From Actinotalea lenta (GTDB lineage: Bacteria; Actinomycetota; Actinomycetes; Actinomycetales; Cellulomonadaceae), in NCBI RefSeq assembly GCF_030586465.1, contig NZ_JAUQYP010000001.1, positions 310,001 through 374,000 on the forward strand: a stretch of DNA of 64,000 nucleotides. The letters run 5' to 3'. Below the pieces are notes generated by a model, which saw only the letters and a program-made list of their open reading frames with translations, made no database searches and was not told the origin of the DNA. Numbering within the stretch: the stretch's first letter is position 1; each line of letters starts with the position of its first letter. A program made the translations under genes and the position numbers. Positions 1-64,000 of this stretch are shown here, piece by piece.

Positions 1-2
1 AC

Positions 3-2816
3 GCCGGTCTCGCTCTCCCGCTCCAGCTCGGCGTGAACCGTGGCCACGTGTTCGTCGCCGAGCTGGGCGTGCAGGATCGCGCGGCCTACTCGGCGATGGG
101 CGACACGACGAACACGGCAGCCCGGATCGCCGCCAAGGCACCGCCCGGCGTGGTCTACGCCCATCCCACGGTCCTGGACCACTCCCGCACCCGCTTCGCC
201 GTCACGCCGGCCGGCCCGTTCGCCATGAAGGGCAAGGCCCTCCCGCTGCTCGTCTACGAGCTCGGCGAGGAGACCGGCACCCGGGAGCCGCGGTCCACAG
301 GCCGGGCCCCGTTCATCGGACGGGAGAACGAGCTGGCGGCGGTGTGCGCGGCCCTTGCCGCGGCACTCGCCGGCGACGGCGGGGTTGTCACGGTGGACGG
401 TGCGACCGGGATGGGCAAGTCCCGACTCGTCAGCGAGGCACTGCGTGCCTTCCCCGGCACGGATCGGTTCGTGGTGCGCGCCGAACCGTACGGCGCGTCC
501 AGCGCGTACCGGGTCTTCCGCGACCCGTTGCGCGCATATCTGGGCATCTCGCGCGACACCCCGACAGCGATGGGGCAGGCGCTGCTCGACTCGCTCGGTC
601 GACGTGCCCCCGACCTGGTCCCGATGGCTCCCCTGCTCGCCGACGTCGTGCAGGTCGACGTGCCGGCCACGCCTGAGGCCGACCGCATCGACGAGCAGTT
701 CCGGGCCGACCGGGTCGCCGACCTCCTCATCGACCTGCTCGAGCGGACGCAGACCCGGCCGATCGTCCTCGTCGCCGAGGAGGCGCACTGGGCCGATGAG
801 GCCTCGGCCCGGCTCCTGGAACGGCTCGCGACCGCGACGGCCGGGCGTCCATGGGCCGTCGTCGCGGTGCGGCGCGGGGCGACAGGGGGCTTTGCGCCCG
901 ATGTCGGGACCACGGTCGTCCTCGAGCCGCTGCCACCCGACGCCGTCGAGCGGCTGGTCATCGCCGCGACCGAAGCCACGCCGCTGAGACCGCACGAGGT
1001 CGCTGCCATCGTGCAGCGCGCCGAGGGCAACCCCCTGTTCGTCGAGGAGGTCACCCGGATCGCTCGCGGTGTCGGCTCGCTCGGGGCTCTCCCCGAGTCG
1101 GTGCAGGCCGCGATGTCCACGCAGATCGACCAGCTGCCGACGAACGTCCGCCGGGTGCTCCGGCACGCCGCAGTGCTCGGGCGCAGCTTTCGCCGCACGG
1201 TCATCGCGGCAACACTGGCGCAGGAAGGTCTCGACCTCGACCCCGCCACGATGGACGCCTTGGGTGACTTCATCGAGCCCGACGGCGCCGAACGCCTGCG
1301 CTTCCGCAACGCGCTCCTGCGGGACGCCGCCTACGAGGGGCTCGCCTACCGTGTCCGTGCTCGCGTCCACCGCACGGCCGGCGAGGTCCTCGAACGGCTG
1401 AGCACCGACCTCGACTCCGACTCACCGACCCTGGCCCTGCACTTCGAGCGTGCCGGCGACGCCGAGCGCACCTGGCGCTACGCCCAGAGAGCGGGTGATC
1501 TCGCCCGTCGCTCGTACGCCAACGCCGACGCCGCCGACCACTTCGAGACCGCGCTCGAGGTGAGTCGCCGCGTCCCCTCGGTGGGCGATGCCGACCGCGC
1601 GCGTCTGTGGAGCCTGGTCGGGGAGCTCCGCGAGCTCGCCGGGATGTTCGACGAGTCGGTCGACGCCTATCGACGAGCCGCGCGACTCGTCCGTGGCGAC
1701 GGCGTCGCCGGCGCGGAGATCCTCGTCCGGCAGGCCGCCGTCTACAACCGGATCGGGAGCTTCAGCACCGCGCTGCGGGTGGTGGCGCGTGCGCGCTCGC
1801 TCGTCGAGGACGCGACGGACACGGCCCGGCGAACGCTCGTCAAGCTCGATGCCCTCACCGCCCTGGCCCGCGTCGAGCAGGAGCGCCCGGTCGAGGCGAG
1901 GCAGTGGGCGGAGCGCGCGGCCGCAGCCGCGCGTGAGGTCGGCGACGACGAGACGCTCGTCCGGGTCCTCATGCTCATCGACGGCATCGACCTGCGGATG
2001 GGGGCACCAGGGCTCGGGTCCCGCCACCTCGAAGCGCTCGACATCTGCGTGGCGAACGGATGGCGCCCTCAGGAGTCGACCGTGCGCGGCAACCTGGGCG
2101 CTCTGGCCTACCTCGCCGGTCGGTGGACCGAGGCTGCCGACTGGTACGCGACGAGCCGCCAGGTCGCCCAGGAGATCGGTAAGGCCTTCGGCGCGGCCGA
2201 GACCGGCGTCAACCTCGCCGAGCTGCTCGTGAACCAGGGCCGCCTGGACGAGGCCGAGGCGGTGCTCGTCGACTCGGTCCGGGTGCTGCGCGCCGCCGGT
2301 GCGGCCTCGTTCATCGCCCAGGGTGAGATCCAGCTCGCGCGCATCAATCTCAGTCGCGGAGAGCTCGCCGACGCGGAGCACCGCGCCTTCACCGTCGCCC
2401 GCCGGCTGCTCGACCTCGGTCAGCCCGCGACCGCCCTGGAGGCGTCCCTGGTCGGGGCCGAGGCGGTGATCCGTTCCGGGAGGCCGCACGAGGCTCTGGG
2501 CCTGATCGACGCCGCCGAGGCGGCGGCCAACACGGGGGCGGTCTCGTCGCTGCCGCAGCTCTGCCTGCAGCGCGGCAGGGCGCTGCTCGCTCTCGACGAG
2601 GCGACGCGAGCGGCCGAGGTCGCCGAGGCGGGTCTCACCGCCGCGCGTGAGCAGGGGCTCCCCTACGAGGAGGCCCAGCTGCTGCGCGTGGTGAGCGACG
2701 CGCGGGGCCGGCTCGGCGACGAGCCGGGTGCGGCGCTCGCGTGGCGCGAGGCGCAGGACATCCTGACGTCGGTGGGCGCGCACCTGCCCGCGGGCGCGCC
2801 CACCGACGCACCCTAG
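3..2816 (+). CDS. Class III adenylate/guanylate cyclase C-terminal part fused to AAA ATPase and TPR-like domain (5' end outside window)
   Basis: The reading frame is open from the first bases, and the codons before the GTG at 33 read AGLALPLQLG, which continues the cyclase fold, so the gene starts outside the window. The first ~60 residues hold the end of a class III cyclase catalytic domain: YSAMGDTTNTAARI keeps the Asp and the Asn-x3-Arg used in catalysis. An AAA/STAND-type ATPase follows, with P-loop GATGMGKS near residue 123 (counted from 33) and a Walker B-like EEAHWAD near 248. The second half is helical, Ala/Arg-rich and TPR-like. The family couples signal binding to nucleotide cyclisation or transcription control; the ligand is unknown. 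The stop overlaps the convergent next gene by 3 bases. Confidence 0.88.
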   Translation, partial: AGLALPLQLGVNRGHVFVAELGVQDRAAYSAMGDTTNTAARIAAKAPPGVVYAHPTVLDHSRTRFAVTPAGPFAMKGKALPLLVYELGEETGTREPRSTGRAPFIGRENELAAVCAALAAALAGDGGVVTVDGATGMGKSRLVSEALRAFPGTDRFVVRAEPYGASSAYRVFRDPLRAYLGISRDTPTAMGQALLDSLGRRAPDLVPMAPLLADVVQVDVPATPEADRIDEQFRADRVADLLIDLLERTQTRPIVLVAEEAHWADEASARLLERLATATAGRPWAVVAVRRGATGGFAPDVGTTVVLEPLPPDAVERLVIAATEATPLRPHEVAAIVQRAEGNPLFVEEVTRIARGVGSLGALPESVQAAMSTQIDQLPTNVRRVLRHAAVLGRSFRRTVIAATLAQEGLDLDPATMDALGDFIEPDGAERLRFRNALLRDAAYEGLAYRVRARVHRTAGEVLERLSTDLDSDSPTLALHFERAGDAERTWRYAQRAGDLARRSYANADAADHFETALEVSRRVPSVGDADRARLWSLVGELRELAGMFDESVDAYRRAARLVRGDGVAGAEILVRQAAVYNRIGSFSTALRVVARARSLVEDATDTARRTLVKLDALTALARVEQERPVEARQWAERAAAAAREVGDDETLVRVLMLIDGIDLRMGAPGLGSRHLEALDICVANGWRPQESTVRGNLGALAYLAGRWTEAADWYATSRQVAQEIGKAFGAAETGVNLAELLVNQGRLDEAEAVLVDSVRVLRAAGAASFIAQGEIQLARINLSRGELADAEHRAFTVARRLLDLGQPATALEASLVGAEAVIRSGRPHEALGLIDAAEAAANTGAVSSLPQLCLQRGRALLALDEATRAAEVAEAGLTAAREQGLPYEEAQLLRVVSDARGRLGDEPGAALAWREAQDILTSVGAHLPAGAPTDAP

Positions 2817-4048
2817 AAGCTCAGCCGCACGTCACCCAGGACGTAGACCGTGTAGGTCGCGGCCTTCGTCGGGGCGTAGGCGTTGGTCTTCGCCACGTCG
2901 ATGACGCAGCCGTACTGCTGGCCGGGGACCCCGCCGTCGAGGTCGGTCGACGGGACCAGGGCGGAGTCGATCGCTCCACCGGAGTACAGCCCGTCGGGGC
3001 AGTCCCCGAGCAGGACCGGCCCGGACCCGAAGTTGAGCGTCGGGTACGGGAGCTTGCCTGCGGGCACCACGAACGTGGTCGTCCACACGGCCTGGGCGGT
3101 GGCGCTGTCGGCGGGCTTCACCAGCTCGGCGAAGGGCGCGCCCGCGGTGGTCACACCGGTCGTGGCCCGGTACGGGTAGGGCGTGCACGTGCCGCTCGAG
3201 GCAAGGTCGTCGTACCGCTTCCACGTCGAGGTGAGGACCTTGCCGCTCGACGGCAGCGTCGCGCTGTCCCCGCAGGCGAGCACGGGCGCCAGGTCGAAGA
3301 ACGAGCTCAGCTCGGGGTCGGCGAACCCTGCCCAGGTGTCCACGGGGACGGCGCCGTCCGCACCGCCGTCCAGGGAGAACGACCCGGCGGTCGCCGTGAG
3401 GGTGAGCCGGTCGAACATCATCGGGGCGGCAGGGTCCTTCCCCGCGATGTCCCAGCGGCAGTGGTCGGACGTCCCGGCGTCGGGACCGGAGTCGGCCAGG
3501 GCGTTGCAGGTGGCACCCGAGGCGCTCGACCCGCTGGTCAACGTGAACGTCCCGACGGCCGAGGTTCCCAGCCACGCCGTCGCCGACACCGATGCGTCGT
3601 GCTTGAGCTCGATGTCGAGCGCCGCCGCGGTGAAGACGTACCCCGTCAGAGCGCCGCCGAGCTGCACGGTGAGGGACTCACCGTTGGCGGCGTCGACCAT
3701 GGCGCAGGACTGGCCGTTCGCAGTGAGGCTCTCACGGACGCCGATGGATCCTGCGCGGTAGCCGACGTAGCCCGCCCCGCCGGGCTCGGCCGTGAAGCCG
3801 AGCAGGTCGGCACCCGTGGCGGTCAGGGCGCACGCTGTGTCGGAGAGCAGCGACTGGCTCAGGCCGGTCGGGGTCCCGGAGGTGTCGTACACCGCCACCG
3901 CGCCGGTTCCGGTGCGCAGAGCGAGCTGGCTGGTCACGTAGGGCGGCGGGCTGGTCGCCTGGGCCGGTGCTGCGGCGATCAAGCCCACCGCGGCGAGGAT
4001 CGCGGCCGACGCCCCCGCGCCGACCCGACGCCGAATCGTGATGGTCAT
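2813..4048 (-). CDS. Secreted protein of unknown function
   Basis: The product is 411 aa. I chose ATG 4048 over upstream in-frame starts because GGAGG lies 5 bases before it and the residues then form a Sec signal peptide: Arg-rich start (MTITIRRR), hydrophobic core AAILAAVGLIAAAPAQA, likely cleavage after AQA. The mature part is rich in Thr, Ser, Gly and Ala with about ten cysteines and alternating hydrophobic residues, suggesting an extracellular beta-sandwich stabilised by disulfides. Repeating patterns such as LTLTATAGSFSLDGGADG are visible but I cannot assign a family. It is convergent with the cyclase gene and divergent from the MFS gene. Confidence 0.75.
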   Translation of the reverse strand: MTITIRRRVGAGASAAILAAVGLIAAAPAQATSPPPYVTSQLALRTGTGAVAVYDTSGTPTGLSQSLLSDTACALTATGADLLGFTAEPGGAGYVGYRAGSIGVRESLTANGQSCAMVDAANGESLTVQLGGALTGYVFTAAALDIELKHDASVSATAWLGTSAVGTFTLTSGSSASGATCNALADSGPDAGTSDHCRWDIAGKDPAAPMMFDRLTLTATAGSFSLDGGADGAVPVDTWAGFADPELSSFFDLAPVLACGDSATLPSSGKVLTSTWKRYDDLASSGTCTPYPYRATTGVTTAGAPFAELVKPADSATAQAVWTTTFVVPAGKLPYPTLNFGSGPVLLGDCPDGLYSGGAIDSALVPSTDLDGGVPGQQYGCVIDVAKTNAYAPTKAATYTVYVLGDVRLSF

Positions 4049-4146
4049 CAGTACCTCCGGAGGAGCAGGTGCAGGGATGGGGGCGGGACTCAGGACGCTG
4101 GGGCGAGGGGTGCGGTCGACGCCACGGGGTGGCACATGACGCAACA

Positions 4147-4156
4147 TTAGGACTAA
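4147..4156. promoter_or_regulatory. Small palindrome TTAGGACTAA in the divergent promoter region
   Basis: The 183-bp gap 4049-4231 separates the divergent secreted-protein and MFS genes and must hold both promoters. It is AT-richer than its surroundings near 4143-4170. TTAG-GA-CTAA is a perfect short inverted repeat 76 bp before the MFS start. No convincing -10/-35 pair stands out. A regulatory role is inference. Confidence 0.3.
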
Positions 4157-4231
4157 AGACCCAAATCGGACATACCCGCAGTAGCATTCGCCCACAGCCC
4201 GCCGCTGGGGCGGCACCGCGCAGGAGGCACC

Positions 4232-6031
4232 ATGTCGAAGGCTTCCGATGCCGTCCGCGAGACCCGGACCTCTCTGACCACGGTGTTCCGCAACCCGAAC
4301 CTGCGCAGGATCAACCTTGCCTTCGCCGGGTCGGCGATCGGCGACTGGGCCTATGCGACCGCGATCGTGATCTGGGCCTATGACGTCGGCGGCGTGCGGG
4401 CGGTCGGTCTCTGGTTCACGGTCCGGCTCCTCCTGATGACCATCGCCACCCCGTTCGCCTCGACACTGGTCGACCGGCTCCCGAGGCGGACCGTCATGGT
4501 CACCACCGACCTGGCACGGGGTGCGATCGCCGCCACGGTCGCCCTCCTGGTCTGGGTCGACGCCGCACCGCTCACCGTGTTCGTGCTGGCGACGCTCGCC
4601 TCGATCATGGCGGCGCCGTTCCGCCCCGCCGTGGCAGCGATCCTGCCGACGCTGGTGGAGGCACCCGAGGAGCTCACCGCCGCCAACGGGACCACCAGCA
4701 CGATCGACAGCCTCTCCTTCCTGGTGGGACCCGCTCTCGGGGGTGTGCTGGTCACCGTGATCGGCGTTCCGTTCGTCGTCGTCTTCAACGCCCTGACGTT
4801 CCTGTGGTCGGCGTCCCTGCTGCTACGGGTGTCCACCGGCGGCGAGCTCGCGGCCACGACCGTGCAGGAAGCCGTCGTCCCGGGCGCCGAGGGCGTCGTC
4901 GCCGAGGCTGCCGAAGGCCGGGGGGCCGGGGCCGGCGAGACCCTCGCGCCGGTCGTCGCTCCCGCGGCGACCGTCGAGGTGGAGCGGCCCGGCTCCGCCG
5001 ACGAGGCACCAGTGGCGAAGGAGCCCTCCGGTTTCCTCAGCGACTCCATGGCAGGCTTCCGCACGATCTGGCGCGACCCCGATCTGCGCCTCGTGTCGGG
5101 CGTGTACTCCGCGCAGACGATCGTGGCCGGCGCGTCCGCGGTGTTCATGATCGAGATGGCCGTGCAGATGACACCGTTCGGCAGTCGCGGCGTGGGCTAC
5201 CTGGACAGCGCGATGGGCGTCGGCGCGGTCATCGGCGGACTGGTGGCGATCGGCCGGGCCTCGGCGCGGCGACTGGCCACCGACTTCGGGATCGGCGTCG
5301 TCTTCTGGGCCGTGCCGCTGGTGCTGGCGGCCGTCTGGCCCCAGATGTGGGCGGCGTTCCTGGCCATGTTCATCATCGGGGTGGCCAATCCCGTGGTCGA
5401 TGTCAACGCCGCGACGATCCTGCAGCGGACGGCGTCCGACGCGGTGATGGGCCGGGTCTTCGGGGCCCTGGAGACTGCGCTGATCGGCGCCATGGCGCTC
5501 GGGTCCGCGGTCATGCCCCTGCTCATCCACGCCGTCGGGCTGCGCTGGTCCCTGACCGTCCTCGCGGTGGTGATCAGCATCGCCGTGCTGCCCGCCTTCA
5601 TCCGCCTCCGCAGGATGAACGCCATGCTCGCCGAGCCGCACGCCCTCGCGCTGCTGCGGGCCATCCCGATGTTCGCCCCGGTCGAGCCGAAGGCGCTGGA
5701 GCACATCGCCCGGAGCATGGTCCGGATCGAGACCCGGCCCGGCGAGGTCGTGATCCGCGAGGGCGAGGAGGGCGACCGGTTCTACGTCATCGAGTCCGGT
5801 GCGCTGACCGCCACGTTCCACGGCGGCACGCTGTCCAAGATGGGCGCCGGGGATCCGTTCGGTGAGATCGCCCTGCTGCGGCACGTGCCGCGCACCGCGA
5901 CGGTGACGGCGGACGAGCCGGCCGTCCTGTGGGCACTGGACCGCGAGGCGTTCCTCGACGCGGTGACGGGGAACAGCGAGGTCAACAGCCGAGCCGACGA
6001 CCTGATCGGCAAGCGGATCCCGACGTACTAG
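4232..6031 (+). CDS. MFS transporter with C-terminal cyclic-nucleotide-binding domain
   Basis: The product is 599 aa, with ATG preceded by AGGAGG. Residues ~20-440 form a 12-helix major facilitator of the macrolide-efflux/enterobactin-exporter type. A long acidic Ala/Glu/Pro linker (about 205-265) sits between the two six-helix halves. Residues ~478-575 form a cyclic nucleotide-binding (CRP-type) beta-barrel: PGEVVIREGEEGDRFYVIESG, then a phosphate-binding cassette PFGEIALLRHVPRTATV with the Glu and Arg expected for cNMP binding. This suggests transport gated by cAMP or cGMP. The substrate cannot be told from sequence. It sits two genes from a cyclase-domain regulator. Confidence 0.9.
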   Translation: MSKASDAVRETRTSLTTVFRNPNLRRINLAFAGSAIGDWAYATAIVIWAYDVGGVRAVGLWFTVRLLLMTIATPFASTLVDRLPRRTVMVTTDLARGAIAATVALLVWVDAAPLTVFVLATLASIMAAPFRPAVAAILPTLVEAPEELTAANGTTSTIDSLSFLVGPALGGVLVTVIGVPFVVVFNALTFLWSASLLLRVSTGGELAATTVQEAVVPGAEGVVAEAAEGRGAGAGETLAPVVAPAATVEVERPGSADEAPVAKEPSGFLSDSMAGFRTIWRDPDLRLVSGVYSAQTIVAGASAVFMIEMAVQMTPFGSRGVGYLDSAMGVGAVIGGLVAIGRASARRLATDFGIGVVFWAVPLVLAAVWPQMWAAFLAMFIIGVANPVVDVNAATILQRTASDAVMGRVFGALETALIGAMALGSAVMPLLIHAVGLRWSLTVLAVVISIAVLPAFIRLRRMNAMLAEPHALALLRAIPMFAPVEPKALEHIARSMVRIETRPGEVVIREGEEGDRFYVIESGALTATFHGGTLSKMGAGDPFGEIALLRHVPRTATVTADEPAVLWALDREAFLDAVTGNSEVNSRADDLIGKRIPTY

Positions 6032-6046
6032 GGCACGCCGCGGCGA

Positions 6047-6133
6047 TCAGGAGACCCAGACCACCGTCCAGAGCCCGAGGGGCGGCAGCTCGAAGTCGAC
6101 CCCGCCCTGCCCGGAGGACCGCGTGGCAGCGCT
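6047..6133 (-). pseudogene. Possible remnant of a carbohydrate-active enzyme C-terminus
   Basis: On the minus strand a 28-codon stretch between stops ends in GGVDFELPPLGLWTVVWVS followed by TGA. This resembles the final beta-strand of glycoside hydrolases (an 'elpplglwtvvw'-like edge strand). No upstream coding sequence in that frame remains, because the next gene begins at 6151. It reads as a leftover gene end, but the stretch is short and could be chance. Confidence 0.25.
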
Positions 6134-6150
6134 TCAGCAGCAAGGCGAGG

Positions 6151-6810
6151 ATGAGCACCGTGGCCCAAGCGATCCGCGAGCTGGCGATGTTCCCCCTCGG
6201 CTCGGTGCTGCTGCCGGGGATGCCGCTGCCGCTGCGGGTCTTCGAGCCCCGCTACGTGGCACTCCTGTCGTCGGTGCTCGGCGAACCGGATCGTGCGTTC
6301 GGTGTGGTGCTGATCGAGCGCGGCTCGGAGGTCGGTGGCGGCGACGCCCGCTTCGGGGTCGGCACCGTGGCAGGCATCGAGACGGTGGAGATCGGCGAGG
6401 GGTCCATCCAGCTCGTCGCGCGCGGCACCACCCGGGTCGAGGTCGTGGAGTGGCTGGAGGACGACCCGTTCCCGCGGGCGCGGGTTCGTGAGCTCGCGCC
6501 GCTGGTGATCGGCCCGGCCGACCTCGACGCGCTGGACGACGCCGAGCGCGCCGTACGCGAGACCCTCACGCTGCTCAGCGAGTTCGTCGAGCTGCGCTGG
6601 CCGGCGGACGTCGCGCTCTCCGAGGACCCCACCGAGCGCCTGTGGCAGCTCGTCGGGATCGCGCCGATCGGCCCACTGGACCAGCAGTCCCTGCTGCGCT
6701 CGAGCACCGCCGGAGAGCTCATCACCCGCCTCGTGGAGGAGACGCGCGCGGCACGCGAGAGCATCACGGCGGGCTGGACGCACGACCTGGGCGACGAGGA
6801 CCTCGGCTGA
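6151..6810 (+). CDS. LON substrate-binding (N-terminal) domain protein
   Basis: The product is 219 aa. I chose ATG 6151 (MSTVAQAIRELAMFPLGSVLLPG) because the LON domain begins with MFPL(G)SVLLPGMPLPLRVFEPRY; the frame is open further 5' but without family similarity. An AAGGCGAGG sequence lies just before the start. The protein is a stand-alone PF02190 domain with no ATPase and no serine-lysine protease domain, as is common in actinobacteria. The exact role is unknown; substrate recognition or adaptor work is the usual inference. Confidence 0.85.
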   Translation: MSTVAQAIRELAMFPLGSVLLPGMPLPLRVFEPRYVALLSSVLGEPDRAFGVVLIERGSEVGGGDARFGVGTVAGIETVEIGEGSIQLVARGTTRVEVVEWLEDDPFPRARVRELAPLVIGPADLDALDDAERAVRETLTLLSEFVELRWPADVALSEDPTERLWQLVGIAPIGPLDQQSLLRSSTAGELITRLVEETRAARESITAGWTHDLGDEDLG

Positions 6811-6939
6811 TCACGCTGCCGTCCCGGCGCGGCCCATCCCGGCCCGCGGTCGGCGTAGCGTGAGTGCAGTCGGCCGCGGGGCCTCGTCCCACGTCCGGAA
6901 CGACTCACCGCGTGGCCGCAGTCCCGGAAGGAGACGGGC

Positions 6940-7698
6940 ATGGGGCTGGTGGCAGGCAAGGTCGCGCTCGTCACGGGCGGCGCCGCTGGGATCGGGCGGG
7001 CCTCCGCCGTGACGTTCGCGCGGGAGGGCGCCCGTGTGGCCGTGGTCGACGACGACGCGGCCGGGGGTGAGAAGACCGTGGCGATGATCGAGGAGGCGGG
7101 CGGCACCGCCGTCTTCATCGAGTGCGACATCGCCGACGCCGACGGTGTCGAGTGCGCGATCGCGAAGAGCGTCGAAGCGTTCGGTCGCCTCGACTGCGCC
7201 CACAACAACGCGGGCGTCGAGGGCCCGATGGCTCTGACGGCCGAGTACGCGGAGTCGGAGTGGGACCGCCTCATGGGCGTCAACGTCAAGGGCACCTGGC
7301 TGTGCATGAGGCACGAGATCCCGCGCATGCTGTTCCGCGGGGGTGGCGCGATCGTCAACACCGCGTCCTTCGCGGGAGTGGTGGGTGTCGAGGGGATGAC
7401 CGCCTACAGCGCCTCGAAGTTCGGGGTCGTCGGGATCACCAAGGTCGCTGCCCTCGAGTACGCGTCGATGGGCATCCGGGTCAACGCGGTGTGCCCGGGC
7501 CCCATCCGGACCGCGATGATCGACCGACTCCGTGAGACGAACCCGCAGGCGATGGCCGACCTGCTCGCGAGCGCACCGATGGGCCGCCTCGGCCGCCCGG
7601 AGGAGATCGCCGAGGCCGCCGTGTGGCTCTGCTCGGACCGGGCCTCGTTCGTCAACGGGCACAGCATGGTCGTCGACGGCGCCTTCACCGCCCGGTAG
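6940..7698 (+). CDS. Short-chain dehydrogenase/reductase (classical SDR)
   Basis: The product is 252 aa; AAGGAG lies before ATG 6940. Classical SDR features are all present: TGGAAGIG nucleotide-binding motif (residues 12-19), NNAG, catalytic Ser143, and Tyr156-x3-Lys160 in YSASK, then the NAVCPGPIRT segment and a typical C-terminal VNGHSMVVDG. It would oxidise or reduce a hydroxyl/keto group with NAD(P); the Asp at the end of the second strand (VVDDD) favours NAD. The substrate is unknown. It looks monocistronic, ending at a strong hairpin. Confidence 0.88.
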   Translation: MGLVAGKVALVTGGAAGIGRASAVTFAREGARVAVVDDDAAGGEKTVAMIEEAGGTAVFIECDIADADGVECAIAKSVEAFGRLDCAHNNAGVEGPMALTAEYAESEWDRLMGVNVKGTWLCMRHEIPRMLFRGGGAIVNTASFAGVVGVEGMTAYSASKFGVVGITKVAALEYASMGIRVNAVCPGPIRTAMIDRLRETNPQAMADLLASAPMGRLGRPEEIAEAAVWLCSDRASFVNGHSMVVDGAFTAR

Positions 7699-7728
7699 GA
7701 CGCTCCACGCCAGCGAGCGCGGTCCGCT

Positions 7729-7759
7729 GACGCCTGCGCGGGGCCCCTGCGCAGGCGTC
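7729..7759. terminator. Bidirectional stem-loop between convergent genes
   Basis: Perfect 11-bp arms GACGCCTGCGC / GCGCAGGCGTC surround a 9-base loop, placed between the stop of the SDR gene and the stop of the convergent YCII gene. There is no U-tract, as is usual for high-GC actinobacterial terminators. Confidence 0.65.
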
Positions 7760-7768
7760 GGGCCGGGG

Positions 7769-8122
7769 TCAGACCACCGGCCCGTCGATGAACTCGCGCA
7801 CCTCGACCGGGAGCGTCGTCGCTCGGGCGAGCCTGCGACCCCACTCGGTGGCCTCGGCCCGGTCCGCGGCGGTGATGATCGTCAACCCGCCGACGTGCTC
7901 CTTCGACTCGACGTACGGACCGTCGGTCACCGCCGCGCCTGCGCGGCGCGGATCGGCCACGGCGGCCGCGCTCGGGTCGTGCAGGCCCCCGGAGAACACC
8001 CACGCACCCGCGGCGATCATCTCCGCGCGCACGACGTCGACGGCTCGCATGATCCCCGCGAGGCGGTCAGCCGGGGGTGGGTCACCGATCGGCTGGTAGA
8101 TGCTGAGCAGGTAGTGCGCCAT
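7769..8122 (-). CDS. YCII/DGPF-domain protein
   Basis: The product is 117 aa starting MAHYLLSIYQP; AAGGAG sits 6 bases before ATG 8122, so longer upstream reading is rejected. The sequence VTDGPYVESKEHVGGLTII is the DGPF signature of the YCII-related family (PF03795), small dimeric alpha/beta proteins often co-encoded with ECF sigma factors in actinobacteria. No sigma factor gene is adjacent here. The function is not established. Confidence 0.85.
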   Translation of the reverse strand: MAHYLLSIYQPIGDPPPADRLAGIMRAVDVVRAEMIAAGAWVFSGGLHDPSAAAVADPRRAGAAVTDGPYVESKEHVGGLTIITAADRAEATEWGRRLARATTLPVEVREFIDGPVV

Positions 8123-8211
8123 GCGCCGCTCCTTCCAGATGCGCTCCGGGAGAGCCCCGGACGTCACACCTCTCCGACGATCGTCGGCGGCCGCGTTCGA
8201 CACCCAGGACC

Positions 8212-8580
8212 CTAGAACGGGAACAGCTCGTCGCGGGACCGCGCCACCGGTCGATCACCACGCAGCTCCCGACCCAGGGCACGGGCACCGAACAGCAGAT
8301 GGAAGCCCAGCACGAGGGTGCCGGCGATGGCGCCGTAGCCGAGCCAGCCACCCCACCACGTCACGGTCCCGACGACGCCCCACACCGCCACGCCCAGCGT
8401 CGCGGCGGCGGCGCACGCCAGCGTGACGATCACGGCACGGCGACGCTGAGGCGTTCCGGGCTCCCGCGAGACGGCACGGCGAAGCAGCGCCTCGTAGATC
8501 GCCGCCGGGATCGCCGCGACCAGGAACGACACGGCGAACTGGAAGATCGGTAGCTTGACTGCCTCAGCGAAGGCCCCCAT
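8212..8580 (-). CDS. Small membrane protein of unknown function
   Basis: The product is 122 aa with three predicted membrane helices: FQFAVSFLVAAIPAAIYEAL, AVIVTLACAAAATLGVAVWGVVG and LGYGAIAGTLVLGFHLLFG. Arginine-rich loops suggest a cytoplasmic tail ending RDELFPF. The start is uncertain (ATG 8580 or 8610) and no strong ribosome site is visible. It lies upstream of the YCII gene on the same strand. I do not recognise a family. Confidence 0.6.
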   Translation of the reverse strand: MGAFAEAVKLPIFQFAVSFLVAAIPAAIYEALLRRAVSREPGTPQRRRAVIVTLACAAAATLGVAVWGVVGTVTWWGGWLGYGAIAGTLVLGFHLLFGARALGRELRGDRPVARSRDELFPF

Positions 8581-8690
8581 CACCACATCATGCGCGAACG
8601 CGCTGCGCACGTCTCCCGGACGGCGGACATCACCCGACGGCGCCTCACGGCGCGCTACGGTCGATCACGTACTCGTCGAAGGAGAAGGAC

Positions 8691-9365
8691 ATGCCCACCA
8701 TCGCGATCGTCGGAGCCGGACCCGGTCTGGGGGCCGCCGTCGCGCGCCGGTTCGGCGCTGAGGGCTTCTCGGTCGCGCTCCTCTCACGCGACCAGGCCAA
8801 GCTCGACGCCCTCGCCGCGGAGCTCGGTGCCGGCGGCGTGACGGCCAGGGGCTACGCCGCCGACGTCCGCGACCCCGCCACCCTCGAGGACGCGCTTGCG
8901 CGGGCCGCAGCCGAGCTGGGCCCGATCTCCGTGCTCCAGTACAGCCCGCTGCCCTCGCGCGCCTACCTCGAGCCGGTGCTCGACCTGACGCCCGACCTCG
9001 CGCTCGAGGCCCTCCGGTTCTCCGCGCTCGGCCTCATCCACGCCGCGCGCGCGGTGCTCCCGGCCATGCGCACGGCCGGCGAGGGGTCGATCGTGCTCAT
9101 CAACGGCGGCACCTCGGTCAAGGCGCGGCCGGGCTTCGCGGGCACCTCGGTCGCGTTCCCCGCGGAGAGCGCCTACGGGGAGATGCTGCACGACGCGCTC
9201 GCGGACGAGGGCGTCCGGGTCGTCCAGCTCGTGATCCCCGGGGCGATCCCCAAGCTCCGGCTCGAGCACGGCATCGACGACGTGGCCGAGCGCATCTGGG
9301 AGCTGCACCGCTCCGACGGCCCCTTCCGGTCGATGCTCATCCCGCTCGAGGAGGGCCGGGAGTAG
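8691..9365 (+). CDS. SDR-like Rossmann protein, catalytic Tyr-x3-Lys not conserved
   Basis: The product is 224 aa; GAAGGAG lies before ATG 8691. IAIVGAGPGLGAAVARRFG is an SDR-type dinucleotide-binding motif. Where classical SDRs have YxxxK, this protein has ESAYGEMLHDAL, with no Lys four residues after the Tyr, and the NNAG motif is replaced by QYSPLPSR. It therefore looks like an atypical or non-catalytic SDR. It appears to be a single-gene unit. Confidence 0.82.
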   Translation: MPTIAIVGAGPGLGAAVARRFGAEGFSVALLSRDQAKLDALAAELGAGGVTARGYAADVRDPATLEDALARAAAELGPISVLQYSPLPSRAYLEPVLDLTPDLALEALRFSALGLIHAARAVLPAMRTAGEGSIVLINGGTSVKARPGFAGTSVAFPAESAYGEMLHDALADEGVRVVQLVIPGAIPKLRLEHGIDDVAERIWELHRSDGPFRSMLIPLEEGRE

Positions 9366-9484
9366 CCAGACCCGCCACCCGGCGGAGGTGGAGTCGGGCC
9401 CGTCCACGACGATGTGACAGAACCCCCTTGACAGGGGTCGTGCAGCGGCGGACCGTGTGACCTACGTGGTTTGCGCAGTCTTCC

Positions 9485-9504
9485 GACCGGTACACGTGCC
9501 GGTC
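9485..9504. promoter_or_regulatory. 20-bp imperfect palindrome upstream of the neprosin cassette
   Basis: GACCGG and CCGGTC arms flank TACACGTG in the 240-bp gap 9366-9605; 16 of 20 positions pair. It lies about 100 bp before the first gene of the cassette. A TTGACA sequence occurs at 9429-9434 but no good -10 follows at 17 bp. This is an operator candidate only. Confidence 0.35.
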
Positions 9505-9605
9505 CACTCACCTCACACGCGCTAGGCCGGATGCCGGGCCAGCGACGTCTCCTGCGCAGGAAGGCGCAGGACCGGTGCCGCCCGCGTCACCGATGGAGGC
9601 CGGTC

Positions 9606-10856
9606 ATGGCTGAACCGCTGGGCATTCTTCCGCTCCGATCCTTTCGTGACACCGTCGACAAGGAGCAGTTCACCGCAGCGCGTCGCGACCCGCGCGCGCG
9701 CGTGGTGAGCAAGCAGTCGTTCGACGAGATGAAGTCCCACCTCCTCGAGCTGTACGGGGATCTCGACGCCGAGCACAGCTTCGAGGACCCCGCCGGCGCT
9801 GAGGTCGACTGCGTGCCGATCGAGTCCCAGCCGTCGCTGCGGGGTACCGACGGAACGATCGCCGTCGCGCCCGACCTGGGCCCCGTGCTGCGGGGCGAAC
9901 CCCCGCAGGTCCCCGCGCAGCAGGCGCCGCGTGCGCCCGTGAACTTCCACCGCCGGGACCGGCACGGCAACGAGGTGTACGTCCCGTCCGGGACGATCCC
10001 GATCCGCCGGGTCCGGCTGGCCGACATGGCTCGGTTCGCGACGCTGTCGGACTTCATGCGCAAGAGCGCCGGGCCTTCACCGGTACCACCGAGTGCGCCC
10101 GACCCGGACACCGGCAAGAACCATCGCTACGCCTACACCCACCAGACCGTGGACAACATCGGCGGTCACAGCTCGCTCGCGGTGTACGCCCCGACCATCA
10201 CCTCCGACCAGGTCTTCTCCCTGGCCCAGCACTGGTACTCCGGTGGCACCGGCAACGCCCACCAGACGCTCGAGGTGGGCTGGCAGGTGTATCCGGCCAA
10301 GTACGGTCATGCCAACCCCGTGCTGTTCCTCTACTGGACCGCGGACAACTATCAGTCCACCGGTGCGTACAACCTCGACTCCGCGGGGTTCGTGCAGACC
10401 AACAGCGCCTGGACGATCGGCGGTGCTCTGAGCCCCGTCAGCACCAAGGGCGGCCAGCAGTTCGAGATGGAGCACGCCGCCTACCTGTTCGGCGGGAACT
10501 GGTGGGTCTACGCGGGCGGGACGTCGTCCTCGGACGCGCTCGGCTACTACCCGACCTCGCTGTACTCCGGCGGCCAGATGGCCTCCAAAGCCACGGAGAT
10601 CACCTACGGCGGCGAGACCGTCACGTCCGCCGTCGGCTGGCCGGCGATGGGCAGTGGGGAGTTCGCTTCCGCGGGGTGGCAGCAGGCCGCCTACCAACGC
10701 AACCTCTACTACTACCCGACCGGAGGCGGGGCGCAGTGGGCGGGGCTCACCGCCGAGCAGCCCTCCCCCGCCTGCTACACGCTCCAGCTCGGTGCCGCCG
10801 CCGCACCGTGGGGCGTCTACTTCTTCTACGGCGGGTCCGGCGGAGGCAACTGCTGA
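9606..10856 (+). CDS. Neprosin-domain (DUF239-like) protein without signal peptide
   Basis: The product is 416 aa; GGAGG lies 6 bases before ATG 9606. Residues ~1-170 are a charged N-terminal region (MAEPLGILPLRSFRDTVDKEQF), rich in Pro near its end. Residues ~180-410 match the neprosin domain (PF03080): HRYAYTHQTVDNIGGHSSLAVY, HQTLEVGWQVYP, EMEHAAYLFGGNWWVY and MGSGEFASAGWQQAAYQRNLYYY. Plant neprosins are glutamic peptidases using two Glu; Glu223 (LEVGW) and Glu352 (SGEF) are the natural candidates. Plant enzymes and most relatives are secreted, yet no signal peptide is visible here. It is the first gene of a three-gene unit; the next start is 18 bases on. Confidence 0.85.
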   Translation: MAEPLGILPLRSFRDTVDKEQFTAARRDPRARVVSKQSFDEMKSHLLELYGDLDAEHSFEDPAGAEVDCVPIESQPSLRGTDGTIAVAPDLGPVLRGEPPQVPAQQAPRAPVNFHRRDRHGNEVYVPSGTIPIRRVRLADMARFATLSDFMRKSAGPSPVPPSAPDPDTGKNHRYAYTHQTVDNIGGHSSLAVYAPTITSDQVFSLAQHWYSGGTGNAHQTLEVGWQVYPAKYGHANPVLFLYWTADNYQSTGAYNLDSAGFVQTNSAWTIGGALSPVSTKGGQQFEMEHAAYLFGGNWWVYAGGTSSSDALGYYPTSLYSGGQMASKATEITYGGETVTSAVGWPAMGSGEFASAGWQQAAYQRNLYYYPTGGGAQWAGLTAEQPSPACYTLQLGAAAAPWGVYFFYGGSGGGNC

Positions 10857-10874
10857 GGCGAGGGAGGTCCCCCC

Positions 10875-13800
10875 ATGGCGACAACACCCGGCCAGCCCGT
10901 CCCGGCTCCGATGGCCGCCGCACCGGAACGCGCGTCGGCCTCGACGCACACCGCGGCGTTCGGCACGACGGACGCCACGACCGGCACGGGCTCGGTCCCG
11001 GATCGTGTCCGGTCGGCGATCGGGGCACGCGCCCGGATCCCGCTGACGGTGGACCCGTTGGGGCTCCGTCCCGAGCTGCGGGCGCAGTTCTTCGACACGC
11101 GTGCGAAGGCCGTGGCCAACCTGTTCACCGGGATGGCCCAGGTCCACGCCGACCTGGGCACACTGGTCGCCGACCTCGCGGTGCCGACCGCGCCCGCCAA
11201 CCTCATCGCGGTGCTGGTCCAGCCGGACGGCAGCCCGGTGGGACCGGTGCAGATCCAGTTCGACCCCGCGACCCTGCAGCACAAGGCGCCCGTGGTCAGC
11301 GTCGTCAACGAGCGCGACGGGGGCTTCCGGCTCCCGCTGCCCGCCGGCATGCGGCTGCCGACGACGGCGAGCCTCCACCTCGTGGTGCACGGCGGCTCGG
11401 GCGGCAGCGTCACCGTCGATGTCCCGGCCGCCGAGATCGCCGCCAACGGCGTCGCGGGGACCATCCGGCTCGGCCAGTTCGTCACCCCGCTGCCGGTGAG
11501 CATCCTCGCCTCGCTCCAGCAGCTGGTCGCCCCGGCGCCCACGTCCGAGCCGCCGCCGAAGCCGACCACCACGCCCGCGCTTCCGGTCGTGTCGATCGGC
11601 GACGGGGACTCCTGCCTGCTGAGCTACGGCGCGAACGCCTCGGTGGACCGGTTCCGCTACGGCGTCTTCTTCCGGCTGGTCGAACCACGCGCCTCGATCG
11701 TCAGCCAGGCCCGTCCCGTGCCGACCGCCGGGGGGTTCACCTTCCTGCCGTTCTACGCGACCGAGCTCGTCCGGGCGGACCAGCCTGCCGTGGCACCGGC
11801 ACAGCCGGAGGCTCCTGCCCGACCCGGCGCCCTCCCGCAGGTGCCACCCGCCGACCCGGACCCGGGGAGCGTCACGTACGTCGACCGCGTGCCGGTCGAG
11901 CAGCCGATCAGCGTCGACGGGTTCCGCGACCAGGTGATGGGGCTCACGGAGGACGGCACGTACACGGCCGACGAGCTCCGTCCGATGGCGGGCACCCTCG
12001 GCATCGGGTACGTGCTTCACCTGTCCCAGCAGTGGACCCTCCAGGGGCTCGCGCTGGGCGACCTGGTCTACTCCCTGCCGCTCGCCCCCGGTGAGCAGCA
12101 GCAGGTCGCCGTCTTCGAGCGCACCGACACCGCTCGGGTGACCGAGTCGGAGTTCTTCACGCAGGAGGAGGCCCAGCACCAGCGCGCCCTGTCCGACACC
12201 TCGACGCACGCCACGTTCGAGTCGGCCTTCGAGGAGGCTATCCACGGCTCGAGCCACTTCGACACGCACTCCAGCTCCAAGAGCTGGGGCGCCAGCATCA
12301 TCATCGTGAGCGGTGGCGGTGGTAGCTCCTCGGCGAGCGGTTCGTCCTCGCAGACGCTCGAAGGGCACCGGCAGACCACCCAGGAGGCCGCTCAGCAGAC
12401 GCACTCCGCCGCGGAGAACCAGGCCTCGGCACGTCGCCGGGCCGCGCGCACCGGGATGCGGGTCGCGACGGCGACCGAGTCCCAGGAGCTGACCACGCGG
12501 GTCATCACCAACCACAACCACACCCGCGCGCTGACGATGCAGTACTGGGAGGTGCAGCGGCTCTACGACGTCACGACCGGCATCGACGGCCTGACCCTGG
12601 CAGTCCTGGTCCCGCTCCAGGTGGTGCGCTTCATGCCGCCGGGACAGCCTGTGCACCTGACCTCGCCGTCGCAGGTGGACAGCCGGGCCAAGATCCTGCA
12701 GCGCTACGAGGCGATCCTCAAGCACGCGGACGTGCTCGGGCAGGCCCTGCCACGCCGCTACCAGCACGGCCTGCAGATGCTCACCGGCTTCGCAGCGGAC
12801 CCGCTCGCCGCGGTGAGCAGCGCCGGAGCCGCCGCCCAGGACATCATCCAGGTCACGGTCACCGGCTCCTTCCTGGACACCGAGGACGTGTGGCTGCGGG
12901 TGGTCACCGACCGCGGCACCCGCATCGGGCCGGTCAAGCTGACCAACCCGGCGCCCCCTCCACCGGCGGAGACCTTCGAGAGCAAGGACCAGCTCGTCGA
13001 CTGGCTCATGAACGAGCGCCGCAACAGCGCCGTGGCGCTCAGCGGCGCGGTCGCCCTGCCGCCGTCGATGAACCGGTCCAACGTCGTCGGCTTCGAGCTC
13101 TCGCGCGCCTTCGCGAGCCTGTCCTACCCGCTGCTCACCCAGGAGGTCGCGACGCTCAAGTCGCTCGAGGGGCTGTTCGGCGGCACCAGCTGGATCGACC
13201 AGGCGCTCGAGTCCAAGCTGTCCGCGGCGTCGGCGCGACGGCAGACGGTTGTCCTCACCCCTGCGGACCTGGAGCGCGCGGTCGGCGGACCGCACCTCAC
13301 CTGGTTCTCCGCCGCGGTCGAGGAGCTCGCGGACGGCAGCCCCACCGGCGCGGCCAACGAGGAGTACGCCAACCAGCCGCTGTCCGGGGTCGAGCTCCCG
13401 CAGCAGACCTACCCGGTCCCGGCACGCCAGCTCGCGCCCGTGCTGCGCTACGACGAGGTGCTCGAGATCGAGAAGATGGCCGGCCACGTCGCGCGCAACA
13501 CGCTGACGTACTCGCACGCGGTGTGGGCCTCGATGGACGACCTCGAGCGCGCCGTGCTGCTGGAGGCGTACACCATCGGGGTGCCACCGGACGGCGTCGA
13601 GGACGCCACCCAGATGGTGCCGCTGCTGAACTGCGTGCAGAACCGCGTGCTCGGGTTCTTCGGGAACTCGATGATCCTGCCGTTCATCATCCCGCAGTCG
13701 CTGTCCGGGCGGATGGTCGGCGGCCAGGCGGTCGACCCGATCGCGCTGCACGACGCCCTCCTCGCCTACCAGAAGGCGACGTTCAGCCCGCCGCACTCGA

Positions 13801-14534
13801 CGATCGCGCTGCCGACCCGCGGCGTGCTCGCCGAGGCCGTGCTGGGCACCTGCCCGTCCGCGGAGAAGATCGACCTGCGCCGGTTCTGGAACTGGCAGGA
13901 CTCCCCCGCGGACACGGCACCGACGATCTCGCCCGTCACGCTGCCGACCGGTGCGGAGAACCAGGCGGGCGGCCTCACCGCGCCGTCGAACCTGACCAAC
14001 CTGCCATCGTTGATCAACAACGTGCTGACCGCGCCGACACCGGACACGTCGCTGCTGTCCGCCCTGAGCCAGGCGGCGGCCGGCCAGAAGGACTTCGCCA
14101 GCTCGCTCACCGGCGCCTCGGAGCTGGCCGGGCTCGTCACGAACGCCCAGAACACCGCCAACCTGGCCCGCGCCGACGCGCTGAAGACCACCAAGGAGCT
14201 CAACGCGCAGGCGATGGCGACCGTCGGCAACATCCTCGGCGGCATCTACGGCGGCAACCCCACTGCCGGGTCGAGCGCCGCCGCCGCAGTCTCCGGCAAG
14301 GGTGACGGCGGACCGGCCCCGAGCCCGAGCACCTCGAAGGGCACCGCCAAGCCGCCGGACGCCAGCGGCGGTGGCAAGGTCACCGCCACGGGCAGCCCGG
14401 GCAGCAACGGCGGCACGCCGAGCCCGAGCGGAGGGACACCGAGCCCGAGCGGAGGCACGCCGTCCGGTGGGCCGCCAGGACCGCCGACGGGCAACCCGAG
14501 CCCGAGCCCGACCCAGCCGAGCAGGGAGGGATGA
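10875..14534 (+). CDS. Large protein of unknown function in the neprosin cassette
   Basis: The product is 1219 aa; GGGAGG precedes ATG 10875. No signal peptide or membrane helix is evident. Residues ~60-200 look beta-rich. Residues ~330-620 contain LPLAPGEQQQVAVFER (near 400), a polar coiled region with Ser/Gly-rich insert (~475-500), then TTRVITNHNHTRALTMQYWEVQRLYDV (~540-570), a pattern I associate with large uncharacterised bacterial proteins that carry an 'LAPGE...NHNH.ALT..YWEV' block. A helical region follows with a MNERRNSAV segment and TGVPP-like motifs. The last ~130 residues are Pro/Gly/Ser low complexity with three GGTPSPS-like repeats. The stop lies 3 bases before the next ATG, implying coupled translation. 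Confidence 0.85.
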   Translation: MATTPGQPVPAPMAAAPERASASTHTAAFGTTDATTGTGSVPDRVRSAIGARARIPLTVDPLGLRPELRAQFFDTRAKAVANLFTGMAQVHADLGTLVADLAVPTAPANLIAVLVQPDGSPVGPVQIQFDPATLQHKAPVVSVVNERDGGFRLPLPAGMRLPTTASLHLVVHGGSGGSVTVDVPAAEIAANGVAGTIRLGQFVTPLPVSILASLQQLVAPAPTSEPPPKPTTTPALPVVSIGDGDSCLLSYGANASVDRFRYGVFFRLVEPRASIVSQARPVPTAGGFTFLPFYATELVRADQPAVAPAQPEAPARPGALPQVPPADPDPGSVTYVDRVPVEQPISVDGFRDQVMGLTEDGTYTADELRPMAGTLGIGYVLHLSQQWTLQGLALGDLVYSLPLAPGEQQQVAVFERTDTARVTESEFFTQEEAQHQRALSDTSTHATFESAFEEAIHGSSHFDTHSSSKSWGASIIIVSGGGGSSSASGSSSQTLEGHRQTTQEAAQQTHSAAENQASARRRAARTGMRVATATESQELTTRVITNHNHTRALTMQYWEVQRLYDVTTGIDGLTLAVLVPLQVVRFMPPGQPVHLTSPSQVDSRAKILQRYEAILKHADVLGQALPRRYQHGLQMLTGFAADPLAAVSSAGAAAQDIIQVTVTGSFLDTEDVWLRVVTDRGTRIGPVKLTNPAPPPPAETFESKDQLVDWLMNERRNSAVALSGAVALPPSMNRSNVVGFELSRAFASLSYPLLTQEVATLKSLEGLFGGTSWIDQALESKLSAASARRQTVVLTPADLERAVGGPHLTWFSAAVEELADGSPTGAANEEYANQPLSGVELPQQTYPVPARQLAPVLRYDEVLEIEKMAGHVARNTLTYSHAVWASMDDLERAVLLEAYTIGVPPDGVEDATQMVPLLNCVQNRVLGFFGNSMILPFIIPQSLSGRMVGGQAVDPIALHDALLAYQKATFSPPHSTIALPTRGVLAEAVLGTCPSAEKIDLRRFWNWQDSPADTAPTISPVTLPTGAENQAGGLTAPSNLTNLPSLINNVLTAPTPDTSLLSALSQAAAGQKDFASSLTGASELAGLVTNAQNTANLARADALKTTKELNAQAMATVGNILGGIYGGNPTAGSSAAAAVSGKGDGGPAPSPSTSKGTAKPPDASGGGKVTATGSPGSNGGTPSPSGGTPSPSGGTPSGGPPGPPTGNPSPSPTQPSREG

Positions 14535-14537
14535 GCG

Positions 14538-16124
14538 ATGCCGTCGAACCCCAGGACCGGCGCCGCCGCACCCATCGTCGAGCTGCCCGGTGACCGGGCC
14601 GCCGAGCCGACGGGAGCCGCACTGGCCAACCCGCCCGCGAACGCGGCGCCCCCGACCGGGCCCACGCCGGCCGCCGAGCCCGCTCCGGCACCGACGGGCG
14701 GTCCGTCCGGACCGTTGCCGGACACCCCCGGCGGCTCCGGGACCGGACCGGGCGGCACCGGTGGCGGCACCGGTGGCGGCACCGGTGGCGGCACCGGCAC
14801 CGGACCGGGCGGAGGGCCGGCGGGCACCGGTGGCGGCACCGGCACCGGACCGGGCGGAGGGCCGGGCGGCACCGGTGGCGGCACCGGCGGCACCGGCGGG
14901 CCCCCGGACGCCGGGGGCGCCGGCGCGGGCCCCGGCGACACCACCGGCGGCGTCCCGGTGACCGGCGGCGGCCTCGACGAGACCCAGGTCGGCGAGCAGC
15001 TCGCGAGCAGCCTGCTGGACCTGGTGACCAATGCCACGTCAGGCGACGCGGTGGAGGCGCAGCGCATCATCCTGCGCCGGATCGCGCTGCAGGGCGACAT
15101 CGTGCCCTCCCGGGTCCCGGCCCCGCTGAACATCACCCAGATCGGCGGGTACCTCAACCTCCTGGAGAGCCTGGGTCAGACCGACATGGAGCTGCAGACC
15201 CTCGCCGGGATCCTCGGGGTCGCCGGGACCGTACGGCCCCAGGGCCTGCTCGGGGGAGCACCCGCGCTCACGCTGGTGCCGGTCGCCAACGACCGTCCAC
15301 CCGGTCCTGCCCAGCCGTCCCTGCCGGTGGTGGTGGCGTTCCGCAGCGACCTGGCACCCGCGGTGCGCGCGGCGTTGTCCGGCCTGCACGACGTCGGCGC
15401 GGTCCTGCCGATGCTGGGCAACCCGACGGGCCTGCCGGTCGCGGGCCTGGCCGCCGCCGTGCCGGACCCGCTGCCGTACCTCGGGCGGGTGCTCACCGTG
15501 GCCTCCGCGTACGCGACGCAGAACGCTGCGACCGATCCGCTGCTGCTGGCGCGGCCGTCCGGGAGCACGGACCCGTTCGAGCTGACGGCCCGCGCCGCGG
15601 CACCGACCGCCCCGGCCGACCTGGACGTCCTGGTGTGCACCTCGTCGTCGTGCGTCCCGCTCGCGCAGACCGGGGTGCGCGCCGTGCCGGTGGGGCCCGC
15701 GCTGGCGTCGGCAGGTTTCTACCCCGCCGACCCACCACCGCAGCCGGCGAGCAGTGCCGACACCGCCTGGGCCCGCTACACCAACACCACGGGCCTGGTC
15801 GCCGGGACGCGACTCGGCGACGAGCTGGCGCTGCTGTACACGTGGGACACGATCGCCGGGAGCGTCTACAGCGACCACTTGGACTGGGTGTGGACGGGCA
15901 CGACCTTCGACGTCGCCGGCTCCCCGACGACCGGCACCGCAGGGACCGGCACCGCGGGGACCGCCGGCACGGGGGGAGCCGGTGGGCCCGCACCCGCACC
16001 CGGTCCGGGGCCCGCACCCGCGCCCGGTCCGGGCCCAGCACCAGCACCCGCACCCGGTCCGGGGCCCGCTCCCGCGCCCGGTCCGGGCCCAGCGCCAGCA
16101 CCACCGGCCGGCCCCAGCCGGTAG
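14538..16124 (+). CDS. Gly- and Pro-repeat protein of unknown function in the neprosin cassette
   Basis: The product is 528 aa. Residues ~1-145 are disordered Pro/Ala then GGTGGGT repeats. Residues ~146-225 are helical (LASSLLDLVTNATSGDAVEAQRII, ITQIGGYLNLLESLGQTDME). Residues ~230-455 are globular, with a CTSSSC pair of cysteines and a Trp-rich end (DHLDWVWTGTTFDV). The tail is PAPAPGPGP repeats. No signal peptide, no membrane helix, no recognised domain. Low-complexity ends shared with the preceding gene suggest one assembly or shared localisation, which is inference. Confidence 0.8.
   Translation: MPSNPRTGAAAPIVELPGDRAAEPTGAALANPPANAAPPTGPTPAAEPAPAPTGGPSGPLPDTPGGSGTGPGGTGGGTGGGTGGGTGTGPGGGPAGTGGGTGTGPGGGPGGTGGGTGGTGGPPDAGGAGAGPGDTTGGVPVTGGGLDETQVGEQLASSLLDLVTNATSGDAVEAQRIILRRIALQGDIVPSRVPAPLNITQIGGYLNLLESLGQTDMELQTLAGILGVAGTVRPQGLLGGAPALTLVPVANDRPPGPAQPSLPVVVAFRSDLAPAVRAALSGLHDVGAVLPMLGNPTGLPVAGLAAAVPDPLPYLGRVLTVASAYATQNAATDPLLLARPSGSTDPFELTARAAAPTAPADLDVLVCTSSSCVPLAQTGVRAVPVGPALASAGFYPADPPPQPASSADTAWARYTNTTGLVAGTRLGDELALLYTWDTIAGSVYSDHLDWVWTGTTFDVAGSPTTGTAGTGTAGTAGTGGAGGPAPAPGPGPAPAPGPGPAPAPAPGPGPAPAPGPGPAPAPPAGPSR
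14751..14900 (+). repeat. In-frame GGTGGCGGCACC-type tandem repeats
   Basis: 12-bp units encoding GGTG are repeated with 6-bp variants inside the 528-aa gene. All are multiples of three and keep the frame, so length can vary by slippage without breaking the protein. Confidence 0.85.
15988..16112 (+). repeat. In-frame 54-bp Pro/Ala/Gly-coding repeats
   Basis: A 54-bp unit (18 codons, PGPGPAPAPGPGPAPAPA type) occurs twice, with a partial copy before it, at the 3' end of the 528-aa gene. The two copies differ at only a few third-codon positions. Confidence 0.8.
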
Positions 16125-16151
16125 CCCGCCCTGGCCGGACGGGCTCCTCGC

Positions 16152-16547
16152 TCACGCCTCGGCGAGCTCGGCCAGGGCACGGCCGATGCGTGCGCCGGCC
16201 TCGTCGGCGTAGTCGGTCAGGCCGTCGACGTCGGTCACCGTCGAGATCAGGGCCGGGTCGAACACGTGCACCTGGCAGCTGTCCGGGCCGGTCGCCCGCA
16301 CCACCACGCTGCACGGCAGCAGCACACCGATGCGCGGGTCCGCGGTCACGGCGCCCTCGGCGAGCGCCGGGTTGCACGCCCCGAGGATCACGTAGGGCCC
16401 GATCTCGACCTGGCGCTTGGCGCGCAGCGTCGCCTCCATGTCGATCTCGGTGAGGATGCCGAACCCCTGGGACGCCAGTGCCTCCCGGGTGCGGGTCACC
16501 GCGTCCTCGAAGGGAAGGGCTACGTCCACGGTGCGCTCGAACTGCAT
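16152..16547 (-). CDS. DUF302 family protein
   Basis: The product is 131 aa; GAGGAG lies 7 bases before ATG 16547. It fits PF03625 over its full length: FEDAVTRTREALASQGFGILTEIDMEATLRAK, VILGACNPALAEGAV, GVLLPCSVVVR and a final helical segment. DUF302 proteins are small swapped-dimer folds often linked to redox or metal stress; the biochemical role is unknown. It is convergent with the cassette and divergent from the HAD gene. Confidence 0.9.
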   Translation of the reverse strand: MQFERTVDVALPFEDAVTRTREALASQGFGILTEIDMEATLRAKRQVEIGPYVILGACNPALAEGAVTADPRIGVLLPCSVVVRATGPDSCQVHVFDPALISTVTDVDGLTDYADEAGARIGRALAELAEA

Positions 16548-16685
16548 CTCGGGCTCCTCGCTGGTCGACAGGGACCCGGCACGGCACGACTCGCCGGCCG
16601 GCTCCTTCGTGTCTACCACCGCCGCGCGGACCCTGCCGCGGGTTTCACGCGACCTCCGCGATCGGGGCCGCGCTACCGTCGACGG

Positions 16686-17225
16686 ATGGTCGGCCCCCCC
16701 TGGTGGTTCCTGGACGTCGACGGGGTGCTCAACGCCTTCCCCCCGCCTCCGTCCGGCGCGACCACGTGGTCCTACCGGTCGCTCCGGGTCGGGGCGCAGG
16801 GTGGGGTGTTCACCGTGACCGTCGCGGACGAGCTGCTCGCCGCGCTGCGCGACGTGCACACCACCGGCCAGGCGGAGGTGGTCTGGTGCACCACCTGGGG
16901 CTCGGACGCCCGGGACAGCCTCGCCCCGCTGCTCGACCTGCCCGACTGGCCCGTCGCGCCACGCCCGGACGACATCCGCTGCGCGCCGCTGCCGGGCTGG
17001 TCGGCCGCGCCGTGGTGGAAGCTCGAGGCCGTCTCGCGCTGGCTCGACCGGGAGCCCCGCCCCTATGTGTTCACCGATGACGACCTGGTCCCCGAGGTCG
17101 TCGAGGAGCTACGAGCCCGCCATCCCGGCCTGCCGGCGTGCCTGCTCCGGCCGAGCACCACCCCGGGGCTCGGGCCGACCGAGCTGCGTACCGTGCACGA
17201 GTTCCTCACCCGGCCGGCCGGCTGA
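16686..17225 (+). CDS. HAD-superfamily-like protein
   Basis: The product is 179 aa. It begins WWFLDVDGVLNAF, matching HAD motif I (DxDGxLN), then VVWCTTWGSDA as motif II (Thr) and YVFTDDDLVPE near the expected motif IV acidic pair. The cap is minimal. This subgroup in actinobacteria is annotated only as a HAD-like secreted or phosphatase-like protein; the substrate is unknown. Start ATG 16686 directly precedes the domain; the ribosome site is weak. Confidence 0.8.
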   Translation: MVGPPWWFLDVDGVLNAFPPPPSGATTWSYRSLRVGAQGGVFTVTVADELLAALRDVHTTGQAEVVWCTTWGSDARDSLAPLLDLPDWPVAPRPDDIRCAPLPGWSAAPWWKLEAVSRWLDREPRPYVFTDDDLVPEVVEELRARHPGLPACLLRPSTTPGLGPTELRTVHEFLTRPAG

Positions 17226-17285
17226 CGCTCCCGCGAGGGCGCAGGCCGGTGTGCTTGACTGTCCGGAGGGACGACGGGGGGCGAC

Positions 17286-18524
17286 GTGGGCACCATCAGG
17301 ATCGAGGCCGACCTGCTGGTCCCCGGGCGCGGGGACCCCGTGGGCGACGGCACCGTCCTGATCGACGACGGCCGGATCACCTACGCCGGCCCGACGACCG
17401 ATGCCCCCGCGACCACCGCCCCGGCGACCCGGGTCGCCACGGTGATGCCGGGCCTGTGGGACAGCCACGTGCACTTCATGGGCGTCCTCGACCTGGACCT
17501 CGGCAAGCTCCTGCAGGAGGCCCACTCGGTGTTCGTGGCGCGCGCGGTGCGATCCGCGGCCGACGTGCTCCAGGCCGGGTTCACCAGTGTGCGCGAGCTG
17601 GGCGGGCACGGGGTGTACCTCGCGCACGCCATCGACGAGGGGACCCTCGACGGCCCGACGATCTACGGCGCCGGATCGATCCTGAGCCCCACGGGCGGCC
17701 ACGCCGACTTCCACGGCCGCTCGCTGGCCACCCTCATGGACTACAGCGCGCACGAGGGCGCCACCCAGCTGTGCGACGGCGTGCCGGACTGCCTGCGCGC
17801 GGTCCGTCTCCAGCTGCGCAAGAACGCCCGGGTGATCAAGGTGTGCGCGTCGGGCGGTGTGCTCAGCGAGGTCGACCACCCCGTCCACCAGCAGTTCTCC
17901 GGCGAGGAGCTGCGCGCGATCGTCGAGGAGGCGGGTCGCGCGGAGCGGGCGGTCGCGGCGCACTGCCACGGCAAGCCCGGCATCATGGCGGCACTGGAGG
18001 CCGGTGTCCGCACCATCGAGCACGGCACCTATCTGGACGTCGAGGCGGCCACTGCGATGCGGGAGGCCGGCGCAGTCCTCGTCGCGACACGCTCGATCGT
18101 GGCCCGGATGACCCGTGCCGTGGACCAGGTGCCACCGTTCGCCGCCGCCAAGATCCGCGCCATCGTCGAACGCCACGCCGAGGCGATGCAGGTCGCACGC
18201 GAGGGGGGCGTGGCCGTCGCCGCAGGGACCGACTTCGCCACCGTGGGGCCGACCACCCTGGCGCCGCTGGGCCGCAACGGCGAGGAGCTCGAGCACCTGG
18301 TCGCCGCCGGGTACACGCCGCTCGAGGCGATCGAGGCCGCCACCGCGAACGCGCCCGCCACGCTGGGCGCGCAGGCACCGCGATCCGGCCTGCTCGCCGC
18401 GGGGTACGACGCCGACGTCATCGCCGTGGACGGCGACCCCACCGCGGACATCGCGCTGCTCGCCGACCCGGTCCACGTCACACACGTCTGGAAGGCGGGC
18501 CGCGCGGTCAAGGCCCCGCAGTGA
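17286..18524 (+). CDS. Metal-dependent amidohydrolase (imidazolonepropionase-like)
   Basis: The product is 412 aa, starting at GTG 17286. The PF01979 amidohydrolase barrel is complete: His61-x-His63 in DSHVHF, Lys185 in RVIKVCASGG (a likely carboxylated metal bridge), HCHG, IEHG, and Asp in AAGTDFA. The N- and C-terminal beta-sandwich parts are also present. The pattern fits the 'amidohydrolase family/Xaa-Pro dipeptidase-like' group that hydrolyses N-acyl or aryldialkyl substrates. The real substrate cannot be named. It stands alone on the plus strand. Confidence 0.85.
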   Translation: MGTIRIEADLLVPGRGDPVGDGTVLIDDGRITYAGPTTDAPATTAPATRVATVMPGLWDSHVHFMGVLDLDLGKLLQEAHSVFVARAVRSAADVLQAGFTSVRELGGHGVYLAHAIDEGTLDGPTIYGAGSILSPTGGHADFHGRSLATLMDYSAHEGATQLCDGVPDCLRAVRLQLRKNARVIKVCASGGVLSEVDHPVHQQFSGEELRAIVEEAGRAERAVAAHCHGKPGIMAALEAGVRTIEHGTYLDVEAATAMREAGAVLVATRSIVARMTRAVDQVPPFAAAKIRAIVERHAEAMQVAREGGVAVAAGTDFATVGPTTLAPLGRNGEELEHLVAAGYTPLEAIEAATANAPATLGAQAPRSGLLAAGYDADVIAVDGDPTADIALLADPVHVTHVWKAGRAVKAPQ

Positions 18525-18549
18525 GCTCCGACGGGGCCCGCCGCGCACC

Positions 18550-18969
18550 TCATCCGCAGGACCGGGTGAGCTGTTGCCAGTCCTGGCTCAACCACGCGGC
18601 CGGAGCCCGGCCGGTGGGGCCGGCCGCCAGACAGAACGTCTCGGTGCCGGCGGACAGCAGCACGACGTCGACGTCGGTGACCGGCTCCCATCCCGCGCCG
18701 ATCAGCGCGCCGACGTCCCTGGTGAACGTGCCGTGCCGGTCATGGTAGGTCTCCTGGGCCGTGGCGGCGGCGGCCAGCGCCTCGCTCACGGAGGACGACG
18801 TCGCCCCGGCGCTGCGCGCATCCGCTGACGTCCACGCGGCGACGCCGAACGAGCCGAGCACCAGCGCGGCCGCGACGGCGGAGGTCACCCCCAGCCCGTG
18901 GCCGCGCCGGCCCCGCGGACGTCCGCCCACGTGGGGCGCAGGCTCAGCGGGATGGGCGATCACCGTCAT
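18550..18969 (-). CDS. Pilin-like membrane-anchored small protein
   Basis: The product is 139 aa; AGGAGG lies 7 bases before ATG 18969. The layout is a short Arg/Gly-rich cytoplasmic segment, one helix (VTSAVAAALVLGSFGVAAWT), then a soluble domain beginning with a helix (SVSEALAAAATAQETYHDRHGTFTRD), two cysteines and short strands. This is like the soluble part of type IV pilins and pseudopilins, where the helix is followed by a 'Y...G.YT' motif. There is no prepilin peptidase site of classical form. No pilus genes are adjacent. Confidence 0.65.
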   Translation of the reverse strand: MTVIAHPAEPAPHVGGRPRGRRGHGLGVTSAVAAALVLGSFGVAAWTSADARSAGATSSSVSEALAAAATAQETYHDRHGTFTRDVGALIGAGWEPVTDVDVVLLSAGTETFCLAAGPTGRAPAAWLSQDWQQLTRSCG

Positions 18970-19115
18970 CGCGCCACCTCCTCGCCCGTCCCACCAGTCC
19001 GATCGGCGGCGCGCGGCGGCTATCAAGGGTTTCTCCGGCGTCCTTGCTGGTCAACCCGGCCCGCGGCGCGCCATAGTGGGCACCAACCGGACACCGTCCG
19101 GCCGTCACGGGGGGC

Positions 19116-20378
19116 GTGTCACGGGAAGGGGCCCGCGGCTCGGCGCGACGACGATCCCAGTGGGTACCGATGCGACGCTCCAGGCCGGCTGCGCCCGAGG
19201 CGCTGCGTGACCGGGCCCTCGCCCGGACGGTCACGGTGCACCCCTGGCTCGCCGCCGGCGCCACGGTCGCCGGGCTCGCCATCTGCTGGGGCCTCGTGTG
19301 GGTCACCGGAGGCAGCGAGCGCGCCTTCACGCACACCTTCTACGTCCCGATCGTGTTCGCAGCGGTGCGGTTCGGCCTGCGCGGGACCGCAGTCACATCG
19401 ATGGTCGCTGCGACGCTCGCCGGTCCGCTGATGCCCCTCAGCACGGTCTCCGGAGAGGCGCAGTCGACGCAGGCCTGGCTGACCCGCGCCGTGATGTACT
19501 TCGCCGTCGGCACCCTGGTCACCTTCACGGTCGAGGGGCGCCGCCGCGCTGCCGAGCGCCAGCTCGCGCGGGACGTGCGCGAGACCCTGGCGCCCGCGGC
19601 AGCGCGCCCGGTCGACTCCTCCCTGGTGCCGCAGGTCCGCACCGTCCTGGAGACCTCGGCGTTCCACATCGTGTACCAGCCGATCTACGCCCTGCGCACC
19701 GGCGAGCTGCTCGGCGTCGAGGCGTTGACCCGGGTGGACGTCGCACCGTACCGGCCACCGGACCGCTGGTTCGCGGCCGCACGCGAGGCCGGTCTGGGGA
19801 CGGAGCTGGAGCTCGCAGCCGTGCGGGCGGCCGTGGCCGGGGCGTCCTCGCTCCCGGACGACATCGACCTCGCCGTCAACGTCTCTCCCGGCACGGTCGC
19901 CGACCCGCGGCTGCTCGAGCTCCTCACCGGTACCGGTCGCCCGCTCGTGCTCGAGATCACCGAGCACGCGGGGATCGAGGACTACGACGTGCTCGCCGGC
20001 CGGATCGACGCCCTGCGTCAGGCCGGTGCCCGCATCGCCGTCGACGACGCCGGGGCCGGGATCGCGAGCTTGCGGCACATCGTCCAGCTCGCCCCGAGCG
20101 TCATCAAGCTCGACATCTCGCTCGCTCAGGGCGTGGCCACCAGTCCGCTGCGTCGCGCGCTCGCAGGCTCGCTGATCGAGTTCGCAGAGCAGACGGGCGC
20201 CGAGCTCCTCGTGGAGGGCATCGAGACCGGCGAGGACCTGGTCACGTGGACGAGTCTCGGCGCGCACTCCGTGCAGGGATACCTCGTGGGCCGCCCGTCG
20301 CCACTGCCCGTCCCGCAGATCTCGATGGCGATCGCCCGCGGCGTGGCAGCGGTCAGCCGGGCGGGACGACGCGCCTGA
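19116..20378 (+). CDS. Membrane EAL-domain protein, predicted c-di-GMP phosphodiesterase
   Basis: The product is 420 aa from GTG 19116 (ATG 19170 is an alternative). Residues ~45-150 hold three or four membrane helices with short loops. Residues ~170-400 are an EAL domain with GVEALTRV, NVSPGT, EITEHAGIED, VDDAGAGIASL (variant of DDFGTG), VIKLDIS, EGIET and VQGYLVGRP. All metal- and general-base residues usually required (Glu, Asn, Glu, Asp-Asp, Lys, Glu, Gln) are visible, so activity is likely. No GGDEF domain. It is divergent from the pilin-like gene. Confidence 0.87.
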   Translation: MSREGARGSARRRSQWVPMRRSRPAAPEALRDRALARTVTVHPWLAAGATVAGLAICWGLVWVTGGSERAFTHTFYVPIVFAAVRFGLRGTAVTSMVAATLAGPLMPLSTVSGEAQSTQAWLTRAVMYFAVGTLVTFTVEGRRRAAERQLARDVRETLAPAAARPVDSSLVPQVRTVLETSAFHIVYQPIYALRTGELLGVEALTRVDVAPYRPPDRWFAAAREAGLGTELELAAVRAAVAGASSLPDDIDLAVNVSPGTVADPRLLELLTGTGRPLVLEITEHAGIEDYDVLAGRIDALRQAGARIAVDDAGAGIASLRHIVQLAPSVIKLDISLAQGVATSPLRRALAGSLIEFAEQTGAELLVEGIETGEDLVTWTSLGAHSVQGYLVGRPSPLPVPQISMAIARGVAAVSRAGRRA

Positions 20379-20409
20379 CGCCCGTCGGCCCCCGGCGTAC
20401 CCTCGCCGC

Positions 20410-21339
20410 GTGGCACCGGAGTGGAGCCCGCAGCGCCGGATCACCCCCGAGCTCGCAGCGGACGTGATCGCAGCGCAGTTCCCGGAGCTGGCCGATCAGG
20501 ACGTCCGGGCGTTCGACGCGGGGTGGGACAACGCCGTCCTCGCGGTCGGCGAACGCTGGCTGTTCCGCTTCGTGCATCGCGAGATCGCGGTCGACGGCTC
20601 CCGGCGCGAGCTCGCCGTGCTGTCGCGCATCAGCGAGCTACCGCTCCCGATCCCGCGCCCTCGGTTCGTCGGGCGACCGACGCCCGAGGTCCCGTGGCCG
20701 TTCTGGGGCGCCGAACGACTGCCGGGGACCGAGCTGGCCGCCTCGGGCCTGGCAGACCGCGCGGAGGTCGCCGCCGCCCTCGGCGGGTTCCTGCGTGAGC
20801 TGCACGACCCGGCCCGGCTCGCGCAGGTGGGAGCTGGGGCGCTTCCCGTGGACCCGATCGGCCGCGCGGACCCGGCCCGGCAGGCGCTGCGCGCCGAGCA
20901 GCGCCTCACCTCGATCGCCCGCGGCGCGGACGACACCGACGTCCGGGACCGGGCCGACGACCTGCTCGTCCGGTCCGCGCCGCTGCGCCGGGCCGCCTTA
21001 CGCCTCGCACCCGGCCGGGGCCGCGTTCTCGTGCACGGGGACCTGCACGGGCGACATGTCCTGGTGGAGGGCTCGTCGCCGACCGGCGTGATCGACTGGG
21101 GGGACACCGCGGTGTCCGACCCGGCGGTCGACCTCATGGTGGCGTGGGCCTCGTTCGGTCCCGCCGACCGCGCGGTGTTCTGGGAGGCCTACGGGCGCGA
21201 CGACGCCGGCCGTCGGCTACGGGCCCGGGCCACCGCGCTGAACGTGTGCTCGGCGCTGGCGGAGCAGGCCGCGGCCGACGGCCGGGTCGAGATCGCAGCA
21301 GAGGCGTTCGCCGGAGCGGCGCGCGCCTGCGACGACTGA
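20410..21339 (+). CDS. Aminoglycoside phosphotransferase-family kinase (APH)
   Basis: The product is 309 aa from GTG 20410. It has the APH fold (PF01636): a Gly-poor N-lobe with WDNAVLAVGERWLFRF, then the catalytic loop VHGDLHGRHVLV (Asp as base) and the metal-binding VIDWGDTAVSDPAVDL. Family members phosphorylate antibiotics, choline, homoserine or macrolides; nothing here fixes the substrate, so it should not be called a resistance gene. It follows the EAL gene by 31 bases. Confidence 0.87.
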   Translation: MAPEWSPQRRITPELAADVIAAQFPELADQDVRAFDAGWDNAVLAVGERWLFRFVHREIAVDGSRRELAVLSRISELPLPIPRPRFVGRPTPEVPWPFWGAERLPGTELAASGLADRAEVAAALGGFLRELHDPARLAQVGAGALPVDPIGRADPARQALRAEQRLTSIARGADDTDVRDRADDLLVRSAPLRRAALRLAPGRGRVLVHGDLHGRHVLVEGSSPTGVIDWGDTAVSDPAVDLMVAWASFGPADRAVFWEAYGRDDAGRRLRARATALNVCSALAEQAAADGRVEIAAEAFAGAARACDD

Positions 21340-21344
21340 GCTGC

Positions 21345-21623
21345 TCAGCCCTGGGGGGCGAGCATGAAGCCGGTGCCGCCCTCGGCGGGCGCCACGTCGA
21401 GCTGCTGGTCGGAGAGCATCGTCGCGGTGGTCGGCTCGACGAACACACGCGCGCCCTCGGCCTCGATCAGCTCGTCGCCCTCGACCGGGGCGGTGACGAG
21501 CGACAGGTCGAAGGTGCCCTGCTGGGACGACTCGGCGATGCGCATCCCGCCCTCGGCCGGCAGGCCTGCCCGCTCGGTGAGGTCGTGGACCGCGTGGGAA
21601 GCGTTCTCGGTCAGGGTGAGCAT
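21345..21623 (-). CDS. HesB/IscA-like protein lacking the cluster cysteines
   Basis: The product is 92 aa; AAGGAG lies 8 bases before ATG 21623. It has the A-type Fe-S carrier fold: MLTLTENASHAVHDLTERAG, GMRIAES, DEVIEAEGARVFVEP-like and a final GTGFMLAPQG. True IscA/ErpA proteins have Cys in the middle and Cys-x-Cys at the C-terminus; this protein has no cysteine at all. It cannot bind a cluster in the known way. The role is unknown. Confidence 0.82.
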   Translation of the reverse strand: MLTLTENASHAVHDLTERAGLPAEGGMRIAESSQQGTFDLSLVTAPVEGDELIEAEGARVFVEPTTATMLSDQQLDVAPAEGGTGFMLAPQG

Positions 21624-21767
21624 GTGGGGACTCCTTGTCCGGGGTGCAGCACGCACGGTGCAGCGTGGTGGCACGTTCGGCGTGCCCGGTCGGATCCACC
21701 GTCACCCCGGTCGCTGGATGGGACAACCGGGTACCCGGGATCGTCCACCCAGCGGACACGGTGCGTG

Positions 21768-23075
21768 TCAGCGATCGGGACGACCCTCCTCGGCGGAGTG
21801 CGGCGGCCGCAGGCCCTCCGCATGGTGCTCCCGTTCGGCGATCACCCGGTCCCCCGGTCCGCTGAAGGCCTTGGACCTCGCGACGGCCGACAGGCTGCCC
21901 GTGAACAGCCCCGAGTCGCGTCCACCGTCCACCAGGACCGTCTCCTGGCCGGCGGGACGCGTGCGCAGCGGCTCGGAGGCCGGCTCGACGGTCGCGACCA
22001 CCTGCTCCTGCGGCGCGGACGCCGACTCCCACCGGGTCCGCGGCAACCCCTCCGGGTGCTCGCGCTGCAGCCAGGCCACCAGACCCTCGCGCACGGCGCA
22101 CCGCAGGTCCCACAACGTGGGCGCGTCGGTGGCCGAGGCCAGGGCGCGGACCCGGACGCGCCCCTCCACGGCATCCGTGACCTGGAGGACCCCCACCCGG
22201 TGGTCCCACAGCTCACTGGCCTGGAGCAGCCGCATCAGCTCGGCGCGCATCCGGCCCACGGGGACGTTCCAATCCACGTCCAGCTCGACCGTGCCCAGCA
22301 GGTCCGCCGCGCGGCGGGTCCAGTTCTCGAAGGGTGTCGTGGCGAAGTACGTCGACGGGAGGATGAGACGGCGGTCGTCCCAGACGTGCACCACGACGTA
22401 GGTCATGGTGATCTCCTCGATCCGACCCCACACGCCGTCCACCACGACCACGTCATCCAGGCGGATCGCATCGGTGAAGGCCAGCTGGATGCCCGCGAAG
22501 ACGTTGGACAGCGACGTCTGCGCGGCAAGGCCGGCCACCACCGAGACGAGCCCGGCGGAGGCGAGCAACCCGGCGCCCACGGTGCGGGCCTCGCGGAAGG
22601 TCAGGAGGGCGGCCGACACCGCCGCGACCACCAGGACCAGGACGGTGAGCCGTCGGGCGACGCTGATCTGGGTCCGCACCCGCCGCACGTGCCGGTCGTC
22701 GCCGCCCGTGCGGTACCTGGCCAGAGCGGCGTCCTCGGCGACGAACATCAGCGCCCCGACGAGCCACGCCCCGGCCAGGATCGCCGCGATCTGCAGCCCG
22801 TGCTGGACCCAGGTCATCCAGTCCGGCTGTGGGGCGCTGGGGGTGACGATCAGCAACGCGATCCAGACGAGCACGATGACCAGGACCGTGCGAAGCGGGC
22901 GGCGGGCGCGGCGGGCCAGGTTCTCCGCGAGCCAGGTGCGCCGACCCGCGGCCCGGGTGACCGCGGCGAGCACCTCCGCCAGCACCAGGGCGACGATCAA
23001 GGCGATCGCGACGGCGAGCACGACGGCGACGCCGCTGGTCGACGGGGGAGTCGTGTCGGCAGCGAGAGGGATCAC
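21768..23075 (-). CDS. MscS-family mechanosensitive ion channel
   Basis: The product is 435 aa from GTG 23075. Four N-terminal membrane segments (GVAVVLAVAIALIVALVLAE, TVLVIVLVWIALLIV, GLQIAAILAGAWLVGALMFV, LTVLVLVVAAVSAALL) precede the pore helix GAGLLASAGLVSVVAGLAAQTSLSNVFAGIQLAFTDAIR and the beta domain (DDVVVVDGVWGRIEEITMTYVVV). The C-terminal ~90 residues extend past the usual MscS cage as a charged, likely disordered tail. It releases osmolytes under hypo-osmotic shock. Confidence 0.9.
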   Translation of the reverse strand: MIPLAADTTPPSTSGVAVVLAVAIALIVALVLAEVLAAVTRAAGRRTWLAENLARRARRPLRTVLVIVLVWIALLIVTPSAPQPDWMTWVQHGLQIAAILAGAWLVGALMFVAEDAALARYRTGGDDRHVRRVRTQISVARRLTVLVLVVAAVSAALLTFREARTVGAGLLASAGLVSVVAGLAAQTSLSNVFAGIQLAFTDAIRLDDVVVVDGVWGRIEEITMTYVVVHVWDDRRLILPSTYFATTPFENWTRRAADLLGTVELDVDWNVPVGRMRAELMRLLQASELWDHRVGVLQVTDAVEGRVRVRALASATDAPTLWDLRCAVREGLVAWLQREHPEGLPRTRWESASAPQEQVVATVEPASEPLRTRPAGQETVLVDGGRDSGLFTGSLSAVARSKAFSGPGDRVIAEREHHAEGLRPPHSAEEGRPDR

Positions 23076-23190
23076 CCGTTCAGGCTAGGCCCGGGGCGGC
23101 ACGTCGGCTCCCCGTGCCCCGCCGGAGCTTCACCGGCTCGACGCAGGGCGGCCACCCGATCCCCTCGGGGCACGTGGATAGGGTCTGCCC

Positions 23191-24174
23191 ATGACATGGA
23201 TGGTCACCGGCGGTGCCGGCTACATCGGGTCCCACGTGGTGCAGGCGTTCCGCGAGGCCGGGATGGGCGTCGTGGTCCTCGACGACCTGTCCAGCGGCCA
23301 CCGGGAGTTCGTCCCGGGCGACGTGCCCTTCGTGCGGGGCTCGGTGCTGGACGAGGGCCTGGTCACCGCGGCACTGCGCGAGCACGGCTGCGAGGGAGTC
23401 GTGCACCTCGCGGGCTTCAAGTACGCCGGGGTGAGCGTGCAGCGCCCGCTGCACACGTACGCCGAGAACGTCTCGGGGACCCTCAGCCTGCTGCGCGCCA
23501 TGGCCGAGGCGGGCGTGCCGAGCATCGTGTTCTCCTCGTCCGCGGCCGTCTACGGCACCCCGAGCACGGACCTGGTGACCGAGGAGACCCCGACCGCGCC
23601 GGAGTCGCCCTACGGCGAGTCCAAGCTGGTGTGCGAGTGGATCCTGCGCGACCAGGCGCGTGCCACGGCCGACAGCCCCGTGCCGCTCCGGCAGACCTGT
23701 CTGCGCTACTTCAACGTGGTGGGCTCGGGCAGCCCCGAGCTGTACGACACCAGCCCGCACAACCTCTTCCCGCTGGTCCTGGACGCCCTCGTGGCAGGTC
23801 GGCGACCCAAGGTCTTCGGCACCGACTACCCGACGCCGGACGGCTCCTGCGTCCGTGACTACATCCACGTCGCGGACCTCGCCGCGAGCCACGTCTCGGC
23901 GGCTCGGGCGCTGGCCGGGGGGCGTTCGCTCGAGCCGGTCTACAACCTCGGCAGCGGCACCGGGTCCTCGGTGCTCGAGATCATGGCCGCGATGTCGGAG
24001 GGGACGGGGATCGCCTTCGAGCCCGAGATCGCCCCGCGCAGGGCGGGCGACCCGGCCAGGATCGTCGCGTCGGGCGAGCTCGCCGCGCGCGACCTGGGCT
24101 GGCGGATGACGCACGACCTGACCGACATGGTCGCCACCGCCTGGCGCGCCAGGTCGGCCGCCGCCGAGTCCTGA
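23191..24174 (+). CDS. galE: UDP-glucose 4-epimerase
   Basis: The product is 327 aa from ATG 23191. Extended SDR: GGAGYIGSHV (NAD binding), DDLSSGH, HLAGFKYAGVS, SSSAAVYG and the catalytic YGESK. Length and motifs match GalE, which interconverts UDP-glucose and UDP-galactose for the Leloir pathway and surface polysaccharides. No other gal genes are adjacent. It is convergent with the next gene, with 7 bases between stops. Confidence 0.9.
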   Translation: MTWMVTGGAGYIGSHVVQAFREAGMGVVVLDDLSSGHREFVPGDVPFVRGSVLDEGLVTAALREHGCEGVVHLAGFKYAGVSVQRPLHTYAENVSGTLSLLRAMAEAGVPSIVFSSSAAVYGTPSTDLVTEETPTAPESPYGESKLVCEWILRDQARATADSPVPLRQTCLRYFNVVGSGSPELYDTSPHNLFPLVLDALVAGRRPKVFGTDYPTPDGSCVRDYIHVADLAASHVSAARALAGGRSLEPVYNLGSGTGSSVLEIMAAMSEGTGIAFEPEIAPRRAGDPARIVASGELAARDLGWRMTHDLTDMVATAWRARSAAAES

Positions 24175-24181
24175 CGGCGCG

Positions 24182-25108
24182 TCAGCCGACGGTCCGCGGG
24201 ACCGGCCGCACTGCACGCAGCTCGGCCAGCCGCCCTGCGGCCTCGTGCAGCACCCGCTCGTCGCCGGCGTACACACCGTCCGGCCGCGGCCAGTGCAGCA
24301 CGAGGTCCGTGAACCCGAGGCCTGCGGCCCGCTCGACCGCCTCGGTGAGGACGCCCACCGAGCTCAGCGAGTAGACCGGGGCCCCGTCGACGCTGAGGTA
24401 TCGGTCCACGTCGCCCGGCGCGCGACCGGCCGCCACGACCGCACGGTCGAACCGCTCGACGAGCCGCTCGAGCCCGGCCCACCACCGCTCCTGGTCCGCG
24501 GCGGACCCCGTCTCCTCGAGCCCGGCCAGGGACGGGCCGTACGTGCCCCAGCCCTGCCCGTACCTGGCGGCGGTCGCCATGGCCCGCGGACCGTTCGCCG
24601 CCACGACGAACGGCACGCGCGGCTGCTGGACGCAGCCGGGCAGCATCCGGGCGCCGTGCGCCTGGTACCAGCTGCCCTCGTGGTCGGTCACCGGCTGGCT
24701 GAGCAGGCGGTCCATGAGGTGGCAGAACTCCTCGAAGCGCTCCGCACGCTCAGCCGGCGAGACGGCCGCGCCGAGCACGTCCGCGTCGAACCCGGAGCCA
24801 CCGGCACCCAGTCCCAGGAGCAGCCGCCCCGCGCTGACGTCGTCCAGGCCCATGATGTCCTTGGCGAACGGCACCGGGTGCCGGAAGTTTGGGGAGGCCA
24901 CCCAGGTCCCCAGGCGGATCCGCTCGGTCACCACCGCCGCGGCCGTCAGGAGCGGCACGGTGGCCAGCCAGGGTCCGTCGGCCAGCGAGCGCCACGCGAG
25001 GTGGTCGTAGGTCCACGCGTGGTCGAACCCCCACTCCTCGGCGGCCCGCCACCGCGGCTCGACGTCGACCCAGCGATGTTCCGGCAGGAGCACGATCCCG
25101 ATGCGCAC
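24182..25108 (-). CDS. LLM-class (luciferase-like) flavin oxidoreductase
   Basis: The product is 308 aa. The TIM-barrel starts MRIGIVLLPEHRW, with AEEWGFDHAWTYDHLAW, TERIRLGTWVASPNFRHPVPFAKDIMGLDDVSAGRLLLGLGAG and FVVAANGPRAMATAARYG. It fits PF00296, most likely the actinobacterial F420-dependent branch. The substrate is unknown. Confidence 0.86.
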   Translation of the reverse strand: MRIGIVLLPEHRWVDVEPRWRAAEEWGFDHAWTYDHLAWRSLADGPWLATVPLLTAAAVVTERIRLGTWVASPNFRHPVPFAKDIMGLDDVSAGRLLLGLGAGGSGFDADVLGAAVSPAERAERFEEFCHLMDRLLSQPVTDHEGSWYQAHGARMLPGCVQQPRVPFVVAANGPRAMATAARYGQGWGTYGPSLAGLEETGSAADQERWWAGLERLVERFDRAVVAAGRAPGDVDRYLSVDGAPVYSLSSVGVLTEAVERAAGLGFTDLVLHWPRPDGVYAGDERVLHEAAGRLAELRAVRPVPRTVG

Positions 25109-25117
25109 GCCCGCAGG

Positions 25118-25462
25118 CTAGCCCCAGCCGAGCTCGTGGAGGCGTTCGTCGTCGATGCCGAAGTGGTGCGCGACCTCGTGCAGCACGGTCACCGCCACCT
25201 CCTCCACGACCTCCCGCACCGACTCGCAGACCGCGAGCGTGGGGTGGCGGAACACCGTGATCCGGTCCGGCAGGGAGCCCGCGGCCCACCACGAGTCCCG
25301 CTCGGTGAGAGCCACCCCCTCGTACAGACCCAGCAGGTCGGGCTCGTCGGGTGGCGGGTCGTCCTCGACCAGCACGACGACGTCGTCCATCATGGCCGCG
25401 ATGTCGTCGGGCAGCAGGTCCAGGGCGTCGCGGACGGCGTCCTCGAACGCCTCGCGGGACAT
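25118..25462 (-). CDS. Zincin-like metallopeptidase family protein
   Basis: The product is 114 aa from ATG 25462. MSREAFEDAVRDALDLLPDDIAAMMDDVVVLVED and the final HEVAHHFGIDDERLHELGWG (HExxHxxGxxD, a minimal zincin site) match PF06262. The protein is a very small cytoplasmic putative protease of unknown substrate. Its start faces the tRNA promoter. Confidence 0.88.
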   Translation of the reverse strand: MSREAFEDAVRDALDLLPDDIAAMMDDVVVLVEDDPPPDEPDLLGLYEGVALTERDSWWAAGSLPDRITVFRHPTLAVCESVREVVEEVAVTVLHEVAHHFGIDDERLHELGWG

Positions 25463-25524
25463 GTCCACCACAGCGCCATCCTCCCCCCGACACGCCGGCG
25501 GCCGAAGGTCTGTGGACCCTCTCT

Positions 25525-25553
25525 TTGGAGTTTGCCCGCGGAGACCGTATGAT
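25525..25553 (+). promoter_or_regulatory. Promoter for the tRNA-Glu/Asp/Phe cluster
   Basis: TTGGAG (25525-25530) and TATGAT (25548-25553) are separated by exactly 17 bp, 41 bp upstream of the tRNA-Glu 5' end. This matches the housekeeping sigma consensus well and is one of the best promoters in the window. Confidence 0.75.
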
Positions 25554-25594
25554 TCCCGAGGTTCTGGGAGCGCCAGCGTCCGGGGCGCCCACGG

Positions 25595-25667
25595 GCCCCC
25601 ATCGTCTAGCGGCCTAGGACCCCGCCCTTTCACGGCGGTAGCACGGGTTCGAATCCCGTTGGGGGTA
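25595..25667 (+). tRNA. tRNA-Glu (anticodon TTC)
   Basis: 73 nt. Acceptor GCCCCCA pairs with TGGGGGT (first pair G-U, normal for this tRNA), the anticodon stem CCGCC/GGCGG encloses CTTTCAC, and the T arm is GGTTCGAATCC. CCA is not encoded. Confidence 0.95.
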
Positions 25668-25695
25668 CGAACCACCTGGACCTTGTTCCATACAA

Positions 25696-25769
25696 GGCCC
25701 CGTGGCGCAGTTGGTTAGCGCGCCGCCCTGTCACGGCGGAGGTCGCGGGTTCAAGTCCCGTCGGGGTCG
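25696..25769 (+). tRNA. tRNA-Asp (anticodon GTC)
   Basis: 74 nt. Acceptor GGCCCCG/CGGGGTC with discriminator G, anticodon loop CTGTCAC in CCGCC/GGCGG, and T arm GGGTTCAAGTCCC. CCA is not encoded. Confidence 0.95.
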
Positions 25770-25803
25770 CTCGTCGGTCCGGTCACGAGCCGGACCGCGG
25801 CTC

Positions 25804-25876
25804 GGCCACTTAGCTCAGTTGGTAGAGCGTTCGACTGAAAATCGAAAGGTCGGCAGTTCGACCCTGCCAGTGGCCA
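25804..25876 (+). tRNA. tRNA-Phe (anticodon GAA)
   Basis: 73 nt. Acceptor GGCCACT/AGTGGCC with discriminator A, anticodon loop CTGAAAA in TTCGA/TCGAA, T arm with GTTCGA. It is the last tRNA of the cluster; the three are 28 and 34 nt apart. Confidence 0.95.
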
Positions 25877-25881
25877 CGTCC

Positions 25882-25914
25882 ACGCCCCGGTCCGCGCCCT
25901 GCGGTCCGGGGCGT
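25882..25914 (+). terminator. Terminator after the tRNA cluster
   Basis: ACGCCCCGG-T-CCGC and GCGG-T-CCGGGGCGT form a 14-bp stem with one T-T mismatch around a 5-base loop, five bases after tRNA-Phe. A T-rich stretch (CGTCGTCGTC) follows. Confidence 0.65.
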
Positions 25915-26013
25915 CGTCGTCCCCCTCCTCCCGGCCGTTCGAGCGGCCGATCCGGCGCGACTCGCCCGGGCTCCAGGACGAAGGGCATGCACGAGACGCC
26001 CGAGCAGGGAACA

Positions 26014-26490
26014 ATGATCGCCAACGGTGCGGCGGGTCCGTCGCCGCCGGAGCACGTACGGCCAACTGCGGAAGGACGTGGTGACGTGATCGGCCGCTCC
26101 GAGACCAGACCGTCCATCGGCGAGCTGGTCTCCCTCCTGTCGGAGAAGACCTCCCAGCTGGTTCGCGACGAGATCAGGCTGGCGAAGGCGGAGCTGGCGG
26201 ACAAGGCCAAGCACGCCGGCGCGGGTGTCGGCATGTTCGTGGTCGCCGGAGTCTTCGCCTTCTTCGCACTCGGAACCTTGATCGCGTCCGCGGTGCTCGG
26301 CCTGGCGAACGCCGTCCCGGCGTGGTTGGCGGCCCTGATCGTCGCGGTGGCGCTGCTCCTGCTCGCCGGCGCCCTTGGCATCGCCGGCAAGTCCATGCTG
26401 GACCGGGCCTCGGGGTCCGTGAAGGCGGTCGAGAGCGTCAAGGCCGACGTGGCAGCGGTGAAGGAGGGACTCTCCCATGAGCGCAGCTGA
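26014..26490 (+). CDS. Phage-holin-family (PF07332-like) membrane protein
   Basis: The product is 158 aa from ATG 26014; ATG 25987 and GTG 26086 are possible alternative starts in the same frame. After a disordered start comes IGELVSLLSEKTSQLVRDEIRLAKAELADKAKHAG, an amphipathic helix typical of the family, then two membrane helices (VGMFVVAGVFAFFALGTLIASAVLG and AWLAALIVAVALLLLAGALGIAG) and a final coiled segment. Despite the name these are chromosomal, non-phage proteins. It overlaps the next gene by 14 bases, the usual partner. Confidence 0.8.
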   Translation: MIANGAAGPSPPEHVRPTAEGRGDVIGRSETRPSIGELVSLLSEKTSQLVRDEIRLAKAELADKAKHAGAGVGMFVVAGVFAFFALGTLIASAVLGLANAVPAWLAALIVAVALLLLAGALGIAGKSMLDRASGSVKAVESVKADVAAVKEGLSHERS

Positions 26491-26752
26491 GGACATCCAG
26501 GCCGACATCACGCGCACCCGGTCCGAGCTCCAGGCGACCGTGGACGAGCTCGCGGACCGTCTGGACCCCAAGGCGAACGTCCTGCGCGCGCTCGAGGAGG
26601 CCAAGGTGGCACTCGCAGACGTGCAGCGCCGCGTTCAGCGGACCGATCGGGGCCCCGAGGATCGCGAGCCGACCACGACCGGCTGGGTCGTGCTGGGCGT
26701 CGGTGCTGCCGCGACCGCAGCCATCGTCACGACGGTGGTCCGCAAGATCTGA
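26477..26752 (+). CDS. DUF3618 protein
   Basis: The product is 91 aa. DIQADITRTRSELQATVDELADRLDPKANV is the DUF3618 signature helix; a C-terminal membrane helix (GWVVLGVGAAATAAIVTTVV) ends in RKI. It is translated in coupling with the holin-family gene. Such pairs are conserved in actinobacteria and are thought to act at the envelope, but no function is proven. Confidence 0.87.
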   Translation: MSAAEDIQADITRTRSELQATVDELADRLDPKANVLRALEEAKVALADVQRRVQRTDRGPEDREPTTTGWVVLGVGAAATAAIVTTVVRKI

Positions 26753-26800
26753 GCCCCGGCGCCCGGCTCGTGCCGGCTGCCGACCGTCGGGACCGGCGCC

Positions 26801-27010
26801 TCAGCGGTCCTCGTCCGGCTTGGGCTCCGGGACCTCCATGAGGGCCAGCACCTCCGACTCGCGGAACCGCCGGTGACCGCCGAGGGTCTTGATCGCCGTG
26901 AGCTTGCCCGACGTCGCCCAGCGGGAGACAGTCTTGGGGTCGACGCGGAACAGCGCGGCTACCTCCGCAGGCGTCATGAGCGGCTCACGCTGTGGTGTCC
27001 GAGCACCCAC
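26801..27010 (-). CDS. bldC: BldC-family MerR-like transcription regulator
   Basis: The product is 69 aa from GTG 27010; GGGAGGT is 4 bases upstream, which fixes the start. LMTPAEVAALFRVDPKTVSRWATSGKLTAIKTLGGHRRFRESEVLAL is the single winged-helix of BldC (68 aa in Streptomyces). BldC binds DNA in cooperative head-to-tail oligomers at direct repeats and controls developmental timing there; in this non-sporulating lineage its targets are unknown. It is divergent from the DUF3073 gene. Confidence 0.92.
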   Translation of the reverse strand: MGARTPQREPLMTPAEVAALFRVDPKTVSRWATSGKLTAIKTLGGHRRFRESEVLALMEVPEPKPDEDR

Positions 27011-27234
27011 GCGGACCTCCCTTCCCCGTCGCGCCGACCGGCACGAATCCGTGGTGTCGTTACCTGGCCGTGACATAGTAACCACGCCCGGGGGGCCAGG
27101 CCCGATCCGGCGCCGGGAGGACGCCGGTCGCAGGAATGGCTCCGGACCCTGTAGCGTTAGGGCAGGAACCAGCACTCCGGGGCCGCACCTGCGAGGTGCC
27201 GCCCCGCTGCCATGTGATGAGGGGGTCGATCGCC

Positions 27235-27423
27235 ATGGGGCGCGGCCGTCAGAAGGCGAAGCAGACGAAGGTCGCTCGCGAGTTGAAGTACTCGATCTAC
27301 GAGCCGAACTACAAGGCTCTTGAGCAGGAGCTCACGTCTGCGCAGCGCCATGACACCGACAGCGACACCGACCCGTACTCCGCATGGGTCGAGGACGAGG
27401 ACGAGGACGACGAGACCAAGTAG
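27235..27423 (+). CDS. DUF3073 protein
   Basis: The product is 62 aa from ATG 27235. MGRGRQKAKQTKVARELKYSIYEPNYKALEQEL is the conserved DUF3073 block, followed by an acidic tail (WVEDEDEDDETK). Highly basic at one end and acidic at the other. Universal among actinobacteria near purM/bldC; function unknown. Confidence 0.92.
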   Translation: MGRGRQKAKQTKVARELKYSIYEPNYKALEQELTSAQRHDTDSDTDPYSAWVEDEDEDDETK

Positions 27424-27507
27424 GGCTGTAGCCGCGACACCGGAGCGTTGTCAGACCCGGCCGTGGTCAGACCCGCCGTCGTCGCACCCCGTCGTGGTCA
27501 CGCCCCG

Positions 27508-28599
27508 TCACACCCGGTAGTCGCCGGCCAACCGGACGGCTCCACCGCGCACACCCTTGGTGCCCTGCACCGCGCCCTCGTCGTCCCCGTCGGTCGCCAT
27601 GACCTCGCCGAGGATCCACGGCGACGTGCCCGCGTCCGCCAGGAGCCGTAGCGCCGGGTCGACCGAGTCGGGCGGCAGCACGGCCACCATCCCCACGCCC
27701 AGGTTGAGGGTCTGCTCCAGGTCGGCCCACGGCACCTGCCCGAGCTCACGGATCAGGTCGAAGACCGGTGGTACGGTCCAGGACGCCCGGTCGACCCTCG
27801 CGAGCACGCCCGCGGGCAGCACGCGCGCCAGGTTCGCCGCGAGGCCCCCGCCGGTGACGTGGCTGAAGGCGTGCACCTCGACCGCGGCGGCCAGGTCCAG
27901 GCACGCCCGGGTGTACAGCCGGGTCGGGGTGAGGAGCTCGGCACCGAGCGTCGGGCCCCACGCGAGCCGGCGGTCCAGCGACCAGCCGGAGACCTCGACG
28001 ACCCGACGCACCAGCGAGTACCCGTTGGAGTGCAGGCCGGAGGACGCCATCGCGACGACGACGTCGCCGGCCCGCACGCGGTGCGGCCCGAGCAGGGCAT
28101 CGGCCTCGACCACCCCCGTGGCCGCTCCGGCGACGTCGTACTCGTCCGCACCCAGCAGGCCCGGGTGCTCGGCTGTCTCACCGCCCACCAGCGCCGTGCC
28201 GGTCAGTGCGCAGGCCTGCGCGATACCCCGCACGATCGCCGCGATCCGGTCCGGCTCGACGTGCCCGCACGCGATGTAGTCCGTCATGACCAGCGGCCGG
28301 GCACCGACGACCACGATGTCGTCGACGACCATGCCCACGAGGTCGTGGCCGATCGTGTCGTGCACGTCCAGCGCCTGCGCGATGGCGACCTTGGTGCCCA
28401 CACCGTCGGTGGAGGTCGCCAGCAGGGGACGGCGGTACTCGCGCAGCTCGGAGGCGTCGAACAGGCCGGCGAACCCGCCGACGCCGCCGATCACCTGTGG
28501 CCCGTGCGTGGCTCGCACAGCGTCCTTCATGAGCTCCACGGCACGGTCCCCAGCGGTGGTGTCCACGCCCGCGGAGGCGTACGTGATCGGCTCGCTCAC
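27508..28599 (-). CDS. purM: Phosphoribosylformylglycinamidine cyclo-ligase (AIR synthetase)
   Basis: The product is 363 aa from GTG 28599, overlapping the purF stop by 4 bases (GTGA), so the two are translationally coupled. ITYASAGVDTTAGDRAVELM, GGFAGLFDASELREYRRPLLATSTDGVGTKVAIA and the later VVAMASSGLHSNGYSLVRRVVE blocks are typical PurM. It converts FGAM to AIR with ATP in the fifth step of purine synthesis. Full length for the family. Confidence 0.96.
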   Translation of the reverse strand: MSEPITYASAGVDTTAGDRAVELMKDAVRATHGPQVIGGVGGFAGLFDASELREYRRPLLATSTDGVGTKVAIAQALDVHDTIGHDLVGMVVDDIVVVGARPLVMTDYIACGHVEPDRIAAIVRGIAQACALTGTALVGGETAEHPGLLGADEYDVAGAATGVVEADALLGPHRVRAGDVVVAMASSGLHSNGYSLVRRVVEVSGWSLDRRLAWGPTLGAELLTPTRLYTRACLDLAAAVEVHAFSHVTGGGLAANLARVLPAGVLARVDRASWTVPPVFDLIRELGQVPWADLEQTLNLGVGMVAVLPPDSVDPALRLLADAGTSPWILGEVMATDGDDEGAVQGTKGVRGGAVRLAGDYRV

Positions 28600-30146
28600 G
28601 GTTGCTCCAGGGCGCTGCCGCCGCCGACGCCGCCCACGAGCGTCGCCAGACCGTCGTCACCGAGCAGCGGTTGGTCCACCAGTGCCGTCCCGAGTCGTTC
28701 CGCCGGTGGCAGGGCGATCGGGTAGTCGCCCGTGAAGCAGGCGGCGCACAACCGGCCGGCGGGTTGGTCGGAGGCGGCGACCATGCCCTCGAGCGAGATG
28801 TAGCCCAACGAGTCCGCGCCGATCGACCGCCCGACCTCGTCCGCGTTCAGCCCGGTGGCGATGAGCTCGGCCCGGGTGGCGAAGTCGATGCCGTAGAAGC
28901 AGGGCCAGCGCACCGGTGGTGAGGAGATCCGCACGTGGACCTCAGCCGCACCGGCCTCGCGCAGCATCCGGACCAACGCGCGCTGGGTGTTGCCGCGCAC
29001 GATCGAGTCGTCGACCACCACCAGGCGCTTGCCGCGGATGACCTCGCGCAGCGGGTTGAGCTTGAGCCGGATGCCGAGCTGGCGCAGGGTCTGCGACGGC
29101 TGGATGAAGGTGCGCCCGACGTAGGCGTTCTTCACCAGCCCCTGGGCGTACGGGATGCCGGACTCGTCGGCGTAGCCGATCGCCGCGGGCGTACCGGACT
29201 CCGGGACCGGGATGACCAGGTCCGCGTCGGCGGGGTGCTCGCGGGCCAGGGTGCGGCCCATCTGGACGCGGGCCGCGTGCACCGACCGGCCCGCGATCGT
29301 CGTGTCCGGCCGGGCGAGGTAGACGTACTCGAAGATGCAGCCGGTGGGCTCGGCCGGTGCGAAACGCGAGCTGCGCAGGCCCTCCGCGTCGATCACCAGC
29401 AGCTCGCCGGGCTCGACCTCGCGCACCACGGAGGCGCCCACGATGTCCAGGGCGGCCGTCTCGCTGGCCACCACCCAGCCTCGTTCGAGCCGGCCCAGCA
29501 CCAGGGGCCGGACCCCGTGCGGATCCCGGGCGGCGTACAGCGTCCGCTCGTCCATGAACACGAGTGAGAACGCGCCGCGCAGGCGGGGGAGGACCTCGAG
29601 CGCGGTCGCCTCCAGGGTGCGGTCCGGGTCGCCGGCGAGCAGGGCGGTGATCAACGCCGTGTCGGTGGTGGTCCCCCGGGCCAGCTCTCCGCGCCGGCGC
29701 GGGCCGTAGCGCTCGGCGACCAGGTCGATGAGCTCGGCCGTGTTGGTGAGGTTGCCGTTGTGGCCCAGCGCGACGGTGCCGCCGGCCGTGGGGCCGAGGG
29801 TGGGCTGGGCGTTCTCCCACACCGAGGCGCCGGTGGTCGAGTACCGGGTGTGCCCGATCGCGAGGTGGCCCTGCAGGGCGTTGAGCGCGGTCTCGTCGAA
29901 CACCTGGGAGACCAGGCCCATGTCCTTGTAGACCAGGAGCTGGTCGCCGGTGGAGGTCGCGATACCGGCCGACTCCTGCCCGCGGTGCTGCAGGGCGTAC
30001 AGGCCGAAGTAGGTGAGCTTGGCGACCTCCTCGCCCGGGGCCCAGACCCCGAAGACGCCGCAGGCGTCCTGGGGTCCCTTCTCGCCGGGGAGCAGGTCGT
30101 GGGTCAGTCGTCCGTCTGGGCGCGCCACGCGCACATCGTCGCACAC
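28596..30146 (-). CDS. purF: Amidophosphoribosyltransferase
   Basis: The product is 516 aa from GTG 30146. The first 28 residues look like a propeptide, with Cys29 (DA|CGVFG) as the N-terminal nucleophile after processing. The glutaminase domain (HRGQESAGIA, GHTRYSTTG, GHNGNLTN) is followed by the PRTase loop VVVDDSIVRGNT. Cysteines in GCIFEY, RWPCFYGID and LCAACF match the 4Fe-4S ligands of the Bacillus-type enzyme. It catalyses the first committed step of purine synthesis. It is the first gene of purF-purM. Confidence 0.96.
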   Translation of the reverse strand: MCDDVRVARPDGRLTHDLLPGEKGPQDACGVFGVWAPGEEVAKLTYFGLYALQHRGQESAGIATSTGDQLLVYKDMGLVSQVFDETALNALQGHLAIGHTRYSTTGASVWENAQPTLGPTAGGTVALGHNGNLTNTAELIDLVAERYGPRRRGELARGTTTDTALITALLAGDPDRTLEATALEVLPRLRGAFSLVFMDERTLYAARDPHGVRPLVLGRLERGWVVASETAALDIVGASVVREVEPGELLVIDAEGLRSSRFAPAEPTGCIFEYVYLARPDTTIAGRSVHAARVQMGRTLAREHPADADLVIPVPESGTPAAIGYADESGIPYAQGLVKNAYVGRTFIQPSQTLRQLGIRLKLNPLREVIRGKRLVVVDDSIVRGNTQRALVRMLREAGAAEVHVRISSPPVRWPCFYGIDFATRAELIATGLNADEVGRSIGADSLGYISLEGMVAASDQPAGRLCAACFTGDYPIALPPAERLGTALVDQPLLGDDGLATLVGGVGGGSALEQP

Positions 30147-30155
30147 CGGGCTGTG

Positions 30156-30195
30156 CCCGGCCGCCCCGGTCCCGCATCCGGCCAGGGCGGCCGGG
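30156..30195 (-). terminator. Stem-loop downstream of the nuclease gene
   Basis: 11-bp arms CCCGGCCGCCC / GGGCGGCCGGG around an 18-base loop lie between the stop of the ExeM-like gene (30206) and the start of purF (30146) on the same strand. It probably ends the nuclease transcript and insulates purF. No U-tract. Confidence 0.6.
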
Positions 30196-30205
30196 CGGTC
30201 GCCCC

Positions 30206-32341
30206 TCAGTCGGTCAGGGTGCAGGCGTGGCCGTCCAGCGCGAACGAGCTGGGGGCTGCGGGGCCGCCAGGACCGGCGAGCCCGAGCACCCCGAACGCGG
30301 CCCCGTCGGGCGTGACCGTGGTGCGCTCGGTGCCGGTCACGGTGACCTGATCACCGCGCTGACGCAGCCGGACCCCGAACCCCGTGAGGTACTGGGTCCC
30401 CTCCCCCGCGGTCCACGTGAGCACGCTTCCGGAACCCAACGGGCCGGACGCGTGCACCCGCAGGAACGCCCCGAACGTCCGGTGCGCATCCCAGGCGCGG
30501 TACTCGATGGTGCAGAACGCCGTGATCCCGACCAGGATCGGGTCGTGGTCCGAGGCGCGGTACACGGTGGACGCGTCCGGGTAGGCCCCGTAGTAGCCGC
30601 GGGCCGGCCACTCGGAGGCGTTGATGTCCCACACGCCGGCGCCGGTCAGACGCACCGCGAGGGCCGGGTCCACCAGCACGTGGTCGAGCGAGCCTCGCTC
30701 CCCGTCGTAGGTGTAGGTGTACTGGCCCGCCGCCAGGGTGGGCACGACGTCGGTGTAGCCCGCGTCGAGGAACACCTGGACCGGGTCCTCGTGCGCGTAG
30801 GAGTTCAGGTCCCCCATCACGGCCAACGACGCCACGCCCGAGTCGCTGACGAGCCGCTGGGCGAGGTCACGGACGGCGGTCGCCTGCGCGACGCGCTCCG
30901 CGTTGAACAAGCCCTGGCCGTCGGCGGGCTCAGGGCCGTCGCCACCCTTGGACTTGAAGTGGTTGGCGATCACCCAGAAGTCCCCGCTGCCGTCCACCGG
31001 GGAGAACCGCTGCGCGATCGGCTCGCGCGCGATGTCCCAGACCGTCTCGTCCACGTCGGTGGTCGCGTCGCCCACGGGGACGACGGCGGCCGGCCGGTAG
31101 ATGATCGCGTTCATGATCACGTCGGTCGCGGGAGCCCCGTCGCCGTACAGCGCGGCGGGCGTGGGCACGTACGCCCAGGTGCCGGCACCCGCGGCGGCGT
31201 TCAGCCCGTCCACGAGGTCCGCGATGGCCGCGTCCGGCGTGGCGGACCCGAAGTGGATCGCGTTCTCGATCTCCTGGAGCGCGACCACGTCGGCACCCAG
31301 TGCGCTGATCGCCGCGACGATCTTCGCCTTCTGGATGTCGAACTGTGCCTGGTCGTCGGCGCCACGGGCCAGGTCGTCGTCGGCGCGGAACGTCGTGAAG
31401 TAGTTGAACACGTTGAACGTGGCCAGCTGCAGGTCACCACCCACCTGGGTAGGCGCCTCCGGGCGTGGGTCGAGGGTGCTGAAGCTCGCCTTCTGGCTTG
31501 CCGGGGTGCTCGCGTCGATCGGGGTGAGCGGCTGAAGCCGCCACTCGTCGTAGCCGTAGGACAGCACGTAGGTCAGGTCCCCGGAGTCGAGCTGGTCCCC
31601 CACGCGTACGACGTGGTCGGCGGTGAGGTAGGGCTGGGTCTGAGCGGTGACCTGCTGGCTCTTCGCGTCGTCCAGGAGCAGGCGCCGTGCGGCGTTGTCC
31701 GCCGCGATCGCGACCGCGTCAGGTCCGGGCCGAGTGGCCTCTGTGCTCGTGACGAGCGGGGCCAGCCCCGCGGAGAGCCACACCGTCCCGTACCGGTCGA
31801 CCTCGTGCAGCGAGGCGACCAGGTAGTCGTCGGTCGGGTCGACGAGCATGCCCTCGTACTGCTCACGGTCGCTGCCGAGCACGGAGTCCGGCAGCGACAC
31901 GGGCTGCGGGAGGACACCGGGACCGGTCACCGCCACGGAGCCGCCCGTGCGTGAGGCGTTGATCTCGGTCAGGCCGTAGTACTCGGTGACGACGCCGGTC
32001 ACCTGGACGGCGTCGCCGATCGCAGCGTCCGTGGTGCGCCCACCCAGGTAGACGAAGACGCCGTCGCTGGCGCCCGGCGTGGCGTCCGAGGCGCCACCCG
32101 AGCCGGCGGTCTGGACGTAGAGCCCGCGGTAGCCGCCGGTGCGATGGTCGGCCGTGACCACACCGTCCACCACCACGGTCTGGTCCAGCATGGGGCTGGT
32201 GTCGCCGGTGCCCTGCACCTGCGCGATGGTGGTCGTGCTCTCGGCGCCCTGCGCCGGCACGACGACGGCTGCGGTCAGCGCCAACGCGCCGGCAGCTGCG
32301 GCGAAGAGACGTCCCGGACGTCCCTGCACGTGTGTCTTCAC
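30206..32341 (-). CDS. ExeM/NucH-family extracellular nuclease with C-terminal CBM2-like domain
   Basis: The product is 711 aa from GTG 32341; GAAGGGGG precedes it and the start gives a Sec signal peptide (RLFAAAAGALALTAAVVVPAQGAE). Residues ~30-280 are an OB-fold/LTD-like region (IAQVQGTGDTSPMLDQTVVVDGVVTADH). Residues ~310-605 are an endonuclease/exonuclease/phosphatase domain: LQLATFNVFNYF, ALQEIENA, WVIANHFKSKG, VMGDLNSYA, SLDHVLV and SDHDPILV, all metal and catalytic residues visible. The last ~105 residues run from Cys (FCTIEYRAW) to Cys (LDGHACTLTD) like a CBM2. The enzyme likely degrades extracellular DNA. Confidence 0.9.
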   Translation of the reverse strand: MKTHVQGRPGRLFAAAAGALALTAAVVVPAQGAESTTTIAQVQGTGDTSPMLDQTVVVDGVVTADHRTGGYRGLYVQTAGSGGASDATPGASDGVFVYLGGRTTDAAIGDAVQVTGVVTEYYGLTEINASRTGGSVAVTGPGVLPQPVSLPDSVLGSDREQYEGMLVDPTDDYLVASLHEVDRYGTVWLSAGLAPLVTSTEATRPGPDAVAIAADNAARRLLLDDAKSQQVTAQTQPYLTADHVVRVGDQLDSGDLTYVLSYGYDEWRLQPLTPIDASTPASQKASFSTLDPRPEAPTQVGGDLQLATFNVFNYFTTFRADDDLARGADDQAQFDIQKAKIVAAISALGADVVALQEIENAIHFGSATPDAAIADLVDGLNAAAGAGTWAYVPTPAALYGDGAPATDVIMNAIIYRPAAVVPVGDATTDVDETVWDIAREPIAQRFSPVDGSGDFWVIANHFKSKGGDGPEPADGQGLFNAERVAQATAVRDLAQRLVSDSGVASLAVMGDLNSYAHEDPVQVFLDAGYTDVVPTLAAGQYTYTYDGERGSLDHVLVDPALAVRLTGAGVWDINASEWPARGYYGAYPDASTVYRASDHDPILVGITAFCTIEYRAWDAHRTFGAFLRVHASGPLGSGSVLTWTAGEGTQYLTGFGVRLRQRGDQVTVTGTERTTVTPDGAAFGVLGLAGPGGPAAPSSFALDGHACTLTD

Positions 32342-32594
32342 CCGTTCCCCCTTCTCCGCCCGGGTGCTACGGGCACCCGGGACCGTCGGGGTGCGGACCA
32401 CACCCCGACGTGTGGTGCGGGGACCGGACGACCCCCGCTCTGCGCACGCTAGGCGCCCACCACCGGCCTGACCAGAGTCCTCCGCACCCTCGCACCGGGC
32501 TCGTCGGGTGCTGGGGCGGGACTCCTGCCCTGAGTTGGCTCCCAGGTACGTGAACTACCGTGGCGCCAGCCCCACCGTCGAGGAGGAGACCCGG

Positions 32595-33761
32595 ATGAGC
32601 GCAGATGCTCGAGGCGGCCCGCACAGCCACGGCCACGGCCACGGCATCGGTGCGGTACGACCGGAGGGCTTCGTGTACTCACGGGCCCCGATGATCGTCT
32701 ACTGGGAGGTCACGACGGCCTGTGGCCTCGCGTGCCGGCACTGCCGCGCCACCGCGATGCCCGAGCCGGCACCGGGCCAGCTCAGCACCGACGAGGGACT
32801 GCGGCTGCTCGACCAGATCACCGCCTTCGGGGATCCGATGCCGCACGTGGTCCTGACCGGCGGGGACCCGCTGCGCCGGCCCGACCTGGACCTGCTCATC
32901 GCCGAGGCGGGAGCCCGCGGGATCGGCGTCTCCCTCGCGCCGGCCGTGACTCCGCTGCTCACGCGCGAGCGCCTCGCCGGAGTCCGGGAGGCCGGTGTGC
33001 AGGCCATCTCACTGAGCCTCGACGGCTCGGACGCCGCCCACCACGACGGGGTCCGCGGCGTCGCCGGCACGTTCGACGCCACCGTCCGCGCACTCGACGA
33101 CGCCGCCGCGCTCGGCATCCCGGTCCAGGTCAACACCCTCGTGGCCGAGCAGACCGTGGACGACCTGCCGGCGGTGTTCGAGCTGCTCACGGGCCACACC
33201 CTGATGCGCTGGAGCCTGTTCTTCCTCATCTCCGTGGGCCGTGGCGCGCAGCTGACCGAGCTGGAGCCCGGCGCCGCCGAACGTCTCATGCACTGGCTCG
33301 ACGGCCTGCGCGGTCAGGCGGACTTCCAGGTCAAGACCGTCGAGGCCATGTCGCACCGCCGGGTCGTGGCCCAGCAGATGCGCCGCGGCGGCATGACCGA
33401 CGCGCAGATCGAGGCGAGCCCGTTCGGCCGGGGCTTCGGCATCCGGGACGGCAACGGCATCGTGTTCGTGGCCCACGACGGCACCGTGCACCCGTCCGGG
33501 TTCATGCCCTCGGGCCTCGGCAACGTCCGCGAGACCAGCCTCGTGGAGATCTACCGCCACCACCCCGGGCTCGTCGCCCTCCGCGACGTGTCGCAGTACA
33601 AGGGCCGGTGCGGACGTTGCGAGTATGCGCGGTGGTGCGGAGGCTCCCGCGCCCGAGCGCTCGCGTGGACCGGGGACCCGCTGGAGTCCGACCCGCTGTG
33701 CCCGTACGTGCCTCGCGTCCCGCACCGCGAGCGCTCACGGCTCGTGGCCGGCGCCGAGTGA
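32595..33761 (+). CDS. Radical SAM/SPASM protein, probable heme- or cofactor-related
   Basis: The product is 388 aa from ATG 32595 after GGAGGAG. It starts with a His/Gly-rich stretch (GGPHSHGHGHG), then the radical SAM motif CGLACRHC, GGDPLRRPD and SLSLDGSDAAHHDGVRG. The C-terminal SPASM part has CGRCEYARWCGGSRARAL and LCPY, suggesting a second Fe-S cluster. It resembles actinobacterial TIGR04053-type proteins and the AhbD/NirJ style of heme-modifying enzymes. It lies 10 bases from hemY on the same strand, so a porphyrin-linked job is likely but not proven. Confidence 0.85.
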   Translation: MSADARGGPHSHGHGHGIGAVRPEGFVYSRAPMIVYWEVTTACGLACRHCRATAMPEPAPGQLSTDEGLRLLDQITAFGDPMPHVVLTGGDPLRRPDLDLLIAEAGARGIGVSLAPAVTPLLTRERLAGVREAGVQAISLSLDGSDAAHHDGVRGVAGTFDATVRALDDAAALGIPVQVNTLVAEQTVDDLPAVFELLTGHTLMRWSLFFLISVGRGAQLTELEPGAAERLMHWLDGLRGQADFQVKTVEAMSHRRVVAQQMRRGGMTDAQIEASPFGRGFGIRDGNGIVFVAHDGTVHPSGFMPSGLGNVRETSLVEIYRHHPGLVALRDVSQYKGRCGRCEYARWCGGSRARALAWTGDPLESDPLCPYVPRVPHRERSRLVAGAE

Positions 33762-33771
33762 GGCCGGTGGC

Positions 33772-35160
33772 ATGACCCGGCCCTTCCTCGTCGTCGGCGC
33801 TGGCATCACGGGCCTGGCGGCGGCCTTCGAGCTCGCCGGTTCCGGGCACGACGTCGTACTCGTCGAACGAGACCGCCTCGGCGGCCGGATCCGCACCGAG
33901 CGCATCGACGGTTTCCTCATCGAGCACGGCCCCGACTCGTTCGTCGCCTACCGGCCCGGGGCCGTACGGCTGGCCGACGCGCTCGGGATCGGCGACGACG
34001 TGGTCCCCGTGGTCCCGCCACGGTCCGTGCACCTGCGGGTGCACGGACGGATGGAACCGATGCCCGCGGGTATGGGCATGGTCCTGCCCACCCGGATCGG
34101 CCCGTTCGCCCGGACGCGCATCCTGAGCTGGCCGCAGAAGCTGCGCGCCGTCGCGGACCTGGTCATGCCCCGCGTCCTGGGGCCGCAGGACATGGCGATC
34201 GGCGCGCTGCTGCGGCGCCGGGTGGGCCCCGGTGTGGTCGCCCGGTTCGCCGACCCCCTGGTGGGAGGCATCTACGGCGCGAGCGTCGACGACCTGAGCA
34301 TCGACGCGGTGCTGCCGATGCTGCGCGACTACGAGCGCAAGCACCGCTCTCTCGTGCTCGCCTCGCTCGCTCAGGGCCGCACCGCGTCACGTCCGGGCGA
34401 CCCCGAGGGCTCTCCGTTCCGCAGCATGCGAGGTGGCATGGGTCAGCTCGTCGACGCCCTCGTGGCCGCGCTCGACGCGCTCGGGGTGCAGCCGCGCGTC
34501 GGGGTGAGCGTGCTGTCGCTGGCCCCGTCCGCGGAGGGCGCCCGCGCGGCCCTCTCGGACGGCACCGAGCTGGAGGTCGCAGGGGTCGTCCTCGCCGGCG
34601 GCGCCCCGTCCAGCGCGGACCTGCTCGCCGAGATCGCCCCCGACGCCGCTCGTACGCTGCGCCAGGTGCGGTACGGGTCCACCCGATCCGTTCACCTGGC
34701 CTACGACGAAGACGCGTTCGACACCCCGCCGACCGGGCACGGGTACCTCGAGGCCGGTCCCGAGCGGACGCCGGTGACCGGTGTCACGCTGGCATCGCGC
34801 AAGTGGCCGGGCCGCGCGCCCGACGGCTCCGTCCTGGTCCGTGCGTTCGTCCCCGACCGGGTGGGGGCGGCCGCCTCGCTCGGTGACGACGACCTGCTGG
34901 ACACCGTCGCGGCGCACGTGGGTCGAGTGCTCGGTGCCACGCGGAGCCCCCGGCTGCGCCACCTCGTGCGGTGGACCGATGCGATGCCCACGTACACGGT
35001 GGGGCACCGGTCCAGGGCCCGGTCCGTCTCCGACGCCCTCGCGCACACCCCGGTCCGCGTCGCGGGCTCGGCGCTCAACGGTGTCGGCGTCCCGGACTGC
35101 ATCGCGGACGGCCGACGCCTGGCCGCGGAGCTCGCCACGCAGATGGTCGGCGTCGCCTGA
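33772..35160 (+). CDS. hemY: Protoporphyrinogen/coproporphyrinogen oxidase
   Basis: The product is 462 aa from ATG 33772 (the ribosome site GGCCGGTGG is weak, within a coupled operon). FAD-binding FLVVGAGITGLAAAFELAGSGHDVVLVERDRLGGRIRTE, the family block GPDSFVAYRPGAVRLADALGIGDDVV, DPLVGGIYGASVDDLSIDAVLP and the C-terminal GSALNGVGVPDCIADGRRLA mark HemY. In actinobacteria it oxidises coproporphyrinogen III to coproporphyrin III for the coproheme route. Neither hemH nor hemQ lies in the window. Confidence 0.92.
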   Translation: MTRPFLVVGAGITGLAAAFELAGSGHDVVLVERDRLGGRIRTERIDGFLIEHGPDSFVAYRPGAVRLADALGIGDDVVPVVPPRSVHLRVHGRMEPMPAGMGMVLPTRIGPFARTRILSWPQKLRAVADLVMPRVLGPQDMAIGALLRRRVGPGVVARFADPLVGGIYGASVDDLSIDAVLPMLRDYERKHRSLVLASLAQGRTASRPGDPEGSPFRSMRGGMGQLVDALVAALDALGVQPRVGVSVLSLAPSAEGARAALSDGTELEVAGVVLAGGAPSSADLLAEIAPDAARTLRQVRYGSTRSVHLAYDEDAFDTPPTGHGYLEAGPERTPVTGVTLASRKWPGRAPDGSVLVRAFVPDRVGAAASLGDDDLLDTVAAHVGRVLGATRSPRLRHLVRWTDAMPTYTVGHRSRARSVSDALAHTPVRVAGSALNGVGVPDCIADGRRLAAELATQMVGVA

Positions 35161-35198
35161 CCGGCTGACCGGCGACGCACGCCGGTCGGTGCTGACGC

Positions 35199-35561
35199 TC
35201 AGCGCCGGCGCAGGACCGCCTCCACGGCGACCGCCACCAGGCCACCCAGCAGAGCCCCGATCGACGCGAGCCCGAGTCCCACCGCCGCGATCGCCCAGCC
35301 GGCACCCGGCGTCGGTCGGTCCGCCGTGAGGATCGCCAGGACGAGGGTGGCGACCAGCCCCACCACGACACCGGTGACGATGAACGCGCGGTACCGCGGC
35401 ACCCGCCGCACGGTCACCGGGGTCGCGATCCGCTCGAGCTCGGCGAGGTCCGGGACGTCACCGGGCGCACCCTCGGCGCTCTGCGGTCCGCCGGCCGCGG
35501 TCCCCGGCTCGTCCTGCTGCGCGGCGTCGTCGGACGGATGCTGCGTGCTCACGGCCGACAC
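35199..35561 (-). CDS. Two-helix membrane protein of unknown function
   Basis: The product is 120 aa from GTG 35561 (GTG 35552 also possible). A disordered Gln/Asp/Gly-rich start leads to a basic stretch RRVPRYRAFIVTGVVVGLVATLVLAIL and a second helix WAIAAVGLGLASIGALLGGLVAVAVEAVL, ending RRR. Small proteins of this layout next to purine or 'sterol carrier' genes are common in actinobacteria; no role known. Confidence 0.7.
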   Translation of the reverse strand: MSAVSTQHPSDDAAQQDEPGTAAGGPQSAEGAPGDVPDLAELERIATPVTVRRVPRYRAFIVTGVVVGLVATLVLAILTADRPTPGAGWAIAAVGLGLASIGALLGGLVAVAVEAVLRRR

Positions 35562-35623
35562 CCTACGCAGCAGGTGGCCCCCCGCGCCCGACGGGCGTGG
35601 GGGACCACCGCCTGCCGGTCAGC

Positions 35624-37888
35624 TCAGTGCTCGATGGCGCACTGCTGGCCGTTCAGCTCGACCGTCGCCGGCTCGACGAGCCCGTGCCGGGCCTTGCCCA
35701 GCATCAGGAAGGTCGCCGACTCGCCCGGGGACAGGTCGGGGTTCCACCACGGTGCGAGCGCCGTCACGTGCGAGCCGCGCTGCCGCACGGTCGCACCGAT
35801 GCCGAAGCGCACGCGCTCGTGGTTCGTCCAGTCCCAGGTGAGCTTCCAGCCCTGGACCGTCGCGTCGGTGTCGTTGGTCACCCGGACCGAGCTGAGGAAG
35901 GTCCAGCCCGACTGCACCGTCTGGTACTGCACGGTGCAGGGGAACGCGGCGACCGGGATCGTGAACGACGACGTCGTGCCCGTCGACGGCACGCTCACCG
36001 CGACCGCGAGCGGACCGGGCTCGGCGTCGGCCGGGACGGTGAGCTCGACGGTGGCGCGGCCGCTCTCGTCGGTCGTGTCGACGATCGACGGGTCGATGGT
36101 CGCGGTTCCCACCTGCTGCCCGTCCACGGTCAGCACGACCGTGTCACCCTGCCCCTCGGCGTTCGAGAAGAGCAGGGAGGACAGGTCCACGCTGAGGGTC
36201 GACCCCGGCAGGTACCCGTCCGTCGGCGGCTCGGGCAGCACGACGCCGACCGAGCGCTGGGCGAGGTCCGGGCTGACCGGGCTCTTCTCACCGAGGTAGG
36301 CCACCATCGCCTGCAGGTCGATCTGACCGGTGTCGGTGACCTCGGACCCGTCGGCCAGGGTGGCGAAGTTGTCGCCCCCGGCGGCCAGGAACGAGTTGGC
36401 GATCACCCGGTAGGTCGCCGACGTGTCCAGCGGCTGGTCCCCCACCCATGCCTGGGTGATGTGCGAGCCGGCCGCGGCGGTCGGGTCGTACGTGTAGGTC
36501 AGCCCGGCGACCCCGAGCTTGAGGAACGGTCGGCTCGCGCCGTCCGGCTGCCACTGCTCCTCGAGCACCTGGAGCACCTGGGCGCCCGTCAGGTTCTCGG
36601 CCACCAGCGTGTTGGCGAACGGCTGGACGTCGGCCGCCTCCCGATAGGTGACGTTGCCGTCGGGATCGCCCTCACCCGAGGACGCGTACAGCAGGTCCTG
36701 GCGCAGGCCGCCGGGGTTCATGAACGCGATCTGTCCGCCGGCGGACTGGCCCGCCCACAGCTGCACGTCGGCGACCAGGTTGCCCAGGGTCGACTCGCCA
36801 CCCCGGTTCTCCGTGCCGCCGGACTGCACCGCGCGCTTGAGGTCGGCCGTGATGTCGCCCAGCGAGACGCTGCCGGGACCTTCGGCCGCAGCCACGGCGT
36901 CGTCGACGATCGCCTGGACGGTCGGGTCGGCCGGGTAGTTGCCTGCGAGCGGCAGCACCTCGGAGGAGTTGGACGTCACCGTCTTGGTCACCGGGTCCAC
37001 CACGAGCTGCACGTGGTCGACGTTCACGCCGTAGGAGCCGGACTGCACCACCGGCCGCGTCAGGCCGGCCGGCCAACCGTCCACCGGGATCTGGTGGGCG
37101 AACGCCTGGTGGGTGTGCCCGGAGAACACCGCGTCGACGTTGGTGTCCAGGCCCGCCACCAACGTCCCGAACACCGAGTCGTCGGTGGAGTCGGCCAGGT
37201 CGGGCGAGTCGGGGCCCTCGTGCACGAGCAGCACGACGACGTCGGCCTCACCGTTGGCGGTGTCACCGTCGGAGAGCTGGTCGGCCACCGCGTTGACCGA
37301 GTCCACGATCGGCGCGACCCGGAGGGTGGAGATCCCGGCCGGGCTGACCAGCTCGGGCAGGTACTCGGTCACGGCACCGACGAACCCGACGCGGACGCCG
37401 TCGACGTCGGTCACCCAGTACTGGTCGAAGGCGGGCTCGCCGGTCGCGGCTTCGACGAGGTTCGCCGCCAGGTACGGGAAGTCCGCCCGGGGTGCGAGGT
37501 GGTCGTCGACGTCGGTGCGGCCCTTGTCGAACTCGTGGTTGCCCAGTGCGGACACGTCCAGCCCTGCGGCGTTCAGGGCGTCGATGGTCGGGTTGTCGTC
37601 CTGGATGAACGACGTGAAGGTGGACGCCCCCACGTTGTCCCCGGCGGAGACGAACAGGGTGTTCGGGTTGGCGGCCCGGAACTGGCCGATCGCCCCGGCA
37701 AGGACCGCGGCGCCGGCCACCCCGTAGCTCCCGGCCTCGATGCGGCCGTGGAAGTCGTTGATCCCGTACAGGTCGATCGTGACATCGCCGTCGGCCGCTG
37801 ATGCGGCAGGGGCGACGCCCGCGGTGAGCGCCAGGGCTCCCGCGGCCGCAACTGGGAGGCGCCATGGACGGCGCCGAGTGGTGAGCAT
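35624..37888 (-). CDS. Secreted 5'-nucleotidase/UshA-type phosphoesterase with C-terminal CBM2-like domain
   Basis: The product is 754 aa. ATG 37888 has GGAGG 8 bases upstream and gives a signal peptide (RRRPWRLPVAAAGALALTAGVAPAASA). Residues ~35-260 are a calcineurin-like metallophosphoesterase: GINDFHGR, SAGDNVGAS, LGNHEFDKG and SGHTHQAF. Residues ~290-490 are the 5'-nucleotidase C-terminal substrate domain (NLVADVQLW, FMNPGGLRQDLL, IANSFLAAGGDNF). An Ig-like segment follows (~510-650). The last ~105 residues, from FPCTVQYQT to LNGQQCAIEH, are CBM2-like. It likely strips phosphate from external nucleotides. Confidence 0.92.
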   Translation of the reverse strand: MLTTRRRPWRLPVAAAGALALTAGVAPAASAADGDVTIDLYGINDFHGRIEAGSYGVAGAAVLAGAIGQFRAANPNTLFVSAGDNVGASTFTSFIQDDNPTIDALNAAGLDVSALGNHEFDKGRTDVDDHLAPRADFPYLAANLVEAATGEPAFDQYWVTDVDGVRVGFVGAVTEYLPELVSPAGISTLRVAPIVDSVNAVADQLSDGDTANGEADVVVLLVHEGPDSPDLADSTDDSVFGTLVAGLDTNVDAVFSGHTHQAFAHQIPVDGWPAGLTRPVVQSGSYGVNVDHVQLVVDPVTKTVTSNSSEVLPLAGNYPADPTVQAIVDDAVAAAEGPGSVSLGDITADLKRAVQSGGTENRGGESTLGNLVADVQLWAGQSAGGQIAFMNPGGLRQDLLYASSGEGDPDGNVTYREAADVQPFANTLVAENLTGAQVLQVLEEQWQPDGASRPFLKLGVAGLTYTYDPTAAAGSHITQAWVGDQPLDTSATYRVIANSFLAAGGDNFATLADGSEVTDTGQIDLQAMVAYLGEKSPVSPDLAQRSVGVVLPEPPTDGYLPGSTLSVDLSSLLFSNAEGQGDTVVLTVDGQQVGTATIDPSIVDTTDESGRATVELTVPADAEPGPLAVAVSVPSTGTTSSFTIPVAAFPCTVQYQTVQSGWTFLSSVRVTNDTDATVQGWKLTWDWTNHERVRFGIGATVRQRGSHVTALAPWWNPDLSPGESATFLMLGKARHGLVEPATVELNGQQCAIEH

Positions 37889-38092
37889 CAGCACGGACCT
37901 CCGTGGACGCGGCGCCACCGCTGGGCGGGCGCCGCTCAGTGGTTGGTGGTGGGCGGCGGACCCCGCCCGATCGCAACCTAGACACCGGCGGACGCCTTGA
38001 CCAGGTTTCTGCACGAACGTCCCGACATGGGTGCTGGACCGTCTCGAAAACGGCGAGCGCCGTGCGGCCGGCAGCCACCCGCCGCCGATGCC

Positions 38093-38470
38093 TCAGCGGC
38101 GCCGAGCAGCCTGGAGGGGCAGGTAGTCACGCAGGTCGGCGCGCTCACCGGACGCCGACACCCGGCCGTCGGCCACCGCGTCGGTCCACGCGACGCCGCC
38201 CGTCACGAGGCCCAGCCACGTGGCAGGGTCAGTCTCCACGACGTTCGGAGGCGTGCCGCGCGTGTGCCGCGGGCCCGGCACCGCCTGCACCGCACCGTCC
38301 GGCGGTACCCGGACCTCCACGGCGTGCCCGGGCGCCACGTCGGCGAGCTCCTCGAGCGTGAACCGGACCGCGGTGCGCACGGTGCCGCGCGCGCAGGCGT
38401 CCGGGTCCTCGACCCAGGCGCGCAGCGCAGCACGCCCCTCGGCGGGGTCGGTACGGCGTCGCGCTGGCAC
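38093..38470 (-). CDS. Sterol carrier-family (SCP2-like) protein
   Basis: The product is 125 aa from GTG 38470 (GTG 38506 is an alternative). The core is RTAVRFTLEELADVAPGHAVEVRVPPDGAVQAVPGPRHTRGTPPNVVETDPATWLGLVTGGVAWTDAVADGRVSASGERADLRDYLPL, the actinobacterial 'sterol carrier family' pattern of a lipid-binding fold with the 'ASG.RADL' turn. It follows purL on the same strand, 52 bases after its stop, a conserved linkage. Function unproven. Confidence 0.82.
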   Translation of the reverse strand: MPARRRTDPAEGRAALRAWVEDPDACARGTVRTAVRFTLEELADVAPGHAVEVRVPPDGAVQAVPGPRHTRGTPPNVVETDPATWLGLVTGGVAWTDAVADGRVSASGERADLRDYLPLQAARRR

Positions 38471-38522
38471 GCCCCGATTCTGCCGCGTGCCGGCACCCGC
38501 GCCCACCCGCGAGCGCGGCCCC

Positions 38523-40904
38523 TCAGGCGAAGTGCGCGGGCAACGTCCTGCGGGACGCCTCGACGAGGTCGGCCAGCGGCACGCGGAACAGACCGTCGAC
38601 CACCAGGGCCGGGCCGTCCGCGCCGTCGGGGGCGTCGGGGTCCACCTCGTCGGTGACGCCGATCGCGAGCGCCGGCACCCCGCGCGCCGTGCACAGGTCC
38701 TGGAAACGCACCTCCTCGGTGCGGGGAACCGCGACCACGGCGCGGGCGGTCGACTCGCTGAACAGTGCCTCGAACGGGGTGATCCGATCCCGGGTGCACA
38801 GCTCGGCCAGCCGGATCCGCGCGCCGGTGCCGAACCGGGTGCACGCCTCGGCCAGGGCTATGGCCAGACCGCCCTCGGACAGGTCGTGCGCGGCGTCGAC
38901 CAGCGTGTCCCGGGCCGCGTTGACCAGCACACCGGCGAGCGCGCGCTCGGCGGCGAGGTCGACCGTCGGCGGGGTGCCGCCCAGGTGGGAGTGCACCACG
39001 TCGGCCCAGGCCGAGCCGTCCAGCTCCCCGCGGGTGGTCCCCAGCAGGTAGATCACCTGGCCGGGGGTGCGCCAGCCGGACGGGGTCACGCGCCGCACGT
39101 CGTCGACGACGCCCAGGACCCCGACGACCGGCGTCGGGTGGATCGAGGCGTCGACGCCGCCGGGCTCGCCGCTGGTGTTGTAGAGCGAGACGTTGCCGCC
39201 CGTCACCGGCACGGCGAGGTCACGGCACGCATCGGCGAGCCCGGTGACGACCTGCACCAGCTGCCACATGGAGTCCGGGTGCTCCGGGGTGCCGAGGTTG
39301 AGGCAGTCGGTCACGGCCATCGGCCGGGCACCCACCGTGGCGACGTTGCGGTACGCCTCGGCGAGCGCGAGCTGGGCGCCCGCGTACGGGTCGAGCTTGG
39401 CGTACCGGCCGTTGGCGTCCGTCGAGAGCGCGACCCCGAGCCCCGTGGCCTCGTCGACCCGGACCACGCCGGCGTCGTCGGGCTGGGCGAGCGCGGTGTT
39501 GCCCTGCACGAACCGGTCGTACTGGTCGGTCACCCACGCCTTCGAGGAGAGGTTGGGCGAGGCGAGGAGGGTGAGCAGCGTCGCGCGCAGGTCCGCCCCG
39601 GAGGCTGGTCGCGAGCGACGATCGCGGCCGGCGTCCCCGGAGATCGTGTCCGCCTGGAGATCGTCCTGCCACGCAGGGCGTGCGTACGGACGGTCGTACA
39701 CCGGGGAGTCGACCGCGACGGTGCGCGGCTCGACGTCCACGATCCGGCGGCCGTGGTGGTCGATGGTGAGGCGTCCGGTGTCGGTCACCTCGCCGATCAC
39801 GGCGGTCTCCACGTCCCACTTCGCGGTGATCGCGGTGAACTCCTCGAGCCGGTCGGGGCGGACGATCGCCATCATCCGCTCCTGGGACTCCGACATGAGG
39901 ATCTCGCCGGCCGTCAAGGTCGGGTCGCGCAGCAGCACGTTCTCGAGGTCGACGTGCATGCCGCCGTCACCCGCGGACGCCATCTCGCTCGTCGCGCAGG
40001 AGATGCCCGCCGCGCCGAGGTCCTGGATGCCCTCGACCACCCCCGCGGCGTACAGCTCGAGGCAGCACTCGATGAGCACCTTCTCCATGAACGGGTCGCC
40101 CACCTGGACGCTCGGCCGCTTGGACGGCTTGGAGTCGTCGAACGTCTCGCTCGCCAGGATCGACGCGCCGCCGATGCCGTCGCCGCCGGTGCGGGCGCCG
40201 AACAGGATCACCTTGTTGCCGGCACCGCGTGCGGCGGCAGTCTGCAGCTCGTCGTGCCGCAGCACGCCCAGGCACAGCGCGTTGACCAGCGGGTTGCCCT
40301 GGTAGGCCGGGTCGAACACCACCTCGCCGCCGATGTTCGGCAGGCCCAGGCTGTTGCCGTAGCCGCCGACCCCGGAGACCACCCCGTGCACGACGCGCGC
40401 CGTGTCCGGGTGGTCGACGGCCCCGAACCGCAGCTGGTCCATCACCGCGACCGGGCGCGCGCCCATCGCCATGATGTCGCGCACGATCCCGCCGACCCCG
40501 GTGGCCGCACCCTGGTAGGGCTCGACGAAGCTCGGGTGGTTGTGGGACTCGACCTTGAACGTCACAGCCCAGCCGTCACCGATGTCGACGACGCCGGCGT
40601 TCTCGCCCATGCCGGCCAGCAGGTGCTCGCGCATGGCTTCGGTGGTCTTGGTGCCGAACTGGCGCAGGTGCAGCTTGGAGGACTTGTACGAGCAGTGCTC
40701 GGACCACATCACGGAGTACATCGCGAGCTCCGCGGTGGTCGGGCGACGACCGAGCAGCCCGACGATGCGCTCGTACTCGTCCGCCTTGAGGCCCAGCTCC
40801 GCCCAGGGCATCGCCTGGTCGGACGTGGCCGCGGCGTGCTCGACGGTGTCGTAGGCCTGGTCGGGAGCCGGAGCCTGGTCGGGAGCCTGCTCAGGGGTGC
40901 TCAT
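38523..40904 (-). CDS. purL: Phosphoribosylformylglycinamidine synthase subunit II
   Basis: The product is 793 aa from ATG 40904. This is the small PurL form that works with PurQ and PurS (both genes are at 53-54 kb). Typical blocks: [98 protein letters not shown] and [21 protein letters not shown] Gln/Ala/Pro-rich N-terminal extension precedes the core. It converts FGAR to FGAM. Confidence 0.95.
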
Positions 40905-41138
40905 CGGTTGCGGTCGTCCCCAACGTCGCAGTGGCGCTGACGGAGGTCAGGCTACCCGGGCGCGGTCGCCGCCAGTCCCGGCGTCTCGGTACCACCCTCC
41001 CCGACTCGCGTCCTGGTCGGAGACTCGGGCATGACCCAGGGCATGGAGGCGTCCCGCCAGCGCCTCGAGAACCCCGGCCTGACGGGCGCCGCGGGTGCGG
41101 CACTCGCGCGCGCCCACGGCGGCCAGCACACTGTGACG

Positions 41139-42212
41139 ATGGAGCTGCCGGTGATGCCGCCCGTACGCCCGATGCTGGCCAAGGCGGTCCCCGACATCCC
41201 CCCTGGCCAGCACTACGAGCCCAAGTGGGACGGGTTCCGGGCGATCGTCTACCGAGACGGCGGGGAGGTCGAGATCGGCAGCCGGAACACCAAGCCCATC
41301 ACGCGGTACTTCCCCGAGGTCGTGGCCGCCGTGCTCCGTGAGCTGCCGGATCGCTGCGTCGTGGACGGCGAGATCGTCATCGCCACGCCGGACGCCGCGG
41401 CGCTGGACTTCGAGGCGCTGCTGCAGCGCATCCACCCGGCCGAGTCGCGCGTCCGGCTGCTCGCCCAGCGGACCCCGGCCGTCCTGGTGGCGTTCGACCT
41501 GCTCGCGCTCGACGACGAGGACTGCACGGTCCTGCCGTACGCCGAGCGCCGCGCACGCCTGGAGGCCGCGGTCCCCGGCACGGGGCCCGGCGTCTACCGC
41601 ACCCCGATGACCACCGACCTGACCGAGGCGCAGCGCTGGTTCGAGGCGTTCGAGGGTGCCGGCCTGGACGGCGTCGTCGCCAAGCGCGCGGACCTCACCT
41701 ACCAGCCCGACAAGCGGGTGATGTCCAAGATCAAGCACGAGCGCACCGCGGACTGCGTCGTGGCGGGGTACCGGACGCACAAGACGGACGACCACGCCGT
41801 CGGCTCGCTGCTGCTGGGGCTGTACGACGACGCGGGGCACCTGGCGTCGGTCGGGGTCACGTCGAGCTTCCCGATGGCCCGCCGACGCGAGCTGTTCGAC
41901 GACCTCCAGCCCCTGGTCGCCACCGGGGCGGATCTCGACGCGCACCCGTGGACGGAGGCTGCGCAGGCGTCCGGCTCCCGCACCCCCCGCGAGGCGGAAG
42001 GGTCGCGGTGGAACGCCGGGAAGGACCTCTCGTTCACCCCGCTGCGGCCGGAGCGGGTCGTCGAGGTGCGCTACGACCACATGGAGGGTCCCCGCTTCCG
42101 GCACACCACCCAGCTGGTGCGGTGGCGCCCGGACCGGGACCCCACGAGCTGCACGTATGCCCAGCTCGAGACTCCGGTCGGCTTCGACCTCGCCCAGGTC
42201 CTGGCGGGCTGA
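41139..42212 (+). CDS. Short ATP-dependent DNA ligase (LigC-like)
   Basis: The product is 357 aa from ATG 41139 (MELPVMPPVRPMLAKAV), the family's usual start; ATG 41031 is in frame but unlikely. Motif I is Lys29 in EPKWDGFRAIVYRDG; DGEIVI (motif III), VVAFDLLAL, GLDGVVAKR (motif IV) and SKIKHERTADCVVAGYR (motif V) follow. A C-terminal OB domain completes the protein. Length matches mycobacterial LigC (about 350 aa), a repair ligase without the LigD polymerase/nuclease domains. No ku gene in the window. Confidence 0.88.
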   Translation: MELPVMPPVRPMLAKAVPDIPPGQHYEPKWDGFRAIVYRDGGEVEIGSRNTKPITRYFPEVVAAVLRELPDRCVVDGEIVIATPDAAALDFEALLQRIHPAESRVRLLAQRTPAVLVAFDLLALDDEDCTVLPYAERRARLEAAVPGTGPGVYRTPMTTDLTEAQRWFEAFEGAGLDGVVAKRADLTYQPDKRVMSKIKHERTADCVVAGYRTHKTDDHAVGSLLLGLYDDAGHLASVGVTSSFPMARRRELFDDLQPLVATGADLDAHPWTEAAQASGSRTPREAEGSRWNAGKDLSFTPLRPERVVEVRYDHMEGPRFRHTTQLVRWRPDRDPTSCTYAQLETPVGFDLAQVLAG

Positions 42213-42232
42213 CCGCGACCCGGCGGCGCGGG

Positions 42233-44296
42233 TCAGCGACGCTGAGGCTTGGGCTCGGGGCGCGGAGCGGAGCCGCTCGCGCGCTCGGCTCGGGCGTGCG
42301 CGCGGGCCTCGTCCTGGCGCGCCGCCTCAGCACCGCTCGCGATCGCGGCACGCACGTGCTCGGGGCCGTACCCGAAGGCGTCCACCAGGTCCTGGGCGTG
42401 CGGGCGCAGCCGCTCGAGCAGCCGGTCCACGTAGGGCGCGACCACCCGCGCTCGCCCGGCCGACAGCCGCCCGTGGATGAGGTACCACGCCAGGTTCTGC
42501 TCGATCAGGGTGAGGCCGAAGAGGTCCCGCAGCCACGTCAGCACGCGCCGCGTACCGGCGTCCTCGACCTTCGCCAGGCCCGCCGTGAACGCCTCCCACT
42601 GCAGCAGGTCGGCGTGCGCCCGGGCGGCGTCGACCATCTGGTGCTGGTGCGCGTTGAGCAGCTCCGCCGCCTCGGAGCGGGACGCCTTGCCCGCCGGGCG
42701 GAGCGCACCGGCGAGCTCGGTGACCATGGTCTCGACGCGGTCGGTGAGCAGCTCGCGCTGCGCCTCGGTGGAGCGCAGCTGGCCCACCGAGCGCCGCGCG
42801 TCGCCCCCGTCGGCGAGGGTCTGCACGACACGGGTCAGCGGGGTCCGGTGCAGCGCGACGTCGGCGGCACGCTCGGCGACGAGCCGCGCCATGGTCCCGG
42901 CGTCGACGTTCGCGAGCTCCTTGGCGACGTCCGCGAGCAGCCGCTTGGCCACCAGCTGGAGCAGGACGGTGTTGTCGCCCTCGAAGGTGACGTACACGTC
43001 CAGGTCCGCGCGCAGCGAGGTGAGCCGGTTCTCGGTGAGGTAGCCCGCGCCGCCGCACGCCTCGCGGGCAGCCTGCAGCGTGTCCAGCGCGTGCCAGGTC
43101 GACGCGGACTTCAGGGCTGCCGCGATCGTCTCCAGGTCCTGGCGGTCCTCGTCGGTGTCGGCGCGTCCGGAGAACACGTCGTCGAACGTGGCCAGCAGCC
43201 GCTCGTGCGCGAACGCCTGGGCGTAGGTCTGGGCCAGCCTCGGCAGCAGGCGGCGCTGGTGCTCCTGACGGTCCAGCAGCACGACCTCGTCGGTGTCCGA
43301 GGCCGCGGTGAACTGGCGACGCTGGTTGGCGTACGTGACCGCGATGATCAGTGCGAGCTTGCTCGCGTTGACCGCGGCGCCGTCCAGCGACACCCGGCCC
43401 TGGACGAGGGTCGACAGCATCGTGAAGAAGCGCCTGCCCGGGCTCGCGATCGGCGAGGAGTAGCTTCCGTCGGCGGCGACGTCGCCGTACCTGTTCAGCA
43501 GGTCCCGACGGGGCACCCGGACATGGTCGAAGTGCAGCCGGCCGTTGTCGATGCCGTTGAGCCCACCCTTGAGCCCGTCGTCGTCACCGCCGACGCCCGG
43601 GAGGAACCCCCCGGTCCGCGGGTCGCGGATCGGCACGTAGAACGCGTGCACGCCGTGGTTGACCGGCCCGCCGTCCGCCGGTGTGACGAGCTGGGCGAAC
43701 ACCACGGCGGCGTGCCCGTGCAGGGCAGCGTTTCCCAGGTAGTCCTTCCACGCCGCCCGGAACGGGGTGTGGAGGACGAACTCCTCGGTCGCGGGGTCGT
43801 AGGTCGCGGTGGTCGCGATGCTCGCGACGTCCGAGCCGTGCCCGGTCTCGGTCATCGCGAACGCTCCCGGCACCTCCAGCGACATCGCCCCCGGCAGCAG
43901 CCGGTGGTGGTGGTCCTGCGTGCCCAGGTGCAGCAGCGCGGAGGCGAACAGCCCCCACTGCACCCCGGACTTGATCTGCAGCGAGGGGTCCGCGGCGACC
44001 AGCTCCTCGAACCGCGCGAGCGAACCCCCGTGGTCGTCGGCACCCCCGAGCTCGGTCGGGAACGCGCGCAGCACCTCTCCCTCGGCGACCAGCAGCCTGA
44101 GCTGGTCCAGTACCCGTTCGCGGTGCTCGGTGAGCGAGAGGCCATCCACCTTGTGGAACCGCGGATCGGTGATCAGGTCCCGGGTCGCACGGCGCAGGTC
44201 ACCCCATCGTCCGAGCACGACCCGCTCGAGCGCGGCGACGTCCACGGCCGCCTCGGGCGCGGTGGCCTGCGCGCGGTCTGTCACGGGTGCGGTCAT
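42233..44296 (-). CDS. Acyl-CoA dehydrogenase/oxidase family protein
   Basis: The product is 687 aa; GAGGAG is 6 bases before ATG 44296, which overlaps the TetR stop (ATGA). It is a long ACAD with the acyl-CoA oxidase layout: ELGGADDHGGSLARFEEL, GAFAMTETGHGSDVASIATTATYD (FAD/substrate loop), NGIDNGRLHFDHVRVPRRDLLNRYGDVA, ALDTLQAAREACGGAGYLTENRLTSLRADLDVYVTFEGDNTVLLQLVAK and a C-terminal helical domain. Likely FAD-dependent first step of fatty acid beta-oxidation. Coupled to the TetR gene. Confidence 0.9.
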   Translation of the reverse strand: MTAPVTDRAQATAPEAAVDVAALERVVLGRWGDLRRATRDLITDPRFHKVDGLSLTEHRERVLDQLRLLVAEGEVLRAFPTELGGADDHGGSLARFEELVAADPSLQIKSGVQWGLFASALLHLGTQDHHHRLLPGAMSLEVPGAFAMTETGHGSDVASIATTATYDPATEEFVLHTPFRAAWKDYLGNAALHGHAAVVFAQLVTPADGGPVNHGVHAFYVPIRDPRTGGFLPGVGGDDDGLKGGLNGIDNGRLHFDHVRVPRRDLLNRYGDVAADGSYSSPIASPGRRFFTMLSTLVQGRVSLDGAAVNASKLALIIAVTYANQRRQFTAASDTDEVVLLDRQEHQRRLLPRLAQTYAQAFAHERLLATFDDVFSGRADTDEDRQDLETIAAALKSASTWHALDTLQAAREACGGAGYLTENRLTSLRADLDVYVTFEGDNTVLLQLVAKRLLADVAKELANVDAGTMARLVAERAADVALHRTPLTRVVQTLADGGDARRSVGQLRSTEAQRELLTDRVETMVTELAGALRPAGKASRSEAAELLNAHQHQMVDAARAHADLLQWEAFTAGLAKVEDAGTRRVLTWLRDLFGLTLIEQNLAWYLIHGRLSAGRARVVAPYVDRLLERLRPHAQDLVDAFGYGPEHVRAAIASGAEAARQDEARAHARAERASGSAPRPEPKPQRR

Positions 44297-45033
44297 GACG
44301 GCTCCTCGTCCTCGAGAGCCGGGGTGCCCGGCGACATCCCCGGCAGGTTTCGTGCGAGCGCGCTGACCGGTCCGGTCCACAGCCAGGCGGTCACGCGCTC
44401 GGCGAGCTCCTCGCGGCTCGGCGCGTCCTGTTCGCTGCGGTGCCCGAGCCACCACTCGCCCGCACCGCGGACGAAGCCCACGGCTCCGCTGCCCCACAGG
44501 TCCGCCATGGCGGCGGGCTCGTCGCCGTCGGCGCCCGCCACCAGCCGGGCGAACGGTTGGGCGACGAGCGTCGCCACCGCGTCCATGAAGTGTCCCAGCG
44601 GGGCCGACGCGCTCTCGCCGCCCGGCCGGGTGACGAACCAGTAGACGTTCGGGGATGCCTCGATCATCGCCAGGTACGCGTCGATCATGGCGCGCAGCGC
44701 TCCGCGGGGCGTCGAGGCCTCCCGGCTCGCGACGTCGAGCGCCGCGTGGATGTCGGTGACCACGGCCTGCCCGACGGCGGCCTGCAGGCCGGGCTTGTCG
44801 ATGAAGTAGCGGTACACGATCGACTTGGAGGTCCCGGCCGCGGCAGCGATCTCCTCCATGGACACGTCGGGCCCCAGTCGGTGGACCGCCCGTCGTGCCG
44901 CGCGGGCGAGCTCGGAGCGGCGGGCGGACCGGTGCTCGGCCCACCGGGTCGAGCGCCCGTCCGAACCGATTCGAGGCGCGTCGGACCCCCGCTCCCGCGG
45001 GGCTCCCTCGGTCGTCCGCTCTGATCGACTCAC
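44293..45033 (-). CDS. TetR-family transcription regulator
   Basis: The product is 246 aa from GTG 45033 (no strong ribosome site; the mRNA may be near-leaderless). HTH: RAVHRLGPDVSMEEIAAAAGTSKSIVYRYFIDKPGLQAAVGQAV, then a helical ligand-binding domain. It is coupled to an acyl-CoA dehydrogenase gene, so an acyl-CoA-responsive repressor of beta-oxidation is the likely role. An operator-like sequence abuts its start and recurs before the thiolase operon. Confidence 0.9.
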   Translation of the reverse strand: MSRSERTTEGAPRERGSDAPRIGSDGRSTRWAEHRSARRSELARAARRAVHRLGPDVSMEEIAAAAGTSKSIVYRYFIDKPGLQAAVGQAVVTDIHAALDVASREASTPRGALRAMIDAYLAMIEASPNVYWFVTRPGGESASAPLGHFMDAVATLVAQPFARLVAGADGDEPAAMADLWGSGAVGFVRGAGEWWLGHRSEQDAPSREELAERVTAWLWTGPVSALARNLPGMSPGTPALEDEEPS

Positions 45034-45034
45034 A

Positions 45035-45063
45035 GTACCGACGGTATCAAGTACCCGTAGTTT
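45035..45063. promoter_or_regulatory. Candidate TetR operator at the tetR start
   Basis: TACCGACGGTA (45036-45046) is a perfect 11-bp palindrome, followed by GGTATCAAGTACC with GGTA/TACC half-sites. The first 21 bases match 48830-48850 at 18 positions. It sits 2 bases before the GTG of the regulator, where bound protein would block transcription or translation. Confidence 0.6.
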
Positions 45064-45116
45064 CGGGCACACCCTCCCGGCCGTCGCCGTGATGGGAGCG
45101 GTCCCATCGCCGTGGC

Positions 45117-45130
45117 TGCAATCGCTTGCA
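45117..45130. promoter_or_regulatory. Candidate LacI-type operator for the sugar ABC operon
   Basis: TGCAATCGCTTGCA has TGCAA/TTGCA arms around a central CG, the form of LacI-family operators such as AglR/CebR/MalR. It lies 123 bp before the binding-protein start. A second inverted repeat, GATGGGA/TCCCATC (45091-45108), lies just upstream. No LacI regulator gene with an HTH is in the window. Confidence 0.55.
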
Positions 45131-45252
45131 ATCGTTACCGAAGCGTGTCCTGACCGCCTTGCCCAGCCCGAGTGGGCGGGCAATGATCGGGAATGTTCAC
45201 CCCCGTGCGGACTCGTCCGCGTCGGGACAACGAAGTCAGACGAGGAGAGAAC

Positions 45253-46638
45253 ATGAGGTCAAACGGTCGTCGGCGCGTGATGCTCGCCGGCTCCGCCGTG
45301 GCAGCGGCAGGCTTGCTGCTCACGGCCTGTTCGAGCAACGGCTCGAGCAGCTCGTCCAGCTCGGACACCGGCTCCAGCAGCCCCAGTGCCTCGCTCAGCG
45401 CAGAGTGCCAGCCCTACGCCAACTACATGGGCCATGACGGCACGACGGTGACGATGTTCGGCTCCATCCTCAGCCCGGAGTCCGACTCGCTCGAGAAGTC
45501 CTGGGCAGACTTCTCCAAGTGCACCGGCATCACGATCCAGTACGAGGGCACGAACGAGTTCGAGTCCCAGCTGCCGGTGCGCGTCCAGGGCGGCCAGGCA
45601 CCCGACCTCGCGATCATCCCGCAGCCGGGTCTGCTGGCCCGCCTCGCGGCGAGCGCCAAGCCCGCCCCGCAGGCCGTGTCGGACAACGTGGACAAGTACT
45701 GGGCCGCTGGCTGGAAGGGCTACGCCACGGTCGACGGCAAGTTCTACGGCGCCCCGATGAGCGCGAACATGAAGTCGTTCGTCTGGTACTCGCCCAAGAT
45801 GTTCTCGGACAAGGGCTACCAGGTTCCCAGCACGTGGGACGACATGATGAAGCTCTCCGACACCATCGCCAACAACGGTGACGGCATCAAGCCGTGGTGC
45901 GGTGGCATCGGGTCCGGTACGGCGACCGGTTGGCCGGCCACCGACTGGCTCGAGGAGATCGTCATGCGCAACTCCGGGCCGGACGTCTACGACCAGTGGG
46001 TCAACCACGACGTGAAGTTCGACTCCCCGCAGATCAAGGACGCCATGGGCATCCTCGAGAAGTGGATGAAGAACCCGAACTACGTCAACGGTGGCTACGG
46101 TGACGTCTCGTCGATCGCGACCACGACGTTCCAGGACGCCGGTCTGCCGATCCTCAAGGGCCAGTGCTACATGCTGCAGCAGGCGTCGTTCTACGCCGCC
46201 CAGTGGCCCGACGGCACCAAGGTCGGCCCGGACGGCGACGTGTGGGCCTTCTACCTGCCTCAGATGAACGACAAGTACGGCGTCCCGGTCGAGGGTGGTG
46301 GCGAGTTCCTCACCGCGTTCGCCGACCGTCCCGAGGTCCAGGCCGTGCAGACCTACCTGTCGACCCCTGAGTGGGCGACCAGCCGGGTCAAGGTGGCGAG
46401 CGGCTGGGTGTCCGCGAACAACGGCGTTCCCGCCGACGCGTACACGAGCCCGATCGACCAGCTCTCCGCGAAGTACCTGACGGACCCGAAGGCGACCTTC
46501 CGGTTCGACGCCTCCGACCTGATGCCGGCTGCTGTCGGTGCGGGCGAGGAGTGGAGCCAGTTCACCTCCTGGTTCGCCGGCACCACGTCGACCGACGCGA
46601 TGCTGAAGGCGATCGACGCCGCCTGGCCGACCAGCTGA
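45253..46638 (+). CDS. Sugar ABC transporter substrate-binding lipoprotein (alpha-glucoside type)
   Basis: The product is 461 aa; GAGGAG precedes ATG 45253. The signal peptide ends in lipobox LLLTAC|SS, then a Ser-rich linker. MBP-like fold: VTMFGSILSPESDSLEKSWADFSKCTGITIQYEGTNEFESQLPVRVQGGQAPDLAIIPQPG matches the AglE group for alpha-glucosides. It is the first gene of the unit, and is followed by a strong hairpin before the permeases, a common way to make more binding protein than permease. Confidence 0.9.
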   Translation: MRSNGRRRVMLAGSAVAAAGLLLTACSSNGSSSSSSSDTGSSSPSASLSAECQPYANYMGHDGTTVTMFGSILSPESDSLEKSWADFSKCTGITIQYEGTNEFESQLPVRVQGGQAPDLAIIPQPGLLARLAASAKPAPQAVSDNVDKYWAAGWKGYATVDGKFYGAPMSANMKSFVWYSPKMFSDKGYQVPSTWDDMMKLSDTIANNGDGIKPWCGGIGSGTATGWPATDWLEEIVMRNSGPDVYDQWVNHDVKFDSPQIKDAMGILEKWMKNPNYVNGGYGDVSSIATTTFQDAGLPILKGQCYMLQQASFYAAQWPDGTKVGPDGDVWAFYLPQMNDKYGVPVEGGGEFLTAFADRPEVQAVQTYLSTPEWATSRVKVASGWVSANNGVPADAYTSPIDQLSAKYLTDPKATFRFDASDLMPAAVGAGEEWSQFTSWFAGTTSTDAMLKAIDAAWPTS

Positions 46639-46656
46639 TCGTGCCCACGGCCTAGC

Positions 46657-46700
46657 GCACAATCGCCCGGGTCCGACTAGTCGGGCCCGGGCGATTGTGC
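46657..46700 (+). terminator. 44-nt near-perfect palindrome between binding protein and permeases
   Basis: Outer arms GCACAATCGCCCGGG / CCCGGGCGATTGTGC (15 bp perfect) and inner CCGACTAGTCGG join through one T-G pair, giving a stem over 20 bp with almost no loop. It lies 18 bases after the stop. Likely an attenuator or RNA-stabilising hairpin that raises the dose of the binding protein over the permeases. Confidence 0.75.
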
Positions 46701-46771
46701 TGTGCTGACCCTGAGACATCCCCGGCCGACGCTGCAGCGTTGCAGCTCGGCGCTTCCCGAAGGAGGGACGC

Positions 46772-47761
46772 GTGTCCGACCTACTCTCCTCGACGCTGGC
46801 CAAGCTCGGCCAAGGGGGTCTGGCGATCCTCGTGGTGTTCGCCGTGATCCTCATCGTCTTCTTCGCCGCCGGACGAGCCACCGGCCGACTCAGCAAACCC
46901 CTCGGCATCGTCGTCTTCCTCGGCCCCGCCGCCGTCCTCATGATCGTCGGACTGGTGATCCCGGCCATCCGCACGTTCTTCTACAGCTTCTACGGCCCCG
47001 TCGGCACCAAGTACGTCGGGACGGACAACTACAGCTGGGCGTTCACCAACCCGGGGATGCGCACGGTGCTGATCAACACGGTGCTGTGGATCATCCTCGC
47101 CCCCCTGGTCTCCACCGCGTTCGGGCTCGTGCTGGCCCTCCTCGCCGACCGGATGGGCGCGACCAGCGAGAAGGTCACGAAGTCGCTGATCTTCATGCCG
47201 ATGGCGATCTCGTTCGTCGGCGCGAGCGTGATCTGGAAGTTCGTCTACCAGTACGTCCAGCCGGGCCAGCCCCAGATCGGCCTGCTGGAGCAGGTCGCGC
47301 TCTGGCTCGGCTGGAGCAACCCCCCCAACTGGTTGCTGTCCGCGCCGCTGAACACCTTCCTGCTGATCGTCATCATGATCTGGGTGCAGACCGGGTTCGC
47401 CATGGTCGTCCTCTCCGCGGCGATCAAGGCGATCCCCGGTGACGTCCTCGAAGCGGCCGCCCTGGACGGCGCGAGCGGCTTCAAGATGTTCACCCGCGTG
47501 ACGATCCCGATGATTCGCGGAACCCTCGTCGTGGTCCTCACCACGATCATGATCGCGGTCCTGAAGATCTTCGACATCGTCCGGACGATGACCGGGGGCA
47601 ACTTCAAGACCAGCGTGCTCGCCAACGAGATGTACTCCCAGACGTTCGTCCAAGGGGACAACGGCCACGGCTCCGCACTCGCCGTGATCCTGTTCATCGG
47701 CGTGGTCCCCCTGATCATCTACAACGTCCGGCAGCTGCGAAAGGAGCACGCGGTCCGATGA
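46772..47761 (+). CDS. Sugar ABC transporter permease (MalF/AglF type)
   Basis: The product is 329 aa from GTG 46772 after GAAGGAGGG. Six to eight membrane helices, including an N-terminal one (AILVVFAVILIVFFAAGR). The inner-membrane EAA loop is EAAALDGASGFKMFTRVTIPMIRGTL. It ends overlapping the next start by 4 bases (ATGA), so the two permeases are coupled. Confidence 0.92.
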   Translation: MSDLLSSTLAKLGQGGLAILVVFAVILIVFFAAGRATGRLSKPLGIVVFLGPAAVLMIVGLVIPAIRTFFYSFYGPVGTKYVGTDNYSWAFTNPGMRTVLINTVLWIILAPLVSTAFGLVLALLADRMGATSEKVTKSLIFMPMAISFVGASVIWKFVYQYVQPGQPQIGLLEQVALWLGWSNPPNWLLSAPLNTFLLIVIMIWVQTGFAMVVLSAAIKAIPGDVLEAAALDGASGFKMFTRVTIPMIRGTLVVVLTTIMIAVLKIFDIVRTMTGGNFKTSVLANEMYSQTFVQGDNGHGSALAVILFIGVVPLIIYNVRQLRKEHAVR

Positions 47762-48720
47762 GCACCGTCGAGGCACCGGAAGTCGTCCCGGTCAAGACGC
47801 CCATTCGCGGCGACAAGGCGACCCGCATCCGCAAGTCCTTCTCCAGCCGGCTGGCATCCCTGCTCGTGGTGCTGCTCACCATCCTGTGGACCATCCCGAC
47901 CTTCGGGCTGCTCGTCACGTCGCTGCGCCCGCAGGCCGACGTCGGCACCTCCGGGTGGTGGGAGGTCTTCACCCACCCGAGCTTCACCCTGGAGAACTAC
48001 CAGACCGTGCTCTTCTCGGGTGGGTACAACGTGCAGGGCGGCCTGATGCCGTTCGTCGTCAACTCGCTCGTGGTGTCGATCCCCGGGACGCTCTTCCCGC
48101 TCGCGATCGCGGCCATGGCGGCCTACGCGCTGGCCTGGGTCCCGTTCCGCGGGTCGAACTTCCTGTTCTTCACGATCTTCGCGCTCCAGGTCGTGCCGCT
48201 CCAGCTCGCGCTCGTCCCACTGCTGCGGCTGTTCAACACCGGGGTCCACATCGGCAGCGTGCCGGTGTTCCCGGCGCTGGGGATCACCGGCAACTTCGCC
48301 TCCCTGTGGGTGACGCACACGATCTTCGCCATGCCGCTGGCGATCTTCCTGCTGCACAACTTCATGGCGCAGCTCCCGCGCGACGTCATGGAGGCTGCCA
48401 CGGTCGACGGGGCGAACGTCTTCCTGACGTTCCGCCGGATCGTGCTCCCCCTGTCGATGCCGTCGATCGCGGCATTCGCGATCTTCCAGTTCCTGTGGGT
48501 CTGGAACGACCTGCTGATCAGCCTGACGTTCGTCGGTGCGGGCAAGGACTCCGTGTCCCCGCTGACCACCCGGCTGTCTCAGCTGGTCGGCAACTTCGGT
48601 TCGCACTGGGAGCTGCTGGCGCCGTCGGCGTTCGTCGCGATCGTCATCCCGCTCATCGTGTTCTTCGCGTTGCAGCGGTACTTCGTGCGAGGACTGCTGG
48701 CCGGTTCCGTCAAGGGCTGA
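47758..48720 (+). CDS. Sugar ABC transporter permease (MalG/AglG type)
   Basis: The product is 320 aa from ATG 47758. Six membrane helices; the EAA loop is EAATVDGANVFLTFRRIVLPLSMPSI. Ends FALQRYFVRGLLAGSVKG, typical of MalG-type permeases. No ATP-binding subunit follows; a shared MsiK-type ATPase encoded elsewhere is the usual solution in actinobacteria. Confidence 0.92.
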   Translation: MSTVEAPEVVPVKTPIRGDKATRIRKSFSSRLASLLVVLLTILWTIPTFGLLVTSLRPQADVGTSGWWEVFTHPSFTLENYQTVLFSGGYNVQGGLMPFVVNSLVVSIPGTLFPLAIAAMAAYALAWVPFRGSNFLFFTIFALQVVPLQLALVPLLRLFNTGVHIGSVPVFPALGITGNFASLWVTHTIFAMPLAIFLLHNFMAQLPRDVMEAATVDGANVFLTFRRIVLPLSMPSIAAFAIFQFLWVWNDLLISLTFVGAGKDSVSPLTTRLSQLVGNFGSHWELLAPSAFVAIVIPLIVFFALQRYFVRGLLAGSVKG

Positions 48721-48734
48721 TCCCGGCCGGGATC

Positions 48735-48765
48735 GAAGGGGCGTCGCGTCACGCGGCGCCCCTTC
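48735..48765 (+). terminator. Terminator of the sugar ABC operon
   Basis: GAAGGGGCG-T-CGCG and CGCG-G-CGCCCCTTC pair around a 3-base loop (14-bp stem with one T-G), 14 bases after the last stop. Confidence 0.75.
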
Positions 48766-48825
48766 GTCGTGCCCGGGACGGGCAGTCTCGTGGCCCCCGT
48801 GCAGAACGCGGCTGCCAACCACCTG

Positions 48826-48856
48826 TGCGGTACCGCAGGTATCAGGTACCGTGGGT
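48826..48856. promoter_or_regulatory. Candidate TetR operator upstream of the thiolase operon
   Basis: TGCGGTACCGCA (48826-48837) is a perfect 12-bp palindrome, followed by GGTATCAGGTACC with GGTA/TACC half-sites. The block from 48830 matches the sequence at the tetR start (45035). It lies about 70 bp before the thiolase start, a good position for repression. Confidence 0.6.
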
Positions 48857-48923
48857 TCCAGGCATTACCACGCGGAGGCGTCCTGCACCTGAGGCGGACG
48901 TCCCGGAGAGCGAGGAGGCTCCC

Positions 48924-50210
48924 TTGGCACCTGGACGTCCCGTCGTCGTCGGCGGAAACCGGACCCCGTTCGCACGCGCGGGCGGCCACTACGCGCACGC
49001 CTCGAACCTCGACCTGCTCACCGCGGCCCTCGACGGCCTGGTGGCCCGGTTCGGGCTCGCGGGCGAGCGCCTCGGAGAGGTCGCCGCGGGCGCGGTGCTC
49101 AAGCACAGCCGTGACTTCAACCTCACCCGGGAGACCGTCCTGGGCTCCGCCCTGGCGAACGACACACCCGCCTACGACGTGCAGATGGCGTGCGCGACGG
49201 GCATGGAGACGGTGATGTCCCTCGCGGACAAGATCCGACTGGGCCGCGTGGAGGCGGCCGTGGCCGGTGGCGTGGACTCCGCGTCCGACGCGCCGATCGT
49301 GGTCTCCGAGCAGCTGCGCGCCGCACTCCTCGAGGCGAACCGCGCCCGGTCCACCGCAGCGCGCCTCAAGGCGTTGAGCCGCATCCGCCCCTCGCACCTG
49401 GCCCCGGTCGCCCCCGACGTCGCCGAGCCCCGCACCGGGCTGTCCATGGGCGAGCACCAGGCGCTGACCACCGCGGAGTGGGGCATCGGCCGCGAGGAGC
49501 AGGACGCGCTCACGCTGGCCAGCCACCAGCGCCTGGCCGCCGCCTACGACGCCGGCTTCTTCGACGACCTCATCACGCCGTACCGCGGACTGGTCCGGGA
49601 CGCGAACCTCCGACCGGACACCTCCATGGAGAAGCTGGGCGCTCTCAAGCCCGTGTTCGGCAAGCGCCTGGACACCCCCGCGACCATGACCGCCGGGAAC
49701 TCGACGCCGCTCAGCGACGGCGCCTCGACCGTGCTGCTCGCCGAGCAGGCGTGGGCGGCGGCGCGGGGCCTGCCCGCCCTGGCCGAGGTGGTCGACGCCG
49801 AGGCCGGCGCGGTCGACTTCGTGCACGGCAAGGACGGCCTGCTGATGGCCCCGGTGTACGCCGTACCACGCCTGCTCGCCCGGCACGGCATGAGCCTGGC
49901 CGACTTCGAGATCGTCGAGATCCATGAGGCGTTCGCCGCGACCGTGCTGGCCACCCTCAAGGCGTGGGAGGACGAGGACTTCGGCCGCACCCGCCTGGGG
50001 CTGGACGGCGCGTTCGGGTCGGTGCACCGTGACCGCCTCAACGTGCACGGCTCGTCCCTCGCGGCGGGGCACCCGTTCGCCGCGACCGGCGGGCGGATCG
50101 TGGCGACCGCGGCCAAGGAGCTCGCGAACCGCGGCTCCGGGGCGCGGGCGCTGGTGTCGGTGTGCGCTGCCGGGGGGCAGGGCGTCGTGGCGATCCTGGA
50201 GGCGGTGTGA
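48924..50210 (+). CDS. Acetyl-CoA acyltransferase (thiolase, FadI/FadA2-like)
   Basis: The product is 428 aa. I chose TTG 48924 because GAGGAGG is 5 bases upstream and the protein then begins LAPGRPVVVGGNRTPFARAGG, the family's N-terminus; no ATG or GTG nearby fits. Cys90 in QMACATGMETVMS is the acyl-binding nucleophile; HEAFAAT, GSSLAAGHPFAATGGR and CAAGGQG hold the other active-site residues. It cleaves 3-ketoacyl-CoA in beta-oxidation. First gene of a three-gene unit; its stop overlaps the next start (GTGA). Confidence 0.9.
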   Translation: MAPGRPVVVGGNRTPFARAGGHYAHASNLDLLTAALDGLVARFGLAGERLGEVAAGAVLKHSRDFNLTRETVLGSALANDTPAYDVQMACATGMETVMSLADKIRLGRVEAAVAGGVDSASDAPIVVSEQLRAALLEANRARSTAARLKALSRIRPSHLAPVAPDVAEPRTGLSMGEHQALTTAEWGIGREEQDALTLASHQRLAAAYDAGFFDDLITPYRGLVRDANLRPDTSMEKLGALKPVFGKRLDTPATMTAGNSTPLSDGASTVLLAEQAWAAARGLPALAEVVDAEAGAVDFVHGKDGLLMAPVYAVPRLLARHGMSLADFEIVEIHEAFAATVLATLKAWEDEDFGRTRLGLDGAFGSVHRDRLNVHGSSLAAGHPFAATGGRIVATAAKELANRGSGARALVSVCAAGGQGVVAILEAV

Positions 50211-51556
50211 GCGACACGTACCTCGAGCTGGTCAACTCGGGCTTCACCGCGCAGCTCGCCAAGCGACTCGGGCTGCCCCGCCCGGCCCGGCTGCGCCGCT
50301 ACGCGCCGGACGAACAGCTGGCGCCCGGACCGATCCTGGTGCTGGCCGACGCCGCCGCCGGGGCCGACGCCGACCGGGTCGCCCAGGCGCTGCTCGGCTG
50401 GGACCTGGACGTGCGGCGCCAGCCCGAGCCCGAGCAGCGCTGGGGCGCGGTCGTCGTGGTGCTGACCGGCGTGACGGCACCCGCGGATCTCGCGGCACCC
50501 GCGCTCGAGCTCGGCGGCGTGCTGCGGCGGCTCGTACCCGGTGGCCGGGTCGTCACCGTGTCGCGGACGGTCGAGGAGGGGCTGGCCCCTCCGCTGGCCG
50601 CCGCGCGCCAGGGCGTCGACGGGTTCCTGCGGTCGCTCGCCAAGGAGCTGCGCGGCGGGGCGACCGGCAACGGCGTGCTGCTCCACGACGGCGTCGGTGT
50701 GGAGTCGCCGTCCGCGCTGGGCGCGCTGGAGTTCTTCCTGTCCGCGAAGTCGGCATTCGTCGACGGACAGCTCCTGACGGTCTCGGGCCCGGGCGGGGAC
50801 GCACCGCAGGACCCGTCTCATCCGCTCGCCGGACGGGTGGCCCTCGTCACCGGGGCGGCGCGCGGCATCGGCGCGGCGATCGCCAGGACCCTGGCCCGCG
50901 ACGGGGCGCAGCTGCTGCTGGTCGACGTGCCGGCCGCGGGCGACGGCCTCACCGCCGTGGCCAACGAGACCCACGGCACCGCGCTCCAGCTCGACCTGAC
51001 CGCTGCCGATGCGCCCGAACGGCTGGTCGAGCACGTCCGCGGCCGGCTCGGCCGCCTCGACGTCGTGGTGCACAACGCGGGGATCACCCGCGACAAGCTG
51101 TTGGTCAACATGAAGCCGGACCGGTTCGAGTCCGTGCTCGCGGTCAATGTCGGCGCCCCGCTGCGGGTCACCGAAGCCCTGCTGGACGCCGGGTTGCTGG
51201 GCGAGGCGCCACGCGTCGTCTGCCTCGCGTCGACCAGCGGCATCGCGGGCAACCGCGGGCAGACGAACTACGCCGCGTCCAAGGCCGGTGTGATCGGCAT
51301 GGTGCGCGCGCAGGCTCCGCTGCTCGCGGCCGCCGGCGGCACGGTTAACGCCGTGGCGCCGGGCTTCATCGAGACCGAGATGACCGCCCGCATCCCGGCC
51401 GTCACTCGCCAGGTCGCCCGGCGGCTCAACTCGCTCCAGCAGGGCGGCCAGCCGGTCGACGTCGCCGAGGCGATCGCCTTCCTCGCGTCGCCGCAGGCCG
51501 GCGGCGTGAACGGCGAGGTGCTGCGGGTCTGCGGGCAGAACATGGTGGGCGCGTGA
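50207..51556 (+). CDS. fabG: High-molecular-weight 3-oxoacyl reductase (FabG4-like)
   Basis: The product is 449 aa from GTG 50207. It has two Rossmann units: residues ~1-200 are a degenerate flavodoxin-like half, and ~208-449 are a full SDR with TGAARGIG (~214), HNAGITRDKLLVNM, Tyr355-x3-Lys359 (YAASK) and NAVAPGFIETEMT. Length matches mycobacterial FabG4 (454 aa). It would reduce or oxidise 3-oxo/3-hydroxyacyl groups, acting between hydratase and thiolase. Coupled to genes on both sides. Confidence 0.9.
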   Translation: MSDTYLELVNSGFTAQLAKRLGLPRPARLRRYAPDEQLAPGPILVLADAAAGADADRVAQALLGWDLDVRRQPEPEQRWGAVVVVLTGVTAPADLAAPALELGGVLRRLVPGGRVVTVSRTVEEGLAPPLAAARQGVDGFLRSLAKELRGGATGNGVLLHDGVGVESPSALGALEFFLSAKSAFVDGQLLTVSGPGGDAPQDPSHPLAGRVALVTGAARGIGAAIARTLARDGAQLLLVDVPAAGDGLTAVANETHGTALQLDLTAADAPERLVEHVRGRLGRLDVVVHNAGITRDKLLVNMKPDRFESVLAVNVGAPLRVTEALLDAGLLGEAPRVVCLASTSGIAGNRGQTNYAASKAGVIGMVRAQAPLLAAAGGTVNAVAPGFIETEMTARIPAVTRQVARRLNSLQQGGQPVDVAEAIAFLASPQAGGVNGEVLRVCGQNMVGA

Positions 51557-52458
51557 GCGCGCCGGAGGCGGGCGGCGCCGACGCGGCCGGTTCCACGCTC
51601 GTCGAGGAGCTCGCAGAGGTCCCGCCGCTGAGCACCTCCCTGCGCCGCGGGCTGGTTGCGTCCACCGTGGCCGCGGTTCGCCACGACCGGGGCCTGACGC
51701 CCTTCGACCTCCCGGCGGTACGGCTGGCCGCACGCGGGCTGGCGGCCGATGCGGTGCGGCTCACCGCTTACGAGCACCTGGTGGGTGCGACCGCGTCGGA
51801 CGACCTGCCTGCCGGGTTCGTGCACGTCCTCGCGTTCCCCGTGATGACCGCGCTCATGGTGCGCCCGGAGTTCCCACTGCCGCTGCTGGGCATGGTCCAC
51901 CTCGCCAACACCGTGACCCAGCGCCGCCCGGTGCGCCTGGACGAGGCACTCGACGTCGAGGTGCACGCCGAACGGCTCGCCGCCCATCACCGCGGCGTCA
52001 GCGTCGACCTCGTCGCCGAGGTGAGCGTCGCCGACGAGCCCGTGTGGCGCGGGGTCTCGACGTACCTGGCCAAGGGCTACGCGCTCGCGGGCGAGTCCGC
52101 CGAACGGGTCGAACGGCCCGACTGGCGGGCCCCGACCCCGACCGGGGCCTGGCGCCTGCCGGCGGACCTGGGCCGGCGGTACGCCGCAGTCTCCGGGGAC
52201 CACAACCCGATCCACACGTCGACGCTCGCGGCGAAGGCGTTCGGCTTCCCGCGCACCATCGCGCACGGGATGTACACCGCCGCCCGCGCGCTCGCGGAGA
52301 TCGGCGAGCCGGACGCGTTCACGTGGCACGCGGAGTTCTTCGCACCCGTGGTGCTCCCCGGAACGGCCTCGGTGCGCATCGCGAAGGAGGGCAACGGGGG
52401 GGTCCTGGACGCGTGGGGCAAGCGCCACCACCTGCACGTCTCAGTCACCGCCCCCTGA
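51553..52458 (+). CDS. MaoC-family (R)-hydratase/dehydratase, HtdX-like
   Basis: The product is 301 aa from GTG 51553, overlapping the fabG stop by 4 bases. Double-hotdog length. The C-terminal half has YAAVSGDHNPIHTSTLAAKAFGFPRTIAHGMYTA, the hydratase-2 motif (Asp/His). With thiolase and FabG this reproduces the mycobacterial htdX-fabG4-fadA2 gene set. Acts on enoyl-CoA/ACP. Confidence 0.9.
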   Translation: MSAPEAGGADAAGSTLVEELAEVPPLSTSLRRGLVASTVAAVRHDRGLTPFDLPAVRLAARGLAADAVRLTAYEHLVGATASDDLPAGFVHVLAFPVMTALMVRPEFPLPLLGMVHLANTVTQRRPVRLDEALDVEVHAERLAAHHRGVSVDLVAEVSVADEPVWRGVSTYLAKGYALAGESAERVERPDWRAPTPTGAWRLPADLGRRYAAVSGDHNPIHTSTLAAKAFGFPRTIAHGMYTAARALAEIGEPDAFTWHAEFFAPVVLPGTASVRIAKEGNGGVLDAWGKRHHLHVSVTAP

Positions 52459-52604
52459 CGCGACGCAGCCGACACCCCGCGCGCAAACGCGCCCTCGCGC
52501 AGAACGCGGCCCCGCGCGCAGGTCGCGGCGGCCCGGACGCCGCGACCCACGCCTCACGCCGCGACCCGTGCCGCACGCCGCGGCACGGGGCCTAGGGTCG
52601 GGGG
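52459..52604. repeat. GC-rich short direct and inverted repeats
   Basis: The gap between the MaoC and pentapeptide genes holds CGCGCAGAACGCGG / CGCGCAGGTCGCGG-like units, then GCCGCGACCC repeated at ~19-bp spacing with nearby complements. They could fold into hairpins and act as a terminator for the thiolase operon. Confidence 0.45.
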
Positions 52605-53228
52605 GTGAACGAGGACGCCGCGGTGGTCCGCGAGCCCTTCAGGGGCGCACTCGAGGTCGAGGGCGACTACGAGCTCGTGACGTTCGACGGCGCCGACCTG
52701 TCCGGGCAGGACGGCCGGGAGAGCCGGTTCGTCGACTGCGTGCTGACCCGGTGCACGCTGGACGAGACCCGCCTGGACAGGTCACACCTGGTGGAGACCA
52801 TGCTGGACGGCGCGCATGCCACCACCGTGCACCTGCGCGACGGCTCGTGGCGGCAGGTCACGTGGGCCGACTGTCGGCTCGGTGCGCTCGTGGCCACCGG
52901 AGCGCGGCTGGACGACGTCACGATCCGCGGCGGCAAGATCGACTTCCTCGCTCTGGCGGGTGCGACGGTGCACCAGCTCCGCCTGGAGGGCGTGACGATC
53001 GGAGAGCTGGGACTGGGCGGCGCGAACGTCCGGCGCCTGGACCTGGTGGACTGCCGAGTGGACCGGCTCGACGCCGCCGGGGCGACTCTGCGCGAGTGCG
53101 ACCTGCGCGGCGCCGAGATCGCAGTGGTCGACGGGATCGCCGCGCTGGGCGGCGCGACGATCAGCCCGGACCAGGCCGTGGCCCTCGCCCCCGCGCTCGC
53201 GGCGGCCCTGCGCATCCGCGTGGAGTGA
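52605..53228 (+). CDS. Pentapeptide-repeat-like protein
   Basis: The product is 207 aa from GTG 52605. Repeats with Leu/Phe at the centre of five-residue steps run from FDGADLSGQDGRESRFVDCVLTRCTLDETRLDRSHL to LDLVDCRVDRLDAAGATLRECDLRGAEI, forming a right-handed quadrilateral beta-helix. Some family members (Qnr/MfpA) mimic DNA and bind gyrase; this one is not close enough to name so. Confidence 0.85.
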   Translation: MNEDAAVVREPFRGALEVEGDYELVTFDGADLSGQDGRESRFVDCVLTRCTLDETRLDRSHLVETMLDGAHATTVHLRDGSWRQVTWADCRLGALVATGARLDDVTIRGGKIDFLALAGATVHQLRLEGVTIGELGLGGANVRRLDLVDCRVDRLDAAGATLRECDLRGAEIAVVDGIAALGGATISPDQAVALAPALAAALRIRVE

Positions 53229-53264
53229 ATCGGCCCCTTGGCCGACGCCGGCCGCGGGCACGAG

Positions 53265-53308
53265 TTCCTTGATCACGGCCTTCGAGCGGGCAGGGATTCC
53301 TTGATCAC
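53265..53308. repeat. Direct repeat TTCCTTGATCAC, two copies 32 bp apart
   Basis: Copies at 53265-53276 and 53297-53308 lie in the 105-bp gap between convergent genes. The palindromic TGATCA core is in each. Possibly dispersed short repeats; not explained by either gene. Confidence 0.5.
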
Positions 53309-53313
53309 CACCT

Positions 53314-53340
53314 GGGGGGTGGGTGGGGGTGGGTCAGGGG
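53314..53340 (+). other. G-quadruplex-forming run at the purQ 3' end
   Basis: Five runs of 3-6 G separated by loops of one to three bases lie on the plus strand at and just beyond the purQ stop codon (53334-53336). On the minus-strand transcript this is C-rich, so any quadruplex would be in the template-complement DNA. Confidence 0.55.
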
Positions 53341-54080
53341 TGGAGGAGGGTGTTGAGGGCGCTCGTGAAGACCCTCAGGCCGTCCGTCCCCGTGCGGGGA
53401 CCCTGAGGACCGTCGGGGCCGAAGCCGGGTTCGACCGCGTGCTCGGGGTGCGGCATGAGGCCCACGACGTTGCCGGCGGCGTTGGTGATCCCGGCGATGT
53501 CGCGGCGCGAACCGTTGGGGTTCCACCCGACGTAGCGGAACACCACCCGCCCCTCGCCCTCGAGCTCGTCGAGGGTGCGTTCGTCGGCGACGAACTGCCC
53601 GTCCTGGTTCTTCAGCGGGACGGTGATCTCGTCGCCCGGGCGGAACTCGTGCGTCCACGCCGTGTCGACGTTCTCCACCCGCAGGCGCTGCTCGCGGCAG
53701 ATGAACGTGCGGTGGTCGTTCTTGATCATCGCGCCGGGCAGCAGGTGCGCCTCAGCGAGGATCTGGAAGCCGTTGCAGATGCCCAGCACGGGCATCCCGC
53801 CGCGCGCCGCGTCCACCACGGACTCCATGACGGCGGCAAACCGGCTGATGGCTCCCGCACGCAGGTAGTCGCCGTAGGAGAACCCGCCCGGCAGCACCAC
53901 GGCGTCGACGCCGTGCAGGTCCGCGTCAGCGTGCCAGAGGCTCACGGGCTTGGCCCCGGCCAGCCGCACGGCGCGCGCGGCATCCCGGTCGTCCAGCGTC
54001 CCGGGGAAGGTCACGACGCCGATGCGCGCGTCGGTCGCCGACCGCGTCGGGCTCGGTGGAGGCGCGGCCACGTGGCTCAC
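53334..54080 (-). CDS. purQ: Phosphoribosylformylglycinamidine synthase subunit I
   Basis: The product is 248 aa from GTG 54080, overlapping the purS stop by 4 bases. Class I amidotransferase: [19 protein letters not shown], Cys in [25 protein letters not shown], and His/Glu in [11 protein letters not shown]. It supplies ammonia to PurL (38.5-40.9 kb). The N-terminus has a short Pro/Ser extension. Confidence 0.95.
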
Positions 54081-54361
54081 GCGGGTGTCCCCTCGTCCAG
54101 CGGCTCGGCGGCCTCGGCGACCTCGGCCACCCGGACGACGTCCTCGATCACCGGGTTGGACAGCAACGTCACGGCCGCCTCACGCACGGTGGCCAGGACC
54201 TCGTCGGTCACGGGCCCGTCCACGGTGAGCTCGAACCGCCGGCCCTGACGCACGCCGGTGAACCCGGTGAACCCCAGCCGGGGCAGCGCGGACGCGACGG
54301 CCTTGCCCTGCGGGTCGAGGATCTCCGGCTTGGGCATGACATCGACGACGACTCGTCCCAC
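54077..54361 (-). CDS. purS: Phosphoribosylformylglycinamidine synthase subunit PurS
   Basis: The product is 94 aa from GTG 54361. [44 protein letters not shown] is full-length PurS. It bridges PurL and PurQ. The 206-bp gap upstream, before the ADH stop at 54568, should contain the purSQ promoter; TACGCT at a plausible -10 position is the only hint. Confidence 0.94.
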
Positions 54362-54567
54362 GGGCGCTCCCTGGTTCGCGGTGGTGGGGTGCAGCGTTCG
54401 GCCTCAGCGTACCTAGCGCACCGGGCCGCCCGGCGCACGGACCGCGGTCCGGACCGGCCAGGCCGACAGGGCCCGCACGACTCGCCCTGGCAGTCGGCGG
54501 CCACCAACCCTGGCGGCCATCTCGGCGGCCACCCACCTCGGGCGTCGAGATCCGGGCCGGGTGGGGG

Positions 54568-55611
54568 TCAGGGGAGGACGACGGTCATGCGGGGGTGCAC
54601 CGCAGAGCCGACGTCCACCAGGGCGGCCGGGGCGTCGTCGAGGCCGACGGTGCGACCCAGCAGCCGGGCGGGGTCGAGCGCGCCGGACGCCACCCGGGCG
54701 AGCATCGCCGGGTACTCGTGCGCGGCCATCCCATGGCTGCCGTACACCTCGAGCTCCCACGCCACGACCCGGTCCATGGGAAGCGCGGTCCGCGCGTGCC
54801 GGGCCAGCAGCAGGCCCACCTGCACGTGCCGGCCGCGGCGACGCAGCCCGAGCACCGAGCCGACCGCGGCGTCGGGGTGCCCGAGTGCGTCCAGCGACAC
54901 CGCGGCACCGCCGTCCGTGGCGCGCACCACCGCCTCGCCGACGTCCTCGGGCGACATCCCCGTAGGGTCGATCACGGCCACCGCGCCCAGCTCGGCCGCG
55001 GCCGCGCGCGCCGCCGGGCTCGGATCCACGGCCACCACACGGGCACCACCCGCCGCCCCGATCATCACCGCCGAGAGCCCGACGCCGCCGCACCCGTGCA
55101 CCGCGAGCGCCTCGCCCGCCCGCACCCGGCCGTGCACACCCAGGGCGCGGTAGGCCGTGGCGAACCGGCACCCGAGCGACGCCGCGACCGCCGGCGTCAT
55201 CCCGTCGGGCAGCGCGACCAGGTTCACATCGGCGTGCCGCAACGCGACCGACTCGGCGTAGGAGCCCCAGTGCGTGAAGCCGGGCTGGGTCTGGCGCTCG
55301 CACACCTGGTGCTCGCCGACCCGGCACGCCGCACAGTCCCCGCAGGCGCACACGAACGGGACCGTGACCCGGTCCCCCGACCGCCACCGCCGGACGTCGG
55401 TCCCGACCTCGACGACGGTCCCGGCGAGCTCGTGCCCGGGCACGTGCGGCCAGACGACGTCCGGGTCGTGGCCCTGCCAGGCGTGCCAGTCGCTGCGGCA
55501 CACGCCGGTCGCCTCGACCCGGACGACGACCCCGTCGGCGGCGCAGTCCGGCTCCGGGAGCTCCGCGACGCGGGGTGCGGCACCGGGCCCGTCCAGCAGG
55601 ACGCCGCGCAT
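54568..55611 (-). CDS. Zinc-dependent alcohol dehydrogenase (MDR)
   Basis: The product is 347 aa from ATG 55611, which overlaps the upstream gene's TGA by one base (TGATG). Catalytic zinc: Cys in VCRSDWHAWQG and GHE; structural zinc: CACGDCAACRVGEHQVC. GCGGVGLSAVMIG is the NAD loop. The substrate is an alcohol or polyol, not identified. Confidence 0.89.
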   Translation of the reverse strand: MRGVLLDGPGAAPRVAELPEPDCAADGVVVRVEATGVCRSDWHAWQGHDPDVVWPHVPGHELAGTVVEVGTDVRRWRSGDRVTVPFVCACGDCAACRVGEHQVCERQTQPGFTHWGSYAESVALRHADVNLVALPDGMTPAVAASLGCRFATAYRALGVHGRVRAGEALAVHGCGGVGLSAVMIGAAGGARVVAVDPSPAARAAAAELGAVAVIDPTGMSPEDVGEAVVRATDGGAAVSLDALGHPDAAVGSVLGLRRRGRHVQVGLLLARHARTALPMDRVVAWELEVYGSHGMAAHEYPAMLARVASGALDPARLLGRTVGLDDAPAALVDVGSAVHPRMTVVLP

Positions 55612-56648
55612 CACGGCCGCAGCAGCACCTTGGTCGCGCGGCGCTCGTCCATCGCCGCGTATCCCTGCGGCGCCTGCTCGAGCGGCAGCTCCAGGTCGAA
55701 CACCGGCGACGGGTCGATCGTCCCGTCCAGGACGTCGGTCAGGAGCTCGGGCAAGTAGGCGCGGGCCGGGGCCACGCCACCGGCGATCGTGACGTTGCGG
55801 CGGAAGATCCGGCTGAGGTCCAGGCCCTCGTGCACCCCGTTGGGCACGCCGACGTAGCCGATCGAACCACCGGCCCGCACGATGCCGAGCGCGGTGTCCC
55901 AGGAGCCCTGCATGCCCACGCACTCCATGACGTGCGGCACGCCCCGCCCGTCTCCGAGCGCGAGCACGGCCTGCACGGCCGCGTCACCGCGCTCAGCCAC
56001 CACGTCCGTCGCGCCGAACGCCCGGCCGATCGCGGCACGGTCCTCGTGGCTCGAGAGCAGGAGGATCCGCTCGGCGCCGAGCCGGCGCGCCGCGAGCACC
56101 CCGCACAGCCCGACTGCGCCGTCACCGATCACCGCGACGTGGGCCCCGGGGCCGACCCCGGCGTTCACCGCCGCGTGGTGGCCGGTGGCCATGACGTCGG
56201 ACAGGGTCAGCAGGGCCGGCAGGCGGGGGTCGTCCTGGCCGACCGGGGCCGACACCAGCGTGCCGTCCGCGAGCGGCACCCGGACCCGCTCGCCCTGGCC
56301 GCCGCCGACGTCCTCGGCGCCGTAGAACCCGCCGCGGACGCAGGAGGTCTGCAGGCCCGCCAGGCAGAACTCGCACTCGCCGCACGAGTACATGAACGGC
56401 GCGATGACGAGGTCGCCGACCGCGAGCGTCCGGACCTGCGGCCCGACCTGCTCGACCACCCCGACGAACTCGTGGCCGATCCGACGGGGCTCGTCGGGAG
56501 AGGTCGGGTTGCGGTACGGCCACAGGTCCGACCCGCAGATGCAGGCCAGGGTCACCCGGACCAGGGCGTCGGTCGGCTCGATCAGGACGGGGTCGGGCAC
56601 GGTCGCCACGCGCACGTCGCGCAGCCCGTGGTGCAGAACGGCTCTCAT
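55611..56648 (-). CDS. Zinc-dependent alcohol dehydrogenase (MDR), second copy
   Basis: The product is 345 aa from ATG 56648. CICGSDLWPYRN, GHEF and CGECEFCLAGLQTSC are zinc sites; VIGDGAVGLCGVLAARRLGAERILLLSSHEDR is the nucleotide-binding part. It is only distantly like its neighbour, so this is not a recent duplication. The pair forms one unit. Confidence 0.89.
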   Translation of the reverse strand: MRAVLHHGLRDVRVATVPDPVLIEPTDALVRVTLACICGSDLWPYRNPTSPDEPRRIGHEFVGVVEQVGPQVRTLAVGDLVIAPFMYSCGECEFCLAGLQTSCVRGGFYGAEDVGGGQGERVRVPLADGTLVSAPVGQDDPRLPALLTLSDVMATGHHAAVNAGVGPGAHVAVIGDGAVGLCGVLAARRLGAERILLLSSHEDRAAIGRAFGATDVVAERGDAAVQAVLALGDGRGVPHVMECVGMQGSWDTALGIVRAGGSIGYVGVPNGVHEGLDLSRIFRRNVTIAGGVAPARAYLPELLTDVLDGTIDPSPVFDLELPLEQAPQGYAAMDERRATKVLLRP

Positions 56649-56676
56649 GGGATCATTCTGGCCCGTCCGGCGGCCC

Positions 56677-57006
56677 TCACGCGCGACGCCGACGACGCCG
56701 GGCGGAGCCACCGGCCGGACCGCCTCCGAACACGAACGACAGGCCCAGCAGGAACCCGAAGTCGTACCAGCCCCCGTTGTTGTGCACCTCGTAGATGCCC
56801 ACCGAGTGGTTGAACAGCGAGACGACGAACGTGATCGGGGCGATGAGGCCGTGCCACAGACCCCACCAGAAGCCGACGGTCCCGCGCGCCTCCGCCACGG
56901 TCCCGACGTACTCGTTGCCGCTCGCCGCGCACGCCGCCAGCAGCACCACGACCGCGGCGCCCAGCAGCACGGCGCGGACCGCCTGGGACCGGTGCACGTC
57001 ATCCAT
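56677..57006 (-). CDS. Small conserved membrane protein
   Basis: The product is 109 aa. AVLLGAAVVVLLAACAAS could be a lipoprotein signal (LAAC) or a membrane helix. FWWGLWHGLIAPITFVVSLFNHSVGIYEVHNNGGWYDFGFLLGLSFVFGG is a block I recognise from many bacteria without a known role. Ends in RRRRRRA. It lies upstream of the ADH pair, same strand. Confidence 0.72.
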   Translation of the reverse strand: MDDVHRSQAVRAVLLGAAVVVLLAACAASGNEYVGTVAEARGTVGFWWGLWHGLIAPITFVVSLFNHSVGIYEVHNNGGWYDFGFLLGLSFVFGGGPAGGSARRRRRRA

Positions 57007-57052
57007 GCCGACGATCCTGCCGGTCCGGACCGTCCGGCGTGGGAGATCTGGC

Positions 57053-57595
57053 TCAGAAATGTTCCGCCATCGCGGCGGTGAACGCGGGCAGGTCGTCAGG
57101 CCTGCGGCTGCTGACGAGCGGGCCTGGCCCGGCCGTGCACACCACCACCTCCTCGTCCACCCACCGGGCGCCGGCATTGCGCAGGTCGGTCTGCAGGCTC
57201 GGCCACGACGTCAGCGTGCGGCCCCGGACCACGTCGGCCTCGATGAGGGTCCACGGACCGTGGCAGATGACGGCAACCGGCTTGCCGGCGTCCACGAAGC
57301 CCTTCGCGAACGACACCGCGGCGGGGACCGTCCGCAGGAAGTCCGGGTTGGCGACGCCGCCCGGGAGCACCAGGCCGTCGTATTCGTCGTGCGTGAGGAC
57401 GTCGGCGGTGGCGTCGACCGGGAACGTGTCTGCCTTGTCGAGGTGGTGGAAGCCCTGCACCTGGCCGGGGTCGGTGGAGACGAGCACGGGGGTGCCGCCC
57501 GCCTCCTCGACCGCCGTCCACGGTTCGGTGAGCTCCACCTGCTCCACGCCTTCTGGGGCGACGAGGAATGCGATGGTCGAGCCGTTGAGCGTCAT
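57053..57595 (-). CDS. DJ-1/PfpI-family type 1 glutamine amidotransferase-like protein
   Basis: The product is 180 aa; GGAAGG lies ~7 bases before ATG 57595. VLPGGVANPDFLR, Cys-His in VICHGPWTLIEAD, and TSWPSLQTDLRNAGARWVDEEVVV match the PfpI group. Possibly a protein deglycase or chaperone of the YhbO kind. Confidence 0.88.
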   Translation of the reverse strand: MTLNGSTIAFLVAPEGVEQVELTEPWTAVEEAGGTPVLVSTDPGQVQGFHHLDKADTFPVDATADVLTHDEYDGLVLPGGVANPDFLRTVPAAVSFAKGFVDAGKPVAVICHGPWTLIEADVVRGRTLTSWPSLQTDLRNAGARWVDEEVVVCTAGPGPLVSSRRPDDLPAFTAAMAEHF

Positions 57596-57661
57596 GTCAT
57601 GCCTTCCGATCGGGTGTCCGTCCACCCTCGGGGGCCCGTCCCATGAACGCATCCCCAGCCG

Positions 57662-59134
57662 CTACCCGGCCCGGAAGGTCCACCGCCCGGCGAGCATCGT
57701 CCCGGCGACGGGCATGGTCCGCAGCCCTGCGGGGTCGGCCAGGGGGTCGGCATCCAGGACCACCAGGTCGGCCGGTTCCCCGGGAGCCAGCCGGGACCGC
57801 ACCGACGACGCGAGCGCGACCGCGGTCGGCACGGTCTGCTCCGGGTGCCAGGGCGCGCGACCGTCGCGCGCCCTGGTCGCCGCTGCGGAGATCGCCAGCC
57901 ACGGATCCATCGGCGCGACCGGGGCGTCGGAGCCCAGCACCAGCCGCGCGCCCGCCTCGTGCAGCGAGCGCAGCGGGTAGCACCGACCGGCCCGGTCCGC
58001 CCAGGTCGCGTCGATCGCGTCGCGGTCGTCCAGCAGGTGCTCGGGCTGGACGCTCGCGGCCACGCCCAGGGCGGCGAACCGCGGCACGTCCGCAGGTGCG
58101 AGCAGCTGGGCGTGCTCGATGGAACCGCGGGCGCCGGTCCGCTCGAAGGCGTCCAGCGCGAGCGTGTTCGCGCGGTCCCCGATCGCGTGGATCGCCGCGT
58201 GCACGCCGTGCCGCGCGGCGGCGGCCATCAGGGGCTCGAGCTCATCCGGCGGCACGTTGAGGACACCGTGCGTCAATGCACCCCCCGGACCCGGATACGC
58301 GTCGTGGCAGTACGCGGTGCGGGTGTTCAGCGACCCGTCGGTGATCACCTTCAACGGCCCCTGGGACAGCAGGCCCGAGGTCCCCTCGATCACGTCGCCG
58401 GTCGCCAGCTCGCGGGCCAGGACCCCGTCCAGGTAGTCCGGCCAGACGCCCGCCGACACCCGGAGCCAGGTGTGGCCGGCCCCGATCCGGCGCTGCCAGG
58501 CCCGCAGGTTGTCCGTCATCTCGACGTCCAGGACACCGACCAGGCCGCGGGCCGCCGCCGCCCGGGTCGCCTCGGCGACCCAGCCGTCCAGGGTCGCCTC
58601 GTCCGGGTCGAGCCGACCCGCCACGGCGAACCACGGCTCCTCGCGCAGCACCCCCGGCGACAGGCCGAGCACGGCTGCCGCGACCCCGGAGATCCATCCG
58701 CTGTGCAGGTCCCCGCACACCAGCACCACGCCGACGTCGGGCGCCCCGGCCGCGCGGGCGGCCTCGTCCAGGACATCGGCGTCGGTCGGCTCGTCCCACA
58801 GCACGTCGCGATAGCCGTAGCCGACGAGCAGCGACCCGGCAGCCTGGGGCTGTGCCCGCAACCGCTCGGTGACCAGCGCACCCGCCTCGCGCGCTGATCG
58901 CGCCGTGGACACGTCCAGCCGGCGCCGGACCGTGGCCCACTGGCCGACGTGCGCGTGCGCGTCCCACAGCCCGGGGAGCAGCCACCGACCCTCGAGGTCG
59001 ACGACCTCGTCGCGCCCGGGCGCGAGCCCCGGACCCACCTCGGCCAGCACGCCGTCCAGGACACGGAGGTCCACCGGTCCGGCCGCCGCCCCGCCGTCCA
59101 GCGGGACGAGGCGCGCTCCGCTCAGCAGTGTCAC
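57662..59134 (-). CDS. Amidohydrolase of the YtcJ type
   Basis: The product is 490 aa from GTG 59134 (VTLLSGARLVPLDGG). DAHAHVGQW supplies His-x-His; GPLKVITDGSLNTRTA the carbamylated-Lys region; HAIGDRAN, IEHAQLLAPADVPRFAALGVAASVQPEHLLDD and LGSDAPVAPMDPW follow. YtcJ/amidohydrolase 3 (PF07969) fold; the substrate is unknown. Confidence 0.88.
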   Translation of the reverse strand: MTLLSGARLVPLDGGAAAGPVDLRVLDGVLAEVGPGLAPGRDEVVDLEGRWLLPGLWDAHAHVGQWATVRRRLDVSTARSAREAGALVTERLRAQPQAAGSLLVGYGYRDVLWDEPTDADVLDEAARAAGAPDVGVVLVCGDLHSGWISGVAAAVLGLSPGVLREEPWFAVAGRLDPDEATLDGWVAEATRAAAARGLVGVLDVEMTDNLRAWQRRIGAGHTWLRVSAGVWPDYLDGVLARELATGDVIEGTSGLLSQGPLKVITDGSLNTRTAYCHDAYPGPGGALTHGVLNVPPDELEPLMAAAARHGVHAAIHAIGDRANTLALDAFERTGARGSIEHAQLLAPADVPRFAALGVAASVQPEHLLDDRDAIDATWADRAGRCYPLRSLHEAGARLVLGSDAPVAPMDPWLAISAAATRARDGRAPWHPEQTVPTAVALASSVRSRLAPGEPADLVVLDADPLADPAGLRTMPVAGTMLAGRWTFRAG

Positions 59135-59185
59135 GGCCGCGAGCCTAGGCAGCAGGTGGCTCCACGAGCCACCGTGCCGGTCCAC

Positions 59186-61003
59186 TCAGGTCGCCGCCGC
59201 AGCTCGTTCCGGTGACGCGGACCGGCCCGGCGTCCCGAGCATCGTGCCCGCCTCGGCGCCGGGCATGGCTTTGCCGTACAGCCAGCCCTGCGCCTTGCTG
59301 CACCCCATCGAGCGCAGCAGGCGCTCCTGCGCCGGGGTCTCGACGCACTCGGCGACCACGTCGAGCCCGAGCGCGCGGCCGAGCTCGAGGATCACGGTGA
59401 CCAGCTCCGCGAGCTGCGGGTCGGACTCCATGCCGCGCACGAACCCGCCGTCGATCTTGAGCACGTCGACCGCGAACTCGCGCAGGGTGTGCAGCGAGGA
59501 CTGGCCGGTGCCGAAGTCGTCGATGGACAGCCGCACCCCGATCGTGCGCAGGTCGGACATCACCCGGCGGGCGGCCTCCACGTCGGTGAGCATGACCGTC
59601 TCGGTGATCTCCAGGACCAGGTTGTGCGCGGACAGCCCGTGCCGGCGCAGGGTGCGTGCCACGCTCTCGGCCAGCCCCGGGTTCCAGAACTCCCGGTGCG
59701 AGAGGTTCACCGCCACGCTGGCGTCGTGCCCCGCGGCGCGCCACGTCGCGATCTGCGCCCCGACCTGGTCCAGGATCCAGGTCCCCAGCTCGACCATGCC
59801 CGGGCCGGACTCCAGTGCCGGGAGGAAGGCGCCGGGCAGCAGCAGACCGCGCTCCGGGTGCTGCCAGCGCACCAGCGCCTCGTAGTGCGTCACGGGTGAG
59901 CCGTCCAGCGGCACGATGGGCTGGTAGTGGACCACGAACTGCTCCTCGGTCAGGGCGATCCGCAGCTCGTTGAGCAGCCGGAGCCGGTCCCCGGCCTCGG
60001 CGTGCATCGTCCGGTCGAAGAACGCCACCGACCCGCGGTCGGTCGCCTTCGCGTGGTACATGGCGGCGTCGGCCTCGCGCAGCAGGGCCTCCGCCTCCCG
60101 CACCTGCGCGCCGGAGACCGTGATCCCGACGCTCGCGGTGACGCTGACCTGCTGGCCCTCGATGAGCACGGGCTCGCGGACGCGCTGCTGGATGCGGCCG
60201 GCGATCATCGCCAGGTCCCCCTCGTCCGGGTCGACGAGGAGGACGGCGAACTCGTCGCCGCCGAACCGGGCGGCGGTGTCGGTGGAGCGGATCTCGGCGG
60301 TCAGCCGGCGCGCGACGACCCCGAGCAGCTCGTCCCCGTGCAGGTGGCCCAGCGAGTCGTTGACCAGCTTGAAGCCGTCCAGGTCGAGGAACAGCACGGC
60401 GCAGCTGCGGCTCGGGCGCCGCCGGATCTGGTTGAGCACGGACGTCAGCCGGTCCAGGAACAGCCGGCGGTTCGGCAGGCCGGTCACGTGATCGAACATC
60501 GCGGCCTCGCGCAGCTGCTCCTCGAGCAGCCGGCGCTGGTGCACGTCCGCCACCGAGCACACCAGCCGACTCACCGGCGCGGTGCCCTCCGCGGTGCCGA
60601 CGGCCGTGAGCTGGAGCCAGCGGTGGTCACCTCCGCGGTCGGCGCGGAACTCGATGCGCACCGGCTCGTCCCGGCGCGACAGGGCCTGCCCCAGCGCGGT
60701 GGACACGATCGCCTGGTCGTCGGGGTGCGCCCAGCCGAGCTCGTCGAGCGCGGGAAGCGCGGACGCCCCCAGGCCCAGCAGGGAACGGGCGCGGTCGCTG
60801 ATCCACGCCGGGCCCCCGGTCAGGTCCCACTCCCACAGCCCGTCGTTGGAGGCGCGGGCGGCGTCCGCATAGCGCTTCTCGCTGTCGCCGAGCGCTGCCT
60901 GGAGCTCCTGAGCGTCGAGGGCGGCGCCGAGCAGCGCGGACCAGTGGTGGTAGGTCCCCCGGGTCGCGGCGAGGTCCGTCTCCGCCTCGATCGCCAGGAG
61001 GCC
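59186..61003 (-). pseudogene. PAS-GGDEF-EAL half of a c-di-GMP protein separated from its sensor by a frameshift
   Basis: 605 codons continue the protein that starts at 62517, in a different frame. Order: a short linker (GLLAIEAETDLAATRGTYHHW), a PAS-like part with DGLWEWDLTGGPAWIS, GGDEF with RFGGDEFAVLL intact, and EAL with YEALVRWQHPE, NLSHREFW, EITETVMLT, DDFGTGQSSL, LKIDGGFV and ECVET, all intact. Both synthesis and breakdown are chemically possible. With no start codon of its own near its beginning, it is probably not made unless the frameshift is a sequencing error or is corrected. Confidence 0.8.
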
Positions 61004-62517
61004 CAGTCGCGCTCGGGTGTACGGACCGGCAGCACGACGCAGACCCGGTGCGCCCTCAGGCGCACACCGTCGATGAGCGCCGCCGGCGGGAAGCTCGCGG
61101 CATGCACCACGGCGCCGACCAGGCCCGTGCTCCGGGCCTCCTCCCCCTGCGCACCGACGACCCGGAGGAAACCTTCGCCGGGGTCGCCCTCCCACAGCGC
61201 GAGCAGCCCGAACGAGGACGCGACGTCGGTCAGCCACCCCAGCTCGCGGGGATCCCCGTCGCCCCCGAGCAACCCGGCGTCGATCGCCGCCTGGGCGTCG
61301 ATCGCGGAGCCGAACGCGGCAGCCTCGGCCACGGAGCACGCCTCTTCCATCCACCGCACGACGCTGTCCAGCGCGTCGGCACGTGCGCGCGAGCCGCCGG
61401 CTCGCGCGTAGCTGATCACCCGGCGCAGGATGCTGCGCAGCGCGTACGGGGACAGCTCACCCCGTGCCAGGGTCATGAGCACGCCCGCGGACGACTCCGC
61501 GTCCGCCTCGGTGGTCGCCGCCGTGAGCGCGTCGACGGCGTCCAGGACCTCGGCCGCCCGGGCCCGAAGCTCGGCGACGTCGGTGCACCTCGGGGACAGC
61601 AGCATGGGCGCCAGGCGGTCCACCACGTCGGCCCGGTCCTGGGGGGTGCTGGTGCCCTCGGCCCGGGCCGGGTCGCAGCCGCAGCTGTCGCGGCGCACCA
61701 GGTGAGCAGGGGTCCGGTGCGGCCCGGACGCGACGTCCGCACCGGCGAGCTGGGCGAGCGCCAGGCGCGCGGCGGTCACGCCGAGGTCGAAGAACGGCTG
61801 CGCGACGGTGGTCAGCGGCGGGTCGCAGTAGGCCGTGCGTTCGATGCCGTCGAAGCCGACCAGGGCGACGTCCTGCGGCACCCGGACACCGGCTGCGGTG
61901 AGCTCTCGCAGCACACCGAGCGCGGTGAGGTCGGTCCCGACCAGGAGCGCGGTGGGCAGCGACCCCTCGGCCATTCTGCGCCGCACGGCGTCCGCCCCGG
62001 CTCTGGCGTCGAAGCTCGTGGCCACCACCACGTCGGCCGGGTCGACGTCCAGGCCGCACTCGGCCATCCGGCCGAGGAAGGCCGCCTTGCGCTCCTGGAC
62101 GTCGGGCACCTCGAGGTGGCCGATGAAGCCGATCCGGGTGTGGCCGTGCTCGATGAGGTGGTCCGTGGCGGCTCGCGTGCCGCGCACGTTGTCCGGGAGC
62201 GCCCACGGGACGTCGAGGGACTCGGGGTGATCGCCGACCAGCACCACGGGCCGACCGGTCGAGCGGTAGCGCTCCAGGTAGGACTCGGGAACGGCCCCCG
62301 TGAGGGCGACGAGCGCGTCGGAGCGGTCCCAGGCGAGCGGGGCGTCGGACTGCAGGCGGGAGGTTGGCTGCTCACCGCCGACCTCGGGGTCGTCGGTCAG
62401 CACGACGACCGCCTCGCCGCCGGCCATGGCCACCTGCCGGGTGATCCCGGCGATGACGGCACCGTAGAAGTGCCCCCCGCTCGCCGGGGTCAGCACGAGC
62501 ACGCAGCCTTCCCGCAC
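60820..62517 (-). CDS. LacI-type sensor domain protein, N-terminal half of the frameshifted sensor-GGDEF-EAL protein
   Basis: GTG 62517 with GAGGAGG 7 bases before it. There is no HTH: the protein begins directly with REGCVLVLTPASGGHFYGAVIAGITRQVAMAGGEAVVVLTDDP, the Peripla_BP_3 ligand domain of LacI regulators, and continues with GIERTAYCDPPLTTVAQPFFDLGV. A helical region follows to ~505. After VVLPVRTPERDW (near 61005) the frame turns to Arg/Thr/Pro noise until 60820, while the other frame continues GLLAIEAETDLA. One G added to the GGG run there restores a ~1110-aa protein. Sensed ligand unknown, perhaps a sugar. Confidence 0.8.
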   Translation of the reverse strand: MREGCVLVLTPASGGHFYGAVIAGITRQVAMAGGEAVVVLTDDPEVGGEQPTSRLQSDAPLAWDRSDALVALTGAVPESYLERYRSTGRPVVLVGDHPESLDVPWALPDNVRGTRAATDHLIEHGHTRIGFIGHLEVPDVQERKAAFLGRMAECGLDVDPADVVVATSFDARAGADAVRRRMAEGSLPTALLVGTDLTALGVLRELTAAGVRVPQDVALVGFDGIERTAYCDPPLTTVAQPFFDLGVTAARLALAQLAGADVASGPHRTPAHLVRRDSCGCDPARAEGTSTPQDRADVVDRLAPMLLSPRCTDVAELRARAAEVLDAVDALTAATTEADAESSAGVLMTLARGELSPYALRSILRRVISYARAGGSRARADALDSVVRWMEEACSVAEAAAFGSAIDAQAAIDAGLLGGDGDPRELGWLTDVASSFGLLALWEGDPGEGFLRVVGAQGEEARSTGLVGAVVHAASFPPAALIDGVRLRAHRVCVVLPVRTPERDWASWRSRRRRTSPRPGGPTTTGPRCSAPPSTLRSSRQRSATARSAMRTPPAPPTTGCGSGT

Positions 62518-62550
62518 CGACCTGCCTCCTCGTCGCGACACCTGGAGTCT

Positions 62551-62578
62551 GATTCGGCGCCGTTGGACCGGGGTTGAG
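62551..62578 (-). promoter_or_regulatory. Possible FliA/SigD-type promoter upstream of the sensor gene
   Basis: On the minus strand CTCAA, 15 bases, GCCGAATC: this matches the form TAAA-N15-GCCGATAA used by motility sigma factors. It ends 34 bases before the GTG. The score is by eye only. Confidence 0.4.
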
Positions 62579-62659
62579 CACTGTGCGGGATCCGCCCGCT
62601 CCCGATGGCCTAGATCACCCGCATGGCCCACGGTCGGGGCCTCCGGCTCAGCCGAGCTC

Positions 62660-63156
62660 GAGTTCGGCAGCAAGGTGTGATCCGCTGAGTCAAACCGCCC
62701 GGGCGGCGCTCACCGCGGTCCGGGTGCGACCAGCGGCGCGCCGCGATCCGTCCGGACCTGGCCGGAGAGCGGCATGAACTCCGCTGTCGCGCCCTCGGTC
62801 CCCGCCGCTGACTCCTCGCAGCCTTCGGCCGCCCGATCGCGTGGGTCCGCCTGAAGGCTGAAGCGTTAGCGTCGAATGGCGACGGAAACGCTTCAGACTT
62901 GGCCCCAGCCCAGGCTGCCCGCCACCTCATGGCACCGATGGTCGACGTTCCACGCCGCGATCCGCAACGCGGCGCCGTCAAAGCGGGTCAGGGTGTCCAC
63001 GTCGTTCGCTCGAGCGCCATGGAGTGCCCGCAGCGTCGTCTGCTCATGGCCGCTGATGGCACAGCAGCATGGCGTCGTCGCTCACTGCGGACACGAACCG
63101 CCAACCGAGCGACAACGGCGAGTTTGACCCATCCAGCACACCTTGCTGCCGAACTC
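62660..63156. mobile_element. Short inverted-repeat element without transposase (MITE-like or IS remnant)
   Basis: The 637-bp gap between the sensor gene and purC is mostly this element. Its ends, 62660-62699 and 63117-63156, are 40-bp inverted repeats: the outer 20 bases (GAGTTCGGCAGCAAGGTGTG) are identical and a GTCAAAC block is shared inside. AGCCGAGC occurs directly outside both ends (62650-62657 and 63157-63164), as an 8-bp target duplication. No transposase-like frame is visible inside; an inverted repeat at 62854-62900 lies in the middle. The left duplication still has TCA, the old purC stop. Confidence 0.78.
62854..62900. repeat. Inverted repeat inside the MITE-like element
   Basis: AAGGCTGAAGCGTT and AACGCTTCAGACTT pair over 14 bp with one mismatch, around a 19-base loop. 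Could be a remnant of internal structure or a binding site. Confidence 0.5.
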
Positions 63157-64000
63157 AGCCGAGCGCGAGCTCGCGCCCGGTGATCAGGCGGAACGCCTCG
63201 AGGTAGCGCTCACGGGTCCGGGCGACCACCTCGTCGGGCAGCGGCGGCGGAGGCGTGTCCGACGACCGGTCCCACCCCGACGCGGGCGAGGTCAGCCAGT
63301 CGCGGACGTACTGCTTGTCGAAGCTCGGCTGGGAGCGCCCCGGCAGCCACCGGTCCGCGGGCCAGAACCGGGACGAGTCGGGGGTGAGGACCTCGTCGCC
63401 CAGCACCAGGCGGCCGGCGGCCGGTCCGTCGCTCGGGCGGCCGAACTCCAGCTTGGTGTCGGCGAGGATGACGCCCCGCTCACGCGCGATCTGCTCGGCC
63501 CGCGAGTAGACCGCCAGCGTGAGGTCGCGGGCCGCCGCGGCGTCCGCGGGTCCGACCCGCGCCGCCACCTGGTCGAAGGTGACGTTCTCGTCGTGCTCGC
63601 CCAGCTCCGCCTTGGTGGCGGGGGTGAAGATCGCCTCCGGCAGTCGCGACCCGTCCTGCAGCCCCGGGGGGAGCGCCACGCCGCACACCGCCCCGGCGGC
63701 GCGATACTCGACCAGCCCGGACCCGGTGAGGTAGCCGCGGGCCACGCACTCGACCGGGAGCATCGTCAGCCTGCGGCACACCATCGCCCGCCCGGCGACC
63801 TCGGGGGGGACGCCGCCGGGGCCCGACTCTGCCGTGACGAGGTGGTGCGGGACGAGGTCGGCGAGCAGGTCGAACCACCACAGGCTCAGCTGCGTCAGCA
63901 CCACGCCCTTGTCCGGGACGGGCGTGGCGAGCACGTGGTCGTAGGCGCTGATCCGGTCGCTGGCCACCACGAGCACGACGTCGCCCGACGGGTGCGGGTC
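63155..64000 (-). CDS. purC: Phosphoribosylaminoimidazole-succinocarboxamide synthase (5' end outside window)
   Basis: 281 codons visible; open to the window edge (DPHPSGDVVLVVASDRISAYDHVLATPVPDKG). SAICAR synthase blocks: RISAYD, VECVARGYLTGSGLVEY, FTPATKAELGEHDENVTF, ILADTKLEFG, DEVLTPDSSRFWPADRW and SFDKQYVRDWL. It follows the step after PurE/K in purine synthesis. Its TGA is formed partly from the inserted element: the last two bases belong to the element's end. Confidence 0.94.
   Translation of the reverse strand, partial: DPHPSGDVVLVVASDRISAYDHVLATPVPDKGVVLTQLSLWWFDLLADLVPHHLVTAESGPGGVPPEVAGRAMVCRRLTMLPVECVARGYLTGSGLVEYRAAGAVCGVALPPGLQDGSRLPEAIFTPATKAELGEHDENVTFDQVAARVGPADAAAARDLTLAVYSRAEQIARERGVILADTKLEFGRPSDGPAAGRLVLGDEVLTPDSSRFWPADRWLPGRSQPSFDKQYVRDWLTSPASGWDRSSDTPPPPLPDEVVARTRERYLEAFRLITGRELALG

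Follow-up and report, generated by a model that had tools for sequence, protein, structure and literature searches.

What would a member of the neprosin family, known from secreted enzymes, be doing in a bacterium without a signal peptide, next to a very large protein and a third, Gly/Pro-rich one? The window analyzed here, a stretch of 64,000 nucleotides from Actinotalea lenta, carries three co-directional genes on its + strand at positions 9606-16124 (all features below lie on this strand): P1 (9606..10856, 416 aa), a leaderless neprosin-family glutamic peptidase, P2 (10875..14534, 1219 aa), a large partner from an unnamed family, and P3 (14538..16124, 528 aa), a partner that matches no curated family. 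Coordinates, lengths and gaps (18 bases between P1 and P2, 3 between P2 and P3) proved to be exactly those of the initial annotation. Third-position G+C amounts to 0.91, 0.95 and 0.89 for P1, P2 and P3, as expected of real genes in a region of 72-75% G+C; a promoter and terminator scan, uninformative at such a composition, returned 0 and 0 sites. The proposed absence of signal peptides agrees with Kyte-Doolittle hydropathy, which revealed no hydrophobic N-terminal segment on any of the three (best 19-residue means of 0.99, 1.82 and 1.24, respectively). In a genome of the same genus (G015), both flanking genes are present with ∼4.4 kb of other genes between them, suggesting that the insertion place is a variable slot, and no exact empty site for the cassette was found in this comparison of flanks.

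Signal-peptide secretion is usual in the neprosin family but does not define it, and P1 represents a subtype without it in a family otherwise known from secreted enzymes. Judged by its sequence, P1 belongs to the neprosin-type glutamic peptidases: it has both catalytic glutamates as well as a region that resembles the activation peptide. The domain first noticed from the sequence was recovered by a profile search with PF03080 (E 1.1e-52, 179 bits for a cut-off of 22), which speaks against the earlier reservation that the neprosin fold might not be supported, and phmmer matched P1 to neprosin in the PDB (7zu8, E 6.7e-39). The catalytic domain covers residues 202-410 (10209..10835), and a region resembling the activation peptide, or pro-domain (PF14365), covers residues 59-177 (9780..10136); the latter scores 32.7 bits in P1, below the cut-off of 39.2, and 39.7 bits, above it, in the L002 homolog. 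Compared with neprosin itself (the Nepenthes prolyl endopeptidase, PF03080/PF14365; PDB 7zu8, 7zva), P1 shares the catalytic domain and both glutamates, Glu223 (10272..10274) corresponding to E188 and Glu337 (10614..10616) to E297, while H173, Y175, Q208, W210 and Y249 fall on the alignment positions of H134, Y136, Q173, W175 and Y214. The catalytic pair had been given as Glu223/Glu352; Glu223 stands, whereas the second glutamate has to be reassigned to Glu337, as E223 and E337 are kept in 7/7 aligned bacterial neprosins and position 352 reads E/Q/A/A/A/L/L across the seven. The likeness extends to the pro-domain-like region and to a Pro-Ser pair at the predicted self-activation cut, Pro162-Ser163 (10089..10094), which aligns with P128-S129, the activation site according to the consulted sections of the neprosin paper (PMC9343461), and is kept in all five P2-linked neprosins (two near-identical). 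P1 differs from neprosin by its three cysteines (seven are mentioned in those sections), by an activation-peptide match that starts only at residue 59 with no signal peptide seen before it, and by its genetic tie to P2 and P3. A similar N-terminus without signal peptide is found in the P1 homologs of L002, L083, L084 and L100, and a more remote neprosin, that of G263, begins with a signal-like stretch.

The large partner has no match in Pfam, PHROGs or PADLOC and a single one in NCBIfam, far under the cut-off (14.8 of 100 bits), so that none of these libraries points to a known export or trafficking domain in the P2 of the window. Fold recognition by sequence against the PDB, using P2 alone as well as profiles of P2 and P3, gave nothing meaningful. 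One scan of genome contigs recovered 113 loci related to P2, 80 of which were kept, with record titles from Actinomycetota, Pseudomonadota, Nitrospirota, Acidobacteriota, Gemmatimonadota, Bacteroidota, Firmicutes and one archaeal MAG; a relative is also carried by a Haladaptatus plasmid. Within the phylum of the window, P2 matches occur in 4 of 396 genomes, its own included; one of the four, in G104, is likely a chance match (E 5.5e-4 over 31 residues, with internal stops). The LAPGE, NHNH and YWEV motifs noticed earlier were located at residues 403, 546 and 557 of P2: of LAPGE (12081..12095, residues 403-407), the last four letters hardly vary across an alignment of 63 sequences that includes the P2 of the window, and the NHNH..YWEV block occupies 12510..12554 (residues 546-560). 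The most conserved block, AEAVLG...RFWNWQDSP (13830..13907), lies near the end of the conserved core and holds 14 of the 16 invariant columns of the P2 alignment A1. The protein ends in a linker, a proline-rich C-terminal tail (14328..14531) with 23.5% Pro over 68 aa. Five gene clusters (3, 6, 8, 9 and 11) were discarded because their members are ORFs that overlap P2 in a different frame.

P3 has no match in the curated families of Pfam, NCBIfam, PHROGs and PADLOC, and Pfam searches with 44 P3 members gave scattered matches to 12 families, each in one or two members (best E 5e-4). It had been described as a repeat protein; the Gly/Pro-rich linkers are there, but P3 does not simply consist of repeats, a conserved region of ∼300 aa lying between them. 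A Gly/Pro-rich N-terminal linker (14538..14963, 19.0% Pro over 142 aa) leads into a conserved domain of ∼75 aa (..NITQIGGYLNLL.., 14994..15221) that is retained in the shortest relatives, followed by a C-terminal conserved region to residue ∼457 (15222..15908) and a Pro/Gly/Ala-rich C-terminal tail read from the sequence (15921..16121).

Conservation of the neighborhood is strongest for these two partners: the initial annotation had allowed that the genes might almost never be adjacent elsewhere, and P3 lies downstream of P2, adjacent to it, in all 43 testable P3-type loci. The enzymes found with them vary. In L042, the place between P2 and P3 is taken by an Amidase_2 gene (E 2.2e-7, passing the cut-off), and in L046 by an NlpC/P60-like gene (E 7e-4, not passing it). 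The domain of the latter is fused to the C-terminus of P2 in L034 (E 1e-10), and L049 has a weakly related one in the place between the two genes (E 2e-5). DUF2272 is fused to P2 in L070 and in the Haladaptatus locus L086, and the P2 proteins of L010 and L022 have OmpA-like ends, under the Pfam cut-off. Some other P2 relatives end, in our reading, in TIG-like domains. No common family emerged among the upstream genes of the other P3-type loci examined, some of which resemble spurious ORFs. P2 proteins encoded without P3 (lone P2) consist of a ∼960-aa core followed by 31 C-termini that fall into 21 BLAST groups, most with no identified enzyme; the tandem copies of L068 are 99.7% identical over 960 aa and have unrelated C-termini. 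Exchangeable C-termini on a conserved core are seen in this lone group only. These comparisons place P2 in a broad family that has different enzyme partners in different lineages and bears the hallmark of exchangeable enzyme tips.

A conserved core with unrelated C-terminal domains and tandem tip variants is also what the consulted parts of the polymorphic toxin survey describe (Zhang et al., 2012; PMC3482391), and cell-wall enzyme domains are among the P2 partners. Could P2 then deliver an enzyme into or onto neighboring bacterial cells, as an antibacterial system akin to polymorphic toxins? We give this a low probability. By our reading of the window ORFs, the gene after P3 is convergent, leaving no candidate immunity gene at this place, and at most 13 of 32 lone P2 genes have a co-directional ORF of at least 80 aa starting at about -80 to +100 bases, in a count of raw six-frame ORFs that would miss shorter immunity genes. 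The P2 loci differ from the toxins of that survey in three ways: an adjacent immunity gene is not apparent in the window and does not occur consistently in other loci, known export domains are missing, and in the P3 group a separate gene can supply the enzyme. Tse1, a peptidoglycan amidase effector placed with DUF2272/NlpC-like enzymes in the consulted part of its description (PMC10318531), offers a related comparison: such enzyme classes appear here as P2 tips or neighbor genes, but the own genome has no PF04984 sheath gene, and searches with the P2 core gave no Pfam match and no noteworthy one in the PDB. Beyond the own genome, the search for delivery machinery, which covered the PF04984 sheath family alone, found a match in 12 of 32 selected genomes that encode a P2 relative; on this basis, contractile delivery is unsupported as a general explanation. 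A phage origin was rejected as well: P2 had no match at E 0.01 among 50,697 phage records, searches of viral contigs with a few short patterns each returned no relative of P1 or P2, and the one PHROGs match to the cassette concerned P1, at E 0.07. Anti-phage defense was likewise rejected, as P1, P2, P3 and the lone P2 of L065 have no PADLOC match.

How firmly is the neprosin attached to this pair? The complete set of three is found again in a Nitrospira MAG and on two Novosphingobium plasmids, one of them typed as conjugative and showing the same 18-base gap between P1 and P2, and P1-P2 are found on a short Pseudomonadota MAG contig. An environmental strain, Novosphingobium sp. PP1Y, is among the carriers of the cassette. 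The gap measures 18-24 bases in the four loci with both genes complete and 44 in L006. In a midpoint-rooted tree of 17 chosen rows, the neprosin-linked P2 genes (window, Nitrospira MAG, Pseudomonadota MAG and the two plasmids) form one clade (support 100/96), and none of 500 shuffles came out as low. Genome G622 has this neprosin subtype on its own, without P2, as would be expected if P1 were an unrelated neighbor of the P2-P3 pair; given the recurrence across the window host, Nitrospirota and Pseudomonadota with short gaps, and the single P2 clade, we regard this as very improbable. The suggested tie between neprosin and large partner accordingly holds as a recurrent link within one P2 clade and not as a fixed part of the pair, since a neprosin lies upstream of P2 in only 2 of 49 P3-type loci (6 of which have little or no upstream DNA), plus the two plasmids. 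The P1 tree including the orphan G622 copy has a support of 30/66, and co-descent of P1 with P2 thus has no tree support.

The neprosin-linked pairs with complete genes (n = 4, two near-identical) stand out by their linkers: P2 tails contain 13.9-23.5% Pro and P3 linkers 19.0-24.7%, versus 0-5.3% (five P2 tails) and 4.5-9.1% (four P3 linkers) in the nearest relatives without a neprosin seen, among them L028, which has no upstream DNA. These linkers, on both partners, are possible substrates of P1. Base composition does not explain them, as L002 is Pro-rich at 53% G+C; the neprosin-linked P2 genes being one clade, the contrast counts as a single event, and Pro-rich ends also occur where no neprosin was seen (tails of L018, L019, L021 and L048, L019 having no upstream DNA; linkers of L031 and L048). 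Neprosin being a prolyl endopeptidase according to the sections consulted (PMC9343461), P1 might be a dedicated maturation protease that trims the tails of P2 and P3 for assembly or release, being no payload and having no role outside. The Pro-rich tails shared by both partners, including those of L002, favor such a role. Most relatives of P2 and P3 have no neighboring neprosin, though, and comparable places hold an amidase or NlpC/P60-like gene that by its family would not cut proline tails; with the proline contrast resting on one clade, we hold this reading to be unlikely, if a serious contender.

We tentatively favor, at somewhat less than an even chance, a three-part leaderless proteolytic effector complex in which P2 and P3 are a conserved carrier or scaffold and P1 is the enzyme part; this keeps, of the joint function first proposed for the cassette, a leaderless neprosin tied to a large and a Gly/Pro-rich partner. 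P2 and P3 would form a two-protein carrier whose hydrolase, either a separate partner or a fused domain, changes with the lineage, and P1, a neprosin-type prolyl endopeptidase, would be made as a zymogen without signal peptide and stay latent at cytoplasmic pH. We infer that the three proteins associate physically and leave the producer by lysis or some other route; on meeting acid, P1 would cut itself at Pro162-Ser163, and the active enzyme would then cut after proline in external proteins, and probably also in the Pro-rich tails of its two partners, thereby freeing the parts. This reading is favored by the constancy of the P2-P3 pair, the varied enzymes and C-termini of P2 elsewhere, the single clade of neprosin-linked P2 genes, the conserved glutamates and Pro-Ser pair, the proline contrast and the copy on a plasmid typed as conjugative. 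Against it count the absence of a PF04984 gene from the own genome, the solitary neprosin of G622, the rarity of the neprosin link among P3-type loci (2 of 49), the Pro-rich ends of relatives where no neprosin was seen and the many C-terminal groups that match no enzyme.

Pitcher plants use neprosin for digestion, and the complex might instead serve feeding or scavenging, with P2 and P3 keeping digestive hydrolases on the cell surface or in the surrounding medium and no antagonism involved. The sub-threshold OmpA-like ends (L010, L022) and the TIG-like ones suggest contact with wall or surface. We see only a small chance for such a function, as no signal peptide was seen on P1, P2 or P3, nor on the P1 homologs, and tandem copies with different tips are atypical of digestive enzymes. 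In a bolder version of the effector complex, to which we would grant a limited chance, P2 and P3 would make up an as yet undescribed type of mobile carrier that is complete in itself. Occurring in many bacterial phyla and in archaeal records, it would convey interchangeable hydrolases (prolyl endopeptidase, peptidoglycan amidase, NlpC/P60-like and others) to foreign cells and need neither a signal peptide nor an immunity gene nor any known injection machine. Where the enzyme is a neprosin, acidity in the target compartment, for instance the food vacuole of a predator, would be the trigger on which the zymogen activates itself and cuts the Pro-rich tails of the carrier, releasing active parts.

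A bacterial relative of the pitcher-plant neprosin thus adjoins two partner proteins without family name, one from a family spread over many phyla whose core of ∼1000 aa has no model in the libraries searched. That these partners are found with different enzymes in other microbes hints at a type of enzyme-carrying system that has yet to be described. The neprosin version provides a concrete handle on it: the chemistry and the catalytic residues of the protease are known, its candidate substrates are encoded beside it in one operon-like unit, and simple cutting tests may therefore separate the payload from the maturation model.

The cassette consists of three co-directional genes on the forward strand, a neprosin-type peptidase gene (P1, 9606-10856), the gene of a 1219-aa partner (P2, 10875-14534) after an 18-base gap and that of a Gly/Pro-linker partner (P3, 14538-16124) 3 bases further on, as the initial annotation described it, with third-position G+C of 0.91, 0.95 and 0.89, respectively. 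A short-chain dehydrogenase gene lies upstream of P1 (8691-9365, forward strand; PF00106 match), and an ORF convergent to P3, of uncertain start and presumably encoding a DUF302-like protein, begins 27 bases past P3 (16152-16859). The window corresponds to C1:310001-374000 of a 3.31 Mb assembly. In a genome of the same genus (G015), the counterparts of the dehydrogenase gene and the post-P3 gene flank approximately 4.4 kb of other genes, with no P1-P3 match between them. The cassette thus occupies a variable slot, which may or may not reflect a clean insertion. Elsewhere in the window, G+C goes down to 0.680 at 44001-48000 (versus about 0.72-0.75 in the rest), and tRNA-Glu, tRNA-Asp and tRNA-Phe cluster at 25595-25877.

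The neprosin domain proposed for P1 is borne out by profile search (PF03080, E 1.1e-52; PF14365 reaches 32.7 bits, under its cut-off), and among solved structures P1 matches neprosin 7zu8 by sequence search (E 6.7e-39). According to PMC9343461, the catalytic pair of neprosin is E188/E297, and these residues align with E223 and E337 of P1. Both are kept in all seven aligned bacterial neprosins, and the column of E352 reads E/Q/A/A/A/L/L; of the pair Glu223/Glu352 first put forward, Glu223 therefore stands, but the second glutamate is E337. The same source describes self-activation at acid pH with a maturation cut at P128-S129, which aligns with P162-S163 of P1. Pro-Ser at this position is kept in all five P2-linked neprosins (two of them near-identical), and is absent from an orphan copy in genome G622. 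P1 has no hydrophobic N-terminal segment, in line with the signal peptide having been reported missing, and by eye its homologues in L002, L083, L084 and L100 start likewise; a distant neprosin of genome G263 has a signal-peptide-like start. Outside the neprosins, a glutamic peptidase of family G1 is reported to have been characterised from bacteria (PMC3009609).

The distribution of the cassette is patchy. PF03080 matches A. lenta alone among 59 genomes (0 of 58 relatives, 18 of these of the same genus) and three of 394 genomes of the class, A. lenta included; the P1 protein query finds only A. lenta among 198 genomes of the phylum, and a 661-aa part of P2 matches four of 396, again including A. 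lenta and with one doubtful. The orphan leaderless neprosin of G622, which is of the P1 subtype (L100, 6081-7331; 48% identical to P1; genome of 7 Mb, same class as A. lenta), has no P1-P3 partner in the 16 kb around it, and the P2 query that matches A. lenta finds nothing in that genome, which counts against P1-P2-P3 as a strict unit.

Neither P2 nor P3 of the window belongs to a named family in the curated libraries. A scan of genome_contigs yielded 113 loci with P2 relatives, of which the best 80 were examined further: 49 P3-type loci (L002-L050) and 31 lone-P2 loci with 32 genes (L051-L081), the latter with no P3 found. In 43 of the 49, P3 comes directly or shortly after P2, and the contigs of the other six stop within P2 or where it ends (L006, L008, L014, L016, L045) or 455 bases past it (L038), so that the neighbourhood of P2 and P3 is indeed conserved. 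The two genes are at most 89 bases apart or overlap in 40 of these 43 loci, and one or two genes separate them in L042, L046 and L049. An invariant block, RFWNWQDSP, lies near the end of the P2 core (alignment of 63 out of 82 P2 ORFs). Two of five P2 relatives scanned at full length (L034, L036) carry an N-terminal DUF4332. The 2576-aa Muribaculaceae protein of L034 (974-8704) combines DUF4332, P2 core and an NlpC/P60-like C-terminal domain, or tip, in one chain, along with what we read as several Ig-like repeats.

The proposed tie between neprosin and this pair recurs, but is rare: among the best 80 of 113 loci, only two of the 49 P3-type loci have an upstream neprosin, L002 (Nitrospira MAG) and L006 (Pseudomonadota MAG, truncated), six others (L009, L019, L028, L034, L035, L046) having less than 1 kb of upstream DNA, too little to judge. 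Complete cassettes with the same 18-base gap are found on two Novosphingobium plasmids, one typed as conjugative (L083, NC_015579.1, 7654-13671; L084, NZ_CP009295.1, 4654-10683), where the annotation names the neprosin alone; the PP1Y plasmid cassette adjoins an IS21 element and partition/replication genes. In a midpoint-rooted tree of 17 chosen rows, among which L028 (<1 kb upstream) may or may not be neprosin-linked, the five neprosin-linked P2s fall on one side of one branch (100/96; 200 of 200 bootstrap trees), a grouping that none of 500 shuffles reached. This is consistent with neprosin having joined the pair once and the genes having then stayed together across phyla, the P1 tree being too poorly resolved to check it.

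The main rival reading makes P1 a maturation enzyme acting on proline-rich tails. Indeed, in the four complete neprosin-linked cassettes (the two plasmid ones near-identical) the P2 tail contains 13.9-23.5% proline and the P3 linker 19.0-24.7%, versus 0-5.3% in five P2 tails and 4.5-9.1% in four measurable linkers of the nearest relatives (L003, L004, L005, L028, the last without upstream DNA, and L040); L002 has its proline-rich tails at 53% G+C. Yet, as the neprosin-linked loci form one clade, this difference amounts to one contrast, kept in divergent members, and proline-rich tails (L018, L019, L021, L048) and linkers (L031, L048) also occur where no neprosin is seen, although L019 lacks upstream DNA and, in L031, where linker and P2 overlap, the start may be wrong.

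Different enzymes are found beside or fused to P2. In L042, P2 and P3 are separated by a gene matching Amidase_2 above the cut-off (E 2.2e-7), and in L046 by one whose NlpC/P60-like match stays below it (E 7e-4). The L046 domain recurs as the C-terminal end of P2 itself in L034 (E 1e-10), and a sequence located between P2 and P3 of L049 is weakly related to it (E 2e-5). Fusions of P2 to DUF2272, a domain that PMC10318531 groups with NlpC/P60 and amidases, some members being peptidoglycan amidase effectors, are seen in L070 (E 3.3e-7) and in a protein encoded on a Haladaptatus plasmid (E 1.1e-15). In L010 and L022, P2 ends in OmpA-like sequence that scores below the Pfam threshold. Against this picture, most of the P2 C-termini scanned with Pfam match nothing, and no match above threshold was obtained for a 540-aa gene in L046, the two genes inserted in L049 or the large post-P3 gene of L044. 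The 31 lone-P2 C-termini longer than 80 aa form 21 groups by single-linkage BLAST (E 1e-4, at least 60 aligned), a number that remote kinship could lower and that would rise if linkers partly join one group of ten, as they may. Two tandem lone-P2 genes of a Proteobacteria MAG (L068, 7158-11153 and 11594-15337) share 99.7% identity across 960 aa, beyond which they are unrelated, an apparent tip exchange. HELTH and HHELEH motifs point to zinc metallopeptidase tips on the lone P2s of L056 (M48 match below threshold, E 0.066) and L075 (no Pfam match). Four Paenibacillus lone P2s (L065, L066, L071, L076) have in common a C-terminal domain whose GLCTAA/GLCTTA motif gives it a papain-like look, with no Pfam match for that of L065.

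As to delivery, a search for the sheath family PF04984 finds no gene in A. lenta and one in 12 of 32 genomes selected among those with P2 relatives. The cassette would work in part like polymorphic toxins, which PMC3482391 separates from other toxins by their immunity gene; as the window cassette fails to show one, we do not class it among these systems. The literature covered on neprosins, also in connection with plasmids, on DUF2272 and toxins and on polymorphic toxins, partly accessible and including few subscription journals, holds no description of a neprosin-P2-P3 system, and one paper touching on neprosin, bacteria, toxins and secretion systems yielded just a passing mention; no literature linking DUF4332 to polymorphic toxins was found. 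Judged from gene and domain arrangements, P2 and P3 fit a carrier with exchangeable hydrolases, that of this cassette being P1, a predicted acid-activated prolyl endopeptidase zymogen, which may be both the carried hydrolase and the enzyme that matures the tails.
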